Of a stretch of 64,000 bases of DNA, positions 1 through 64,000 are shown piece by piece (within the stretch, counting starts at the first letter, position 1; every line of letters begins with the position of its first letter). The position numbers and the translations under genes are program-made. This DNA comes from Alkalicaulis satelles (lineage in GTDB: Bacteria; Pseudomonadota; Alphaproteobacteria; Caulobacterales; Maricaulaceae). The notes under the pieces were generated by a model. The model saw only the letters and a program-made list of their open reading frames with translations. It did not search any database and was not told the DNA's origin. The DNA lies in NCBI RefSeq assembly GCF_008630495.1, contig NZ_VWOJ01000005.1:1-64000 (forward strand). Reading direction: 5' to 3'.

Positions 1-1
1 C

Positions 2-70
2 GTTCCGACCCCGGACGGCGTGCGTGAGCCGCTCAACCGGCGTGTGGAAGTCCTGATCAACCTCAACTGA
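2..70 (+). CDS. C-terminal end of an OmpA-family outer-membrane/peptidoglycan-binding protein (partial)
   Basis: Only the last 22 codons lie in the window, ending at TGA 68-70. The visible tail includes LNRRVEVLINLN, which fits the end of the OmpA C-terminal domain, where an N-x-R-R-V-E-hydrophobic strand closes the peptidoglycan-binding fold. It is followed at once by a strong hairpin, as expected for the last gene of a transcript. The start, signal peptide and any barrel domain lie outside the window, so the full architecture (OmpA porin, Pal or MotB-like) cannot be decided here. Confidence 0.6.
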   Translation, partial: VPTPDGVREPLNRRVEVLINLN

Positions 71-96
71 TCACGGATAAACCAGGACTAAAAGCG

Positions 97-124
97 CGGC
101 CCGCCGGGATGTCCCGGCGGGCCG
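97..124 (+). terminator. Rho-independent-type terminator after the OmpA-like gene
   Basis: A perfect 13-bp inverted repeat (CGGCCCGCCGGGA, 2-nt loop, then its complement) lies 26 bp after the stop of the preceding gene. It is followed by GTTTGCT, only a weak T stretch. It separates the OmpA-like gene from the next gene. Confidence 0.75.
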
Positions 125-271
125 TTTGCTGTGGGGGGTCGAGGTTTCCGGGGCGGCTAGGCCAGCGCCCGGCTTGACCGGCGCGTGCGCCCGTCGCAAG
201 ACAGGGGGCTAGCTGATCCCATTGCAATACGCCGTGCGGGCGCGTCCATCGCGCCCCGGCAGGAGCCCGCC

Positions 272-1564
272 ATGAGCAAACCTGAAACGCCCTACCGCAA
301 GCGCGCCCTGGGCGCGCGCGCCCTGAGCCCGGAAACCCTGATGATGAGCTATGGCTTTGACGCCAAGCTGTCGGAAGGGTCCATCAAGCCGCCCATCTTC
401 CAGACCTCCACCTTCGCCTTCGCCACCGCCGAGGAGGGCGCAGCCTTCTTCCGCGTCATGGGCGGGCGCGCGCAAGCGGGCGATCCGGTGGAGGCGGGCC
501 TGCTGTATTCGCGGTTCAACAACCCGAATATGGAGGTGCTTGAAGACCGGCTCACCCTGTTTGACGGGGCCGAGGATGCGCTGGTCTTCTCCTCGGGCAT
601 GGGCGCCATCTCCACCGTCATCATGGCCCACGCCCATGCCGGCGACGTGGTGCTGCAATCGACCCCGCTCTATGGCGGCACCGAGACTCTGATCCGCGCC
701 ATCCTGCCTCAGTACGGCATCCGAAGCGCCGACTTCTTCGCCGGCGCCAGCGAGGCGGAGATCAATGAGGCGGTGGACGCGGCCCTGAAGCTTGGCCGCA
801 TCGCGGTGATCTTCTGCGAAACCCCGACCAATCCCACCAATGAGGTGGTGGATCTGGCCGTGATGAAGCGTCTGGCAGACGAGATTGGCGCGCGCCAGGG
901 CCATCGCCCGCCCGTGGTGGTGGACAACACCATTCTCGGCCCCATCGGCCAGAGCCCGCTGGCTCATGGCGCGGACATTGCGGTCTATTCGCTGACCAAA
1001 TATATCGGCGGGCATTCCGACCTGATCGGCGGCGCGGCCATGGGGGCCAGCGCGCTGATGGCGCCGGTGCGCAAGCTGCGCTCAGGCATGGGCACCAATC
1101 TCGATCCCAATACCTGCTGGATGCTGGCGCGCTCGCTGGAGACGGTCTCCTTGCGCATGAAGGCGGCTTTCGAGGGCGCGCGCCGTGTGGCCGAGTATCT
1201 CAAAGGCCATCCCAAGGTGGAGAGGGTGCGCTATCTCGGCTTCCTGGAGCCCGGCTCGCGCGACCATGAGGTTCATAACCGCCAGTCCGGCGGCCATCAC
1301 GGCTCCACCTTCGCGTTTGACGTGGCCGGAGGCCAGGAGGCCGCCTTCCGCATGCTCAATGCGCTCGGCGTGCTGAAGCTGGCGGTAAGTCTTGGCGGCA
1401 CCGAAACCCTGATCTGCCATCCCGGCAGCACCACCCATGCCGGCGTGGACGAGGCCCTGCGCGAGCGTCTGGGCTTTACCGGCGGCATGGTGCGGGTCTC
1501 GGTGGGGATTGAAAACCCCGATGATCTGATCGCCGATCTCGAACAGGCGCTGGAGCAGGCCTGA
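272..1564 (+). CDS. Cystathionine gamma-synthase family PLP-dependent enzyme
   Basis: A 430-residue Cys/Met-metabolism PLP enzyme (fold type I). The family does gamma-replacement or gamma-elimination on homoserine esters, cystathionine or methionine, and the exact reaction cannot be read from sequence. Visible signs are the N-terminal YSRFNNPN segment that contacts cofactor phosphate in the neighbouring subunit, a SSGMGA turn, and YSLTKYIGGHSD with Lys243 as the likely Schiff-base lysine. ATG at 272 is preferred over an upstream in-frame codon at 185 because AGGAG sits a few bases before it and the family begins near here. It ends 25 bp before the M20 hydrolase, so it may be co-transcribed with the AST genes. 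Methionine gamma-lyase is an alternative. Confidence 0.85.
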   Translation: MSKPETPYRKRALGARALSPETLMMSYGFDAKLSEGSIKPPIFQTSTFAFATAEEGAAFFRVMGGRAQAGDPVEAGLLYSRFNNPNMEVLEDRLTLFDGAEDALVFSSGMGAISTVIMAHAHAGDVVLQSTPLYGGTETLIRAILPQYGIRSADFFAGASEAEINEAVDAALKLGRIAVIFCETPTNPTNEVVDLAVMKRLADEIGARQGHRPPVVVDNTILGPIGQSPLAHGADIAVYSLTKYIGGHSDLIGGAAMGASALMAPVRKLRSGMGTNLDPNTCWMLARSLETVSLRMKAAFEGARRVAEYLKGHPKVERVRYLGFLEPGSRDHEVHNRQSGGHHGSTFAFDVAGGQEAAFRMLNALGVLKLAVSLGGTETLICHPGSTTHAGVDEALRERLGFTGGMVRVSVGIENPDDLIADLEQALEQA

Positions 1565-1589
1565 AGCTGAAACGGACGGCACGCATATC

Positions 1590-2846
1590 ATGACATCGCT
1601 GACGCTGGACCGGGACGAAAACGCCGTCCTCGACTGGATCGAGGGCGAGGGGGACGCCATGGCGGCGCTGGTCAAGCGCTGGTCGGCGATCAATTCGGGC
1701 AGCCGCAACGCCGATGGTCTTGAAGCCATGCGCGCCGAGTTGGAAACGGCTTTCGCGCCGCTGGAGGGTGAAATCCGCGCGGTGGAGCTCAAGCCCTCCC
1801 TGACGGTGGAGGTTGATGGCGAGCTGCGCGAGGTGGCCTATACGCCCGCCTTCCGCCTGACCAAACGGCCCGATGCGCCGGTGAAGATCGTCCTGACCGG
1901 CCATCACGACACGGTGTTCCCGCCCGGCTCCGGGTTTGATGAGTGGCGCATGCTGGACGAGGACACCATCAACGGGCCGGGAACCGCCGACATGAAGGGC
2001 GGGCTGATCGTCATGCTGCACGCCCTGATGGGGCTGGAGCGCAGCCCCTGGGCCAGTGAAATCGGCTATGACTTGCTGATCAGCCCGGACGAGGAGATCG
2101 GCTCGCTGGGCTCCGGCCCGGTGCTGGCCGAGCTGGGCGCCAAGGCCCATGTGGGCATGACCTATGAACCGGCCCTTGTGGACGGCTCGCTGGCGGGCGC
2201 GCGCAAGGGCTCGGGCAATTTCTCCCTGCGCTGCCGGGGCCGCGCAGCCCATGCGGGGCGGGAGCATCATCTGGGCCGCAACGCCATCGTGGCCGCCGCC
2301 GATTTCGCCCGCCAGCTTGACGCCCTCAACGGCCAGCGCCCGGACGTGACCTTCAATGTCTCGCGCATTGACGGGGGCGGAGCGCCCAATGTGGTGCCGG
2401 AGCTGGGCATTTGCCGCTTCAATGTGCGCGTGAAGACCGAGGATGACGCGGTGTGGGCCAAGCGCGAGATCGATGCGCTGGTCCAGCGCGCCAATGCGCG
2501 CGACGGCATCACGGCCGACCTGCATGGCGGCTTCACCCGTCCGCCCAAACCAATGAGCCCGGCCAATTTGCGCATGTTCGAATGGACCCGCGCGGCCGGC
2601 GAGCCGCTGGGCCTGGACATTCGCTGGAAGGACACCGGCGGGGTGTGCGAAGGCAATAATCTGTGGGCGTCGGGCTGTCCGAATGTGGATACTCTGGGCG
2701 TGCGCGGCGCCGATATTCATTCCAGCCGCGAGATCGCCAAGCTCTCCAGCCTGCCCGAGCGCGCCCGGCTCTCGGCGGTGATGCTGATGCAGTTTGCGCG
2801 CGGGCGCTTCGACGCCGCCGAGGCGCGGGCCTTGGCCAAGGGGTAG
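1590..2846 (+). CDS. M20-family metallohydrolase, candidate N-succinylglutamate desuccinylase of the AST operon
   Basis: A 418-residue di-zinc M20 amidohydrolase. Metal and catalytic residues are visible: GHHDTVFP (His105, Asp107), GTADMKGG (bridging Asp134), SPDEEIGS (Glu168 as base, Glu169 as ligand) and DIHSSRE (His377). The dimerisation lid lies between the two halves of the catalytic domain. The family includes DapE, ArgE and CPG2. It is the first gene of a tight run with astA, astD and astB, and no astE (M14-type desuccinylase) is present. Because DapE removes N-succinyl groups with the same fold, I infer that this enzyme releases glutamate from N-succinylglutamate. Ordinary peptidase or acetyl-deacylase activity remains possible. 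Confidence 0.85.
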   Translation: MTSLTLDRDENAVLDWIEGEGDAMAALVKRWSAINSGSRNADGLEAMRAELETAFAPLEGEIRAVELKPSLTVEVDGELREVAYTPAFRLTKRPDAPVKIVLTGHHDTVFPPGSGFDEWRMLDEDTINGPGTADMKGGLIVMLHALMGLERSPWASEIGYDLLISPDEEIGSLGSGPVLAELGAKAHVGMTYEPALVDGSLAGARKGSGNFSLRCRGRAAHAGREHHLGRNAIVAAADFARQLDALNGQRPDVTFNVSRIDGGGAPNVVPELGICRFNVRVKTEDDAVWAKREIDALVQRANARDGITADLHGGFTRPPKPMSPANLRMFEWTRAAGEPLGLDIRWKDTGGVCEGNNLWASGCPNVDTLGVRGADIHSSREIAKLSSLPERARLSAVMLMQFARGRFDAAEARALAKG

Positions 2847-2866
2847 GGCGGGGACAAGGGGGTTTC

Positions 2867-3892
2867 ATGCTGGTGGTGCGCGCAGCCCGGTCGGGCGATG
2901 TGGACGGATTTCTCAAACTGGCCGGCGCCGCCGGGCCCGGCTTCACCAGCCTCGCCCTGCCCGATGACGCCCTGGCGGCCAAGCTCGCCGCGTCCGAAGC
3001 CGCCTTTGACGGGCGCCTCTCCGATCCGTGCGACTGCAGCTACCAGCTCATGCTCGAAGACACCGAGACCGGCGCGATCCTGGGCACCTCGGCGGTGAAG
3101 GCCATGGTCGGGATCAAGAAGCCGTATTTCGACTTCAAGATATTCACCTTCGCCCAGGCCTCCAAGGAAGCGAACCGGCGTTTCGACATGGACGCCATGC
3201 TGCTGGTCAATGATTTCGCCGGCTCCACCGAGGTGGGCTCGCTGTTCGTCAGCGATGAGGCGCGCGGCGCCGGGGCGGGCAGCCTGACCGCCAAGGCGCG
3301 CTACATGCTGGTGGCGTCCGCGCGCGAACGCTTCGGCAAGCGCATCCTGTCCGAATTGCGCGGCGTGGTGGACGAGAAGGGCGATTCCATCTTCTTCGAA
3401 CATGTCACGCGCCCCTTCTTCAAGATGAGCTTTGAAGAAGCCGACCGGCTCTCGGCGGCCACCGACAACCAGTTCATCCTGGACTTGATGCCGTCCCATC
3501 TCATCTATCTCGACCTGTTGCCGCGCGAGGCCCGCGCGGTGATCGGCAAGACCCATCCCCATGGGGTGAACGCCCTGCGCCTGCTGGAGGCCGAGGGCCT
3601 GCGCTATGAGCGCTATATCGATATTTTCGACGGCGGCCCGCTGGTCTCTTGCGGGACCGATGAGGTGCGCACCATCCGCGACAGCCAGCGTGTGAGCGTG
3701 GCGGACGGACCGCTCGGGGGCGGGCGCGTGCGCGCGCTGGTCTCCAACGATCGCATTGGCGATTTCCGCTGCATCTACGCCGACATCACGCCGGGCGAGG
3801 GCGCTGCGGCGCTGAGCCCCGAAGCCTGCCGCGCGCTGGATGTGACGGCGGGCGAGCCTGTACGCATCTGGACCAAGGACACTGTGTCATGA
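2867..3892 (+). CDS. astA: Arginine N-succinyltransferase
   Basis: A 341-residue enzyme of usual AstA length that transfers succinyl from succinyl-CoA to the alpha-amine of arginine, the first step of ammonia-producing AST catabolism. Recognisable features are the N-terminal LVVRAARSGDVDGF GNAT-like start, the central EVGSLFV strand followed by the ARGAGAGSLTAKARY acyl-CoA loop, and the LSELRGVVDEKGDS / FFEHVTRPFF block typical of the family. The ATG at 2867 follows a purine-rich stretch (GGGGACAAGGGGG); an upstream in-frame start at 2663 would add sequence overlapping the M20 gene. The stop overlaps astD by 4 bp, implying translational coupling. Confidence 0.93.
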   Translation: MLVVRAARSGDVDGFLKLAGAAGPGFTSLALPDDALAAKLAASEAAFDGRLSDPCDCSYQLMLEDTETGAILGTSAVKAMVGIKKPYFDFKIFTFAQASKEANRRFDMDAMLLVNDFAGSTEVGSLFVSDEARGAGAGSLTAKARYMLVASARERFGKRILSELRGVVDEKGDSIFFEHVTRPFFKMSFEEADRLSAATDNQFILDLMPSHLIYLDLLPREARAVIGKTHPHGVNALRLLEAEGLRYERYIDIFDGGPLVSCGTDEVRTIRDSQRVSVADGPLGGGRVRALVSNDRIGDFRCIYADITPGEGAAALSPEACRALDVTAGEPVRIWTKDTVS

Positions 3893-5343
3893 GCGGATCG
3901 CTCTATATCAACGCCGCCTGGCGCGAGGGCGCGGGCGCGCCCTTCACCTCCCTCAATCCGGGCAGCGGCGAGGTGGTATGGGAAGGCGCAGCCGCAGACG
4001 CCCATGATGTGCGCGCGGCGTTCGCCAGCGCCCGCGCGGCCTTCGCGGACTGGGCGCTGGCCGGGTTCGAGGCGAGGAAGGCCGTGGCCGAGCGCTTCGC
4101 TGGCCTCCTGAAAGAGCGCAGCGAGGCCATCGCCGAGCTGATCGCGCGCGAGACTGGCAAGCCGCTGTGGGAGTCGCGTACCGAAGCGGGCGCCATGACC
4201 GGCAAGATCGCCGTCTCCATCGCAGCCTATCTGGACCGCACCGGAACCACGCGCACCGCCACCGATTTCGGCGAGCAGACGCTGGAGCACAAGCCGCTGG
4301 GCGTGATGGCGGTGCTGGGGCCGTATAACTTCCCCGGCCATCTGCCCAACGGCCATATCGTCCCGGCCCTGCTGGCCGGAAATACGGCGGTGTTCAAACC
4401 GTCTGAACTGACCCCGGCCGTGGGCGCCTTCATGGCATCGCTGTGGGACGAGGCGGGCCTGCCCGCGGGCGTGCTCAATCTCGTTCAGGGCGGGCGCGAG
4501 ACCGGCGCGGCCATGCTCGATGACCGCGATCTCGACGGCGTGTTGTTCACCGGCTCCTGGGGTGTGGGCTCTTTCATCCATAAAAAATTCGCCGGGCGCA
4601 CCGGCATCCAGCTGGCGCTGGAGATGGGCGGCAATAACCCGCTGGTGGTCTGGGACGCCGCCGACGCCGAGAACGCCGCGCGGGTGGCGGTGCTGTCGGC
4701 CTATATCACGGCGGGCCAGCGCTGCTCCTGCGCGCGCCGCCTGATCGTGCCGCAAGGAGCGGCCGGTGATCAGGTGATCGAGGCCATCGCCGCCCTGATC
4801 GCCAGACTGCCCATCGGCGCCTGGGATGCGAGCCCCGAACCCTTCATGGGCTCGCTGGTCAGCGCCCATGCCGCCGATCAGGTGCTGAAAGCCCAGGACC
4901 AATTGCTGGCCTCTGGCGCGCGCGCCATCGTCAAGGCGAAGCGCGGGCAGGGCCCCGCCTTCGTCACCCCCGGCCTGATCGATGTGGACGGGATCGAGAC
5001 ACCCGACGCGGAAGTGTTCGGCCCGCTTTTGCAGGTGCGCCGCGCTGCGAGCTTCGACGCCGCTATCGCCGAGGCCAATAACACCGCCTATGGCCTGGCC
5101 GCCGGGCTGGTCAGCGATGACTCGGACCTGTGGCCGCGCTTCCGCGCGCTGGTGCGCGCGGGCATCGTGAACTTCAACCGGCCCACCCCCGGCGCGGCCT
5201 CCACCATGCCCTTCGGCGGTCCCGGCCAGTCGGGCAATCTGCGCCCCAGCGCGTATTACGCGGCCGATTATTGCGCCTACCCCGTGGCGGCCCAGGCCGC
5301 GCCGGCGCTGATGCGCCAGGCGATCAAGGGGCTGGATGCATGA
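3889..5343 (+). CDS. astD: N-succinylglutamate 5-semialdehyde dehydrogenase
   Basis: A 484-residue NAD(P)-dependent aldehyde dehydrogenase oxidising succinylglutamate semialdehyde to succinylglutamate, the fourth AST step. Landmarks are GPYNFPGHLPNGH with the AstD-type substrate loop, the FTGSWGVG nucleotide loop, LALEMGGNNP carrying the general-base Glu, and AGQRCSCARR with Cys279 as probable nucleophile. ATGA overlaps tie it to astA (4 bp) and astB (4 bp). Assignment to AstD rather than a generic ALDH rests on these loops and the operon. Confidence 0.93.
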   Translation: MSGSLYINAAWREGAGAPFTSLNPGSGEVVWEGAAADAHDVRAAFASARAAFADWALAGFEARKAVAERFAGLLKERSEAIAELIARETGKPLWESRTEAGAMTGKIAVSIAAYLDRTGTTRTATDFGEQTLEHKPLGVMAVLGPYNFPGHLPNGHIVPALLAGNTAVFKPSELTPAVGAFMASLWDEAGLPAGVLNLVQGGRETGAAMLDDRDLDGVLFTGSWGVGSFIHKKFAGRTGIQLALEMGGNNPLVVWDAADAENAARVAVLSAYITAGQRCSCARRLIVPQGAAGDQVIEAIAALIARLPIGAWDASPEPFMGSLVSAHAADQVLKAQDQLLASGARAIVKAKRGQGPAFVTPGLIDVDGIETPDAEVFGPLLQVRRAASFDAAIAEANNTAYGLAAGLVSDDSDLWPRFRALVRAGIVNFNRPTPGAASTMPFGGPGQSGNLRPSAYYAADYCAYPVAAQAAPALMRQAIKGLDA

Positions 5344-6692
5344 GCGGCGCGGTAGAAGCCAATTTCGACGGGCTGGTCGGCCCGACCCATAATTATGGCG
5401 GGCTGGCGCCGGGCAATCTGGCCAGCGCGAAAAATCGCGGCTCGGTCGCGCGCCCGCGCGACGGGGTGATCGAGGGCCTGGCCAAGGCGCGCAGCCTGGC
5501 CGATGCGGGGCTGGCTCAAGGCATTTTGCCCCCGCAGGAACGCCCGGACATCCCGGCCCTGCGCGCGCTGGGCTTTGCGGGGGCCAGCGATGGCGCGGTG
5601 TGGGAGGCGGCCTATAAGGCCGCGCCGGAACTGGCGCTGAACATGCTCTCGGCCTCGTCCATGTGGGCGGCCAATGCGGCGACCGTGTCGCCGGGCGCCG
5701 ATACGTCCGACGGACGGGTGCATTTCACCCCGGCCAATCTGGTCACCGCCCTGCACCGCTCCATCGAGCACGCCCAGACCGGGCGGGCGCTGGCGCGCAT
5801 CTTTGCTGACGAGGACCGATTTGAGGTCCATGGCGCGCTGCCCTCCCAATCCCATTTCGCTGATGAGGGCGCGGCCAATCATGTGCGCCTGTGCGCTGAT
5901 CATGGCGCGCCGGGGGTGGAGATTTTCGTCCACGGGCGCGATGCGTTCGAGGACTGGCAGGCGAAATTTCCCGCCCGCCAGACCCTGCAGGCCTGCCAGG
6001 CGGTGGCGCGCCGCCATGGGCTCGATCCGGCCCGCACCGTCCATATCCGCCAGTCGCGCAAGGCCATCGAGGCGGGCGCGTTTCATAATGATGTGGTGTG
6101 CGTGGGGACGGGGCCGGTGCTGTTCTATCACGAGCATGCGTTCGAGGACCGGGACGCGGCGCTCGCCGCCATCCGCAAGGCCGCTGACGGGCTGTTCGAG
6201 CCGGTGTTTGTGGAGGTCCCCGACGCCGAGGTTCCGCTCAGCGACGCCATCACCTCCTATCTCTTCAACTCCCAGCTCCTGATCTGGCCGGGCGAGGGGC
6301 GTCAGGTGCTGCTGGCCCCCAAGGAGACCGAAGAGACCGGCTCCACCCGCGCCTATTGTGAGCGCCTGACGGCGGGCAACGGCCCCATCGGGGCGGTGCG
6401 CTTCGCCGATGTGCGCCAGTCCATGCGCAATGGCGGCGGGCCGGCCTGCCTGCGCCTGCGGGTGGTGCTGGATGAGGCCCAGCGCGCCGCGGTCAATCCG
6501 CGCGCCTGGCTGACGCCGGAACGCCATGAGGAGCTGACCGCCTGGGCCAACGCCCATTACCGCGAGACGCTGGCGCCGGACGATCTGGGCGATCCCGCCC
6601 TGGTGGACGAGAGCCGCGCCGCGCTGGACGCGCTGACGCAGATTTTGGGGCTGGGATCGGACTTCTATCCATTCCAAAGAGCCGGGGCCTGA
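5340..6692 (+). CDS. astB: N-succinylarginine dihydrolase
   Basis: A 450-residue enzyme of the amidinotransferase/pentein fold that converts N-succinylarginine to N-succinylornithine, CO2 and two ammonia. The pentein catalytic set is visible: Glu176 in DEGAANH, His249 in AFHNDVV and Cys370 in GGGPACLRLR. The N-terminus FDGLVGPTHNYGGL is highly characteristic. ATG at 5340 overlaps the astD stop by 4 bp and fits the family length; a longer frame upstream lies wholly inside astD. Its stop abuts the convergent stop of the PagL-like gene with no visible terminator. AstC (succinylornithine transaminase) is not in the window, and a biosynthetic ArgD elsewhere may serve. Confidence 0.95.
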   Translation: MSGAVEANFDGLVGPTHNYGGLAPGNLASAKNRGSVARPRDGVIEGLAKARSLADAGLAQGILPPQERPDIPALRALGFAGASDGAVWEAAYKAAPELALNMLSASSMWAANAATVSPGADTSDGRVHFTPANLVTALHRSIEHAQTGRALARIFADEDRFEVHGALPSQSHFADEGAANHVRLCADHGAPGVEIFVHGRDAFEDWQAKFPARQTLQACQAVARRHGLDPARTVHIRQSRKAIEAGAFHNDVVCVGTGPVLFYHEHAFEDRDAALAAIRKAADGLFEPVFVEVPDAEVPLSDAITSYLFNSQLLIWPGEGRQVLLAPKETEETGSTRAYCERLTAGNGPIGAVRFADVRQSMRNGGGPACLRLRVVLDEAQRAAVNPRAWLTPERHEELTAWANAHYRETLAPDDLGDPALVDESRAALDALTQILGLGSDFYPFQRAGA

Positions 6693-7259
6693 TTACCGAC
6701 CGAAACGGTAGCCCAGCCGTACACCCACCTCGTCCAGGGCCTGGTTGCGGCCATTGCCCAGGATCTGGCCGTGGGAATAGTGCTCGTAGAACACGCCCAC
6801 GCGCCACTGGTCGGTGAGGGCGTAATCGGTCCCCAGGCGCATGTGGAACAGGGTGCGCGAGCCCAGCGCGGCGCGGGTGGAGGCCAGACGCAGGCGCTCG
6901 GGATCATCGGGCGGCAGGTGGGCGAAGTCCTTCACTCCGTCATTATACGAGATGCCGAAAGAGCCCTCGACCGAGAAACGCTCGGTCAGACCACCCTCCC
7001 AGGCCAGTCCCGCCGCGCCCAGATTGGTGAGCCCTGCGGTGTTGAACGAGCCCATCAGATAGGGCCGGGGCGAGAACGCCCAGCTGAGGAAATCGGGGCT
7101 GTCAAACAGCGCCTCGACCACGATCTGCACCCCGTCCTCGGTGCCGTTATAGACGTCATGGGCGGCCACCCCGGCGCGCAGCTCGCTGAGCTGGGCGTGG
7201 GCGGGCGCTGCGACCGCGCAGGCGATCAGGGCGCTGGACGCGAGCAGGGCAAGGCGCAT
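6693..7259 (-). CDS. Acyloxyacyl hydrolase / PagL-like lipid A 3-O-deacylase
   Basis: A 188-residue outer-membrane beta-barrel with a signal peptide (cut near APAHA-Q, residue 22). PagL enzymes remove the 3-O acyl chain of lipid A. The C-terminus contains YEHYSHG and ends LGYRFGR, with the terminal aromatic-x-x pattern of barrel proteins. His160 and Ser162 match the His-x-Ser catalytic pair; the acid would be Asp176 or Glu177, two or three residues further on than in the Pseudomonas enzyme. It lies alone between converging astB and an AT-rich gene. Family call is good, but activity is unproven. Confidence 0.75.
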   Translation of the reverse strand: MRLALLASSALIACAVAAPAHAQLSELRAGVAAHDVYNGTEDGVQIVVEALFDSPDFLSWAFSPRPYLMGSFNTAGLTNLGAAGLAWEGGLTERFSVEGSFGISYNDGVKDFAHLPPDDPERLRLASTRAALGSRTLFHMRLGTDYALTDQWRVGVFYEHYSHGQILGNGRNQALDEVGVRLGYRFGR

Positions 7260-7398
7260 GGTGAAGTCCCCCGGAAAAGAAAATCTGGCGCGAATCTAAG
7301 GTGCTTGCCGCGCGGCGCCTAGCGGGGATTTTCGGGGCGGGGCTCAGCCGCGTTCAGTGGGCTTTTTGTATTATGCGGACATCACGAATCTACAAAGA

Positions 7399-8304
7399 AT
7401 GTCATGGCGTCGCCGAACGAGGTTTTCATTGGACAAGTACCAAAAATACTGGCCTGGCATAGTGGTTGCTGGCGTTGTTGTGCTGTTCGTTATCGCGAGT
7501 TTGGTGCCTATTTATCAATTGCGTTTGGGTTCGAATTTTCAGGCAATTTTTGAGTCTGATGACATAAAGCGAAAGCTCGCCTTATGTGCAGAGGTTGAGA
7601 GCCAAATTGAAGAAGTTTCCTGCCAGATTGAGGTGTTGCGGTCGGACGGCCAACTCCAACAATCCGCTTTTCTGGCAAGAATTCAGCGCGACTCGGCAGC
7701 ATTTACTAAAGGTCTGATGTTAGCAGGGTTCGTTGGGTTGCTACTTTCTGGTGTTGGTATTTATTTGATTTTCCAGACCTTTCGTGAAACTCGGAATTTG
7801 GCTGCGGACACAAGGCGAATTGGTGAGGCGCAAGTTCGACCATATTTGCACATAAGTGACCTGTCAGTAAAAGTCACCAGAGATGGTCGATTGGTTTTTG
7901 CGTTAAAATGCAAAAATACTGGACTTTCCCCAGCATATGATGTGATTGCCTCACTTGGGTTTGATAGTTCGGAGTTGAAGCTCGGAACTTTGTATGCAGA
8001 ATTCGGCACATTGCCATCCCAAACTGAATTTACAAGAGAGATTAGGCTTAAGGATGAGCTGTTTACAGGGGAAAAGCTCGAATACGATAAAACAATAGCG
8101 GTTGATTTGGTTTTATTTTATAGGAGTATTTTTTCTTCGAAAAATGGGCTCGATGGGTATTTCTCATATCGATTGCGGGTTCTGAATAAATCGGGGAGGC
8201 TGAGAGCGGCAATTGGACACAAACCCACATTAAGTAAGGGATACATCAATAAGCGCTGTTTATTGCATTTAAAGGCCTACGAGATAGCAAAGGAAGGCGA
8301 TTAA
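7399..8304 (+). CDS. Orphan two-helix membrane protein, AT-rich
   Basis: Function unknown. Counted from a GTG at 7357, which gives 315 residues, the protein has a basic N-terminus, a membrane segment at about 33-53 (YWPGIVVAGVVVLFVIASLV), a loop of 65 residues with a coiled-coil tendency, a second helix at about 119-140, then a soluble C-terminal domain starting VRPYLHIS that looks beta-rich. TM-TM plus an R-[AP]-Y strand recurs in hypothetical proteins of proteobacterial accessory regions. The start is unclear: ATG 7399 has a poor ribosome site, while TTG 7429 is preceded by CGAGG. Base composition and codon use are clearly AT-richer than both neighbours, suggesting transfer. Confidence 0.7.
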   Translation: MSWRRRTRFSLDKYQKYWPGIVVAGVVVLFVIASLVPIYQLRLGSNFQAIFESDDIKRKLALCAEVESQIEEVSCQIEVLRSDGQLQQSAFLARIQRDSAAFTKGLMLAGFVGLLLSGVGIYLIFQTFRETRNLAADTRRIGEAQVRPYLHISDLSVKVTRDGRLVFALKCKNTGLSPAYDVIASLGFDSSELKLGTLYAEFGTLPSQTEFTREIRLKDELFTGEKLEYDKTIAVDLVLFYRSIFSSKNGLDGYFSYRLRVLNKSGRLRAAIGHKPTLSKGYINKRCLLHLKAYEIAKEGD

Positions 8305-8314
8305 TTTTGATCAT

Positions 8315-9133
8315 TTATATGCAGTAAATCAGCCGCGCAGTCAGATAGCCCAGCACCTCGCGCGCGGCTTCAAATGTCGGCTGGCCGTCGGCGGCGATGA
8401 GGTCCCGGGTTAGGACCGCATGGGGGAAGGGATTGCCCCCGGGGTTCTTGGCCTCGTCGGGCAGGACGCGGGTGAGGGCGCGCTCCGGGCCGATGAGATC
8501 GGTGAGGGCGGCGAAACGCTCGGCCTTGCACGAGGGGTCGCCGTCAAAGCGCAGCGCCATGACCGGCAGGTCCGCGCGCGCTTTCAGCCCCTCGGCCTCG
8601 TCGCGCGACAGATGCAGCCCGCCCGGATTGTTGAACGGCACGGCGGGCTCGGCAGCCACGGCGGCCTGAACGCTGGGCTCCACCGCCACCGACCAGGCGA
8701 AATTGCCCGACAGGCACAGCCCCACCGCGCCCACGCCCGGCCCGCCGCACTCGGCGTGAACCTGACGGGCCAGCGCGCGCAGCCAGTCGGAGACCGGGCT
8801 GCCGCCCTCGCGCGCGAACAGGCGGATCTCTCTGGAGACGCAGGCGCGCGCCATGCCGCCCACGCGGCCATGCAGGGCCAGCACCTCTTCCAGCGCGCTG
8901 CCGGCGGGGTCCAGATAGGCCGGGGCATAGACCCGGAATCCCGCCGCCTCGATCCAGCGCGCCAGGCGCCAGAATTCGCTCACAAAGCCGGGCAGTTCAT
9001 GCATCAGAATGACGCCCGGCCCGTGCCCGCTGGCCAGCACCGGATGGGCCATGCCGGCGGCCTCGAAATCGAACATGTCCTCGAACGGCGTGCGGTTGTC
9101 CGTATGGAGGATGTCGGCGAAGGGCTGGGGCAT
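8315..9133 (-). CDS. Dienelactone hydrolase family protein
   Basis: A 272-residue alpha/beta hydrolase. The DLH triad is apparent: Cys140 in AVGLCLSGNF as nucleophile, Asp197 in LRFDGDPSC and His238 in NPFPHAVL. The oxyanion strand VILMHELPGF fits the DLH group. The family opens the lactone ring of dienelactones, but many bacterial members act on unknown esters and no aromatic-degradation genes are nearby. The start at 9133 is chosen because AAGGA lies 8 bases before it on the minus strand; an earlier ATG at 9169 would run into the intergenic hairpin. It converges with the AT-rich membrane protein gene, the two stops being about 10 bp apart. Confidence 0.85.
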   Translation of the reverse strand: MPQPFADILHTDNRTPFEDMFDFEAAGMAHPVLASGHGPGVILMHELPGFVSEFWRLARWIEAAGFRVYAPAYLDPAGSALEEVLALHGRVGGMARACVSREIRLFAREGGSPVSDWLRALARQVHAECGGPGVGAVGLCLSGNFAWSVAVEPSVQAAVAAEPAVPFNNPGGLHLSRDEAEGLKARADLPVMALRFDGDPSCKAERFAALTDLIGPERALTRVLPDEAKNPGGNPFPHAVLTRDLIAADGQPTFEAAREVLGYLTARLIYCI

Positions 9134-9150
9134 GGGGGCGTCCTTGGAAG

Positions 9151-9182
9151 GGCCGGGCGGCGGGATCATTCCCCGCCCGGCC
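9151..9182 (-). terminator. GC-rich hairpin between clpB and the DLH gene
   Basis: Inverted repeat GGCCGGGCGGCGGGA / TCCCCGCCCGGCC with a short loop, lying between the clpB stop and the downstream start. It lacks a T tract, so it may attenuate rather than fully terminate. Confidence 0.5.
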
Positions 9183-9197
9183 CTCCAGGTAAAGCGC

Positions 9198-11813
<2,616 letters not shown>

Positions 11814-11895
11814 GACAGGTCCGTCTCCTGAATGTCAGCGAGACAGGCGGGCCGGGACCTTGCTCGAGGCGCCCCGTCCGCCCGGTTCAAAGCGC

Positions 11896-11924
11896 ATGTA
11901 GGTGTTGCATATCGGGCACACAAG
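11896..11924 (-). promoter_or_regulatory. Candidate RpoH (sigma-32) promoter of clpB
   Basis: On the minus strand CTTG (11924-11921) is followed after 18 bases by CCTACAT (11902-11896), near the alphaproteobacterial heat-shock pattern CTTG-N16-18-CYTATNT. It sits about 85 bp before the clpB start, where such a promoter is expected. One mismatch in the -10 box. Confidence 0.55.
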
Positions 11925-11945
11925 AGCCGGCAGACTGCGGCGAAT

Positions 11946-13688
11946 TTACACTGATTTGTCCGCCAGCGCGCGCTTTGCCGTTTCCGGGTCCAGCGCGGCG
12001 AAGGCCTCGTATTGCGACAGGAACACCTCGCCGGTCAGCGCGTCCAGGAAATGCGAGCGTTTGAGACGGTCCATCACCGGGCCCTTCACCTCGGACAGGT
12101 GGAGCTTCACGTCCGTGCTGTTAAGGCGCGTATTGATGGCTTCGAGGCTTTCGAGCGCGCTCATATCGATGAAATTGACCGCCGGGCACATCAGGATGAC
12201 ATGGCGCGCATCCGGATTGTCCGCGATGAGCTTGTAGATGCGATCTTCGAGATAGCGCGCATTGGCGAAATACAGGCTCTCATCCACCCGTAGCGTCACG
12301 ACGCTGGGCGAGGTGATGACGGCGTGGCGGTCCACATTGCGGAAATGCTCGGTGCCGGGCACCTGGCCCACCACCGCCGCGTGAGGCCGGCTGGTGCGGT
12401 AGAGGAAGAGGGCCAGCGACAGGATCACGCCGACGGTCACGCCGGCTTCGACCCCGAACACCAGCGTCACGGCGATGGTGGCCGCCATGGCTGCGAAATC
12501 GGCCTTGGAATAGCGAAACGCCCGCCCCAACGCGCCGAAATCCACCAGCGACAGCACCGCCACGATGATCGTCGCGGCCAGCACCGCCACCGGCAGGTGA
12601 TAGATAAGCGGGGTCAGGAAGGCGGCGGCCAGCAAGATGCCAACAGCTGTGAAAGCGCCCGCCGCCGGGGTGGCCGCCCCGGCGTCGAAATTAACCACCG
12701 AGCGGGCAAAACCGCCAGTGACCGGAAACCCGCCGCTGAGCGAGGCCGACACGTTCGAGGCGCCCAGCGCCACCAGCTCCTGATCGGGATCGATGCGCTC
12801 GCGCTTCTTGGCCGCCAGCGTCTGGGCCACCGAGACCGATTCCACAAACCCGATCACCGAGATCAGCATGGCCGAGGCCAGCAGTAGCTGGACCAGCTCC
12901 AGCTCAAAGCTGGGCAGGGTGAAAGGCGGGAGGCCCTGGGGCACAGTGCCCACCACGGCCACGCCCTTCGCGCCCAGATCGAAGACCACCACCGCGCCGA
13001 TGGAGGCGGCCACGGCGAAGACCGGCCCGGCCTTTGTGATGATGTCGGCGGCCCGTGCGGGCAGGCGCAGCCTGATCAGCAGGGGCTTTAGCCCGGTGCG
13101 CACGAACAGCAAAAAGCCCAGCGCCGCCGCGCCCACCGCCAACGTGTAGACATTCGTATCCATCACCGCGCCCGACAGGCTCACGGCGATGTCGAGAAGC
13201 GTGTGGCCGCCGCCCGGCACGCCGAGCAGATAGCGCAGCTGGCTGGCTGCGATGATCACACCCGAGGCCGTGATGAAGCCGGAAATCACCGGGTGGGACA
13301 GGAAATTGGCCAGGAAGCCCAGCTGGAACACGCCCATCAGCAAGAGGATCACGCCTGACAGGAAGGCCAGCGTCAGCGCCGCCGTGGCGTATCCTATCGT
13401 GCCGGTTTCAGCGATCTGTCCCACCGCCGCCGCCGTCATCAGCGAGACCACCGCCACCGGCCCGACCGCCAGCGCCCGGCTGGTGCCGAAAATGGCATAG
13501 GCGACAAGCGGCGCGATGGAGGCGTAGAGCCCGGCCTCGGGCGGCAGGCCCGCCAGCATGGCGTAGGCCAGCGATTGCGGGATCAGCATGATGGTGACGA
13601 TCACCGCCGCCATCAGATCGCTGGAGAAGGCCGCGCCATTATAGCGCCGGCCCCAGTCCAGGATCGGCAGATAGCGCGACAGGCGCAC
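11946..13688 (-). CDS. SulP-family inorganic anion transporter with STAS domain
   Basis: A 580-residue inner-membrane transporter. It begins with the SulP entry region (PILDWGRRYN, then LMAAVIVTIMLIPQSLAYAMLAG), continues with about a dozen hydrophobic segments to residue 420, and ends with a cytoplasmic STAS domain (about 440-560: VVTLRVDESLYFANARYLED, LMCPAVNFIDMSALESLE). Family members carry sulfate, bicarbonate or other anions; the substrate cannot be read here. It starts 5 bp after the DUF442 gene, so the two are one transcript. Confidence 0.93.
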   Translation of the reverse strand: MRLSRYLPILDWGRRYNGAAFSSDLMAAVIVTIMLIPQSLAYAMLAGLPPEAGLYASIAPLVAYAIFGTSRALAVGPVAVVSLMTAAAVGQIAETGTIGYATAALTLAFLSGVILLLMGVFQLGFLANFLSHPVISGFITASGVIIAASQLRYLLGVPGGGHTLLDIAVSLSGAVMDTNVYTLAVGAAALGFLLFVRTGLKPLLIRLRLPARAADIITKAGPVFAVAASIGAVVVFDLGAKGVAVVGTVPQGLPPFTLPSFELELVQLLLASAMLISVIGFVESVSVAQTLAAKKRERIDPDQELVALGASNVSASLSGGFPVTGGFARSVVNFDAGAATPAAGAFTAVGILLAAAFLTPLIYHLPVAVLAATIIVAVLSLVDFGALGRAFRYSKADFAAMAATIAVTLVFGVEAGVTVGVILSLALFLYRTSRPHAAVVGQVPGTEHFRNVDRHAVITSPSVVTLRVDESLYFANARYLEDRIYKLIADNPDARHVILMCPAVNFIDMSALESLEAINTRLNSTDVKLHLSEVKGPVMDRLKRSHFLDALTGEVFLSQYEAFAALDPETAKRALADKSV

Positions 13689-13693
13689 GGGGC

Positions 13694-14101
13694 TCAGTCC
13701 CCCAGACGCGGGCGCAGGCCCGAGAGGTCATAGCCCGCATTGGCCGCGCGCGCGATGATGTCGTCCCCGCTCATCTCGCCAGCCTGGCCCAGCGCCCACA
13801 GCACGGTGCAGCGCGTGCCGGTGCGGCAATAGGCCAGCGTCTTACCCTGCGCCGCCGCCGCCTTGAAGCCGTCCACGGCGTCTTTGGTGAACTGCCCGCC
13901 CGAGACCGGGATATGCACATAGGTCAGCCCCGCCGCCTCGGCCAGCGCCTGCAGGTTCGCCGCCTCCGGCTGTCCGGGATCCTCGCCGTCAGGCCGGTTA
14001 TTGATGATCACGTCAAAGCCCGCCTCGGCGGCGGCCTTGATGTCCTCGGCGCTGATCTGGGGGCTGACCGAGAGCTGGTCAGTGAGCGGTCTGGGGGTCA
14101 T
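13694..14101 (-). CDS. TIGR01244 / DUF442 sulfurtransferase-phosphatase-like protein
   Basis: A 135-residue protein of the DUF442 family, with a protein-tyrosine-phosphatase-like fold and an AYCRTGTRC loop near residues 94-102 carrying the reactive Cys. Other visible family marks are VIINNRPDGEDPGQP and YVHIPVSGGQFT. In bigR/blh-type operons this domain is linked to hydrogen sulfide oxidation next to rhodanese, SulP/TauE or persulfide dioxygenase genes. Here it is coupled (5 bp) to a SulP transporter, supporting a role in sulfur-compound handling with export or import of the oxidised anion. No BigR regulator or dioxygenase is in the window. GGAGACC provides the ribosome site. Confidence 0.85.
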   Translation of the reverse strand: MTPRPLTDQLSVSPQISAEDIKAAAEAGFDVIINNRPDGEDPGQPEAANLQALAEAAGLTYVHIPVSGGQFTKDAVDGFKAAAAQGKTLAYCRTGTRCTVLWALGQAGEMSGDDIIARAANAGYDLSGLRPRLGD

Positions 14102-14229
14102 GGCGGTTGGTCTCCATGGATGTGGAGCGGAAACTATGTCGTCCCACTCATACGCCGCCGGGCAAGTGGCGTCGACCAGCCCGGCTCACAAGGGCGTCAC
14201 AGCGCCGCAGGGGGCTATCCTATGGGGTG

Positions 14230-14257
14230 TTGACATACCTCCATACCTCTATACTAT
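14230..14257 (+). promoter_or_regulatory. Sigma-70-type promoter for the SeqA/RAMA-like gene
   Basis: A consensus -35 TTGACA (14230-14235) is followed by TACTAT (14252-14257, 16-bp spacing) or the better-scoring TATACT at 14-bp spacing. It lies 25-50 bp before the ATG at 14283, so the leader would be very short. Confidence 0.6.
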
Positions 14258-14278
14258 CTGACTGTCAGATATGGAGGT
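14237..14278 (+). promoter_or_regulatory. Nested inverted repeats over the promoter and ribosome site (candidate autoregulatory operator)
   Basis: ACCTCCATA (14237-14245) is mirrored exactly by TATGGAGGT (14270-14278), and a second pair ATCTGA / TCAGAT (14256-14261, 14265-14270) lies inside. The outer right arm contains the GGAGGT ribosome site, so the element could act as a protein operator or as an RNA hairpin hiding the start. Confidence 0.5.
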
Positions 14279-14282
14279 CTCT

Positions 14283-15041
14283 ATGCGTTCGATTGAGGTT
14301 TCTACCGATGTTTTTGCGAAGATTTGGGCGCTCAGGGCGCCCTGTGAGGACTCGGAGGATCAAATTCTGCGAAGGGTTTTGAGCTTCACAGACCCAGGTG
14401 CTCCAAAGACAATTAGCGGGCAGCTGTCAAAGGGAGGAGCCGTAGGATTCTATGACTCTAGGCACGATGTCCGCTTTCCTGAGGGTTTCGAGGTGTCGCG
14501 AACATACCTCGGAGTCAATTATAGCGCCCAAGCGCAAAATGGTGTGTGGCGGCTGCAAGGAGACAGTCGCGCATATCGGAGTCTGAACAGCTTAAGCCGT
14601 GCGATAGGAGCTAAGACGGAGAATGCCTGGATCAACTGGTTCTACCTTGACGAAGCTGGAGTGCGCCGCCCGGTTTCTGACTTGCGGAAACCCGAAACTG
14701 TGGCAGCGCGACACGCACCGCAGACTATGAATGCTGGCGAGGACACCAAGCCAGTCATTGATGAGTCAGAGAAAACTGACGGGGAAGAGCGGGTAACTTG
14801 GCGTGACGATGTGCAGTCAGCACTTTCGCGCCTTGGCGGGCGCGCATCGCTGGCTCATATCTATCAGGAAGTCGAGAAGGCCCGTGGCGCGGCTCGCCGT
14901 TCCTTGCCGCGCACACTGGAAGCGACAGTGCGCAAAACTCTAGAGGAGCATTCGTCTGACTCACACAATTATCGTGGCGGGCCCGATTTGTTCTTTATGC
15001 CAGAGGGAAAAGGTGCAGGTATCTGGGCTTTGCGGGAATGA
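14283..15041 (+). CDS. Orphan protein: SeqA-like RHH + RAMA-like domain + restriction-associated winged helix
   Basis: A 252-residue protein. Residues 1-35 (MRSIEVSTDVFAKI ... EDQILRRVL) resemble the ribbon-helix-helix oligomerisation arm of SeqA. Residues 68-122 (FEVSRTYLGVNYSAQ, SLNSLSRAIG, NAWINWFYL) resemble RAMA/DUF4357-type modules found beside restriction-modification enzymes and thought to read modified DNA. Residues 170-252 (ALSRLGGRASLAHIYQEVEK, LEATVRKTLEEHSSDS, GPDLFFMPEGKGAGIWALR) match the winged-helix tail seen in many restriction endonucleases and HNH proteins. No nuclease or methylase motif is visible. GGAGGT five bases before ATG 14283 decides the start over ATG 14271. AT-richer than its neighbours. 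Domain calls are from pattern memory, not a search. Confidence 0.6.
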   Translation: MRSIEVSTDVFAKIWALRAPCEDSEDQILRRVLSFTDPGAPKTISGQLSKGGAVGFYDSRHDVRFPEGFEVSRTYLGVNYSAQAQNGVWRLQGDSRAYRSLNSLSRAIGAKTENAWINWFYLDEAGVRRPVSDLRKPETVAARHAPQTMNAGEDTKPVIDESEKTDGEERVTWRDDVQSALSRLGGRASLAHIYQEVEKARGAARRSLPRTLEATVRKTLEEHSSDSHNYRGGPDLFFMPEGKGAGIWALRE

Positions 15042-15052
15042 GCACCTGATCC

Positions 15053-15997
15053 TCAAACCCCCAACCCCTCAAACTCCGGCAGGTCCAGCGCCAGGGCGAG
15101 GTTCTGCATCGCCTGGACGGCGGCGCCTTTGAGAAGATTGTCCAGCGCGCACACGATCACGGCCCGGCGTCCGTCAGCGGTCAGAGACAGCCCGCCCAGC
15201 ACCGCGCCGGGGATGTTCGCCCCGTCTGTGATCTCCGGTATGGCGTCTGTGAGGCGGATCAGCGGCTCGCCCTCATAGGCCTTCGCGTACGCCGCGCGCA
15301 GATCCGCTTCGCTCACGGGCGTTTTGAATTCCAGCTGGGCGGTCATCACAATGCCGCGGAAGAAGGCCGCCACATGGGGGCTGAAGCGCACTTCGTGGCC
15401 GAGATGCCGGCTCATCTCGCGCTCATGGATATGGCCTGTGAGCGTGTAGGGCATGAGATTGTCTTTGAGCGCGGCAAGATCATTCTTGCGGCTGGGCGTG
15501 GTGCCCGCGCCGGAATAGCCCGACACGCCGAACAGATGGGCCGGGCCGGACAGCCATGGGCGCACCGGCGCCGTGCACAGCTGCCCCGCCGTGGCGTAGC
15601 AGCCCGGATTGGAGATGCGCCGCGCGCGCTTCAGCCGCTGGCGTCCATAAATCTCCGGCAGGCCATAGGCCCAGCTGTCGTCAAAGCGGTAATCGGCGGA
15701 AAGATCGACCAGCACGATGTCCGGCGCGGCGGCCTCAAACGCGGCGACATAGGCTCCCGCCTCGCCATTGGGCATGGCCAGGATCACGGCGTCCGCCCCG
15801 CGCGCGGCGCAGGCTTGCGCGTCCAGCGCTTCAAACTCCAGCCCGTCCGGCGCTTCGGGCGCCAGATCGCGCACCGGCTTGCCGGCCATGGCGCGCGAGA
15901 CGGCGAAGGTCAGGCGCATGTCGGGCCTGCGCGCGATCAGGGCGATCAGCTCACGGCCCGTATGGCCGCGCGCGCCAACGAGGCCGACGGTCTTCAT
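15053..15997 (-). CDS. argC: N-acetyl-gamma-glutamyl-phosphate reductase
   Basis: A 314-residue NADPH-dependent reductase making N-acetylglutamate semialdehyde, the third step of arginine synthesis. The N-terminal GLVGARGHTGREL is the dinucleotide loop, Cys133 in ISNPGCYATA is the thioester nucleophile, and HIHEREM plus SPHVAAFFRGI belong to the catalytic C-terminal domain. The start overlaps the stop of the upstream NAGS/K gene by 4 bp, so the two are coupled. The family also covers LysY-type enzymes, but the context settles the call. Confidence 0.93.
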   Translation of the reverse strand: MKTVGLVGARGHTGRELIALIARRPDMRLTFAVSRAMAGKPVRDLAPEAPDGLEFEALDAQACAARGADAVILAMPNGEAGAYVAAFEAAAPDIVLVDLSADYRFDDSWAYGLPEIYGRQRLKRARRISNPGCYATAGQLCTAPVRPWLSGPAHLFGVSGYSGAGTTPSRKNDLAALKDNLMPYTLTGHIHEREMSRHLGHEVRFSPHVAAFFRGIVMTAQLEFKTPVSEADLRAAYAKAYEGEPLIRLTDAIPEITDGANIPGAVLGGLSLTADGRRAVIVCALDNLLKGAAVQAMQNLALALDLPEFEGLGV

Positions 15998-17337
15998 GCC
16001 TCCTCCAGCGTGGGCGGCAGGGCGGCGATGCGCGCCACCATCTGCGGGATGCGGGTCAGATCATCCTCGCCGCGCCAGAACACGGTCCAGCGCCCCTGCT
16101 TCACCGCGCCATGACAGGTGGAAAAGTAGAAATCATTGACCGGATTATCGCTGCGCGAACGCCAGTAGAGGCGCGGCGCGTGGGCGATCAGCCGCTTCCA
16201 CACCGCCCCGCCCAGGCCCTCGCCGCGCGCCTCGTCCAGCACCGCGAACTTGTCCAGATACACTGCATCGCCCAGGCGCGCCGTGATGGCTGCGGCGCGG
16301 TATTGCTCGGTGACGAAGGCGCGGTCGAAATCGAGCCGATTGAAATAGTCCGCTACCGGCTTGCGTCCGAATGAGCGCTCGATCAGCTCGGCCATGCGCG
16401 GCTGGTCCATCTGGTCAGTAGAAGCCAGCTCCAACATGCGTTCGCCCCGGCGCACCAGCGTGCCGGCGCCGGCATGGGTGAACAGCTCCTTGGCGAGCTC
16501 CGAAGGCCGGGTGATGGACACCGAGCTCGACAGCGGCAGATCGTCCAGCAGGCGCTTGATCTCCTGCAGTTTCAGGCGCATGCCCCCGGTCACCCAGTCC
16601 GCCGCCATGAGGTCATCGTGGTCTGTGGCCAGGTTGATCGCCGAGATCGGCGCGCCTTGCGCGTCGAGCAGGGCTCCGGTCCCGGTCAGGAACACGATCT
16701 TGTAGGGCTGCAGCGCATGGACCAGCGCGCGCACCGCGCTGTCGGCGTTCACATTGACCAGCCGCCCGTCAGCCGTATCGCCCAGACAGCCCAGGATCGG
16801 CGCCTGGCCTGCGCGCGCGGCGGCGGCCACGAGATCCAGGCGCACGCCGGACGGCTCGCCCACCCGGCCGAGCTTCACCTCGTCGATCAGTTCAGCCTCG
16901 AACACGCCCGACGGAATGGCGGCGGCGCGCCCGCCGCAATCGCGCACGGCCTGGACGAGTTTGAGATTCACCGCCGTCAGCGTGTCGCGCACAGCGCCCA
17001 TGGCGTCCGGCGGGGTGATGCGCAGGCCGTCGACGCGCTGTTCGGGAAACCCGGCCGCTTCCAGCGCGGTGTTGAGCTGCGGCCCGCCGCCATGAACGAC
17101 GATGGGCGCCAGCCCCACCGATTGCAGGAAGGCCAGCGCGCCCGCCAGCGCCTCGAGATCCTCCTCGATGATCGCCCCGCCCACCTTGATCACGGCGAAG
17201 CGCTCCTGGTCGAGGGCGGAGAAGCGGGTGAGGTATTCGCGGATCTCCTTGCCGTCGCGCATATTGGACAGAAGCTGCACGATGGCGGCGCGCACCGGCG
17301 CGGGCTGGGCGGCGGGAGAGGCGGATTCGCGGGTCAT
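15994..17337 (-). CDS. argB: Bifunctional N-acetylglutamate synthase-kinase (NAGS/K)
   Basis: A 447-residue fusion. The amino-acid kinase domain (residues 1 to about 285) has FAVIKVGGAIIEED, VVHGGGPQLN, VNVNADSAV and WVTGGMRLKLQEI, the phosphate-binding and acetylglutamate-binding segments of ArgB. A C-terminal GNAT domain of the DUF619/NAT type (about 290-447; VYLDKFAVLDEARGEGLGG, SDNPVNDFYFSTC) supplies acetyl transfer from acetyl-CoA to glutamate. This arrangement matches the vertebrate-like enzymes characterised from Xanthomonas and Maricaulis. It therefore covers the first two steps of arginine synthesis and is normally the arginine-feedback point. It is 59 bp downstream of the transcarbamylase and overlaps argC by 4 bp. 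Confidence 0.92.
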   Translation of the reverse strand: MTRESASPAAQPAPVRAAIVQLLSNMRDGKEIREYLTRFSALDQERFAVIKVGGAIIEEDLEALAGALAFLQSVGLAPIVVHGGGPQLNTALEAAGFPEQRVDGLRITPPDAMGAVRDTLTAVNLKLVQAVRDCGGRAAAIPSGVFEAELIDEVKLGRVGEPSGVRLDLVAAAARAGQAPILGCLGDTADGRLVNVNADSAVRALVHALQPYKIVFLTGTGALLDAQGAPISAINLATDHDDLMAADWVTGGMRLKLQEIKRLLDDLPLSSSVSITRPSELAKELFTHAGAGTLVRRGERMLELASTDQMDQPRMAELIERSFGRKPVADYFNRLDFDRAFVTEQYRAAAITARLGDAVYLDKFAVLDEARGEGLGGAVWKRLIAHAPRLYWRSRSDNPVNDFYFSTCHGAVKQGRWTVFWRGEDDLTRIPQMVARIAALPPTLEEA

Positions 17338-17396
17338 GGGCGGATCATCCGGTCAGAGGCGTATCGAAGGAAGAGGGCGGCAGGTAAAAGCGGCCC

Positions 17397-18398
17397 TCAT
17401 CGCTCCTGGATCATGCGCTCCATCAGCGCCTTCTGCACGTGCAGGCGGTTTTCCGCCTCCTCGATCCCGAGGAAGGCCGGGCTGTCGACCACGGCGTCGG
17501 CGATCTTCACATTGCGCCGCATGGGCAGGCAGTGGCTGACCACGCCCCCATCGGTGAGCGCCATCTTGGCCTCGTCGATCATGAAGCCCGCGCCCTTGGC
17601 GCGCACCGGCGCCTCGTCGGCCCAGCGGCCATAGAAGGGCAGGGCGCCCCAGCTCTTGGCGTAGACCGCATGGGCGCCGGCATAGGCGGCTTGCGGATCG
17701 GTGGTGACGGTGAGCGAGGTTCCGGCCTCGGCGCAGAAGCGCTGCGCCGCGCCCATATAGCGCTCGTCCAGCCGGTAGGCCTCGTCGGGGATGAGCAGGC
17801 GCACATTCATGCCGAACTTGGACGCGATCAAAAGCGCCGAATTGGCCACCGCCGTGTTGAGCGGCTTGGGATGCGGCACCCAGGTCAGCAGAAACTCCTT
17901 GCCGCGCACATCGCCCAGACGCTGCTGCAGCGCCATCATCAGGGCCAGTTCCTGACAGGGATGGACGATGGTCTCCATATTGATCACCGGCACAGTGGCG
18001 TGCCTGGCGTAGGCGGTGATCAGCGGGTCCTCGCGCTCGGACGCCCAGTCCTGGAATTTCGGGAAGCAGCGGATCGCGATCAGGTCCACATAGCGCGACA
18101 GGACGCGCGCGGCTTCGCGCGCATGCTCCTCGGGCTCGCCATCCATTACCGTTCCGTCACCGATCTCCACCGGCCAGGTCTGGCCGCGCGCGTCCAGCAC
18201 GATGGCGTGCCCGCCCAGCTGGCGCGCGCCCAGATCAAACGAGGTGCGCGTGCGCAGGGACGGGTTGAAGAACATCAGCGCAATGGACTTGCCCTTGAGA
18301 GCCTCGCCATGGGGGCTGTCTTTGAGCACGCGCGCGCGGTCGATCAGGGCCTGCAGCTCGGTGCGGGACCAGTCCTCGGTGGTCAGGAAATGACGCAT
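17397..18398 (-). CDS. argF': N-acetylornithine carbamoyltransferase (AOTCase)
   Basis: A 333-residue transcarbamylase acting on N-acetylornithine instead of ornithine. NPSLRTRTSF (residues 45-54) binds carbamoyl phosphate, NMETIVHPCQ follows at 140-149 and HCLPMRRNVK at 289-298 closes the site; Lys298 matches the carboxylated lysine of the Xanthomonas enzyme. In MDGEPEEH the discriminating position is Glu90, as in acetylornithine enzymes, whereas succinylornithine enzymes of Bacteroides carry Pro. ATG 18398 has GGAG 9 bases upstream and gives the family length; an upstream ATG at 18512 would overlap the divergent deacetylase gene. It is the first gene of the argF'-NAGS/K-argC run. Confidence 0.93.
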   Translation of the reverse strand: MRHFLTTEDWSRTELQALIDRARVLKDSPHGEALKGKSIALMFFNPSLRTRTSFDLGARQLGGHAIVLDARGQTWPVEIGDGTVMDGEPEEHAREAARVLSRYVDLIAIRCFPKFQDWASEREDPLITAYARHATVPVINMETIVHPCQELALMMALQQRLGDVRGKEFLLTWVPHPKPLNTAVANSALLIASKFGMNVRLLIPDEAYRLDERYMGAAQRFCAEAGTSLTVTTDPQAAYAGAHAVYAKSWGALPFYGRWADEAPVRAKGAGFMIDEAKMALTDGGVVSHCLPMRRNVKIADAVVDSPAFLGIEEAENRLHVQKALMERMIQER

Positions 18399-18510
18399 GG
18401 CGTTCAGCTCCGGCGCGCGCGGCGATAATCGAAGCCCAGCGGTGTAATCGCCTTGCAGGGCCTTGGCAAATGGCGTTGCAGGCGCGCGCCGGGGCGCTAA
18501 GTCTGTCCTC

Positions 18511-19428
18511 ATGGTCGAGCTGGTGTTTCATGATGCGTATGTCGCGGCGGGCGTGCCCGCTAGCCACCGCTTTCCCATGGGCAAGTTCAGGGCGGTGGCC
18601 GAAGAACTGGTGCGCGCCGGTCTTGTGACGGGGTGGGACGGGTTTCACCGGCCCGCCCCGGCGCCGGCGGCCTGGCTGCAGCTGGCTCACGACCCGGCCT
18701 ATGTGGATCAGGTGCTGGGCGCCGCCGTCCCGCCCCCACTCGCCCGGCGCATCGGGTTCGAGATGACGGCGTCCGTGGCCCTGCGCTCGCGGTGCGCGGT
18801 GGCGGGCACGGCTCTGGCGGCAAGACTGGCGCTGGAACATGGCGCGGCGTGCAATACCGCCGGCGGCAGCCATCACGCCGACGCGGACGGCGGGGCGGGG
18901 TTCTGCGTGTTCAATGACGTGGCGGTGGCCGCCCGGCTCCTGCTGGCCGAAGGGGCGGTGGCCCGCGTGCTGGTGATTGATCTCGACGTGCATCAGGGCG
19001 ACGGCACGGCGCGCATTTTCGAGGACGATCCGCGTGTTTTCACCCTGTCCGTCCATTGCGAGGACAACTGGCCGCGCCGCAAGGCCATGTCGGACATGGA
19101 TATCGGCCTTTCCAAAGGGACCGGCGACGACGCCTATCTCGCCGCGGCGCGCGCGGCGGTGGATGATGCGCTTGAAGCCAGCCGCCCCGATCTGGTCTTC
19201 TTCAATGCCGGGGTCGATCCCCACCGCGAGGACCGGCTCGGCCTCCTGGACCTCACCGATGCGGGGCTCGCCGCACGCGAAGCCATGGTGTTTGAAGCCT
19301 GCCTGAAACGCGGCGCGCCTGTGACAGGCGTCCTCGGCGGCGGCTATGCGCGCGATATCGAGGCTTTGGCGCGGCGCCACGCCTTGCTGCACCACGCGGC
19401 GGATGCGGCATTGAGGCGGTGGGGGTGA
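18511..19428 (+). CDS. Histone-deacetylase-family amidohydrolase
   Basis: A 305-residue zinc deacetylase of the HDAC/AcuC/acetylpolyamine amidohydrolase superfamily. The paired catalytic histidines are in GGSHHADADGGAGF (His121-His122), and the zinc ligands are Asp159 and His161 (IDLDVHQGDGT) and Asp236 (FNAGVDPHRED). Bacterial members remove acetyl groups from acetylated polyamines, proteins or small amides. Divergent transcription from the acetylornithine transcarbamylase is suggestive, but a role in deacetylating arginine intermediates is only speculation; acetylcitrulline deacetylase is normally M20-type. ATG 18511 is chosen over ATG 18463, which would overlap the divergent promoter region. 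Confidence 0.88.
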   Translation: MVELVFHDAYVAAGVPASHRFPMGKFRAVAEELVRAGLVTGWDGFHRPAPAPAAWLQLAHDPAYVDQVLGAAVPPPLARRIGFEMTASVALRSRCAVAGTALAARLALEHGAACNTAGGSHHADADGGAGFCVFNDVAVAARLLLAEGAVARVLVIDLDVHQGDGTARIFEDDPRVFTLSVHCEDNWPRRKAMSDMDIGLSKGTGDDAYLAAARAAVDDALEASRPDLVFFNAGVDPHREDRLGLLDLTDAGLAAREAMVFEACLKRGAPVTGVLGGGYARDIEALARRHALLHHAADAALRRWG

Positions 19429-19527
19429 TGCTGAAAAAACTTGTGGGACTAATTAGGCAATCTGTCTGACAGCAGATCTAATATACGTTTACAATATTGT
19501 GTGCCGACGCAATATTAATTAATGCAT

Positions 19528-20691
19528 TTATAGGGCCTCGAACGCATCAATAATTTTTTCGACGTGCGCCACAATAATTTTGAGTGTAGACACAACTTCA
19601 TGCCCGGCAAAATCCCCAGAATCATCAAAAACCACTTGGAAAAAAGGGGGAAGATCATCCTCAATATCTAAATGTATAGGAATTCCAGTGTCAAGTATTT
19701 CTCCAGTCTCTAATTTAACAAACGCACTATCTATATCTCGCATAAGATAAATCCCTTTCTTTGGGTTGATGCGCATTGTTGCTTGTACCGCTTGCCCAAA
19801 AATAAGAATGATTAATTTATGCTTATCTATAATATCTAAGTTGTGCAATCCTCGAAGAATGGAGGTGTCGCCGACTTTTGGGCTGCCTCCAGCATAAGGA
19901 TTAAAGGTTTTAAGGAGTTCCACAGCCCTATCGCCGGCACGGGTAAACTTATTTTTCTTTATTAATTCCGGAAGTGATTCCTCGTTAATCGCAATAGGGA
20001 AGTATACTCCTTTTCCATTGCCATGGTTTTTTTCTGCCATCTGCACTGCAACATGATCAAGCGCCGATCTGGCATTGTGGATCGCATCCCCAATCATAGC
20101 TGGTAATATTTCAGGAGGGGGGTGAAGCACATCTATATATCGAGTATAGTGAGAAAATGAATCTGGCTTTCTATAAACTCTATAGGGTTTGGAATTTCTA
20201 TAGTCATCTAATGTTGACTCAATTTCTTTAATATGCGACCTTGCCCTTGCAGCCTTAACCCGTGCGGAGCTTATTTGTGTGGGTATGGGCTCAGATATAG
20301 GATAAAAATCAGGGTTTTCATTGTTCTCATCGAGCTCAATTGAGCAATAATTAACGCTGTAAACCGGAGGGTAGATCAGTTCTGCAATTAATAACCCCTG
20401 AGAGTGCACTCTAATATATTTATTAAGATTATATTCGACAGCTATTGAAAAATTTCCAGATCCGTTAAGTTTTACGGGCATAGATGAAAGCTTAATCACA
20501 TATTCTGACGGAAATATAAGTACGAAATTGAAAATATTTTTCTCTTGTGTTATAAAAAGAGAGCAAGCTATATTTCGAAATATGTTTATGGCCAAACCTA
20601 TGGGAACTTCATCATATATCTTCCCGAGGCGCGGCTGAACGGTCAGTTTGCGTGATTTGTATATCAAGTTTTTTGAAAAAACTGTATCCAT
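19528..20691 (-). CDS. Orphan AT-rich protein with HEPN-like R-x4-H motif
   Basis: A 387-residue protein of unknown function. Its composition (AT-rich, many Ile/Asn/Lys codons) is wholly unlike the GC-rich flanks. The N-terminal 140 residues look like a beta-rich module. From about 143 (ARVKAARARSHIKEIE) to the end it resembles a hypothetical family with conserved GDAIHNARSALDHVA (residues 201-215) and IDKHK (288-292). Arg208-Ser-Ala-Leu-Asp-His213 has the R-x4-6-H spacing of HEPN ribonuclease domains, commonly found in toxins and phage-defence proteins. No nucleotidyltransferase antitoxin partner is adjacent. The ribosome site is weak. Confidence 0.65.
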   Translation of the reverse strand: MDTVFSKNLIYKSRKLTVQPRLGKIYDEVPIGLAINIFRNIACSLFITQEKNIFNFVLIFPSEYVIKLSSMPVKLNGSGNFSIAVEYNLNKYIRVHSQGLLIAELIYPPVYSVNYCSIELDENNENPDFYPISEPIPTQISSARVKAARARSHIKEIESTLDDYRNSKPYRVYRKPDSFSHYTRYIDVLHPPPEILPAMIGDAIHNARSALDHVAVQMAEKNHGNGKGVYFPIAINEESLPELIKKNKFTRAGDRAVELLKTFNPYAGGSPKVGDTSILRGLHNLDIIDKHKLIILIFGQAVQATMRINPKKGIYLMRDIDSAFVKLETGEILDTGIPIHLDIEDDLPPFFQVVFDDSGDFAGHEVVSTLKIIVAHVEKIIDAFEAL

Positions 20692-20861
20692 TTCAAATCA
20701 CCATTGCAGTAAAGACATGTGCGTGTGTCCTAGGAAACCCTTTTGATGCGGCACTGGAATCTAACATACAGCCTCAGATGCGCCGCAGTGGATTGTGTAA
20801 GGAATGAAGCAACCACATGCAATTTTGGCATTTTAAAAGATTATTCAATAAGATGCGACAT

Positions 20862-21020
20862 CTAACCCCGCCCCCCGCACCGTTTCGAGCAATATTTCAC
20901 CTCATCCCAGACCCGCGCCCATTTCTTGCGCCAGGTGAAGGGGCGCCCGCAGGTGGCGCAGGTCTTTTGCGGAAGATTGCTTTTGGCGACCGTCTTGCGG
21001 CGGTTTGAGCCCTTGGCCAT
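20862..21020 (-). CDS. DUF2256 zinc-ribbon microprotein
   Basis: A 52-residue ORF starting [13 protein letters not shown]. It has a C21-x2-C24 pair ([16 protein letters not shown]), then YCSKRC (Cys44, Cys48): a four-cysteine zinc ribbon with the FTWRKKWxxxWxEVKYCSxRC signature of DUF2256. Its ATG lies 3 bp after the stop of the DCC gene, so the two form one transcript. In many bacteria DUF2256 proteins occur near photolyase/cryptochrome-like or DCC genes. Function is unknown. Its small size makes it easy to miss in automated calling. Confidence 0.88.
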
Positions 21021-21023
21021 AGC

Positions 21024-21398
21024 TCAGCCGGTCTTGCGCCGGGCGAGGCGCTGCAGGGCGGGGCGGAAGATCAGGAAGGCGCGATAGGCGACTTCAGCGA
21101 TCCAGACGAAGGGCGGAAGGGCTGTGAGATGGCCAAGCCAGCGCCAGCCGGGCGTGGCTTTCCACAGCGCGGCGAAGGCGGCCGCGCCCGAGACCAGCGT
21201 CCCGTCCGCCCGGCGCACATGGAAGCGTTTGAGCGCCGCTTCGGGCGTGATCTCTCGAGGCGCGCTGCCCGCGCTCACATCGACAAAGCGCGCATCCGCG
21301 CCCTGGCGCTGATACAGCCCGATCTCGGCCCGGCACAGCGGGCAGGCGCCGTCAAAATACACCTCGCAGGCGGGCTGCGCAGGCGCTTCACCGGTCAT
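21024..21398 (-). CDS. DCC-family (DUF393) thiol-disulfide oxidoreductase-like protein
   Basis: A 124-residue protein with VYFDGACPLCRAEIGLY (Asp16-Gly-x-Cys19-x2-Cys22), the D-x-x-C-x-x-C signature that names the DCC family, followed by FVDVSAG and HVRRADGTLVSGAAAFAALW. A hydrophobic segment near 95-115 (LTALPPFVWIAEVAYRAFLI) may attach it to the membrane. The start at 21398 has AGGAAA just upstream on the minus strand; an ATG at 21416 is the alternative. It precedes DUF2256 by 3 bp and diverges from the renalase-like gene. Confidence 0.87.
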   Translation of the reverse strand: MTGEAPAQPACEVYFDGACPLCRAEIGLYQRQGADARFVDVSAGSAPREITPEAALKRFHVRRADGTLVSGAAAFAALWKATPGWRWLGHLTALPPFVWIAEVAYRAFLIFRPALQRLARRKTG

Positions 21399-21464
21399 TT
21401 GCGTTTCCTGTCGCATAGGGTCACACATAGGGCGCACTCGTGGCCAGGAAATGGAAAGCGCCCA

Positions 21465-22451
21465 ATGCTCGCAGCGGTCATCGGAGCAGGACTGGCCGGC
21501 GCCGCCGCGGCGCGCGCCCTGGCCGCAGCGGGCGCGGACGTCATCCTGTTCGACAAGGGGCGCGGGCCGGGCGGGCGGCTGTCCACCCGCCGCGCCGAGA
21601 CCCCGCTGGGGCCGGTGCGCATCGATCACGGCGCCCAGTTCGTCACCGCCGAAACCCCCGCCTTCCAGGCCCTGCTGGACGAGGCCGAAGCCGCAGGCGC
21701 GGCGCAGGTCTGGGACGCGCGCCTGGTCTCCATCGACCGCTCGGGCGGGGTGGAGGCACTGCGCCCCAAGCCGCGCTGGATCGGGACGGGGGGCATGAAC
21801 GCGCTGGTGCGCACCGCGCTGGCGGGGTTCGACGTGCGCTTTGGCGCGCGCGCCCAGCGCCTCACCGGCGGGCCTGGCGCCTGGCTCATTCATTTCGACG
21901 ACGCGCGCATTGAAGGCCCGTTCGAACGCGTGGCCATCACCCTGCCGCCCGAACAGCTCATCGATCTGCTCGCCCGCTCCGACGCCGATTTCTCCGGCCT
22001 CATCGCCGAAGCCCGCGCTGCGCGCATCGGCCCCTGCTGGACGGTGATGGGCGTGCATGAGGCCGCGTTCGATCCCGCCTTTGACGGCGCCCAGATGCTG
22101 GGCGGGGCGATCCGCTGGATGGCGCGCATGAATGCCCGCCCCGGTCTGGACGGCCCCGAATGCTGGGTGCTGCAGGCCTCGCCGGACTGGTCGCGCGCGT
22201 TTCTGGAGGATGAGCCGGAAACCGTGGCGCGGCGTTTGAGCGAGGAGGCCTTCATCCGCTTCGGCCTGCCGGAGGCCGTCTGGCGGCGCGCCCATCGCTG
22301 GCGCTATGCGCTGGTGGAGGCCGCGCCGGGATCGCCCTCCGCGCTGGATGCGTCTGCCACGCTGGGCGTGGGCGGCGACTGGCGCCTGGGCCCGCGCGCG
22401 GAGTTCGCCTGGACGTCCGGGCTGGCGCTGGGCGCAGCGCTGGCGGCTTGA
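21465..22451 (+). CDS. Renalase-like FAD/NAD(P)-dependent oxidoreductase
   Basis: A 328-residue flavoprotein. VIGAGLAGAAAARAL (residues 5-19) is the FAD Rossmann loop, FDKGRGPGGRLSTRR the second FAD contact with the R-G-x-G-G-R motif, and HGAQFVTA the third. The C-terminal LGVGGDWRLGPRAEFAWTSG is the usual final FAD strand. The amine-oxidase/renalase group oxidises reduced-nicotinamide isomers or amines; the substrate here is unknown. It is divergent from DCC/DUF2256, a neighbourhood commonly seen with photolyase-type genes, although no photolyase is in the window. Confidence 0.82.
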   Translation: MLAAVIGAGLAGAAAARALAAAGADVILFDKGRGPGGRLSTRRAETPLGPVRIDHGAQFVTAETPAFQALLDEAEAAGAAQVWDARLVSIDRSGGVEALRPKPRWIGTGGMNALVRTALAGFDVRFGARAQRLTGGPGAWLIHFDDARIEGPFERVAITLPPEQLIDLLARSDADFSGLIAEARAARIGPCWTVMGVHEAAFDPAFDGAQMLGGAIRWMARMNARPGLDGPECWVLQASPDWSRAFLEDEPETVARRLSEEAFIRFGLPEAVWRRAHRWRYALVEAAPGSPSALDASATLGVGGDWRLGPRAEFAWTSGLALGAALAA

Positions 22452-22488
22452 GCCTTGCCAGAGCCGGTGTCAGCCGGTAAGACGGGGC

Positions 22489-22503
22489 GTAACATTATAA
22501 CAC
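22489..22503 (+). promoter_or_regulatory. Possible Zur operator upstream of the zinc uptake genes
   Basis: GTAACATTATAACAC lies 25 bp before the ZIP start codon. It matches most of the alphaproteobacterial Zur pattern GTAATGTTATAACATTAC as I recall it, including an intact TTATAACA core. The left half-site is imperfect. Confidence 0.35.
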
Positions 22504-22527
22504 TCTTCTGATGGAAAGGCGGCGCGG

Positions 22528-23511
22528 GTGGGTCCGGTCGGTTCGGCATTGATCTTCGCAGCGCTGATGGCGGGCGCGGTGGCGCTGGCCCTGGTGATGG
22601 CGTTGAGCGCAGCCGGCTTCACCCGCCGTCATGCGCCGCTCTTCGCCGCGTTTGCGGGCGGGCTGATCGTCACCCTGGCGGTGGTGGAGATGATTCCCGC
22701 CGCCTTTGCGCAAAGCGCTTACGGGCCGTGGCTGGTGCTGGCCGGTTTTGCTGGCGGGTTTTTGCTGCAGGGGCTGACCGGCGGATCGGCGGGCGCGGCC
22801 GCGGCGAAAGCCGGCACGGGCCGAGGGCGCGCTGCTGCGCTGGCGGCGGTGGCGGCGCTGGCGATCCACTCGGCGCTGGACGGGGTGGTGTTCGCGGTGG
22901 CCCATGCGGTGGACCCGGCGCTGGCCGCTGGGGCGGCTGTGGGCCTCATCCTACACCAGGCGCCGGTGGCGGTGGTGTGCTTCCTTCTCCTGCAGCGCGC
23001 AGGCCTGTCCGACCGCATGGCCGCCCTTACGGGCTTCGCCGCAGCCGGGCTGACGGCCTCCATCGCCTCCATAAGCGCTGCGCCCTTCGCCGCTACGCTC
23101 GACATGGCGGTGCTGGGCGTCTTGATGGCGCTGGTGGCCGGGCTGCTCCTGCATGTGGGCGCGGCCCATCTGTTAAGCGAGGCGTTCGCTTCGGGCGTGG
23201 TGCGCGGCGGAGGCGCGGTGTTTGCAGGCGCAGGCGCGGGCGCGCTCATGCTCATGGCTCATGTCCATGATCATGATCACGCCCATGGCGACGCCGCCCA
23301 TGCCGCGCCGCATCACCATCACGGCCATCATTTCGGCCATCCTCGCACCCACGATCATGAGCACGGGCATGACCATGATCATGCGGATGGCGCGCGCCAC
23401 AATCACGCCCATGATCATGATCACGATGACCGGCGCGGACATCATCAACTCGGCCATGACCGCCATGGTCATGACCATCGCCATCATCCGGAGGAGGAGC
23501 CTTCACCATGA
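22528..23511 (+). CDS. ZIP-family metal transporter with histidine-rich tail
   Basis: A 327-residue membrane protein with about eight hydrophobic segments up to residue 250. ALAIHSALDG (about 110-119) and LILHQAPVAVV (about 140-150) are the paired TM4/TM5 metal-binding motifs of ZIP transporters. The last 80 residues are an extreme His/Asp tract (HDHDHAHGD, HHHHGHH) likely to capture zinc. The start is GTG 22528 with GGAAAGG upstream. The stop overlaps the ZrgA-like ATG by 4 bp. I infer zinc import across the inner membrane. Confidence 0.8.
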   Translation: MGPVGSALIFAALMAGAVALALVMALSAAGFTRRHAPLFAAFAGGLIVTLAVVEMIPAAFAQSAYGPWLVLAGFAGGFLLQGLTGGSAGAAAAKAGTGRGRAAALAAVAALAIHSALDGVVFAVAHAVDPALAAGAAVGLILHQAPVAVVCFLLLQRAGLSDRMAALTGFAAAGLTASIASISAAPFAATLDMAVLGVLMALVAGLLLHVGAAHLLSEAFASGVVRGGGAVFAGAGAGALMLMAHVHDHDHAHGDAAHAAPHHHHGHHFGHPRTHDHEHGHDHDHADGARHNHAHDHDHDDRRGHHQLGHDRHGHDHRHHPEEEPSP

Positions 23512-24197
23512 CCGCTTTGCGACTGACCGCTCTGGCTGCTGTTCTGTCCATGGGGGCCGCCCCGGCGGCGCTGGGCGATGAAACCCATCGCCAGCTGGGC
23601 GCCCATGTCCATGGCGCGGCGGAGCTTGACGCCGCCATCGACCGCGAGAGCGGCGCGGCGCTCGTGGTGCTGTCGGGCGCGGCGTATAATTTCTTCGGCT
23701 TCGAGCGCGCGCCGGCCAGCGATGGGGAACGCGCGGTGATCGACGCGGCCTATGAGGCTTTCGCGCGCGTTCCGGTGGCCTTCCCGGCGGCGGCGGGCTG
23801 CACCCTTACCGATGCTGAGATCGAAGGCGTGCGCGGCGGCCACGGCCATGACCACGGCCACCAGCATGATCACGGGCATGAGCACGGCCCCGATCACAGC
23901 CATCACCATGGCGATGATCACGGCCACGGCCATGACCACGGCGATGAGCACGGCCACAGCCACAGCCACAGCCACAGCCATGATCATTCCCACGATGACG
24001 GGCGCTATGACGGCCATAGCGATATGGTGGTGAGCTGGACCTTCGCCTGCGAGGCGCCGGCGCGCGCCGGCCAGCTGGACGCATCAGGCGTGTTCGAGGC
24101 GTTCGGACATCTGGAGCGTCTGCAGGCGAGTTTCACCGACGGGCGGGCCGCCGTCACGCGCACCCTGACCGCCCGCAGTGCGGTGATCGCACCGTAA
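23508..24197 (+). CDS. ZrgA-like (DUF2796) periplasmic zinc-binding protein
   Basis: A 229-residue exported protein. A signal peptide (about 1-23) is followed by QLGAHVHGAAELDAAIDRES and SGAAYNFFGFERAP, the DUF2796 signature, then a 55-residue His/Asp/Gly stretch (about 107-165) and a closing WTFACEAP strand with a Cys paired to an earlier AGCTL. Vibrio ZrgA is the periplasmic receptor of a zinc ABC importer. Here the partner is a ZIP transporter, overlapping by 4 bp, and no ABC genes follow. The low-complexity repeat is prone to length change. Confidence 0.87.
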   Translation: MTALRLTALAAVLSMGAAPAALGDETHRQLGAHVHGAAELDAAIDRESGAALVVLSGAAYNFFGFERAPASDGERAVIDAAYEAFARVPVAFPAAAGCTLTDAEIEGVRGGHGHDHGHQHDHGHEHGPDHSHHHGDDHGHGHDHGDEHGHSHSHSHSHDHSHDDGRYDGHSDMVVSWTFACEAPARAGQLDASGVFEAFGHLERLQASFTDGRAAVTRTLTARSAVIAP

Positions 24198-24261
24198 CGC
24201 ACACGCACCTGTTACAGGCGCGGGCTTGAAGACGGAGACCGGCGCGCGCATCTTGCCCGGC

Positions 24262-24780
24262 ATGATGCGCGCGTTTTTCTTGTGTCTGATCGTGTCGGCG
24301 GCAGCCGCCCTGGCCGGCGCTGAATCGCGCGCAGGTGAATATCGCGATCTGATCTGGCACGACCTCCTGCCCGAGGGCGAGGCCGAGCGTATCGCCCGCC
24401 TGCAGCAAATGCAGGCCGTGGAGTTCGGCTTCAATCATTTCGGCACCGACCAGATGCCGCAATTGCGCACCTTCAACGTGGTCGAGGAGCTGGACGGCGA
24501 GCGGGTGCGCATCGCCGGCTTCGTGCTGCCGTTTGATTTCGCCGCCTCGGGCGAGGTGTCGCGCTTCCTTCTGGTGCCTTTTATCGGCGCCTGCATCCAC
24601 GTGCCGCCGCCCCCGCCCAATCAACTCATCTATGTGCAGGCCGACCCTTCGGTGAATGTGCGCGGTATGTGGGATCCTGTGTTCGCTGAAGGCGTGATGC
24701 GCACACGCCGCCAGGACACAGATCTGGCTGACAGCGCCTACACGCTGGAGCTGACGGCGCTTCACCCCTACCGCAATTGA
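24262..24780 (+). CDS. DUF3299 exported protein
   Basis: A 172-residue protein with an N-terminal signal segment (MMRAFFLCLIVSAAAALAGA) and the DUF3299 body: IWHDLLPEGE, LDGERVRIAGFVLPFDF, FLLVPFIGACIHVPPPPPNQLIYV. The Cys-Ile-His-Val-Pro loop resembles a metal or disulfide site. It commonly accompanies ZrgA-type zinc uptake genes, which fits its place as third gene here. A TTG at 24226 is the longest start, but the signal peptide favours ATG 24262 or 24265; no strong ribosome site distinguishes them. Confidence 0.8.
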   Translation: MMRAFFLCLIVSAAAALAGAESRAGEYRDLIWHDLLPEGEAERIARLQQMQAVEFGFNHFGTDQMPQLRTFNVVEELDGERVRIAGFVLPFDFAASGEVSRFLLVPFIGACIHVPPPPPNQLIYVQADPSVNVRGMWDPVFAEGVMRTRRQDTDLADSAYTLELTALHPYRN

Positions 24781-25157
24781 TGACCTGAAGCTGAATGGGT
24801 CCGCCCCGATTGTGGCGGGTCCGCGGCGGCAATTCCTCATTCCCGAACGATTGGGGCCGCACTTGCCCGCCAGATTGAGTCTCAAGGTGGCGGGCGTGCT
24901 GATTTGAACGGCTCCGGTTTCTCCCCCCGATGGCGCCTTTCCCGGCGCGCCCGCCGCCTCCTGAAAGGATCGGACGCCGCCTAGCACGCGCCTTGCGGGG
25001 TCTGGTCCGGGGCTCGCCTCGAGTGTGCCAGCGCGGCACGCTTTCGTCAGAGGGGGGCGATCGAGCGCCAGCGCGGCCTCGAGGCGGGTCCCACCTTCCT
25101 CGTCCATCAGCGCCTTGCCCGCTGGCCAGACCGGCCCGGCGGGCGTATGCCAGCGCC
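24781..25157. other. Gene-free stretch with one strong hairpin
   Basis: No convincing reading frame lies here on either strand. A hairpin at 24865-24895 pairs GCCCGCCA with TGGCGGGC, and inside it TTGAG with CTCAA around one base. I cannot match the region to SRP RNA, RNase P RNA, 6S RNA or a known riboswitch. It may be an sRNA, an attenuator or a processing site for the zinc operon transcript. Confidence 0.4.
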
Positions 25158-25814
25158 ATGACCCTGACGCCTGAGGCCGCAGAGGCCTTCATCCGCACCC
25201 ATACCCGCATCGCCAGCGCTCCGCTGACGCCCGAACTGCGCTTTCATCTCGCCGACGAGACGGTGGAGATCTGGTCGCAGACCGAAGAGGCGCTGGGCGG
25301 GATGGGCCTGCCGCCGCCTTTCTGGGCTTTCGCCTGGGCGGGCGGGCAGGCGCTGGCGCGCTATGTGATGGATCACCCTGACATGGTGGCGGGCGCTCAT
25401 GTGCTCGATTTCGCCTGCGGCTGCGGCATTGCCGGAATCGGCGCCGCGCGCGCCGGGGCGCGCCGGGTGGACGCCAGCGAGATCGACGCCTTCGCCGTGG
25501 CCGCCACGCGCCTCAACGCCGCGCTCAATGGGGCCAACCTGGAGGCGGCGCTGGGCGATGTGGTGGGCGAGGATGCGGGATGGGACGTGGTGCTGGCCGG
25601 CGACGTGTTCTACGAGGCGCCCGGTGCGGCGCGCATCGCAGACTGGCTCGCCCGCCTGCATGCGCGCGGCGCCAGGGTGCTTATCGGCGATCCTGGCCGC
25701 ACCTTCCTGCCCAAGACAAAGCTCGAGGCGCTGGCGCGCTATGACACGCCGGTCTCTCGCGATCTGGAGGATCGCGATGTGCGCCTGGCGCAGGTCTGGC
25801 GCTTTGCCGGCTGA
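25158..25814 (+). CDS. METTL20/ETFB-lysine-methyltransferase-like class I methyltransferase
   Basis: A 218-residue SAM-dependent methyltransferase. PPPFWAFAWAGGQALARYV (about 54-72) precedes the SAM loop VLDFACGCGIAGIGAARAGA, then DASEIDAFA, and DVVLAGDVFYE replaces the usual catalytic-loop motif; DPGRTFLP follows. This order is that of the METTL20 group, which methylates lysines of the electron-transfer flavoprotein beta subunit and has bacterial homologues. Ribosomal-protein L11 methyltransferase annotation is common but less apt. ATG 25158 gives the family length; upstream in-frame codons would add sequence with no similarity. Confidence 0.8.
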   Translation: MTLTPEAAEAFIRTHTRIASAPLTPELRFHLADETVEIWSQTEEALGGMGLPPPFWAFAWAGGQALARYVMDHPDMVAGAHVLDFACGCGIAGIGAARAGARRVDASEIDAFAVAATRLNAALNGANLEAALGDVVGEDAGWDVVLAGDVFYEAPGAARIADWLARLHARGARVLIGDPGRTFLPKTKLEALARYDTPVSRDLEDRDVRLAQVWRFAG

Positions 25815-25869
25815 GTACGAACGGGCGAAAACTCTTTCACACCCGAATGAATCAGCAAATGGTCGCATC

Positions 25870-26316
25870 ATGGCCCGTGTTCGCGCCGTAGACCGGCGGC
25901 TGTTTTTGCTGATTGAAATCGCGGCCCGGCGCCTGAGCCGGGACGCTGACCAGCGTTTGCGCGCCAGCGCCGGGGTCAGCGCCAGCCAGTCGGCCGTATT
26001 ATTCCTGCTCTTGCGCCGGGGCGAGCGGCGCATGGGCGCCATTGGCGAAGTGCTGGCGCTGGGCGCGCCGGCGGTGACCGGCCTGGTCACGCGCATGGAG
26101 GAGGCGGGCCTGGTCACCCGCCGGCGCGATGTGAAGGACCGGCGCGGCGCGCTGGTCGCCCTCACCGAAGCGGGACGCCATGCCGCCGAACAGGCCGATG
26201 CGGTCTTGCGCGCCTTCAATGCCGAGCTGGACGAGCGCCTGGGCGACGAGGCCGCCGACACCCTGTATGATGCGCTCACCCGGCTGGCCGCCGACGCACC
26301 CGACGCGTCCCGATAA
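25870..26316 (+). CDS. MarR-family transcriptional regulator
   Basis: A 148-residue winged-helix regulator. The helices RLSRDADQRLRASAGVSASQ lead into the DNA-reading unit (IGEVLALGAPAVTGLVTRME) and the wing VTRRRDVKDRRGALVALTEAG, whose D-x-R-x3 turn is diagnostic. A C-terminal dimerisation helix follows. It lies 55 bp after the methyltransferase and about 105 bp before gltD. The regulated genes and ligand are unknown. The ribosome site is weak. Confidence 0.88.
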   Translation: MARVRAVDRRLFLLIEIAARRLSRDADQRLRASAGVSASQSAVLFLLLRRGERRMGAIGEVLALGAPAVTGLVTRMEEAGLVTRRRDVKDRRGALVALTEAGRHAAEQADAVLRAFNAELDERLGDEAADTLYDALTRLAADAPDASR

Positions 26317-26368
26317 AGCGGACCTTGCGCCGGTTGCGGATTTTTGCTGCAATGCAATAAGTCCGGAC

Positions 26369-26384
26369 ATTTGTGCAGACAAAT
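26369..26384 (+). promoter_or_regulatory. Inverted repeat upstream of gltD
   Basis: ATTTGT and ACAAAT around GCAG, 40 bp before the chosen gltD start. It could be an operator for the adjacent MarR protein or a chance palindrome. Confidence 0.3.
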
Positions 26385-26423
26385 CTGCGCCAGGCCGAAC
26401 CGGCGGCGGGTGAGGAGACGCGT

Positions 26424-27859
26424 GTGCTGAAGTTTACCGTTATGGATCAGCGCTATCCCGACAAGCGCCCGGCTCACGAGCGCCGGCGTGATTTCGAGGA
26501 AATCTATGCGCCATTTTCGCCCGAGCGCGGCGCTGAGCAGGCTGAACGCTGCTCCCAGTGCGGCGTGCCGTTCTGCCAGTCCGGCTGCCCCTTGCACAAC
26601 GACATCCCCGACTGGCTGATGCTGGCCGCCGAAGGGCGCATGGAAGAAGCCTATGCGCTGTCAGCGGCCACGTCCTCCATGCCGGAAATCTGCGGGCGCA
26701 TCTGTCCCCAGGACCGTTTGTGCGAGGGCGCCTGCGTGATCGAGCAATCAGGCCATGGCGCGGTCACTATCGGCTCGGTGGAGACCCATATCACCGAAAC
26801 CGCCTGGGAAAATGGCTGGGTCAAACCCATCCGGCCCAGAGCCGAAACCGGTTTTTCCATCGCGATCATTGGCGCCGGCCCGGCCGGGCTGTCGGCCGCC
26901 GAGCGCCTGCGCGAGCGCGGTCATGGCGTGACCATCTATGACCGTCATGACCGGGCGGGCGGCCTGTTGGTTTACGGCATTCCCAATTTCAAGCTGGACA
27001 AGGCCGTGGTGGCCCGGCGCGTGACGCGCCTGGAAGAGGGCGGGGTGGTGTTCCAGCTCAACACCGAAGTGGGCCGCGATGTGACGCTGGACGCGCTGCG
27101 CGCGCGCCATGACGCGGTCTATATCGCCGCGGGCGCCTATGCCGCCCGCGCCCTGGCCTGTCCCGGCGGCGGCGGGCGCGGACTGGTGGCCGCGCTCGAT
27201 TACCTCACCGCCTCCAACCGGCGCGGCTTTGGCGAGACCATCGCGGACAATGGGCGCCTGGACGCCTCGGGCAAGCGCGTGGTGGTGATCGGCGGCGGCG
27301 ACACCGCCATGGACTGCGTGCGCACCGCCGTGCGTCAGGGCGCGGCCAGCGTCGCCTGCCTCTACCGGCGCGACCGCGCCAACATGCCCGGCTCGGCCCG
27401 CGAGGTCGCCCATGCCGAGGAGGAAGGCGTGGTGTTCGACTGGCTGAGCGCGCCCGCCGCCATTCTGGGCGACGCCGATACCGCGACCGGCGTGCGCGTC
27501 CAGCGCATGACGCTGGGCGCACCGGACGCCAGCGGCCGCCGCCGCCCGGTGCCGGCGCCCGGCCAGGAGCAGGACGCGCCCGCCGACATGGTGATCGCGG
27601 CTCTGGGCTTTGAGCCGGAAGACTTCCCCGTCCTGTTCGGCGCGCCGCAGCTGGAAATGACCGCGCGCGGCACGCTGCGCGTCGCCTCACGCTGCCGCAC
27701 CGCCATCCCCGGCGTCTATGCCGGCGGCGATGCGGTGCGCGGCGCCTCGCTTGTGGTCTGGGCCGTGCGCGACGGGCTGGACGCCGCCGAGGCGATCCAT
27801 GCCGACCTGATGGCCAAAACCAAAGCGGCCCAGGCCCCTGCTGAAGCGGAGATGGCGGG

Positions 27860-27863
<4 letters not shown>
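26424..27863 (+). CDS. gltD: Glutamate synthase small (beta) subunit
   Basis: A 479-residue flavoprotein passing NADPH electrons through FAD to GltB. The N-terminal CSQCGVPFCQSGCPL and CGRICPQDRLCEGAC bind two 4Fe-4S clusters; IAIIGAGPAGLSAAERL is the FAD loop, VVVIGGGDTAMDCVRTA the NADPH loop, and AGGDAVRGASLVVWAVRDG the closing FAD strand. GTG 26424 is chosen because GAGGAG lies six bases before it and the length suits the family; GTG 26373 would add 17 residues. The stop overlaps gltB by 4 bp, and the order is gltD before gltB. Confidence 0.95.
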
Positions 27864-32365
<4,502 letters not shown>

Positions 32366-32459
32366 AGGGTCACACGCAAAGGTGACCGGGGCTCGCCTTG
32401 GCGAGGGGCCGGAGTGAGCCACATTGGTTCGGACATCGCGTTGAAACCGGAGCCTGCCC

Positions 32460-33086
32460 ATGATCGCCCGCTTCGCCCTTGCCCTGCTCGCCGCCCTCAC
32501 GCTGAGCGCCGCGAGCTCCGCTGACGACTACTTGCGCCCGGCCCAGGCCGAAGGCGCGGACCTCTCCGACGGGCTGGCGCACGCCATTGTGGCGTCGGGC
32601 TGTTTCTGGTGCACCGAAGCCGATTTCGAGCCGCTGCCGGGCGTCATCGCGGTGGTGTCGGGCTTTGCGGGCGGGAGCGAGGCGAACCCCGGTTATTACG
32701 ACGTGGTGCGCGGGCGCACCGGCCATGTGGAGAGCGCGCGCATCATCTTCGACCCGGCCGTGATCAGCTATCAGGCCCTGCTCGATCATTACTGGCGCAA
32801 TGTGGACCCCTTCGATGGCGGCGGCCAGTTCTGCGACCGGGGCGCGGCCTACGCGCCCGCCCTGTTCCCTGTGGACGAGGCGCAGCGCGCCGCCGCCGAG
32901 GCGTCGAAGGCGGCCATGGCCGAACGCTTCGGGCGCGAGATCGCCGTGCGCATTGCAGACTTCGACACGTTCTGGCCGGCCGGCGCCGAGCATCAGAACT
33001 ATGCGGCCAATAACCCGATCCGCTATCAGCGCTACCGCTTCGGCTGCCGGCGCGACCAGCGCCTGCGCCAGATCTGGGGCGGCTAG
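32460..33086 (+). CDS. msrA: Peptide-methionine (S)-S-oxide reductase, exported
   Basis: A 208-residue MsrA repairing methionine-S-sulfoxide. GCFWCTEADFEPLPGV holds catalytic Cys48, GYYDVVRGRTGHVES and NVDPFDGGGQFCDRG form the substrate pocket, and AEHQNYAANNP lies near the C-terminus. A signal peptide (MIARFALALLAALTLSAASS) indicates a periplasmic enzyme, unusual compared with cytosolic MsrA. Likely resolving Cys residues are in the middle or C-terminal FGCRRDQ. It stands alone, 94 bp after gltB, and is followed by a repeat element that begins at its stop codon. Confidence 0.95.
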   Translation: MIARFALALLAALTLSAASSADDYLRPAQAEGADLSDGLAHAIVASGCFWCTEADFEPLPGVIAVVSGFAGGSEANPGYYDVVRGRTGHVESARIIFDPAVISYQALLDHYWRNVDPFDGGGQFCDRGAAYAPALFPVDEAQRAAAEASKAAMAERFGREIAVRIADFDTFWPAGAEHQNYAANNPIRYQRYRFGCRRDQRLRQIWGG

Positions 33087-33188
33087 AGCGCAATCCGAAA
33101 GGGGGGGACCGGTTTTCGGATAAATTGCGCTCCAGATCATAGACCTGGAGCGTGCGGCCTGACGCAGTCAGGTCGGATCACGCTCCAG
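33086..33188. repeat. Interspersed palindromic repeat element (intergenic)
   Basis: Starting on the last base of the msrA stop, GAGCGCAATCCGAAA pairs imperfectly with TTTTCGGATAAATTGCGCTC (ending at 33132) around a GGGGGGACCGG turn; then CTGGAGCGTG (33145-33154) pairs exactly with CACGCTCCAG (33179-33188), with CCTGAC/GTCAGG inside. The CCGAAA-n-ACCGGTTTTCGG core and two-hairpin layout are like the short intergenic repeats scattered through many alphaproteobacteria. Only one copy is in this window. It may also end msrA transcription. Confidence 0.65.
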
Positions 33189-33261
33189 CCTCGCGCCTTG
33201 CCCGCCCGCACGTGAGGGTCTAAGCCTCCCCACGGTTTCACACCGTTAGCGGAGCATCCCC

Positions 33262-34551
<1,290 letters not shown>

Positions 34552-34557
34552 GGGGCG

Positions 34558-35325
34558 ATGGCCGCGCTTCAAAACCGCCTGATCCTTATCACCGGCGCCT
34601 CGCGCGGGGTGGGGGCGGCGATTGCGCGCGCGTGCGCCAATGCTGGCGGCGATGTGCTGGTCCATTACGCACGCAACCGCGCGCAAGCTGAAGCGGTGGC
34701 CGCGGCGCTCGGCCCCCGCTGCGCCGGGCTGATCGCGGCGGATCTGGCCGAACCGGACGCGGCGGGGGCGCTGTGGGCGGCGGCGGTGAAGACCGCCGGG
34801 CGCACGCCGGACGCTCTGGTGCTCAATCACGGCATTTTCGAAGGCGCTGGCGTTGCTGCGGGCGAGGCGGACTGGCGGGCCAACTGGGCGCGCACGCTGC
34901 AGGTCAATCTGACGTCTTGCGCCGATCTGGCGCGCCTCGCCGCCCGCGACTGGCTCCCCGGTACGGGCTCCGGTTCGGGCGGAACCCTCCTGGCCATCGC
35001 CTCGCGTGCGGCCCATCGCGGCGATGACGCGGACCATGCGTCTTACGCCGCCTCCAAGGCCGGGCTCATCGCCCTGATCAAGACGCTGGCGCGCGCCCAT
35101 GCGGGGCAGGGGCTTCTGGCCTACGCCATCGCGCCGGGCTGGGTCGATACCGACATGGCCCTATCGGACCCGCAAGCGCGCGCCCGGGCCGAGGCGGACA
35201 TCCCGCTGGGCCGGATGGCGGACGCAGACGAGATCGGCGCCCTGGCCGCCCTGCTCCTGTCGGGCGCGTGCGCGTCGGCGACGGGCGCCACATTTGATCT
35301 TAACGGCGCGAGCTACGTGCGCTGA
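34558..35325 (+). CDS. SDR-family NAD(P)-dependent oxidoreductase
   Basis: A 255-residue classical short-chain dehydrogenase. TGASRGVGAAIA (about 13-24) binds the cofactor, NHG (about 97-99) replaces the common NNAG, and the catalytic Ser precedes YAASKAGL with Tyr and Lys of the triad. IAPGWVDTDM and the GATFDLNGASYVR tail are typical of FabG-like reductases. The substrate is unknown. It lies 6 bp after purA and is followed by a hairpin with loop ATCG. Confidence 0.9.
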   Translation: MAALQNRLILITGASRGVGAAIARACANAGGDVLVHYARNRAQAEAVAAALGPRCAGLIAADLAEPDAAGALWAAAVKTAGRTPDALVLNHGIFEGAGVAAGEADWRANWARTLQVNLTSCADLARLAARDWLPGTGSGSGGTLLAIASRAAHRGDDADHASYAASKAGLIALIKTLARAHAGQGLLAYAIAPGWVDTDMALSDPQARARAEADIPLGRMADADEIGALAALLLSGACASATGATFDLNGASYVR

Positions 35326-35327
35326 GC

Positions 35328-35345
35328 GTTCACGATCGCGTGAAC
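35328..35345 (+). terminator. Short hairpin after the SDR gene
   Basis: GTTCACG-ATCG-CGTGAAC, a perfect 7-bp stem starting 3 bp after the stop codon. No T tract follows, so it is a weak terminator or an mRNA end-stabiliser. Confidence 0.4.
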
Positions 35346-35369
35346 AGCCGCGAGGCGCCCACGGGTGCG

Positions 35370-35411
35370 TTTTCAGCACCAAAACGGCTGTTTTGAGTAC
35401 GAAACCGGCGG
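35370..35411 (-). repeat. Two 21-bp units of a tandem motif (intergenic copy)
   Basis: TTTTCAGCACCAAAACGGCT(G) at 35370-35390 is followed directly by TTTTGAGTACGAAACCGGCG(G) at 35391-35411; the two 21-mers agree at roughly three quarters of positions. The same motif, in the opposite orientation, forms three units in the pbpC coding region (45151-45213). It lies about 60 bp before the MEST-like gene start. Confidence 0.6.
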
Positions 35412-35469
35412 TTTCCGGCGCCGGATCAGGGGGATAAGCTGGGCGGCCCACAAGCTGCGAGACCCCAAG

Positions 35470-36405
35470 ATGTCCCCCTCCCAGTTCCCGCCTCCCCAAG
35501 CGCCCCTATCCCTCGAAGACTGGCGCGCGGGCGGCAGCTATTTCGGCTATCGCGGCCATCAGATTTTCCAGCGCACCGGCGGCGACTGGCGCGATGAGGC
35601 CCGCCCCGTCCTGATTCTCATTCACGGCTTCCCCACCGCCAGCTGGGACTGGGTTCACCAGTGGGAGGCGCTGTGCGAGCGCTTTCGTGTGGCTGCTATC
35701 GATATGATCGGCTTCGGGTTTTCCGACAAGCCGGCCCGGTATGACTATTCCATCCAGGACCAGGCCGACCTGCACGAAACCTGGCTGGACCGGCTGGGCG
35801 TCAGCGCCTGTCACATCCTGGCCCATGACTATGGCGACACGGTCGCCCAGGAATTGCTGGCGCGCGTCATCGACCGGCGGGACAAGGGCCTGGCGGGGCT
35901 GGAGATTGTATCGGTCTGCTTTCTCAATGGCGGGCTCTTCCCCGAGCAGCACCGCGCCACCTTCACCCAGCGCCTGCTGCACTCTCCCATAGGGCCGCTG
36001 CTTAGCCGCATGATGACGCGAAAGCGTTTTGAAACAGGGCTTTGCGAGGTGTTCGGGCCGGACACCCAGCCCACGAAAGAGACCCTGGACGCGTTCTGGG
36101 CGCTGGCCACGCATGGCGGCGGCATGCCGCGTATTGGTCACAAACTCATCCGCTATATCGCCGAGCGGCGCGCCACGCGCGAACGCTGGGTGGGCGCGCT
36201 GGTGGATTCTCCGGTTCCCTTAAGGGTCATAGACGGGGCGCTGGACCCGGTATCAGGCGCTCATATGGTCGAGCATTATCAAAAGCTTGTGCCCAATCCC
36301 GACACCGTACTCATCGCTCACGCGGGCCATTACCCCCAGCTCGAAGCGCCTGGCGAGGTGCTTGACGCCTTCCTTCAATTCCAGTCCGCTATGACCAAGG
36401 CCTGA
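35470..36405 (+). CDS. MEST-like alpha/beta hydrolase with aspartate nucleophile
   Basis: A 311-residue alpha/beta hydrolase. LIHGFPTASWDW forms the oxyanion region, and LAHDYGDTVAQELL has Asp120 in the nucleophile elbow, as in epoxide hydrolases and haloalkane dehalogenases rather than Ser esterases. The cap and C-terminal segments FLNGGLFPEQH, RWVGALVDSPVPLRVIDGALDPVS and AHAGHYPQLEAPGEVLDAF closely recall animal mesoderm-specific transcript (MEST/PEG1). Activity of that group is unsettled. ATG 35470 is chosen over ATG 35365, which lies in the 21-bp repeats; the added residues would be low-quality. It sits 35 bp before the amidohydrolase gene. Confidence 0.83.
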   Translation: MSPSQFPPPQAPLSLEDWRAGGSYFGYRGHQIFQRTGGDWRDEARPVLILIHGFPTASWDWVHQWEALCERFRVAAIDMIGFGFSDKPARYDYSIQDQADLHETWLDRLGVSACHILAHDYGDTVAQELLARVIDRRDKGLAGLEIVSVCFLNGGLFPEQHRATFTQRLLHSPIGPLLSRMMTRKRFETGLCEVFGPDTQPTKETLDAFWALATHGGGMPRIGHKLIRYIAERRATRERWVGALVDSPVPLRVIDGALDPVSGAHMVEHYQKLVPNPDTVLIAHAGHYPQLEAPGEVLDAFLQFQSAMTKA

Positions 36406-36440
36406 AGCACAAGGGCCATGACTCGGGGAGGAGGCCGATC

Positions 36441-38348
36441 ATGAGCGCGCGTTATGACTGCATCATCACGGGCGGGCTGGTGTTTGACGGCACGGGCGCG
36501 CCGCCGGTGCGCGAGGATGTGGCCATCAGCGCCGGGCGGGTCGCCGCGCGCGGGACGGATCTGGACCGCTCCAGGGCCGATCAGGTCATTGAAGCGCAAG
36601 ACCTGTGGGTGATTCCGGGCCTGGTGGACCTGCACACCCATCTCGACCTCGAGGTGGAGTTTGACCCGGCTCTGAAAGAGGCCGTGCGCCACGGCACCAC
36701 CACCGTGATGATGAGCAATTGCTCGCTGGGCCTGGCTTATGGCAATCAGCGCCGCAATGGCGAGGACCCGCTGGTCGACTGTTTCGCCCGGGTGGAAAAC
36801 ATGCCCAAACCCGTGCTGCGCAAGGTCGCCGACAAGGCGGTCTGGACCAGCTCGGCGGGCTATTACGCCCATCTCGATGACTTGCCGCTGGGCTGCAATG
36901 TCATTCCGCTCATTCCACATTCCATGCTGCGCATCGAGGTCATGGGCCTGAACGGCGCGGTCTCGCGCAAGGCCGGCGAGGACGATCTCAGACAGATGGA
37001 AGCCCTTCTGGAGACGGCGATGGAGGAGGGCTATCCGGGCTTCTCCACCGATGCGCTGCCTTTCCATTTCCTGTCCGAAGATCCCAATCGCCGGGTGAAG
37101 ATCCCCAGCCAGTTCGGCCAGTATCGCGAGCTCAAGCGCCTCACCAGCGTGCTGCGCCGCCATGACCGGATCTGGCAGGCGACCCCGCCCAAGGACAGCC
37201 CGCTGGCCGTGGCGCGCAATTTCGCCCTCACCTCGGCCCGCCTGCACGGCAAGCCGCTCAAGGTCACGGCGGTGGCCGCGCTTGATGTGGCGGCCAACAA
37301 GTCCCTGCGCCGGCTCGCTCTTTTGCTGACGAAGTTATACAACTCACCGCTCTTCAAGGGCCATTTCCGCTTCCAGGCGCTGGCCGCGCCGTTCAAGGTG
37401 TTCTGGGATGGGCCCATCAATCCGCTGGCCGAGGAAATCCCGGCCCTGCGCGAGCTCAACGAGCTGGATCTGGAAGACGCCGCCGGCCGGCGCGCCCTGC
37501 TGGACGATCCGGCCTTCCAGGCGCGCTTCTCCAGAATGTGGATGACGGGCAAGACCGGCTTCGGCCCGGCCCGGCTGAAGCGGCTCCTGAACATGGAGAC
37601 GCTGGCGTTTGACCGTGATTTCAACGAGATGGTCTTCCACTCCGGCGGGCCGGACATCTGGACGGGCGAGACCTTCGCCCAGGTCCATGGCCGCTATCAG
37701 GCCTGGCGCGCCGACGCCTCGCTCGCCCGCTCTGACGATGAGCGCGCCGCCTTCGAGGCCATGCCGGACAGCGCCGTGGAGGAGGCGGGCTTCATGCTCC
37801 ATCTCCTGCGCGAATATGATCTGGCCTTGCGCTGGTGGACGGTCTCGGCCAATCGCGATCCGGCGATCGTGCGCGCGCTTCTCAACCACCCGCAAATCCT
37901 GCCCGGCTTCAATGATTCGGGCGCCCACATCACCAATATGGCCTTCTATGACGGCAATCTGCGTTGCCTGCAGATCGCCCAGTCCGAAGGGCTGGAGCGG
38001 GTCGCCAGCCAGATCCGCCGCCTGACGCGCGAACCGGCCGAGTTCATCGGCGTGGATGCGGGGCGGCTGGAGGAGGGCGCGCGCGCCGATATCGCCATCA
38101 TCGATCCCCGGGCCCTCCAGGCCTATGATTCAGAAGCCAGTTCCCGCTTCGTCTGGCGCGAAGACTATGAGCACGAACAGATGGTCAACCGCTCTGACGG
38201 CGTGGTGCGCGCCGTACTGGTGAGCGGCGTTCAGGTCTGGGACGGGGCGGGCTTCACCGAGGCCGCCGGGCGCCAGACCCTGGGCCGCGCCCTGCGCCAC
38301 AAGAGTTGGGCGCCCCAGGGCGAGGCGCTGAAAGTGGCGGCGGAGTGA
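36441..38348 (+). CDS. D-aminoacylase-like amidohydrolase (COG3653 type)
   Basis: A 635-residue metal-dependent hydrolase of the amidohydrolase superfamily. YDCIITGGLVFDGTGAPPVRED is the entry beta-sandwich, VIPGLVDLHTHLDLEVEFD carries the first His-x-His metal pair, GTTTVMMSNCSLG the conserved Cys seen in D-aminoacylases, and GFNDSGAHITNMAFYD the metal Asp near the end. The family cleaves N-acyl-D-amino acids or related amides, but many alpha members are uncharacterised. GGAGGAGG precedes the ATG. Its stop adjoins the stop of the convergent Sel1-like gene. Confidence 0.85.
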   Translation: MSARYDCIITGGLVFDGTGAPPVREDVAISAGRVAARGTDLDRSRADQVIEAQDLWVIPGLVDLHTHLDLEVEFDPALKEAVRHGTTTVMMSNCSLGLAYGNQRRNGEDPLVDCFARVENMPKPVLRKVADKAVWTSSAGYYAHLDDLPLGCNVIPLIPHSMLRIEVMGLNGAVSRKAGEDDLRQMEALLETAMEEGYPGFSTDALPFHFLSEDPNRRVKIPSQFGQYRELKRLTSVLRRHDRIWQATPPKDSPLAVARNFALTSARLHGKPLKVTAVAALDVAANKSLRRLALLLTKLYNSPLFKGHFRFQALAAPFKVFWDGPINPLAEEIPALRELNELDLEDAAGRRALLDDPAFQARFSRMWMTGKTGFGPARLKRLLNMETLAFDRDFNEMVFHSGGPDIWTGETFAQVHGRYQAWRADASLARSDDERAAFEAMPDSAVEEAGFMLHLLREYDLALRWWTVSANRDPAIVRALLNHPQILPGFNDSGAHITNMAFYDGNLRCLQIAQSEGLERVASQIRRLTREPAEFIGVDAGRLEEGARADIAIIDPRALQAYDSEASSRFVWREDYEHEQMVNRSDGVVRAVLVSGVQVWDGAGFTEAAGRQTLGRALRHKSWAPQGEALKVAAE

Positions 38349-38978
38349 TCACTCCCCCATCCGCTCATCCATCCGCAGGCGCAGATGGATGACCAGAAGC
38401 TCCTGGTAGAAGCCCCGGGCGTCAGCCTCGGCGTGATCGAGAAAGCGTGCGATTTCATCGCGGTCGATGCGCGGCTGGTCTGACGGGCAGCCTGCAAAGC
38501 GTCCGGTCAGGGCGTAGTGGGGAAAGCCCACCAGCCCGGCGAAGCGCCCGGCCCGGGCCGAGCGCCGGATCAACTCGCCGCCATAGCAGGCGTCAGCCGG
38601 GCGCCCATCCCAGCCGGTCAGGCGGATATAGCCCACCACGAACAGCGATTGCGGGTATCCCGCGCGCAGGGCCGCATCGCGAAACGGCTGGCCCTCGTCA
38701 TGGCTGCCCGCATAGCCGTTCACCCGCGCCAGCTGGTAATTCAGGCGCGGATTGTCCGGGTCCGCCGCTACCGCCGCCTCGCACGCCGCACGCGCCGCGA
38801 CGAGGTCCACATCGCCCTGCGCCACGCCTTCGGCCACCCGTTCAGGATCATCAGGGTGGGCCGCCAGCCGGTCGCACTCGGTCACCTCGCGCGGCCAGTC
38901 CAGCCGATCATAAACCGCGATTTCGTCCAGGCTGACAGGGGCGGGAAAGGCGGCGGCGAGCAGGGCGGCGATCAGCAT
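38349..38978 (-). CDS. Exported Sel1/TPR-like repeat protein
   Basis: A 209-residue protein with a signal segment (MLIAALLAAAFPAPV) and alpha-helical repeats: ACEAAVAADPDNPRLNYQLARV, FRDAALRAGYPQSLFVVGY and a further Ala-rich turn. These resemble Sel1/TPR modules. Paired Cys residues (CDRLAA, ARAACEAA, DACYGGEL, GCPSD) may form disulfides in the periplasm. Partners and function are unknown. It is convergent with the amidohydrolase without a spacer. Confidence 0.7.
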   Translation of the reverse strand: MLIAALLAAAFPAPVSLDEIAVYDRLDWPREVTECDRLAAHPDDPERVAEGVAQGDVDLVAARAACEAAVAADPDNPRLNYQLARVNGYAGSHDEGQPFRDAALRAGYPQSLFVVGYIRLTGWDGRPADACYGGELIRRSARAGRFAGLVGFPHYALTGRFAGCPSDQPRIDRDEIARFLDHAEADARGFYQELLVIHLRLRMDERMGE

Positions 38979-39099
38979 GGCGGTCTCCCATGGGGCTGAG
39001 CTTGTCCGGACATTCTAGTTCCTCTCTGGCGGTCCGCAAAGCGGCGCCGGGCAAGCCCTGTCTTGACGCCGCGCTGCTGTGTGCGGCTTCCTCCGCATC

Positions 39100-40125
39100 A
39101 TGCGAGCGGATGCGGATGTGATCATTATCGGGGCGGGCATGGCGGGTCTGGCGCTGGCGCGGGCGCTGGCGGGGCCGGGCCTGGGCCTGTCCCTGCTGGT
39201 GATTGACCCGCGCGAGGCCCGGCCTGACCGGCGCGTGTGGGTGTTTCCCGCCCCGCCGGGCCATGCGCTGGCGCGCTTTGCGGTGAATGAGACCCGGGCC
39301 GTGCGCTATGCCGGGCGGGCCGGGACCCTGAGCGCCGCGCCCATCTGGACAGTCGAGGCGCAGGCGGTTCAGGACGCCGCGCTGGACGCGCTCAGCGCCT
39401 CCTCCCACGCCCGGCTGGCGCGTGGCGTGCGCCTTGACGATGTGCGCGCCAGTGCAGGCCGGGCGGAGCTCTCTTGCAGTCTGGGGCTCCTGCGCGCACG
39501 TCAGATTATCGATACGCGCCCGGCGCCTGGCCATGGCGTGGCCGCCGGGGCATTCACCCAGATCATTCTCTCCGCCGAAGCGCCCGCGGACGGGGCCGAA
39601 GCGGGCTTCGAACTCTCCGCCCCCCAAGTGCAGGCGGGCGGCCTGATGCTGGTCCAGCGCCATGTCCTGGCCGATGGCCGGATGTTGGCCGAAGCCGTGC
39701 GTCTCGCCCCGCCCGGCGATGACGGCGCGGGACTGAAAGCGGTTCTGGACGAGGCGCTGGGCGGGCGATCACACACGCCCGCGCGCCGGGCGGTGCTGCC
39801 GCTGGTCCCGCCCGAAGCGCGCAAGGCGCCGCCCGGTCCCGTGATCAACGCGCCTGCGCGGGCGGGCGGCTTGCGGTTTGCGGTGGGGCTGGAGGCGTTG
39901 CGCCTGGCCCGCTGGGCTCAAGGCGCGACCCATGACTGGATCAGCGGACGCTTGATCAGCGCGCCGCCCGACCCGGGCGCCGCTTCGCGCGCCGCCGCCC
40001 TTGCCCTGCACAAGCGTTTGCGCCAGGCCCCGAAGACGGCGGCGGACTGGCTGAATGCCCAGATGACCGCATCTGATCCGGACGCCGTGACGGCGTTTCT
40101 GGCCGGAACGGCGCGCGGCGACTAG
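39100..40125 (+). CDS. Lycopene-cyclase-like FAD-dependent protein
   Basis: A 341-residue flavoprotein. DVIIIGAGMAGLALARAL (residues 6-23) is a Rossmann FAD loop, and VIDPREARPDRRVWVFPAP recalls the D-x-R-x4-R-x-W-x-F segment of CrtY-type lycopene cyclases. The 341-residue length and the weakly conserved C-terminal helices (DWLNAQMTASDPDAVTAFLAG) fit that family loosely. No other carotenoid gene is in the window, so a general FAD-dependent oxidoreductase is an alternative. The ATG at 39100 is taken over GTG 39079. Confidence 0.5.
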   Translation: MRADADVIIIGAGMAGLALARALAGPGLGLSLLVIDPREARPDRRVWVFPAPPGHALARFAVNETRAVRYAGRAGTLSAAPIWTVEAQAVQDAALDALSASSHARLARGVRLDDVRASAGRAELSCSLGLLRARQIIDTRPAPGHGVAAGAFTQIILSAEAPADGAEAGFELSAPQVQAGGLMLVQRHVLADGRMLAEAVRLAPPGDDGAGLKAVLDEALGGRSHTPARRAVLPLVPPEARKAPPGPVINAPARAGGLRFAVGLEALRLARWAQGATHDWISGRLISAPPDPGAASRAAALALHKRLRQAPKTAADWLNAQMTASDPDAVTAFLAGTARGD

Positions 40126-40198
40126 GGACGGGCCTCGACATCGCGGCCAAACCTGCGAAAATCTCCTAAGGGACACGCACATACGAGGGGACGCCGCC

Positions 40199-43100
40199 AT
40201 GATCGCGCGCTCACTGCTTCGCCTTTCCGGTCTGATGATGCTGGCGGGGGCGCTGGCCGCGTGCGATCCCGGCGGCGGCGCCGACGCGCCCGCGCCGCAG
40301 GGTCCGCTGCTGACGCCGCGCGCCGCCGATGCGCCGCGCGCGGCGGAAGAAGCGCCCGACCGGTTCGAGTATCTGCGCTACGCCATCAATCTGGAATCGC
40401 CCGCCCCTGAGCTGTGCCTGACCTTCTCCGCCCCCCTCGACCCGGATGTGGACTACTCGGCCTATATCGCCATCGACGAGCCGGTCTCCCTGGCTGTGGA
40501 CGGCCAGCGCCTGTGCGTGGGCGGATTGCAATTCGGCCAGACCCGCACGGTGACCTTGCGCGAGGGCCTGCCGTCGGCGGACGGCCAGCGCCTGGCGGCG
40601 GATGAGGAGGCGGTGCTGAACTTTGACGACCGGCCCGCCTTTATTGGCTTTGCCGGCGACGGGATCATCCTGCCGCGCGTGGACGCGGACGGGCTGGCCA
40701 TCCAGACGGTCAATGTGGACCGGGTGCGCGTCATCGTGCACCGGGTGACCGACCGGGCGCTGGCCTTCCGCGAGATCACCTCCGGCTTCAACGCCGCCAG
40801 CGGCGAATGGCGCTGGGCCTATGGCGAGGAAGTGCCCGGCGACGCCGGAGTGGAAGTCTGGCGCGGGGCGATGGACACGCCCGGCCCCGTCAACGCCCAG
40901 GTGACCACGGTGTTCCCGCTGGCCGAAGCCATCGGGCGGCTCCAGCCGGGCGCCTATTATGTGGAAGTTGATGATTATGAAGCCGTTTCAGGCAATGGGG
41001 GGCGGAATAACCATGCCCGCGCCCGGCGCTGGCTGATCGTCACCGATCTGGCCTTCACCGCCTGGCGCGGGGCGGACGGGATGGAGGTGACGGTGCGCTC
41101 GCTGCAAAACGCGCGCCCGGCCCAGGGCGTGGACGTGCGCCTGATCGCCCGCTCCAATGAAGTGCTCGCCACCCAGACCACGGGCCTGGACGGCAAGGCG
41201 CGCTTCAGCCGGGCTTTGATGAGCGGCGCCGACGGCAATGCGCCGCGCATGCTGGCCGCTTACGGGGCCGATGGCGATTTTGCGCTGCTGGATCTCACCC
41301 GCAATCCGGTGGATCTTTCGAGCCACCCCGTCTCGGGGCGCGACCGTCCCGCAGCGGCGGACGCTTATCTCTATCTCGACCGGGGTGTTTACCGGCCCGG
41401 CGAGACGGTGCAGGCCAGCGCCCTGATCCGCGACGCGGCGGCGCGGGCGGTGGAGGACCGCGCGGGGGCCCTCATCGTCTATCAGCCCAATGGTCTGGAG
41501 CTGACGCGCCACCGTTTTGACGGCGCGCGCAATGCTGGCGGGCTTTCCCACGGCTTTGAGCTGCCGCGCAGCGCTGCGCGCGGGCAGTGGCGGCTGTCCC
41601 TGACGCTGGACGGGGCGGGCGAGGTGGGCTCGGCGCGCTTCGCGGTGGAGGATTTCGTACCCCAGCGCGTGGAGCTGAGCCTGAGCGCCGACACCGATAC
41701 GCCCCTGCTGGCGGGGCAATCGCGCATGGTCGATGCGCGCGTGCGCTTCCTCTATGGCGCACCCGGCGCGGGCCTTCCTGTGGAGGGCTCGGCGCGGGTG
41801 GAGCCTGATCCCAATCCCTTCCCGGACTGGGAGGGCTATCGCTTCGGACGCCATGACGAGCGCTTTTCGGAAAGCTTCATGGACCTGCCGCGCACCATGG
41901 CCGACGGGCGCGGCGAGGCCAGCGTGCCGGTGTCCGCTGACGGGCGCGGCGAGGATTCGAGCCTGCCCCTGCGCGTGCGCGCGGTGATCCGCGTGCAGGA
42001 GCCCGGCGGGCGCGCCGTGGCTGATGATGTGCGCATCCCATACCGTCCGCTTGAGCGCTATGCCGGCCTGAAGCCGGAGTTTGACGGGACGATTGACCGC
42101 AATGCCCCGGCCCGCTTCTCCCTGGTGGCGGTGGATGTCGAGGGCGCGCCGGTTCGCGCCGATCTGCAATGGCGCCTGGTGCGCCGCGATTACAGTTATG
42201 ACTGGTACCGCACCGATGGCGGCCAGTGGCGCTGGCGGCGTTCCGAGCGTGTCGTGCCCATCGAAAGCGGCCAGGCGCGCCTGGACGGCGCAGAGCCGGC
42301 GGCCATTTCCACCGGCGCGCTCAGCTGGGGCGATTACGCGCTGATCGTGTCCGATGGCGAGCGCGATGTGGCCTCGTCGGGCTTCTGGGTCGGTTATGGC
42401 GGCCGCGCCCGTCCGGGCGAGGAAGCGCCCGACACCGTGCGCGTGGCCGGTCCAGATCGCGCGCCCCAGACCGGCGGCAACGCAACCATCACTATCCGTG
42501 CGCCTTATGCAGGCAGGGCTGAAGTGGTGGTGGCCAATGACCGGATCCTCGCCTCGCGTCAGATCGAAGTGTCCGAGGCTGGCGCCGAACTCACCCTGCC
42601 GGTCACCCGCGAATGGGGATCGGGCGCCTATGTGATGGTCAGCGTCTATACCGGCCGCGATGCGGTCAATCAGCCCCGTCCGCGCCGCGCGGTGGGGGTG
42701 GCCTTCGTGCCGGTGAATGTGGACGGGCGCCGTTTTGACGTGACGCTGGGTGCGCCCGAGCGCGTCCATCCCGAACGCCCGCTGGTGGTCGATGTGCGCG
42801 CCGGGGACGGCCCGTCCGGTGAGCGCGCCTGGGTCACCCTGTCGGCGGTGGACGAGGGTATTCTGCTGTTGACCAATTTCACTTCGCCCGATCCGGAAGC
42901 CTGGTTCTATGGCAAGCCGGCCCTGGGGGTGGATCTGCTTGATGATTATGGCCGTCTGCTTGATCCCAATCAGGGCGCGGCGGCGGCGGTGCGCTCGGGC
43001 GGTGACCAGATCGGCGCGGCCGGGCTTTCCGTGGTGCCGACCCGGACCGTGGCGCTGTTCTCCGGACCGGTTCAGCTCGACCGTACGGGCCGGGCCTCCA

Positions 43101-45067
43101 TCCCGCTGGATATCCCTGAATTCAATGGAGAATTGCGCCTGATGGCCGCGGTCTGGTCCCAGACCGGGCTGGGCTCGGCCTCCCGGGCGGTGACGGTGCG
43201 CGAGGATGCGCCGTCCGAACTGATCCTGCCGCGCTTCCTGGCTCCGGGCGATACCGCCCAGGCTACGGTCACGATTGACAATATCGACCTGCCCGAGGGC
43301 GCCTTCACCGCGCGCGTCAGCGCGGAGGGTCCCTTGAGCGCGCCTGGGGAGGCCGTGAGCCTGGATCTCGCTCCCGGCCAGCGTGAGGACCGCCGTGTTG
43401 CTCTGACGGGCGAGGCGGTGGGCGTGGGTGCCCTGCGCCTGTCGGTGGACGGACCTGAAGCCTTCGCCACCGTGCGCAACTACCCCATCGAGGTGCGCTC
43501 GCCCTGGCTGCCGGAAACCCGAATCAGCCGGCAGATCCTCAGCCCTGGTGAGCGCTGGTCGCCGCCGCGCGATGCGCTGGCGCATTATCTCGACGGATCA
43601 GGTTCGCTGCAGGTGACGGCCTCGGCCTTCCCGATTGATCCCGGCCCGCTTTACCGCGATCTGGCCGCCTATCCCTTCGCCTGCACCGAACAGAGCCTCA
43701 GCCGGGCCTGGCCGCTGCTCTACGCCGCTCAGCTGGCGGCGCTGGCGCGCGATGATGCGCCCGGCGGAGCTGCAGCCGACGTGCGCCGCACCATCGAACA
43801 ATTGCTGTCACGCCAGAGTGCGGACGGGGCGTTTGGCCTGTGGCGCATGGGAGACGGCCTGGCCACGCCCTGGCTGGGCGCCTACGCCACGGACTTCCTG
43901 ACCCGCGCCGCCGAGGCCGGCTACAGCGTGCCGCGCGCGTCTGTCGAACGCGCTCTGGCCCAGCTGCAGCCCGTGGCCCGGGGTGAGCTGTGGCGGGCAT
44001 CCGGCTATAATTCGTCCGTGCCCGAAGCGCGCTGGAGCCGCGACACCCGCGAGCGTCTGGAGGACCGCAGCTCGGCCTATGCGCTCTATGTGCTGGCCCG
44101 CAATGGCCAGCCGGACCGCTCGCGCCTGCGCTATATGCATGACGAGCGCATCCGGCGTATCGAGAGCCCGCTGGCGCGCGCCCATATTGGCGCAGGCCTG
44201 GCCGCCATTGGCGATCAGGCGCGCGCAGCCAGCGCGTTCGAGGCCGCTATGGAGGCGCTGGGCTATCGCAATGAAGGCGACTGGTATCAGTCGCCCCGCC
44301 GCGACATGGCCGGTGTTCTGGCCCTGGCCGCTGAAGCCGGACAGGGCGCTGTGGTGGAGCGTCTGTCCGGACCTCTGGGCACGAATGTGCCCGAGCCTTC
44401 GCGCCTGACCACCCAGGAAAAAGCCTTCCTGATCATGGCCGCGCGCGCGCTGGCCGGTGAGGGGACGCAAGTGTCAGTGAGCTATGACGGCGTGGCGGAG
44501 GATCCAGCCGCGGTGAGCTATGACGCCGCCGCCCTGGCCGAAGCCGGGACGTTCGAGAACACCGGACGCAATCCGGTCTTCCTGACCGCCATGGCCCGTG
44601 GCGCGCCGGCGTCCGCGCCGCCCGCCTCGTCGAGCCAGCTGGATCTTGAAAAACAGGTGTTTACCGTGTTTGGCGACGCCGCTGACCTGTCGGCGGTATC
44701 CCAGGGAGACCGGCTGGTGGTGCTCATCGAGCTGAGCCCGGTGCGTCAGGCGCTGGCGAGCTACGCCATTGCCGATCTCCTGCCTGCGGGCTTTGAGATC
44801 GAGGGCCTGCTGGAGCCCTCGGACGGCGCGCCGGACGGTCCTTACGCCTTCCTGGGCGATCTGAGCTACGCGCAGGTCACCGAGGCGCGTGATGACCGGT
44901 TTGTTGCCGCGATCGAGTCGCGCCGGGGCCGCACAGAGCGCTTCGCCTATCTGGTACGGGCGGTGACGCCGGGCGATTTCGCCCTGCCGGGCGCGGTGGC
45001 CGAGGACATGTACAGGCCGGACGTGACGGCGCGCACGGGCTCCTCAAGGCTGGTCATCGGCGAGTGA
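40199..45067 (+). CDS. Bacterial alpha-2-macroglobulin family lipoprotein
   Basis: A 1622-residue periplasmic protease trap. The signal ends in a lipobox (LAGALAAC, lipidated Cys22). Repeated MG-like beta-domains fill residues 50-1000 (YLYLDRGVYRPGETVQASAL is a typical MG signature), and YPFACTEQSLSR holds an intact thioester Cys1162-x-Glu-Gln1165, so it can capture proteases covalently. The alpha/alpha toroid follows, then the receptor-binding-like C-terminal domain. The pbpC start is 5 bp downstream: A2M plus PBP1C is the classic pair thought to protect cells when the envelope is breached. Length is normal for YfhM-type members. Confidence 0.95.
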   Translation: MIARSLLRLSGLMMLAGALAACDPGGGADAPAPQGPLLTPRAADAPRAAEEAPDRFEYLRYAINLESPAPELCLTFSAPLDPDVDYSAYIAIDEPVSLAVDGQRLCVGGLQFGQTRTVTLREGLPSADGQRLAADEEAVLNFDDRPAFIGFAGDGIILPRVDADGLAIQTVNVDRVRVIVHRVTDRALAFREITSGFNAASGEWRWAYGEEVPGDAGVEVWRGAMDTPGPVNAQVTTVFPLAEAIGRLQPGAYYVEVDDYEAVSGNGGRNNHARARRWLIVTDLAFTAWRGADGMEVTVRSLQNARPAQGVDVRLIARSNEVLATQTTGLDGKARFSRALMSGADGNAPRMLAAYGADGDFALLDLTRNPVDLSSHPVSGRDRPAAADAYLYLDRGVYRPGETVQASALIRDAAARAVEDRAGALIVYQPNGLELTRHRFDGARNAGGLSHGFELPRSAARGQWRLSLTLDGAGEVGSARFAVEDFVPQRVELSLSADTDTPLLAGQSRMVDARVRFLYGAPGAGLPVEGSARVEPDPNPFPDWEGYRFGRHDERFSESFMDLPRTMADGRGEASVPVSADGRGEDSSLPLRVRAVIRVQEPGGRAVADDVRIPYRPLERYAGLKPEFDGTIDRNAPARFSLVAVDVEGAPVRADLQWRLVRRDYSYDWYRTDGGQWRWRRSERVVPIESGQARLDGAEPAAISTGALSWGDYALIVSDGERDVASSGFWVGYGGRARPGEEAPDTVRVAGPDRAPQTGGNATITIRAPYAGRAEVVVANDRILASRQIEVSEAGAELTLPVTREWGSGAYVMVSVYTGRDAVNQPRPRRAVGVAFVPVNVDGRRFDVTLGAPERVHPERPLVVDVRAGDGPSGERAWVTLSAVDEGILLLTNFTSPDPEAWFYGKPALGVDLLDDYGRLLDPNQGAAAAVRSGGDQIGAAGLSVVPTRTVALFSGPVQLDRTGRASIPLDIPEFNGELRLMAAVWSQTGLGSASRAVTVREDAPSELILPRFLAPGDTAQATVTIDNIDLPEGAFTARVSAEGPLSAPGEAVSLDLAPGQREDRRVALTGEAVGVGALRLSVDGPEAFATVRNYPIEVRSPWLPETRISRQILSPGERWSPPRDALAHYLDGSGSLQVTASAFPIDPGPLYRDLAAYPFACTEQSLSRAWPLLYAAQLAALARDDAPGGAAADVRRTIEQLLSRQSADGAFGLWRMGDGLATPWLGAYATDFLTRAAEAGYSVPRASVERALAQLQPVARGELWRASGYNSSVPEARWSRDTRERLEDRSSAYALYVLARNGQPDRSRLRYMHDERIRRIESPLARAHIGAGLAAIGDQARAASAFEAAMEALGYRNEGDWYQSPRRDMAGVLALAAEAGQGAVVERLSGPLGTNVPEPSRLTTQEKAFLIMAARALAGEGTQVSVSYDGVAEDPAAVSYDAAALAEAGTFENTGRNPVFLTAMARGAPASAPPASSSQLDLEKQVFTVFGDAADLSAVSQGDRLVVLIELSPVRQALASYAIADLLPAGFEIEGLLEPSDGAPDGPYAFLGDLSYAQVTEARDDRFVAAIESRRGRTERFAYLVRAVTPGDFALPGAVAEDMYRPDVTARTGSSRLVIGE

Positions 45068-45071
45068 CAAG

Positions 45072-47183
45072 ATGGGCGCTATCCCCCCCTTCCTGGCGAG
45101 GATAAGTCCGCACTGGCGGATGCCGGGCAGGCCGGTTGTCGTGCTCATCTCGGGCGTTTTCGTAATGTTATCGGCGGTTTTCGTCCTGAAAATAGCCGAT
45201 TTGGTATTGCCGCCGCCCATCGAGGCCGGCCGCAGCGTGTCGCTCGTGGTCGCTGACCGCGAGGGGCGGGCCCTGCGCGCGTTTCCGGTCGAGGAGGGGC
45301 GCTGGCGCCTGGCGGCTGATCTGGACCGGATCGACCCGGCCTTCATCGACGCGCTGCTGGCGGTGGAGGACCGGCGTTTCTACCGCCATGGCGGGGTGGA
45401 CGCGCTGGCGATGATCCGCGCCGTGGGCCAGGCGGTGATGAGCGGGCGCATCCAGTCGGGCGCATCCACCATCACCATGCAGACCGCGCGCCTGCTGGAG
45501 CCGCGCCCGGACCGCACTATCGGGGCCAAGCTGATCGAGATGGCGCGAGCCGTGCAGCTGGAGCGCCGGCTCAGCAAGGACGAGATCCTGGAGCTGTATC
45601 TCACCCTCGCGCCCTATGGCGGCAATCTGCAAGGGGTGAGGGCGGCGAGCTGGGCGTGGTTCGACCGCGAGCCCGACCGTCTGACGCCCGACCAGATCGC
45701 GCTGCTGATCGCCCTGCCCCAGGCGCCCGAGGCGCGCCGGCCGGACCTGCGCCCCGAAGCGGCGCGCTCGGCCCGCGCGCGCCTGCTCCAGCGCATGGCG
45801 CGTCTGGAGCTGATCAGCGAAACCCGCGCCGCCGACGCTGCCGACGAGGCGATCCCTGAAGGCCGTCACGCCTTTCCGGCGCGCGCCTGGCATGCCGCCG
45901 AGACCATTCGTGCGCGAGCGACTATTGCAGGCGAGGTGCGCTCCACCCTCGATGCGCGCCTGCAGGGCGAGGCCGAGCGTCTGGTGGCGGCGCTGGCGCA
46001 AGGGGCGGGCGAGGCGGTGCAGGCCTCCGCCCTGATCGTGGAGATCGAGACCCGCGCGGTGCGCGCGGCCGTGGGCTCGGCGGGGCTGGATCGGGCGGGC
46101 GGCTGGCTGGATCTGACCGACCGCCGTCGCTCGCCGGGCTCGGCGCTCAAGCCCCTGATTTATGCGCTGGCCTTCGAGGACGGGTCGGCGGCGCCGGGCA
46201 CCCGCATCGCTGACCTGCCCGCCCGCTTCGCCAGCTATCAGCCGGAGAATTTCGACCGCCTGTTCCGCGGCGAGGTGACGGTGGCAGAGGCCCTGCAGCA
46301 TTCGCTTAATGTGCCCGCCGTGCGCGTGCTCGACCAGGTGGGCGCCAATCGCTTCACCGCCGTCCTGTCCCAGGCGGGCGGCGCGCCGTCTTTGCCGGGC
46401 GCGCGGGGCGGGGCGACGGGACTGGCGGTGGGGCTGGGCGGGCTGGGCCTCAGCGCGCGTGATCTGGCGCTGGTCTACGCTGCGCTGGGCGATGAGGGCC
46501 GGGCCAGGCCGCTGGTCTGGACCGAGGGCGAGGAAAGCGCGGCCCGGCGCGCCCCGGTGCGTCTCATCGCTGCGCCCGCCGCGCGCGAGGTGATCACCAT
46601 TCTTGAAGGCTCGCCCGCTCCGCCGGGCCGTATGCCCGCGCGGCTGACCAGTTCGGCCCCGGCTATCGCCTACAAGACCGGCACCTCCTACGGCTATCGC
46701 GACGCCTGGGCGGCGGGGGTGGCCGGGGGGTATGTAATCGTGGTGTGGACCGGGCGCCCGGATGGCGCGCCGCGCCCGGGGGTGACGGGCCGGGCCGCCG
46801 CGCTGCCGGCTCTGTTTGATCTTTATGACGCGGTGGCGCGCATTGATCCGGGCTTCGCCGCGCGCGCCCGCCCGCGCTCAAGCCAGAGCGCGCCCACGCC
46901 CCGCCCGCTGGAGCGGTTCGAGCGCGACGGCGCCCCGCCGGAAATTTTGTTTCCGCCTGATGGCGCGGAGATCTGGGCCGAAGATGGCGCGCGCGGCTTC
47001 GTGCTCGCCGCGCGCGGGGAGGGACGGCTGGGCTGGTATGCCGATGGTGCGCCGGTGCCCCGTGACGCTGGCGGTTCGCCTTTGTGGACGCCGGGCGGGC
47101 CGGGCTTCTACACCCTCACCGCCGTGGACGGCGCCGGGCGCACAACGCGCGTGCGCGTGCGGGTGCGCATGCCGGCGGGTTGA
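45072..47183 (+). CDS. pbpC: Penicillin-binding protein 1C
   Basis: A 703-residue bifunctional murein synthase. An N-terminal membrane anchor (about 20-45) leads to DLVLPPPIEAGRS, the glycosyltransferase domain (LLAVEDRRFYRHGGVD with the catalytic Glu, SGASTITMQTARLL, LELYLTLAPYGGNLQGV), the transpeptidase (Ser357-Ala-Leu-Lys360, SLNVPAVR, YKTGTS) and a C-terminal PBP1C-specific beta domain (about 600-703). It follows the alpha-2-macroglobulin gene by 5 bp. The anchor is partly encoded by three 21-bp units of a DNA motif also found outside genes (45151-45213). Order and length fit the family. Confidence 0.95.
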   Translation: MGAIPPFLARISPHWRMPGRPVVVLISGVFVMLSAVFVLKIADLVLPPPIEAGRSVSLVVADREGRALRAFPVEEGRWRLAADLDRIDPAFIDALLAVEDRRFYRHGGVDALAMIRAVGQAVMSGRIQSGASTITMQTARLLEPRPDRTIGAKLIEMARAVQLERRLSKDEILELYLTLAPYGGNLQGVRAASWAWFDREPDRLTPDQIALLIALPQAPEARRPDLRPEAARSARARLLQRMARLELISETRAADAADEAIPEGRHAFPARAWHAAETIRARATIAGEVRSTLDARLQGEAERLVAALAQGAGEAVQASALIVEIETRAVRAAVGSAGLDRAGGWLDLTDRRRSPGSALKPLIYALAFEDGSAAPGTRIADLPARFASYQPENFDRLFRGEVTVAEALQHSLNVPAVRVLDQVGANRFTAVLSQAGGAPSLPGARGGATGLAVGLGGLGLSARDLALVYAALGDEGRARPLVWTEGEESAARRAPVRLIAAPAAREVITILEGSPAPPGRMPARLTSSAPAIAYKTGTSYGYRDAWAAGVAGGYVIVVWTGRPDGAPRPGVTGRAAALPALFDLYDAVARIDPGFAARARPRSSQSAPTPRPLERFERDGAPPEILFPPDGAEIWAEDGARGFVLAARGEGRLGWYADGAPVPRDAGGSPLWTPGGPGFYTLTAVDGAGRTTRVRVRVRMPAG
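45151..45213 (-). repeat. Three 21-bp units of a tandem motif inside the pbpC membrane anchor
   Basis: On the minus strand the units are (G)CGGCAATACCAAATCGGCTA, (T)TTTCAGGACGAAAACCGCCG and (A)TAACATTACGAAAACGCCCG. On the plus strand they encode heptads SGVFVML, SAVFVLK and IADLVLP. The middle unit matches the intergenic unit at 35370 at most positions. Confidence 0.55.
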
Positions 47184-47260
47184 GGCGCCTGACGTCTCGA
47201 CGCCCGGACTTGCGGGCGGTTAGTGTGCGCCATCATTCACTCGAGGAAGGATGGCCTGTC

Positions 47261-49309
47261 ATGACCCTCCCGATCCTGCGCGGCGCTCTGGCGCTGATGG
47301 CTGCAGCGCTGCTCAGCGCCGCCGCCGGGGCCCAGCAGACCCCGCTGACCATTGAAGACCTGTTCCAGATCCGCCAGGTGGGCGCGGCGGTGATCTCGCC
47401 TGACGGCGAGCGCGCAGCCTATACCGTCACCGTGCCGCGCGACGTGCCCGGCGGCGCCTCCGATGGCGTAGCCCATATCGAGCTTCATATCGCCACCGGC
47501 GAGGGGCAGAGCCGCGCCTTTGTAGCTGGCGAGGGCCGGGTGGCCGCCATCGCCTGGACCCCGGACGGGCAGGGCGTGACCTTCCTGGCCAACCGGTCCG
47601 GTGACAGCGCCATGGCGCTCTACCGCATCGATCTGGCCGGCGGCGAGGCGCAGCGCATCTTCTCCCATCCCCAGGCGATCCGCAGCTATCAGATCGCGCC
47701 CGATGGCCGCACGCTCTATTTCGTCGCCCAGGACCGGCCCGATCCCATGCGCGCGCGCCTGGCCGAGCGGGGCTTCCGGGCCAATGTATTCGAGGAGCAG
47801 CAGGTCTTCTCCCATGTCTGGCGCGCCGATCTCACCGCGCCCGATACGCCCGCCACACGCTTCGATCTGGACGGCCACGCCACCCAGGTGATCGTCAGCC
47901 CGGACGGCGCGCGCCTGGCGGTCGATCTGGCGCCGACCGCGCTGGTGGACGACAATCTGATGAGCCGGCGCTGGCATGTGGTGGATGCGCGCAATGGCCG
48001 CGTGATCAGTGTGGCCGAAACGCTCAGCAAGCTTGGGCCGGCGGCGTTTTCGCCGGACAGTGCGCGCCTGGCTTTCCTGGCCGGCGCCGACCGGGCCGAT
48101 TCCACCGACGGCACGCTCCACATCGCCGATGCGCGCACCGGTGAGATGGCCTATGTGGACCGCTGGGCCGAGCAACATCTCTATGGTCTGGCCTGGCTGG
48201 ACAATGACACCATCCTGACGCTGGCCCACACCGGAACCACCAGCGCGCTGTTGCAGTATGGCGTGGATGGCGAGGAGCGCGCCCGCACCCCGTTCGAGGG
48301 CGGCGTATTGCGCAGCATCGACCTGCACCGCGATAGCGGCGCCATCGCCGCGGTGGTGGACGCTCCCACCCATCCGCGTGAGTTGTTTTTCGCCCGGCCC
48401 GGCGAGGCGTTCGCGCGCTGGACCGATCACAATCCGCAACTGGCCGATATCGCCTGGGGCGTCCAGCGCACCGTGGAATGGGAAGCCCGCGACGGCGAGC
48501 GGGTCGAGGGCGTGCTGATCACGCCGCAAGGCCGCGCTCCGCGCGGCGGCTGGCCGCTGATCATGACGGTCCATGGCGGGCCGGAAGCCCATGACAGCGA
48601 TGGCTGGCTCAATAATTACTCGCGCTTCGGCCATATCGCGGCCGGCGAGGGCTTCGCCATTCTGTATCCCAACTATCGCGGCTCCACGGGCCGGGGCGAG
48701 CGCTTCATGAAGCTCGACCATCTCGACCCGCCGGGCGACGAGTTCTGGGACATTGTCGACGCCATCGCCCCGCTGGCTGAAGAGGGGATCATCAATCCTG
48801 ACCGCGTCGGCATCACCGGCGGCTCCTATGGCGGCTTCGCGGCGGCCTGGGGCGCGACGATTGCTACCGAGCACTTCGCGGCCTCGGCGCCGTTCGTGGC
48901 GCTGACTGATCTCATCTCCTTCTTCGGCACCACCGAGATTCCGGTTGAAATGGTCGATGTCCATTTCATGGAATACCCGTGGGAGAACTGGGATATGTGG
49001 CTGGATAAAAGCCCGACCCGCCACGCTGAAGGCTCGCGCACGCCGACCCTGATCCTGCATGGCGAGGCGGATCTGCGCGTCCACGCCACCCAGTCCTACA
49101 CCCTCTACCGCTATCTGAAGATGGCCGGCGAGGCGCCAGTGCGTCTGGTCACCTATCCCGGTGAGGGCCATGGCAATGCCCGGGCGGCGGCGCAGTATGA
49201 CTATGCACTGCGGGTGATGCGCTGGATGAAGCATTATCTGCAAGGTCCTGGCGGAGAGCCGCCGCCTGCAGACCTGCCCCTGCCTGACATGCTGGGCCTG
49301 GAGCAATAG
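47261..49309 (+). CDS. S9-family prolyl-oligopeptidase-type peptidase, exported
   Basis: A 682-residue serine peptidase with a signal peptide (cut near AAAGA-Q, residue 24) and an N-terminal beta-propeller (AVISPDGERAAYTV, ISPDGARLAVDL, FSPDSARLAFLAG are blade repeats). The catalytic domain has Ser522 in GGSYGGFAAAWG, Asp in LHGEADLRV and His in GEGHGNA. These are S9 acylaminoacyl/dipeptidyl-type enzymes cleaving short peptides in the periplasm. GAGGAAGG precedes the ATG, and an upstream frame start at 47084 overlaps pbpC. A good terminator follows. Confidence 0.92.
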   Translation: MTLPILRGALALMAAALLSAAAGAQQTPLTIEDLFQIRQVGAAVISPDGERAAYTVTVPRDVPGGASDGVAHIELHIATGEGQSRAFVAGEGRVAAIAWTPDGQGVTFLANRSGDSAMALYRIDLAGGEAQRIFSHPQAIRSYQIAPDGRTLYFVAQDRPDPMRARLAERGFRANVFEEQQVFSHVWRADLTAPDTPATRFDLDGHATQVIVSPDGARLAVDLAPTALVDDNLMSRRWHVVDARNGRVISVAETLSKLGPAAFSPDSARLAFLAGADRADSTDGTLHIADARTGEMAYVDRWAEQHLYGLAWLDNDTILTLAHTGTTSALLQYGVDGEERARTPFEGGVLRSIDLHRDSGAIAAVVDAPTHPRELFFARPGEAFARWTDHNPQLADIAWGVQRTVEWEARDGERVEGVLITPQGRAPRGGWPLIMTVHGGPEAHDSDGWLNNYSRFGHIAAGEGFAILYPNYRGSTGRGERFMKLDHLDPPGDEFWDIVDAIAPLAEEGIINPDRVGITGGSYGGFAAAWGATIATEHFAASAPFVALTDLISFFGTTEIPVEMVDVHFMEYPWENWDMWLDKSPTRHAEGSRTPTLILHGEADLRVHATQSYTLYRYLKMAGEAPVRLVTYPGEGHGNARAAAQYDYALRVMRWMKHYLQGPGGEPPPADLPLPDMLGLEQ

Positions 49310-49319
49310 ACCTGACACC

Positions 49320-49348
49320 CGCCCGGCGCATCCAGCGCCGGGCGGCGT
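49320..49348 (+). terminator. Rho-independent terminator after the S9 peptidase
   Basis: CGCCCGGCGC-ATCCA-GCGCCGGGCG, a perfect 10-bp GC stem, followed within 4 bases by TCTTTT. Confidence 0.85.
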
Positions 49349-49415
49349 CTTTTACATCGTCAGCTCCGGCATTAGCGTGGCGGGCGCAATCGTCTGACAG
49401 CCCGGAGTTCCGCCC

Positions 49416-51725
49416 ATGCGCGCGCTCGCCTTTACCGCTCTTCTTCTGGCCACCGCCTGCGGGGCGCCCGCGCCGCATCTGGGCCCGGACGCGCCGCGCC
49501 CGAATGCGGCCGCGCCCGATTTGCGCCCTGAGCGGGAAGCCCCGGGCGATGAGGTCCGCGAGGGCGAGGCTCTGACCATTGAGCGCGTCTTCGCCTCGCC
49601 GTCCCTGTCCGGTCCGGCGCCGCGGGGCCTGCGCTTCTCGCCCGATGGCAGCCGGATCAGCTTCCTGCGTCCGCGCCAGGATGACCGCACCGTGCTTGAT
49701 CTGTGGGCTATGGACGCAGCCGACGGGCGCACCTACCGGTTGGTGGATGCGCGCGCTCTGGCGCCGCAAGAGCGTGCATTGTCAGAGGCTGAAATCCAGT
49801 TCCGCGAACGCGCCCGCATCAGCGAGACCGGCGTGGTCAGCTATGACTGGGACAGCGAGGGGCGCGCCATTCTGGTCCCGCTGGACGGCGATCTGTTCCA
49901 TGTGGATGTGGAGACGGGCGAGGCCCGGCGCCTGACCGATACGCCTGAATTCGAGACCGATGCGCGCATCAGCCCGGACGGGCGCCATGTGTCCTTCATC
50001 CGTGAGCAAAATCTCTGGGTCCATGATCTGGAAACCGGCCAGGAGCGCGCGCTGACCACAGAGGGCGAGGGCGCGGTCAGCTGGGGCGTGGCCGAGTTCG
50101 TGGCCCAGGAAGAAATGCGCCGCATGACGGGATACTGGTGGTCGCCCGACGGCGCCCGCATCGCCGTGGTGCGCCTGGACGAGACGCCGGTGGACATCAT
50201 CCCGCGCTTTGGCGTGACGGCGGACGGAGTCACGGTCACCGATCAGCGCTATCCGCGCGCGGGCCGGCCCAATGCGCTGGTGACGCTGTGGGTGATCGAT
50301 GTCGCCACGGGCGCGCGCAGACCGGTCTATCTCGGTGAGGAGACCGATATCTATCTGGCGCGCGTGCACTGGAGCCGGGACAGCGCGCGGATATGGATCC
50401 AGCGCCAGAACCGCGCCCAGACCGGGCTCGACATCCTGTCCGCCGATGCCGCGTCGGGGCGTTCGCGCACGATCCTGAGAGAGCGGGCGGACACCTGGAT
50501 CAATCTGTCGGATGACTTCATCACGCTGGAAGATGGCGGGTTTCTTTGGACCTCCGAGCGCAGTGGTTTCCGCCATATCTATCATGTGAGCGCAGACGGG
50601 CAGGCGCGCGCGCTGACCGGCGGAGACTGGATGGTCACAAGCCTGGCCGGACTCTCTGAGGATGGCGAAACAGTCTATTTCGAGGGCTGGCGCGAGACAC
50701 CGCTGGAGCGCCATCTTTACGCCGTATCTTTCGAGGGCGGCGAGCCGCAGGCGATCACGCAAGGCCAGGGGCGCTGGTCGACCGTCATGGGCCGGGGCGG
50801 CGAGGCGTTTATCGGGACGTGGTCCGATCCCGACACCCCGCCCCAGGTCGGCCTCTACGCCATTGACGGGTCGCGCATCGCCTGGATCGAGGAAAACGCG
50901 CTGGATGAAGGCCATCCCTATCACCCCCATATCGGCGCCCATGTCTCGCCTGAGTTCGGAACCCTCACTGCGGCTGACGGCCAGACCGAGCTGCACTGGT
51001 CCATGCTGCGCCCCGATCACTGCACGGCGCAAAACCCCTGCCCGGTGATCGTGCAGGTCTATGGCGGGCCGCTGGTCCAGACCGTTCATCGCGGCTGGAC
51101 CAATCCGCGCGACCAGCTGTTTGCGGCCCACGGCTATATCCTGTTCAAGCTGGACAATCGCGGCAGTTCCAATCGCGGCCACGCCTTCGAGGCGGCGCTG
51201 CACCGGCGCATGGGCATTGTCGAGGCCGCCGACCAGATCGCCGGGCTGGATTATCTGCAAGGCCTGGACTTCGTGGATTCAGACCGGATCGGGCTGTGGG
51301 GCTGGTCCTATGGCGGGTATATGGCGCTGATGACCACGCTGCAGGCGCCCGGGCGCTTCGCTGCGGCCGTCTCCGGTGCGCCCGTCACGGACTGGGCGCT
51401 CTACGACACCCATTATACCGAGCGCTATATGGGCACGCCGCAAGACAACGCCGAAGACTATGAGGCCGGTTCGGTGTTCGCCCATCTGGATGGTTACCGG
51501 ACGCCGACCCTGATCATTCACGGCATGGCCGATGACAATGTCACCTTCGACAATTCCACCCGCCTGTTCGCGGCCCTGCAGGAGCGCGGCGAGCGTTTTG
51601 ACATGATGACCTATCCCGGCGAGCGCCACGGCATCCGCCCGCCGCCCCTGCAAGTGCATTTGTGGCGCACGATCTTCGGCTATTTCGAGCGGGAGATGCC
51701 TGCGTCCGCAGACGACGCGCCCTGA
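49416..51725 (+). CDS. Dipeptidyl peptidase IV-like S9 lipoprotein
   Basis: A 769-residue S9B enzyme. The signal carries a lipobox (LLLATAC, Cys15), so it is likely lipid-anchored. The DPP-IV beta-propeller follows, with AEFVAQEEMRRMTGYWWSPD containing the Glu pair that binds the substrate N-terminus. The catalytic domain shows Ser631 in WGWSYGGYMAL, Asp in IHGMADDNV and His in GERHGI. It should release Xaa-Pro dipeptides, probably supporting peptide nutrition. It lies behind the terminator of the previous S9 gene and so has its own promoter. Confidence 0.93.
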   Translation: MRALAFTALLLATACGAPAPHLGPDAPRPNAAAPDLRPEREAPGDEVREGEALTIERVFASPSLSGPAPRGLRFSPDGSRISFLRPRQDDRTVLDLWAMDAADGRTYRLVDARALAPQERALSEAEIQFRERARISETGVVSYDWDSEGRAILVPLDGDLFHVDVETGEARRLTDTPEFETDARISPDGRHVSFIREQNLWVHDLETGQERALTTEGEGAVSWGVAEFVAQEEMRRMTGYWWSPDGARIAVVRLDETPVDIIPRFGVTADGVTVTDQRYPRAGRPNALVTLWVIDVATGARRPVYLGEETDIYLARVHWSRDSARIWIQRQNRAQTGLDILSADAASGRSRTILRERADTWINLSDDFITLEDGGFLWTSERSGFRHIYHVSADGQARALTGGDWMVTSLAGLSEDGETVYFEGWRETPLERHLYAVSFEGGEPQAITQGQGRWSTVMGRGGEAFIGTWSDPDTPPQVGLYAIDGSRIAWIEENALDEGHPYHPHIGAHVSPEFGTLTAADGQTELHWSMLRPDHCTAQNPCPVIVQVYGGPLVQTVHRGWTNPRDQLFAAHGYILFKLDNRGSSNRGHAFEAALHRRMGIVEAADQIAGLDYLQGLDFVDSDRIGLWGWSYGGYMALMTTLQAPGRFAAAVSGAPVTDWALYDTHYTERYMGTPQDNAEDYEAGSVFAHLDGYRTPTLIIHGMADDNVTFDNSTRLFAALQERGERFDMMTYPGERHGIRPPPLQVHLWRTIFGYFEREMPASADDAP

Positions 51726-51797
51726 GCGCTGGCATGAAGCCTGCGTCCCTTGCCTGCACGCGCCTGTGCGCGTCTCGCAATGTGACGGGGTCCGACC

Positions 51798-52733
51798 ATG
51801 ACCGAACCTGTGCTGATCGACTGGAATGAGGACAAGCGCTCTGAGTTCCGCAAGGGCGTGATGACCGCGCGTCACCGCCTGCATATGGCCCGAGAGTTCA
51901 CTGAGGAAGCGCTGGCCGCCCTACTGGAGCGCCATCCGCGCGAGCTCACCGATATCTGCACCATGGGCGACGACCCGTCCGATTTTGACAGTTGGCGCGC
52001 GGGCTCGGCTCATAATCTGTCGGGCATGCAGCTGCTCGAGGCGGTGCGCGAGGGCAAGCTGTGGATCAATCTGCGTGAGGCGATGAATCGCGATGCGGTC
52101 TACAAGCCGCTGTTTGAGGGCCTGTTCGCCCAGCTGCGCCGTCTCAATCCGGGATACCGCCCGATCAGCGCCTATGGCGGCATTCTGATTTCCTCGCCCA
52201 AGGCCCAGGTCTTCTATCACGCCGACGTGTCCGAGACGCTGCTTCTCCACGTCAAGGGCGTCAAACGCTTCCGCATCTATCCTCCCCATGCGCCCTGGCT
52301 GCATGAGCCCTCCATGGAGGGCCTGCTGCACAAGGAAAAGACCGAGGACATGCCGTTTGATCCGGCCTGGGATGCAGACGCCGCCACCATGGATCTGACG
52401 CCGGGCAGCTTTGTGAGCTGGCCGCTGCACGCCCCGCACCGGGTGGAGAATGTGGAGGGGCTCAATGTCTCCATTACCTGCGAGGTGGTGACCAAGGCCT
52501 CGTTGATGCGGAATGCGGTGCTGCACGCCAATGGCGCCATGCGCCGAATGGGCCTCAAACCGCGCAGCACCAGCACTCAAGGCGTGCAGGCGCTGGCCAA
52601 GCTCGCTTTCTCCAAGGCCTGGAAGGCCGGGATGAAGATCGCCGGTCCGCGCAAGCCCATGCCCAAGAGCGAGGACACGTTCGAGGTGGATCTGGGCGCC
52701 GATACCGGCTATCGCGACCGCGCGGCGGCCTGA
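51798..52733 (+). CDS. JmjC/cupin-like Fe(II)-dependent oxygenase candidate
   Basis: A 311-residue protein. ISSPKAQVFYHADVSETLLL gives a His-x-Asp pair, VKGVKRFRIYPP a conserved strand, and WPLHAPHRVEN a candidate second His ligand: the facial triad layout of JmjC and cupin-8 oxygenases. Members hydroxylate proteins or RNA; the substrate is unknown. The C-terminal third is basic and may bind nucleic acid or a protein partner. It is unrelated in function to the adjacent S9 gene as far as sequence shows. Confidence 0.65.
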   Translation: MTEPVLIDWNEDKRSEFRKGVMTARHRLHMAREFTEEALAALLERHPRELTDICTMGDDPSDFDSWRAGSAHNLSGMQLLEAVREGKLWINLREAMNRDAVYKPLFEGLFAQLRRLNPGYRPISAYGGILISSPKAQVFYHADVSETLLLHVKGVKRFRIYPPHAPWLHEPSMEGLLHKEKTEDMPFDPAWDADAATMDLTPGSFVSWPLHAPHRVENVEGLNVSITCEVVTKASLMRNAVLHANGAMRRMGLKPRSTSTQGVQALAKLAFSKAWKAGMKIAGPRKPMPKSEDTFEVDLGADTGYRDRAAA

Positions 52734-52808
52734 CCTGTCGGGTTTGTAAGTGGAATGCCGCCTGCCTGCCTGTCATCGTGCCGTCACGATCAGGCAGAGG
52801 GTGTTCCC

Positions 52809-53591
52809 ATGACCGCACGCTTTTCACTGACAGCTGCGCTGACGCTGACGCTGATCACCGTTGCCGGCGCGCACGCCCAGCTGCCCGATCCGCTGGAGAC
52901 GGCGCTTTCGGCCACGGTCAGCGAGCGCACGCCCGCGCGCATGGCCCTGCGCTGGACGGTGGAAGGCGAGAGCGTCACCGTCGAACTGCTCCGGTCAGAT
53001 GATGGCGCGCGCGAGTATGTGCTGCTTGAACCTGAGGAGGACGCTCTCAGCGACGGCCAGCGCGATGTCTGGGCCTCCATCCGGCGCGGGGGCCGTTCAG
53101 AACAGGCTGACGAGGACGGCGCGCCCCGGACCAGAATGAATGTCGGATCGGTGGATTTCAGCGACTTGCGAGCAGCGATCGGCGAACGCGCCACGCTGGA
53201 GCGTACGTTGGACGATGGCGGCAAGGTCTACAGTTTTGCGCCCCTGGCCCTGCCGGGCAGCGAGGACGCCAGCGCGGCCATGCTGCGGGCGCTGCGCGGC
53301 GAGGTGATTGTCGATCCTTCAAGCGCAGAGATCCGGGGCTTCAGGTTTTTCGCGGCGGAAAGCTTCAAGCCCAATGTCGCGGCGCGGCTGGACCGTTTCT
53401 CGATGAGGCAGGACTTCGTGCACGATCCTGACCTGGGCGGGCCGCGGTTTTCGGCTATGGAAATGAGCCTGGCCGGATCGGCGGCGTTCCGGCGCTTTGA
53501 GCAGTCCATGCGCATCGAACTGTTGTCCGTCGACTGGCGCGATGAAGGCGGCGCCGGGACCGGTCTTGGCCCGGCGGCGGACTCGCCCTAG
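52809..53591 (+). CDS. Exported hypothetical protein
   Basis: A 260-residue protein with a signal peptide (ITVAGAHA-Q, cut near residue 21). The body is Asp/Glu/Arg-rich with predicted beta strands (RMALRWTVEGESVTVELL, GKVYSFAPLALPG, RFSMRQDFVHDPDLGG). I recognise no family. The ATG 52809 follows AGGCAGAGGG, and codons further upstream at 52755 fall before the signal peptide. It ends 9 bp before the DUF1489 gene. Confidence 0.75.
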   Translation: MTARFSLTAALTLTLITVAGAHAQLPDPLETALSATVSERTPARMALRWTVEGESVTVELLRSDDGAREYVLLEPEEDALSDGQRDVWASIRRGGRSEQADEDGAPRTRMNVGSVDFSDLRAAIGERATLERTLDDGGKVYSFAPLALPGSEDASAAMLRALRGEVIVDPSSAEIRGFRFFAAESFKPNVAARLDRFSMRQDFVHDPDLGGPRFSAMEMSLAGSAAFRRFEQSMRIELLSVDWRDEGGAGTGLGPAADSP

Positions 53592-53600
53592 ATCAGTCTT

Positions 53601-54017
53601 ATGCCGCTTCATCTGGTCAAGCTGTGCGTGGGCGCCGATTCCATTGAGGATCTGGAGGCCTGGCGCGACACCATCGCCCCGGACGGGCGTCCCATGGAGC
53701 ATGTCACGCGCATGACCCCGAAGCGGGCGGCCGAGCTCTTGGACGGCGGCTCGCTCTACTGGGTGATCCGGCGGGTGATACAGGTGCGCCAGCGCATTGT
53801 GGATCTTGAGGAATTTACAGACGAGGACGGTGTGAAGCGCTGCGCGATCCGGCTTGATCCCGAGCTGGTGCGCACTGCCCCTTCGCCGCGCCGTCCCTTC
53901 CAGGGCTGGCGCTATCTCAAGGCCGAAGACGCGCCCGCCGACCTGTCGGTGCAGGCCGGCGGGGAGGACTTGCCGGACGATCTGCGCACGCAGCTGATCG
54001 AGATCGGCGCCTGGTAG
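53601..54017 (+). CDS. DUF1489 family protein
   Basis: A 138-residue protein of an alphaproteobacterial family of unknown function. LHLVKLCVGADSIEDLEAW at the start, HVTRMTPKRAAELLDGGSLYWVIR in the middle and RRPFQGWRYLKAEDAP near the end are its conserved blocks. It is thought to be cytosolic. It lies 9 bp after the exported hypothetical gene and converges with the META lipoprotein gene, the stops being about 10 bp apart. Confidence 0.9.
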   Translation: MPLHLVKLCVGADSIEDLEAWRDTIAPDGRPMEHVTRMTPKRAAELLDGGSLYWVIRRVIQVRQRIVDLEEFTDEDGVKRCAIRLDPELVRTAPSPRRPFQGWRYLKAEDAPADLSVQAGGEDLPDDLRTQLIEIGAW

Positions 54018-54028
54018 AGGCGTGCGGC

Positions 54029-54811
54029 TCAGTGTTCGCGCCGGGCCGTGACGGTTTCGTTCCGGCCGGTGCGCAGCACCAGATCGCCCTCATCGGTGAG
54101 GTCGAACATCTGCACGTCCGAGAGCACTTCCAGAAGGCGTAATTCCTGCTCCATCACCCCGTCCTGGCTGCACGCCATCTGGGTGGAGGCCATCTGGGTG
54201 AGGGTGAGCATCTCGCCGGTGAGCTCATAGCCGCCCATGAAGCGGTTGCAGCCGCTGGCGCCGGAGACCCGGCCCTCGTCAAAGCGGATGGACAGCTCTC
54301 CTTCGCTCACGAAAGTCTCGCCTTCCAGCTCGCCCAGCGTCCAGTCGATGCCGGAGAACAGGGTTTCAGGATCGCCGCCGCAGCCCTGGAACGCGTCCTC
54401 GTCAGTCTGGGCCGAGACGGTGAAGGGATGGGGCATGCCGGTGGCTATGTCGCGGCAGACTGCGCGGGCGAACGCCACATGGGCCAGCCCGTCCGGGTCC
54501 TGCAGGTGCACGCCGCCGCTGGCGTCCTGACGGGCGCGGGTGGGGAAGCTCACGATCGGGTCGGTCTGGCGGTAAAGGGTAGTGGTCTCGGCCTCTACCC
54601 GCACATGCCAGTTGGGCTCATGGCCAAAACCCCTGAGCGGCAAAAGCCCAGCGATCTCATCCGGGAGCAGCGCGTCCGCCTGCGCTTCCGCCCCGGCGCC
54701 TTCACGCGCGGCCTCGTCAGCGGCTTCTTCTGCGGTCTCCTCCGGCGCCTGGCAGGCGGCGAGCAGGAGGGCGGCTGAGGCCGACGCGATCAGTATGGCG
54801 GCAAGTTTCAT
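54029..54811 (-). CDS. COG3650/META-domain lipoprotein
   Basis: A 260-residue lipoprotein (lipobox LLLAAC, Cys20; acidic linker after it). Residues 55-150 hold the COG3650-type domain (LLPLRGFGHEPNWHVRVEA); residues 150-255 a META/HslJ domain (GASGCNRFMGGYELTG, ASTQMAC). META proteins are implicated in heat or antibiotic stress and envelope integrity. Its start lies 34 bp downstream of the stop of a second META gene, so the pair look co-transcribed. The two share the GCNRF-x-GGYE core and look like paralogues. Confidence 0.85.
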   Translation of the reverse strand: MKLAAILIASASAALLLAACQAPEETAEEAADEAAREGAGAEAQADALLPDEIAGLLPLRGFGHEPNWHVRVEAETTTLYRQTDPIVSFPTRARQDASGGVHLQDPDGLAHVAFARAVCRDIATGMPHPFTVSAQTDEDAFQGCGGDPETLFSGIDWTLGELEGETFVSEGELSIRFDEGRVSGASGCNRFMGGYELTGEMLTLTQMASTQMACSQDGVMEQELRLLEVLSDVQMFDLTDEGDLVLRTGRNETVTARREH

Positions 54812-54845
54812 GGCGGCAGGTCCCCTCTACCGGTGAATGATATTG

Positions 54846-55304
54846 CTAACGCGTGGCGGTGATGGTGCGGCCGTCCGAGGCGGTCAGGGTCAGTCCCGTC
54901 CCGTCATCGCTGGCCTCATAGGACACGATCTGGCTGAGAATGGTCAGGAAAGCGCGCTCCTGCTCCATGCGGTCCTCGGCGCAGGCCATGCGCGTGGTCG
55001 CCAGCGCACCGAAGCTCAGCGTCATATCGTCGGCCTCATAGCCGCCATTGAAACGGTTGCAGCCCGCCGCCCCGGTCACCCCGTTGGGCAGGAAGGCGAT
55101 GGTGGGCGCGGCGTCCTCGATGACGTCCGCGCCGTCAATGGCGGTGACGATCCATTCCGGCCCGGTCAGGGCGTCCGCCGCGCCGGCCTCCAGAACGGTT
55201 TCGGGCGCGGCGTCCAGGTCTTCGGATCCCGGCGCCGGGTCGGGCGCTCCGCAGGCGGCGATCATCAGGGCGGGCAGGGCGAAGGCCAAGGCGGTGCGGA
55301 TCAT
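54846..55304 (-). CDS. META-domain lipoprotein
   Basis: A 152-residue lipoprotein (lipobox LMIAAC, Cys18) consisting of a linker and one META domain with GAAGCNRFNGGYEADD and ALATTRMACAEDR, whose two Cys probably pair. It is the upstream member of a two-gene unit with the larger META lipoprotein. Promoter elements are not obvious. Role probably envelope stress related, as for HslJ. Confidence 0.85.
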   Translation of the reverse strand: MIRTALAFALPALMIAACGAPDPAPGSEDLDAAPETVLEAGAADALTGPEWIVTAIDGADVIEDAAPTIAFLPNGVTGAAGCNRFNGGYEADDMTLSFGALATTRMACAEDRMEQERAFLTILSQIVSYEASDDGTGLTLTASDGRTITATR

Positions 55305-55387
55305 GGGGTCGGGCTCCTGTCAGCGGCGCTTCCACAGCGCCTTTCGCCCATGATCCTAGCAGCCCTCACGGATTCGCGGGAGGGGTG

Positions 55388-56356
55388 TCAGCCAGACCCG
55401 TCCGCCGCATGGCGCAGCGGGCCCAGAGGCGCCACGCCGGACGGATTGATCATGTCATGGCTCTCGTAATAGTGGCGCTTGGCGTGCTCGAGATTGAATA
55501 GTCCCGCCACATCCTCATGGGCGTGCAGGCGCCGGGCATAGGCGGCCAGGTGCGGATAGTCGATCAGGCGTTTCAGATTGCATTTGAAATGGCCGTGATA
55601 GACCGGGTCAAAGCGCACCAGCGTCGTATAGAGCCGCCAGTCCGCCTCGGTGAGGGTTTCGCCTGTCAGATACGGCCCGCCCTGGGACAGGCGCGCTTCG
55701 AGCCAGTCCAGGCTCTCGAACAACGGCCCCACGGCCTCCTCATAGGCGCGCTGGCTGGTGGCGAAACCGGCCTTGTAGACCCCGTTATTGACCGTGTCAT
55801 AGATGCGCGCGTTCAGCCCATCGATCTCCTCGCGCAGGGCCTCGGGGTAATAGTCGCCCGCCTTCGCGCCCACGCCGTCAAAGGCGGAATTGAACATGCG
55901 GATGATGTCCGCGCTCTCGTTGGAGACGATGGTTCCGGTCTGTTTGTCCCACAGCACCGGCACGGTGACCCGGCCTGAATAGTCCGGCGCGGCCGCCGTG
56001 TAGACCTCATGCATGTAACGCGCATTGTGGATGGGGTCGGGGATGACGCCGGGGCCGTCCTGGAACGTCCAGCCGTTCTCCTTCATCAGCCAGTGCACCA
56101 CCGATAGCGAAATCATATCCTCCAGGCCTTTGAGGCGGCGGAAGATCAGCGTGCGGTGCGCCCAGGGACAGGCCAGCGACACATAGAGATGATAGCGCCC
56201 CGGCTCGGCCCTGAAGCCGCCCTTGCCTGCCGGGCCGGGCGCGCCGTCCGCGGTGATCCAGTTGCGGAACACGCTGTCCCAGCGCTCGAACTTTCCGCCC
56301 GTGCTTTCAGTGTCATACCATTCGTCTGTCCAGACGCCGTCGATGAGCCGGCCCAT
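55388..56356 (-). CDS. Glutathionyl-hydroquinone reductase (GST Xi class)
   Basis: A 322-residue enzyme reducing glutathionyl-hydroquinones. Cys63 in VSLACPWAHRTLIFRRLKG is the catalytic residue, and IVSNESADIIRMFN is the thioredoxin-fold glutathione contact. The helical C-terminal domain has RLYTTLVRFDPVYHGHFKCN, typical of YqjG/ECM4. The start is the ATG at 56356, 46 bp after the pirin stop on the same strand, so pirin and this gene may be co-expressed for quinone stress. Confidence 0.93.
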   Translation of the reverse strand: MGRLIDGVWTDEWYDTESTGGKFERWDSVFRNWITADGAPGPAGKGGFRAEPGRYHLYVSLACPWAHRTLIFRRLKGLEDMISLSVVHWLMKENGWTFQDGPGVIPDPIHNARYMHEVYTAAAPDYSGRVTVPVLWDKQTGTIVSNESADIIRMFNSAFDGVGAKAGDYYPEALREEIDGLNARIYDTVNNGVYKAGFATSQRAYEEAVGPLFESLDWLEARLSQGGPYLTGETLTEADWRLYTTLVRFDPVYHGHFKCNLKRLIDYPHLAAYARRLHAHEDVAGLFNLEHAKRHYYESHDMINPSGVAPLGPLRHAADGSG

Positions 56357-56402
56357 GGTCGGTCTCCTTGTGCAGCTTGCAGTGATTAGCGGTTCAGGCG
56401 CG

Positions 56403-57233
56403 TCAGAACCGGCCCTGCTGATAGTCCAGCATGGCCTGGCGCACCTCGCCCTCGGTGGTCATCACAAACGGGCCGGCCCATACGATGGGCTCGCCGATTG
56501 GATAGCCCGCCGCCAGCATGGCGCGCGCGCCTTCAGGCCCGGCCTCGATGCGCACGGCATCGCCGGGACCGTAAACGCCGAGCTGGGCTTCGCTCAGGCT
56601 TGCGCCGCCGGTGGTCACCGCGCCTGAATGCACGGCCACGAAAGCGGTCTTGCCCGCCGGGACCGGCTCTTCAAACACCGCGCCGGGCTCCATGCGCAGC
56701 TCGGCGTAGAAGGGCTCCACAGTGACATCGCGCACCGGCCCCTCCACGCCCGTGGAGGTGCGCCCGGTGACGATCTTGGCCGTCACGCCCTCGCGCGCGT
56801 CGGTCGGAATCTGGCCTTCGGCGAATTCCTGATAGCCGGGATCCTTCATCTTCTCGGCGCGCGGCAGATTCACCCAGAGCTGGAAGCCGCTCATCAGGCC
56901 ATTGTCCTGCTCTGGCATTTCCGAATGGATGATGCCGCGCGCAGCCGTCATCCACTGCACCCCGCCCGGCCCGATCACGCCTTCATAGCCTTTATTGTCC
57001 TGATGGCGCATGCGCCCCTCGACCATATAGGTCACGGTCTCGAACCCCCGGTGGGGGTGGGGCGGGAAGCCGGCGATATAGTCGCCCGGATTGTCCGAAT
57101 GGAATTTGTCGAGCATCAGGAACGGGTCCAGCACCCGCAGGTCGGGCGTGCCCAGAAGGCGCGTCAGCTTCACGCCCGCCCCGTCCGAGGCCGGCATGCC
57201 GCGCGTGGTCTTGATGATGGGACGCAGGCTCAT
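56403..57233 (-). CDS. Pirin-family protein
   Basis: A 276-residue bicupin. [16 protein letters not shown] and [11 protein letters not shown] carry the histidines and Glu that hold the metal; the C-terminal cupin is [17 protein letters not shown] to the end. Pirins act as quercetin dioxygenases or redox-sensing co-regulators. The ATG at 57233 has AGGAG ten bases upstream; the longer frame to 57827 runs under the RimB-RimK gene. Divergent from RimB-RimK; about 190 bp separate the two starts. Confidence 0.93.
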
Positions 57234-57426
57234 GGCATTGGCTCCTGATTGTGTATGCTGGCTGTCAACATGGCCCTCCCGGCGCGATCTGGCGAGGGCG
57301 CCATCCGGCCAAACAGTGTTTCCCCGCGCGCAAAGAAACAGGCAGGCGCGGCGCGTGGCGCATGGACAATCGCCCTCATTGCGGGCTAACGCTCCCGCGC
57401 GCACAGCGATCAGCAGGACCGCCTTC

Positions 57427-58836
57427 ATGACGAGCGACCCGTTTGTACTGGGCTGGGAGGAGTGGGCCGCATTTCCCGGCCTGGGCCTGCCCGCCATCAA
57501 GGCGAAGGTGGACACCGGCGCGCGCACCAGCGCGCTGCACGCCGTGGCGGTGGAGCCGTTCGGTCCGGAGGCGTCGCCCCAGGTGCGTTTCATCATGCAC
57601 CCTGTTCCTGATCGCCCGGATCTGGAAATCACCTGCGCGGCCCCGGCGGTGGACCGGCGCGAGGTGATTTCCTCCAATGGCGAGAGCGAGTTGCGCTGGG
57701 TGATCCGGGCCGATGTGCGCATCGGCGGGCGCACCTGGCCCATCGAGGTCACGCTGACCAACCGGGAGACCATGCAATACCGCATGCTGCTGGGCCGTTC
57801 GGCGATCCTGGACGATATGGTGGTCAATCCCGGCCAGTCCTGTATGCAGGGCCAGCTTTCCTATGACCTGTATGGCGACGTGCCGCGCCGCCCGCCCGTG
57901 CCCCGGCCCTTGCGCATCGCCATTCTGACGCGCGAGCCGAAGAATTACTCGTCCCTGCGCCTGAAAGCGGCGGCCGAGGCGCGCGGCCATGTGGCCGAGA
58001 TGATCAATACCGCGCGCGTGACCATGGCGATCAACACGCTGGCGCCGGCGGTGTATTATGACGGGCGCAAACTGCCGCGCTATGACGCGGTGATCCCGCG
58101 CATCGGCGCGTCCATGACCAATTACGGCATGGCGGTGCTGCGCCAGTTTGAAATGACCGGCGCCTATATCCTCAATTCGGCGTCGGCCATCGGCGCCAGC
58201 CGTGACAAGCTCTATGCCCACCAGTTGCTGGCGCGCGCCGGGATCGGCATGCCCACCACCGCCTTCGCCCACTCGCCCAAGGACACGCGCAATCTGATCG
58301 AGCATGTGGGCGGCGCGCCCCTGGTGGTGAAGCTCTTGGAAAGCACGCAAGGGCGCGGCGTGGTGCTGGCCGAGACCAGGAAGGCCGCCGAGAGCGTGAT
58401 CGACGCCTTCCGGGGCCTGGACGCCAATTTCATCGTGCAGGAATTCGTCAAGGAGGCGGGCGGGGCGGACATTCGCTGCTTCGTTATCGGCGGCAAGGTG
58501 GTCGCGGCCATGAAGCGCCAGGCACAGGCCGGCGAGTTCCGCTCCAATCTGCACCGGGGCGGGGAGGCCGCGCCCGTGCGCATCACCCGCGACGAACGCA
58601 GCGCCGCCATCAAGGCGGCGCGCGCCATGGGTTTGGCGGTGGCGGGGGTGGATTTGCTGCGCTCGGAGACCGGGCCGAAAGTGCTGGAGGTCAATTCCTC
58701 GCCCGGCCTTGAGGGGATCGAGGCGACGTCAAAGAAGGACGTGGCGGGATTGATTATAGAACATCTCGAAACCCACGTGCGCACGGTCTCGGCGCGTCCT
58801 GCGAGACGAAGACCTAAGACTTCGGGCGCGTCTTAG
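57427..58836 (+). CDS. rimK: RimB-RimK fusion: retropepsin-like protease plus glutamate ligase
   Basis: A 469-residue fusion. Residues 1 to about 150 are the RimB/DUF785 domain with [13 protein letters not shown] (Asp29-Thr-Gly) as the aspartic-protease-like site and [19 protein letters not shown]. From about 157 ([17 protein letters not shown]) runs the RimK ATP-grasp ligase with [29 protein letters not shown] and [12 protein letters not shown] (metal ligands). RimK adds glutamates to ribosomal protein S6, and RimB trims them in Pseudomonas, where the two are separate genes. ATG 57427 suits both domains. A stem-loop covers its stop. Confidence 0.92.
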
Positions 58837-58839
58837 GTC
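58811..58839 (+). terminator. Hairpin overlapping the RimB-RimK stop codon
   Basis: GACCTAAGA (58811-58819) and TCTTAGGTC (58831-58839) flank an 11-base loop, the right arm containing the stop codon TAG (58834-58836). The following GTGTTTC gives a weak T stretch. Confidence 0.55.
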
Positions 58840-58876
58840 GTGTTTCAACCGCAAACGAGGTGCGGAAGGGGCTCGT

Positions 58877-59704
58877 TTAGTCGCAGGCGTCCGTCTCTCT
58901 AAGGGCGGGTGAAGCGGTCGCATCGCCCAAATGCACAACCGCGTCATAGTTCCTTATCGTCTCTGTACGCACCACTCCGGGTGTGCTGGCCGGTCCTCGA
59001 TAGCGACCAGGGATATCATGTGTCTGGCAACGTGATCGTTGGCAGTTCCACGCCTGTCCTCCGGAAAAACGCTGCGCCACGCGCGTGATTGGCCGGCCAT
59101 CATAGGCAGCGTCGACGAGGAGGCGCTCTCGAATGCGAGTCGGATGGGCGGCGCCGACATTAACAATAACTATTGCATGATCAGAAAGCGCTTTGGAGAT
59201 GCGCTCGGTCATGGCTGCAGCACGGCTCTTGGCGTGCTGAGATAAACTGTGCGCCTCGCTCCGGCCCCAGCTGAGATCATGCGCTCCAAGCGTCAAACCA
59301 TTCGCGCTCGAGCCTCGCATCTCGGCCAGATTGACCCACGCGCTCAATAGGGCGTGCGTGCCGCGACCATCCCGTGACCAGGCCCAGAATGGCTCCATGT
59401 GTTCGCACAGATGGGCCTGTGCTGCCTCGCGCCGGCCCGGCGTTGAATTGAGAATTTCGTCAAATTGACCCGGCGCTTCGAATAATACTGCAGTACGCAG
59501 ATTCCGAGTGATTGCGGCACAAGCCAGATTGCTCAACAGAGCAGGACCCTCCTCAGTCCCGTGGAGCTCGCCGATAACGATTATGCCGCGGCCAAGGTCA
59601 TCAATCAGGTGGTCGAAGCCAGGGACATCGCATTGTACGGATGCCGTTTCCACGCCTGCCAGCAGCACCATATGGGAGAAATATAGCGCAGCTATATAAT
59701 TCAT
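58877..59704 (-). CDS. ChaN/EreA-like exported protein, AT-richer than its flanks
   Basis: A 275-residue protein. A signal segment (MNYIAALYFSHMVLLAGV) precedes GIIVIGELHGTEEGPALL, the E-L-H-G-x-E pattern of the ChaN/TraB/erythromycin-esterase superfamily, and VIVNVGAAHPTRIRER, a later conserved G-x-x-H. ChaN proteins bind haem; EreA esterases open macrolides. Which applies is not decidable here. It is AT-richer and less Ala-biased than neighbouring genes. The ATG 59704 (GGAA upstream) is preferred to one at 59797, which lies in a terminator. Confidence 0.6.
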   Translation of the reverse strand: MNYIAALYFSHMVLLAGVETASVQCDVPGFDHLIDDLGRGIIVIGELHGTEEGPALLSNLACAAITRNLRTAVLFEAPGQFDEILNSTPGRREAAQAHLCEHMEPFWAWSRDGRGTHALLSAWVNLAEMRGSSANGLTLGAHDLSWGRSEAHSLSQHAKSRAAAMTERISKALSDHAIVIVNVGAAHPTRIRERLLVDAAYDGRPITRVAQRFSGGQAWNCQRSRCQTHDIPGRYRGPASTPGVVRTETIRNYDAVVHLGDATASPALRETDACD

Positions 59705-59762
59705 AGTTGTGTTCCGTGGTAAACAGTTATGCAACACTAACGTGTTTCTAGCACAGGCAATG

Positions 59763-59792
59763 ACGCCCACGCGACAGCCGTCGCGTGGGCGT
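59763..59792. terminator. Hairpin between the ChaN-like and fasciclin genes
   Basis: ACGCCCACGCGAC and GTCGCGTGGGCGT form a perfect 13-bp stem around AGCC. No long T tract on either side. Confidence 0.5.
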
Positions 59793-59804
59793 TCCAAAAT
59801 ACAA

Positions 59805-59837
59805 GGCCCCGCAGCTCGGGATGCAAGCTGCGGGGCC
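59805..59837 (-). terminator. Rho-independent terminator of the fasciclin gene
   Basis: A perfect 12-bp stem (GGCCCCGCAGCT / AGCTGCGGGGCC) about 50 bp after the stop; on the minus strand it is followed by TTGTATTTT, a usable T tract. Confidence 0.75.
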
Positions 59838-59886
59838 GGGACGTCAGGGCGCGAACAGGGGAGGACGCGCCCCGATAGCGTGCGCC

Positions 59887-60402
59887 TTACGGCAGGATTA
59901 CCGCGTCGATGACGTGGATGACGCCGTTTGAGGCTTCGATGTCGGCAGAGATCACATTGGCGCCGTCCACGGTGACCGCACCGTCTTCGCCGATGACGAC
60001 GGTGACGGTGGAGCCTTGCAGGGTCGGCAGCTCATACGTGCCCGCCGGGGTCTCGGCGGCCAGATAGCGGCCGGACACCACGTGATAGGTCAGAACCGCG
60101 GTGAGCTGGTCGCGATTGCCCTCTTCCAGAAGGCTTTCGACCGTGCCTTCGGGCAGGGCGTCGAACGCATCATTGGTGGGCGCGAAAACGGTGAACGGGC
60201 CTTCGCCGGCCAGGGCGTCAGCCAGATCCGCCGCCGTCACGGCCGCCACCAGGGTGGAGAAGGTGTCGTCGGCAGACGCGATTTCGACAATGGTCGGCTG
60301 GGCTTCAGCGCTATAGCCGTCGCCATGATGATCGGCAACGGCGGCGGCGCCGACCGCGCCAAAAGCCAGAACGGAAGAAGCAAGCAGGGTGGAGATACGC
60401 AT
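59887..60402 (-). CDS. Fasciclin-domain exported protein
   Basis: A 171-residue secreted protein. A signal peptide (to about ADHHGDG) is followed by one FAS1 domain: TFSTLVAAVTAADLADALAG, GPFTVFAPTNDAFDALPEG (H1 motif), LTYHVVSGRYLA, and NGVIHVIDAVILP (H2 motif). FAS1 domains mediate adhesion or biofilm matrix contacts. ATG 60402 has AGGAG upstream. An inverted repeat lies about 65 bp upstream. Confidence 0.93.
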   Translation of the reverse strand: MRISTLLASSVLAFGAVGAAAVADHHGDGYSAEAQPTIVEIASADDTFSTLVAAVTAADLADALAGEGPFTVFAPTNDAFDALPEGTVESLLEEGNRDQLTAVLTYHVVSGRYLAAETPAGTYELPTLQGSTVTVVIGEDGAVTVDGANVISADIEASNGVIHVIDAVILP

Positions 60403-60467
60403 GGGGAGCTCCTGTTTGGGTTGCTCTTGTCTGATCTCGACGCTGCGGGCGCCTCTGCGCCGCAACG

Positions 60468-60486
60468 GTTCTATTGCATATAGAAC
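60468..60486. promoter_or_regulatory. Perfect inverted repeat upstream of the fasciclin gene
   Basis: GTTCTAT-TGCAT-ATAGAAC, seven-base arms with a five-base centre, between panC and the fasciclin start. Size and symmetry suggest a dimeric regulator site. No clear promoter boxes overlap it. Confidence 0.45.
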
Positions 60487-60554
60487 AGACAATAGTACGC
60501 GGCCCGGAAGCGTCCGGATCATGGCGAACTGCATTGGGCGCAAAACAGGGTGCT

Positions 60555-61421
60555 TTATCGGTCCGGGCGGGACGCGGCGCGGTTATCAATCAGACGGGTG
60601 GTTCCAACCCTCACCGCGGCGAGCACGCGGGTGGGCCGGTCCGCCGGTCCCGGACCCAGTATTTCAAGGGTCTGCGCACATCTGGCCGTGACATAATCCA
60701 CCGCGTCGAACGTTTCATGCGCGGCTTTGAGCGCGGCGGCTTCCGCCTCCGCCACGGCGCGCCCTTCGGTCAGATCGCGGGCGAAGTCGTCCAGGATCAC
60801 ATTGAGCCGGGCGGCGCGCTGACGCTCTTGGCCCGAGAGATAGACATTGCGCGAGGACAGGGCGAGGCCGTCCGCCTCGCGCACCGTCTCGCCCGCCTCG
60901 ATGGCGACCGGCAGGTCGAGATCGGCGGCCAGGCGCTTGATCACCAGATATTGCTGATAGTCCTTCTCCCCGAACACCGCCACGTCCGGGCTGACCTGGG
61001 TAAGCAGCTTGGTCACCACGGTGGCCACGCCGGCGAAGAAATGCGGGCGCGCCTCGCTTTCCAGCCCCAGGGCCGGGCCCTTGAGGCTGACCGTGGTGGA
61101 GAAGCCGTCGGGATACATGGCGCGCGCCGTGGGCGCGTAGAGCAGGTGGCAGCCCGCTTCAGCGAGCTTGGCGGCGTCAGCGTCGAGCGTGCGCGGATAG
61201 GCGTCGAAATCCTCGCCCGGCGCGAACTGGGCCGGATTCACGAACACGCTCGCTGCAACCCGGTCGCAGCGCGTAAGCGCCTGACGGACCAGGGCGATAT
61301 GACCGGCGTGGAGCGCGCCCATGGTGGGTACGAAACCGATGCTGAACCCTTGCGCGCGCCAGCCGGCGATGACGGCGCGCAAGTCAGGGACGCTGTGAAC
61401 GCTGGGCAGGGGCAAAATCAC
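60555..61421 (-). CDS. panC: Pantothenate synthetase (pantoate-beta-alanine ligase)
   Basis: A 288-residue ATP-dependent ligase making pantothenate. FVPTMGALHAGHIALV carries the HIGH-like ATP loop, SVFVNPAQFAPGEDFDAYPR the pantoate site, VFGEKDYQQYLVI and READGLALSSRNVYLS the KMSKS-like region. The chosen start is GTG 61421: GGAG lies 8 bases before it on the minus strand and the resulting length fits the family, while an ATG at 61547 would add 42 basic residues. It is divergent from the SPOR lipoprotein. Confidence 0.93.
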   Translation of the reverse strand: MILPLPSVHSVPDLRAVIAGWRAQGFSIGFVPTMGALHAGHIALVRQALTRCDRVAASVFVNPAQFAPGEDFDAYPRTLDADAAKLAEAGCHLLYAPTARAMYPDGFSTTVSLKGPALGLESEARPHFFAGVATVVTKLLTQVSPDVAVFGEKDYQQYLVIKRLAADLDLPVAIEAGETVREADGLALSSRNVYLSGQERQRAARLNVILDDFARDLTEGRAVAEAEAAALKAAHETFDAVDYVTARCAQTLEILGPGPADRPTRVLAAVRVGTTRLIDNRAASRPDR

Positions 61422-61552
61422 CGGCAAGGCTCCGTGCGGGCAGGAGGGTGAGCCAAGGCTAGCGCGTTTCCCGGGCACACGGGACTGGCCTTTCGCAGGC
61501 GCATCACGCCGGGGGCGCGCATTGCGCGCGACTCGGTGTAAGCGCATGTTTC

Positions 61553-62131
61553 ATGATGCGATGGCTGATCCTTCTGCCGGCCCTGTGCCTTGGCGCCTGC
61601 TCGGCCCTGTCGGGCGCGGACGGGCGTGACGAGACGCGCGCCCAGGCGCTGGCGCGCCTGCTGGTGGAGACCGAGCGCAGCGCCCCGGACCGGGTGCGCG
61701 GCGCAGCGCCGGAAATGGCCGCGCTGGAGCGTGCGCTGAGCGCGCGGGCCAGGGCGGAGCACGCCGATGACGCCGGCCAGGATGATAGCGCGCTGATGCC
61801 TTACGACCCAACGGCGGGACTGGCTCCGGCGCCCGATCTGACGGGCGCGCGCTCGGTGCTGCACGCCATCCATCTGGCGTCCTATCGCGATCCGGCCCAT
61901 GTGCGTGCGGGATGGCGGGCGTTGCGCGCCTCTCACGCTACGCTGGCCGGTCTGGAGGCGCGCGTGACGCCCGCCGATCTGGGCGAGCGCGGCGTGTATC
62001 TGCGCCTGAAAGCCGGCCCGTTCGACACAAGCCAAGCCGCCGCGCGCGCTTGCGCCGCGCTGCAGGCCGAGGGACTGTGGTGCCAGACGCTTGATTTCAC
62101 GGGCGAGCCGGTCGCCCCTGACGGCGCATGA
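61553..62131 (+). CDS. SPOR-domain lipoprotein
   Basis: A 192-residue lipoprotein (PALCLGAC, Cys16) with an Ala/Arg-rich linker and a C-terminal SPOR domain (HAIHLASYRDPAHVRAGWRAL, YLRLKAGPFDTSQAAARACAAL). SPOR domains bind glycan strands stripped of stem peptides at the septum, pointing to cell division or constriction. The neighbour is mipZ, which sets the division plane, 63 bp downstream. Confidence 0.85.
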   Translation: MMRWLILLPALCLGACSALSGADGRDETRAQALARLLVETERSAPDRVRGAAPEMAALERALSARARAEHADDAGQDDSALMPYDPTAGLAPAPDLTGARSVLHAIHLASYRDPAHVRAGWRALRASHATLAGLEARVTPADLGERGVYLRLKAGPFDTSQAAARACAALQAEGLWCQTLDFTGEPVAPDGA

Positions 62132-62194
62132 CCCCTTCCCTGTGCGCCGGACTGGTGTATCCATGACGCCAGCCCGCAACAGGGTCGCCGCGCC

Positions 62195-63079
62195 ATGAGC
62201 CATACCGACACCGCTGACCAGATCCGCACCGATGACGCCGCCCGCGCCGCGCCGCAGGGCGCTCATGTCATTGTCGTGGGCAATGAAAAGGGCGGGGCGG
62301 GCAAGTCCACCATCGCCATCCATCTGGCTGTGGCGCTGTTGCGCATGGGCAAGCGGGTGGGGGTGATCGATCTTGATCTGCGCCAGGCGACGCTGACGCG
62401 CTATCTGGAGAACCGTCGCCGCTGGGCGCACAAGCGCCAGGTCTCCCTGCCCATGCCGGTGGAGCGGCCCGTGCCGGCCTCGGCGTCGCGCAGCCTTGAC
62501 GATGTCGAGGCCGAGGAGCGCGAGGCCTGGACGGCGGCGCTGGCCGAACTCTCGGGCGCGTGTGATTTCATCATCGTGGATGCGCCCGGCGGCGACACCC
62601 ATTACGCGCGTCTGGCCCACGCCAGCGCAGACACCATTGTCACCCCGGTCAATGACAGTTTTGTCGATTTCGCCCTTCTGGCCGATGTGGACCCGGATAC
62701 ATTCGAGGTGGGCCGGCCCAGCGTCTACGCCGCCATGGTCTGGGAAAGCCGCAAGATGAAGGCGAAGGCCACACGGCGCACGATTGACTGGGTGGTGATG
62801 CGCAACCGGGTCTCCATGCTGGACGCCCACAACAAGCGCCGGGTGTGGGAGGGGCTCAAGAGCCTGTCCGAACGCATCGGCTTCCGCCTGGCGCCGGGCT
62901 TTTCAGAGCGCGTCATCTATCGCGAGCTGTTCCCGGCGGGGCTCACCCTCATTGATCTCACCGAAAGCGGATCGAGCGTGGCCTTCACCATGAGCCATGT
63001 GGCCGCGCGCCAGGAATTGCGCGAGCTGATCATTATCCTCAAACTGCCAGGCCTTGCCGGCGCGCGCATGCCGTTCTGA
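62195..63079 (+). CDS. mipZ: Division-plane positioning ATPase MipZ
   Basis: A 294-residue ParA/MinD-type ATPase that binds ParB, forms polar gradients and blocks FtsZ assembly away from midcell. VVGNEKGGAGKSTIAIHLA holds the deviant Walker A with Lys32 and Lys37, DLDLRQATLTRYLENR and IIVDAPGGDTHYARL follow, and YRELFPAGLTLIDL near the end is typical of MipZ. Length and neighbourhood (J-domain, pantothenate and Nudix genes) fit caulobacterial genomes. Confidence 0.96.
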   Translation: MSHTDTADQIRTDDAARAAPQGAHVIVVGNEKGGAGKSTIAIHLAVALLRMGKRVGVIDLDLRQATLTRYLENRRRWAHKRQVSLPMPVERPVPASASRSLDDVEAEEREAWTAALAELSGACDFIIVDAPGGDTHYARLAHASADTIVTPVNDSFVDFALLADVDPDTFEVGRPSVYAAMVWESRKMKAKATRRTIDWVVMRNRVSMLDAHNKRRVWEGLKSLSERIGFRLAPGFSERVIYRELFPAGLTLIDLTESGSSVAFTMSHVAARQELRELIIILKLPGLAGARMPF

Positions 63080-63093
63080 GCGGAGGGCTTTGG

Positions 63094-63564
63094 ATGAGCC
63101 TGATCATGCCCCTTCTGGCCGCCGCCCTGGCGGTTGCGTTTCTGGCCTATGCGTTTTCGCGCATGAAAACGGCGCAGGCCGCCATGATGCTGCGCGTCTT
63201 GCTGGGACTGGTGGGCGTGGGCGCCGGGGTGGTGCTGACCGTGCGGGGCCTGGCCGTGGCGGGCATTCCGGTGCTGGCCGCAGGGCTGGGCCTTCTGGGC
63301 GCTTCGCTGCGTCCTGGTCAGGGCAGGGCGCAAGGACAAGGCCAGGACGGCGCGTCCCATGAGCAAACCCGCAGGCCCTCACGGCGCAGCACGATGACCC
63401 GGCGCGAGGCGGCGCAGATTCTCGGCGTCGCCGAAAACGCCTCCGCCGACGAGATCCGCCAGGCCCATCGCGAGCTGATGAAAAAACTCCACCCCGACGC
63501 CGGCGGATCCGGCCCCCTGGCCGCCCAGGTGCAGGAAGCAAGGGATGTGCTGCTGGGGCGGTGA
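63094..63564 (+). CDS. Membrane-anchored J-domain protein (TIM14/PAM18-like)
   Basis: A 156-residue protein with two hydrophobic helices (about 1-22 and 33-68), a basic linker and a C-terminal J domain (EAAQILGVAENASADEIRQA, HRELMKKLHPDAGGSG) with an intact HPD. It would stimulate DnaK at the inner membrane. It begins 14 bp after mipZ and its stop is 3 bp before the convergent Nudix gene. Confidence 0.88.
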   Translation: MSLIMPLLAAALAVAFLAYAFSRMKTAQAAMMLRVLLGLVGVGAGVVLTVRGLAVAGIPVLAAGLGLLGASLRPGQGRAQGQGQDGASHEQTRRPSRRSTMTRREAAQILGVAENASADEIRQAHRELMKKLHPDAGGSGPLAAQVQEARDVLLGR

Positions 63565-63567
63565 GGG

Positions 63568-64000
63568 CTACTTCAACCGCGGCACCGCGATGCCCAGCGC
63601 CCCCGCTGGCGCGGGGCTTGGTTTGTACCGGTAGAGCTCGGCGGGGCGCCCGCCGGTGCGGCTTTCGAGCTGACCGGTGCCTTCCACGAAGCCGGCCCGG
63701 TCCAGGGCGCGGCGGAAATTCTGCTTGTGCAAGGCGAAGCCGGAGATGGATTCGGCAAGCTTTTGCAGGTGGGAGAGGGTGAACAGGTCCGGCGTCAGCT
63801 CAAACACGATGGGGCGGTATTTCACCTTGCCGCGCAGGCGCGACAGCGCGGTGGCGAGAATCCGCCGATGGTCGGAGGCCATGGCCTGGCCGGCCTGCAC
63901 GCCGCCGGCCGGTTCGCCCCGGTCGCGTGCGGCTTCCGCCACCAGCCCCGCCTCGTAGAGCAGTTCATACCGGTCCAGCGCGCGCTCTTCATTCCAGGGC
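63568..64000 (-). CDS. NrtR-type Nudix regulator (N-terminus outside the window)
   Basis: The last 144 residues of a protein whose frame runs off the window end. NEERALDRYELLYEAGLVAEA is the end of a Nudix-related domain; LRGKVKYRPIVFELTPDLFTL, the recognition-type helix LHKQNFRRALDRAGFVEGTG and GRPAELYRYKPSP are the winged helix of the NrtR group, ADP-ribose-sensing repressors that control NAD cofactor genes. Its targets are not in the window. Whether the Nudix catalytic box is intact cannot be seen. Confidence 0.8.
   Translation of the reverse strand, partial: PWNEERALDRYELLYEAGLVAEAARDRGEPAGGVQAGQAMASDHRRILATALSRLRGKVKYRPIVFELTPDLFTLSHLQKLAESISGFALHKQNFRRALDRAGFVEGTGQLESRTGGRPAELYRYKPSPAPAGALGIAVPRLK

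Follow-up and report, generated by a model that had tools for sequence, protein, structure and literature searches.

The Locus and Its Features

The DNA analysed, referred to here as the window, was a stretch of 64,000 nucleotides comprising positions 1–64,000 (forward strand) of Alkalicaulis satelles contig NZ_VWOJ01000005.1 (assembly GCF_008630495.1). Within it, a single gene for a 252-residue protein lies between a BLH_phosphatase gene and argC, together with a promoter and a candidate operator of its own. The features considered are as follows, with the basis for each in parentheses.

14218–15058, no strand: single-gene insert of ~0.84 kb with approximate edges, flanked by the BLH_phosphatase gene and argC (empty-site alignment, low GC and GC3)
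14230–14235, + strand: −35 hexamer TTGACA (TTGAC invariant in five aligned promoters)
14236–14249, + strand: candidate operator, tandem TACCTC-CA-TACCTC with an 8-bp period, in the −35/−10 spacer (14-mer shared with the upstream regions of homologs L002 and L012)
14252–14257, + strand: −10 hexamer TACTAT (promoter search)
14255–14271, no strand: inner perfect palindrome TATCTGAC-T-GTCAGATA (not conserved, probably incidental)
14267–14278, no strand: second arm of an outer inverted repeat, holding the Shine-Dalgarno-like GGAGGT at 14273–14278 (repeat search)
14283–15041, + strand: gene for the SeqA_N-RAMA-winged-helix protein (252-residue ORF, full-length homologs)
14283–14390, + strand: residues 1–36, SeqA_N-type ribbon-helix-helix (RHH) (profiles, Foldseek)
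14445–14690, + strand: residues ~55–136, RAMA domain, DUF4357/DUF2924-like (profiles, predicted structure, Foldseek)
14787–15038, + strand: residues 169–252, winged helix common to HNH endonucleases (tblastn, Pfam on relatives, Foldseek)

An in-frame ATG at 14271 is an alternative start that would give a protein of 256 residues. At 14160–14215, upstream of the phosphatase-SulP genes, the aligned members of the genus share a conserved block around CACAAGGGCGTCAC, possibly a regulatory site of those genes.

A Single-Gene Insertion

The gene is a single-gene insertion, probably acquired horizontally. The empty site was found in four genomes of the genus (G001, G006, G011, and G012), in which the gap between argC and the BLH_phosphatase gene is about 120 bp, compared to 951 bp in the window. 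These four were among 14 other genus genomes surveyed, none of which had the full gene; a weak partial match with a stop in G012 was not counted. In eight of the remaining nine genomes argC was located but the ~1.5 kb retrieved did not contain the phosphatase gene; no argC was found in the ninth (G004). The composition of the ORF was lower in GC than its surroundings, as originally noted (0.556 versus 0.658 and 0.646 in the 10-kb flanks), and its GC3 was 0.55 versus 0.83–0.88 in five nearby genes. Of the 65 GANTC sites in the 64-kb window, seven fall within 14283–15041; outside the insert the window looks GANTC-depleted, which fits a recent arrival. Elsewhere in the window, the ORF at 19528–20691 is also low in GC (GC3 0.34) and is probably a second foreign gene. 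In a further member of the genus (G013, at 660–1319 of the fetched locus), another single-gene insert, a DUF1993 gene, occupies the same argC/BLH_phosphatase junction, which may be an insertion hot spot.

Three full-length homologs were identified in other genomes, two of them (L001 and L002) in one search and the third (L012) in G184, with identities of 51–56%. The full-length form is rare: among 99 genomes sampled it was present only in the window's own, and among 385 genomes of the class only in that genome and G184. No phage protein resembled the full 252-residue protein at E 0.1, and viral contigs searched with this single protein gave no match. The homologs likewise lie among ordinary genes: L012 is flanked by HIT-domain and FAD/aminomethyltransferase genes, L001 by an aldolase gene and one with a class I methyltransferase domain, and L002 by YqeY and GidA/TrmFO-type genes. 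None of the four full-length genes has a restriction gene beside it, the window gene being flanked by BLH_phosphatase and argC, and no mobile-element genes were detected next to the four, as scanned or seen. The window genome does have a type I locus elsewhere on the same contig. This host locus (2767–9258 of the fetched region) carries, between hsdS and hsdM, a gene with T5orf172 plus a cold-shock domain.

Domain Composition of the 252-Residue Protein

Alone, the 252-residue protein matched nothing in Pfam, PADLOC, PHROGs, or NCBIfam (E up to 10), and a search of PDB sequences with it gave nothing useful, so that every domain assignment runs via its relatives. By this route, the three-part architecture that had been proposed from the sequence was recovered from profiles, from Foldseek and from the HNH-linked winged helix. 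The arrangement of SeqA_N, RAMA, and winged helix is real and new. As had also been claimed, the protein has no nuclease or methylase part that we could detect, and an endonuclease domain was absent by Pfam scan, predicted structure, and Foldseek.

Evidence for the N-terminal part came from A3, a profile of 13 N-terminal modules. Against solved sequences A3 gave seven matches at E ≤ 10, led by two SeqA entries (1xrx, 1.9e-4; 3fmt, 7.5e-4). It matched 57 of 349 genomes of the phylum, with many matches beginning at position 1 and stopping near 40–75, and these included genes for proteins with SeqA_N plus the SeqA C-terminal domain (four judged SeqA by eye, two of two scanned confirmed by Pfam). 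The Pfam SeqA_N model itself matched three of the 13 A3 members (best 1.2e-4) and, weakly, a few other relatives, all under the curated cut-off; the best score among the scanned members of A3 and A4 was 21.8 of 23 bits. One relative (L115) also matched the RHH-like models DUF7557 and VAPB_antitox. The C-terminal domain of SeqA (PF03925) had no Pfam match in the window protein at E ≤ 10.

Assignment of the middle region to RAMA followed from several comparisons. PF18755 (RAMA) matched four of the 13 A3 members at E ≤ 1 (best 4.5e-8), DUF4357 and DUF2924 matched three each, and a relative on a Rhodococcus plasmid passed the RAMA cut-off (51.5 bits). The first profile matched the tail of a CcrM-like methylase (3.3e-4, in the 385 class genomes), and a profile comparison of A3 with the RAMA tails of three proteins, two being CcrM-type enzymes, gave a probability of 96.5%. 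In the window genome, PF18755 at E up to 10 found only the genome's own CcrM, which has a RAMA tail, indicating that the RAMA domain of the window protein is too diverged for direct detection.

Analysis of the C-terminal region by tblastn against plasmids identified eight records, seven of which match the C-terminal part, and four are annotated as HNH endonucleases; HNH was confirmed by Pfam in all three such proteins scanned. Two further C-terminal matches appeared methylase-like by eye, with Pfam support that was not significant (0.073 and 0.28). The winged-helix match was present in 6 of the 349 phylum genomes. Neither the profile searches nor the best 50 of 312 Foldseek matches included a DpnI-type counterpart of the winged helix. 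Against PDB sequences, a lectin repeat (3jqh; 1.8e-4 and 0.0025) was the best match of the winged-helix profiles and was taken as chance; the second of these profiles also gave forkhead chains, weakly.

An AlphaFold2 model from 19 sequences had a mean pLDDT of 83.2 and a pTM of 0.47, so the single domains are predicted confidently and their mutual arrangement is not. Foldseek matches of this model, which were assigned to domains by length and description, placed CcrM (6pbd) first and fourth, with forkhead winged helices making up most of the best 50 of 312; the N-terminal domain of SeqA (1xrx) came at rank 41 (probability 0.98, TM 0.78 by target, 34% identity over 35 columns). No E value among the 312 was below 0.001.

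Promoter and Candidate Operator

The promoter TTGACA-16-TACTAT scores 10 of 12, and 2 such sites occur in 14000–15200 versus 0.3 in shuffles, in keeping with the consensus-like promoter originally described. The promoters of the window gene, L002, and L012 have TTGACA followed by TACCTCCATACCTC in common, and ATGGAGGT before the start of the window gene is also found upstream of these two homologs. In three of the four full-length genes the tandem TACCTC-CA-TACCTC lies between −35 and −10. The exact 14-mer occurs a single time in each of the genomes G000, G184, and G783, always directly ahead of the full-length gene. The whole genome of L001 (G784) has no exact 14-mer; upstream of L001, GAGGTA occurs three times at 10–11 bp spacing. 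The element is a convincing candidate, as judged by sequence, for a self-operator.

Nested inverted repeats covering the promoter and ribosome-binding site had been predicted, and they do exist, the first arm of the outer repeat (14237–14248) overlapping the tandem TACCTC repeat. The conserved element, however, is that tandem repeat. The inner palindrome was rejected as an operator, since nothing corresponding to it lies a short way upstream of any of the three full-length homologs. Genome-wide, it has its exact copy and only three sites with 3 mismatches. The 64 kb contain 15 inverted repeats with perfect arms of at least 8 bp and a loop of at most 4, so the inner palindrome is not exceptional. 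A separate palindrome, at −36 to −13, stands upstream of one short relative (L004). A genome-wide regulon via the tandem motif was likewise rejected: the own genome has no second copy of the 14-mer at up to 1 mismatch, and the 1-mismatch copies in the other three genomes were at control level.

Shorter relatives of the protein, with SeqA_N and RAMA only, often carry other tandem repeats with the same 8–9 bp spacing. We compared 16 upstream regions of the family (set 1; 90 bp each, 6-mers, 1000 shuffles), for which it should be borne in mind that offsets 8–9 had been noticed before testing and that the three TACCTC promoters are homologous. A 6-mer repeat was present at offset 8 in four and at offset 9 in six, together in 9 of the 16, versus an expectation of about 0.3 per offset; 0 of 1000 shuffles reached either count, and no other offset from 5 to 30 was above 2. 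A second set of eight upstream regions, two of which (L110 and L111) had already been inspected, had the repeat in 3 of 8 with 6-mers (0.29 expected, p 0.0025) and in 3 of 8 with 5-mers (1.02 expected, p 0.072). Upstream regions of other ORFs served as controls and had it in 5 of 84, including 2 of the 25 AT-rich ones. Pooling gave 12 of 24 versus 5 of 84 (Fisher 3.2e-6), an optimistic value as discovery and test data are merged. The remaining upstream regions (7 of 16 in set 1, 5 of 8 in set 2) have no 8–9 bp repeat, and several of the repeats fall outside a recognisable −35/−10 spacer.

RHH repressors such as MetJ typically use tandem sites of ~8 bp. The window gene would combine a predicted RHH domain with a tandem candidate operator at its own promoter, and the self-regulation that had been suggested for it is well supported at the level of sequence. 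We hold the domain make-up together with autoregulation to be quite likely.

The original prediction had further suggested a reader of modified DNA, with CcrM-type GANTC methylation as an example. At the operator this was not borne out: no GANTC or GATC starts in 14102–14282, and such sites were dismissed as part of the operator. The associated idea, a SeqA-like cell-cycle factor binding CcrM-methylated or hemimethylated GANTC, draws on the SeqA_N and RAMA homology and on a genome that encodes a CcrM with a RAMA tail. Against it, the promoter has no GANTC, the DNA-binding C-terminal domain of SeqA is absent, and, with the full gene in just one genome of the 15 from the genus, the protein is not a core partner of CcrM. 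We regard this explanation as highly improbable.

Shorter Relatives and Their Gene Context

The shorter relatives comprise only the first ~135–150 residues (SeqA_N-RAMA). They are more widespread than the full-length form and occur on plasmids, in phages, and in viral contigs. Gene context was assessed at 20 loci (L007, L009, L036–L043, L110, L111, L114–L118, and L128–L130). A partial match without an annotated gene (L119) and a match of 28% coverage (H22) were outside this count, nor were genomes taken to carry the family when A3 matched nothing in them beyond SeqA-like, DUF2924-like, or other RAMA proteins.

At 6 of the 20 loci (L009, L130, L007, L036, L117, and L118) the neighbours include genes for restriction or methylation, an uncontrolled count that is only suggestive. 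The description of the gene as an orphan accordingly holds for the four full-length genes seen and not for these six. At L009 (G098), the relative lies 104 bp before the first of a set of HsdS-like, HsdM, HsdS, and HsdR genes, on the same strand. The neighbours at L130 are HsdS, HsdR, and YgjP by Pfam and HsdM by eye. Listed by genome or element, the neighbours of short relatives are type I restriction genes in G098 and G803, an N6-methylase and a specificity gene on a Rhizobium plasmid, McrC and OLD/UvrD-type genes in G383, DUF499 and an annotated DUF1156 on a Rhodococcus plasmid, and a D12 adenine methylase in a Rhizobium phage. The other loci were near recombinases (L038, L110, and L115) or housekeeping genes.

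The G098 arrangement brings to mind a controller that has lost its system, that is, a regulator of a restriction operon, comparable to C proteins, that is now on its own, has just its own gene to control, and does not truly read modification. The type I locus on the window's own contig and the single occurrence of the 14-mer (≤1 mismatch) in the genome fit such a history. The full-length genes, however, stand alone in all four lineages and yet have kept all three domains at 51–56% identity. Such retention speaks for a role of their own, and we consider a stranded controller unlikely.

Alternatively, the protein might coat incoming or host DNA and block restriction, or replication in the manner of SeqA, with autoregulation holding its level low. 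A SeqA_N-type multimerisation part, several DNA-binding modules, and relatives on mobile and viral DNA would suit this role. The lack of mobile-element genes next to the four full-length genes and the lack of a match to any known anti-restriction family (Pfam, PADLOC, PHROGs, NCBIfam) speak against it, making DNA masking very unlikely.

At one locus (L039, 9321–10977), the SeqA_N-RAMA gene ends 26 bp before a HEPN_Swt1-like gene (PF18731, 1.3e-5, below cut-off), and the two are possibly a regulator-effector pair. At L129 (G611, 8421–8768), a PemK/MazF-type toxin gene lies about 280 bp after a SeqA_N-RAMA gene. An antitoxin-like RHH protein whose toxin-antitoxin module has been split, or a restriction enzyme that has decayed and lost its nuclease, could be envisaged from that 26-nt spacing before the HEPN_Swt1-like gene, from the VAPB_antitox match of one relative's N-terminus (7.6e-4), and from a winged helix that is common to HNH nucleases. 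No toxin gene, though, lies beside the four full-length genes, whose frames are intact and conserved in four lineages with the operator kept, so that this origin appears decidedly unlikely.

Comparison with Known Systems

SeqA (SeqA_N PF17206 plus SeqA PF03925) resembles the window protein in the N-terminal ~36 residues by profile and structure; the window protein differs in having RAMA and a winged helix instead of the C-terminal GATC-binding domain. The N-terminal domain of SeqA multimerises and its C-terminal domain binds DNA, so SeqA_N similarity alone is no proof of operator binding. The RAMA fold and its conserved NxW..W motif are shared with CcrM and MPND (PF18755); the window protein differs from these in that its RAMA is not fused to a methylase or peptidase. 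According to PMC9963953, the RAMA domain of CcrM contacts the DNA backbone, backbone contact is reported for MPND also, and MPND RAMA binds double-stranded DNA with no preference for 6mA.

The winged helix is the same as that of the wH-HNH endonucleases, in which it is fused to HNH domains; the window protein, unlike these and the 6mA-sensing wH enzymes, has no nuclease, and DpnI winged-helix homology was not detected. According to PMC11037411, DpnI-type and HhiV4I-type winged helices serve a number of nuclease fusions as readers of 6mA, and fusions with RAMA are named there as potential readers. DUF3780-RAMA fusions occur in BREX-related systems, according to PMC12839542.

Tandem ~8-bp repeats at the promoter of the window gene are reminiscent of MetJ-type tandem-repeat RHH repressors, with the differences that the window protein is of another family and its operator binding is predicted from sequence. 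Controller (C) proteins of restriction systems are of the HTH type. The G098 relative is like them a small regulator gene before restriction genes, whereas it has RHH-RAMA instead of HTH, and the window gene has no restriction neighbours. No description of such a SeqA_N-RAMA protein was found in titles and abstract openings, a scope outside which lie most subscription journals and preprints; an earlier mention elsewhere is possible.

Proposed Function

Taken as a whole, our reading of the window protein as a solo, acquired, autoregulated DNA-sensing regulator is, on balance, somewhat probable. Repression, the reading of modification, and the coupling of the two are what we infer. The N-terminal RHH would pair two chains, and such pairs may bind side by side on the 8-bp tandem TACCTC-CA-TACCTC between −35 and −10, shutting off the protein's own promoter. 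RAMA and the winged helix would be further DNA-contacting modules, of kinds known from the CcrM methylase and HNH nucleases, which most likely sense the modification state or the presence of other DNA. When modified or foreign DNA is engaged, the protein might be drawn off its operator, or might coat that DNA. The part of this proposal that concerns reading of modification is tentative.

Beyond HTH controller proteins, the means by which defence genes detect modified DNA, and by which restriction operons come to be switched on safely, are only partly understood. A family in which a SeqA-type module is combined with reader-type modules, under a short operator of its own, opens these questions to direct testing with one small protein and one 55-bp DNA. 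More doubtfully, we speculate that the SeqA_N-RAMA(-winged-helix) proteins form a class of autorepressors, so far undescribed, that sense methylation: the RHH part would occupy tandem 8–9 bp operators, and unusual DNA, sensed through the RAMA and winged-helix parts, would release them. If this speculation is correct, the shorter members would gate restriction operons and the full-length one would act alone. The SeqA_N-RAMA family ties the N-terminal domain of SeqA to restriction biology. A 67-residue stand-alone RHH ORF in G748 (1453–1656 of the fetched locus) resembles the N-terminus of this family.
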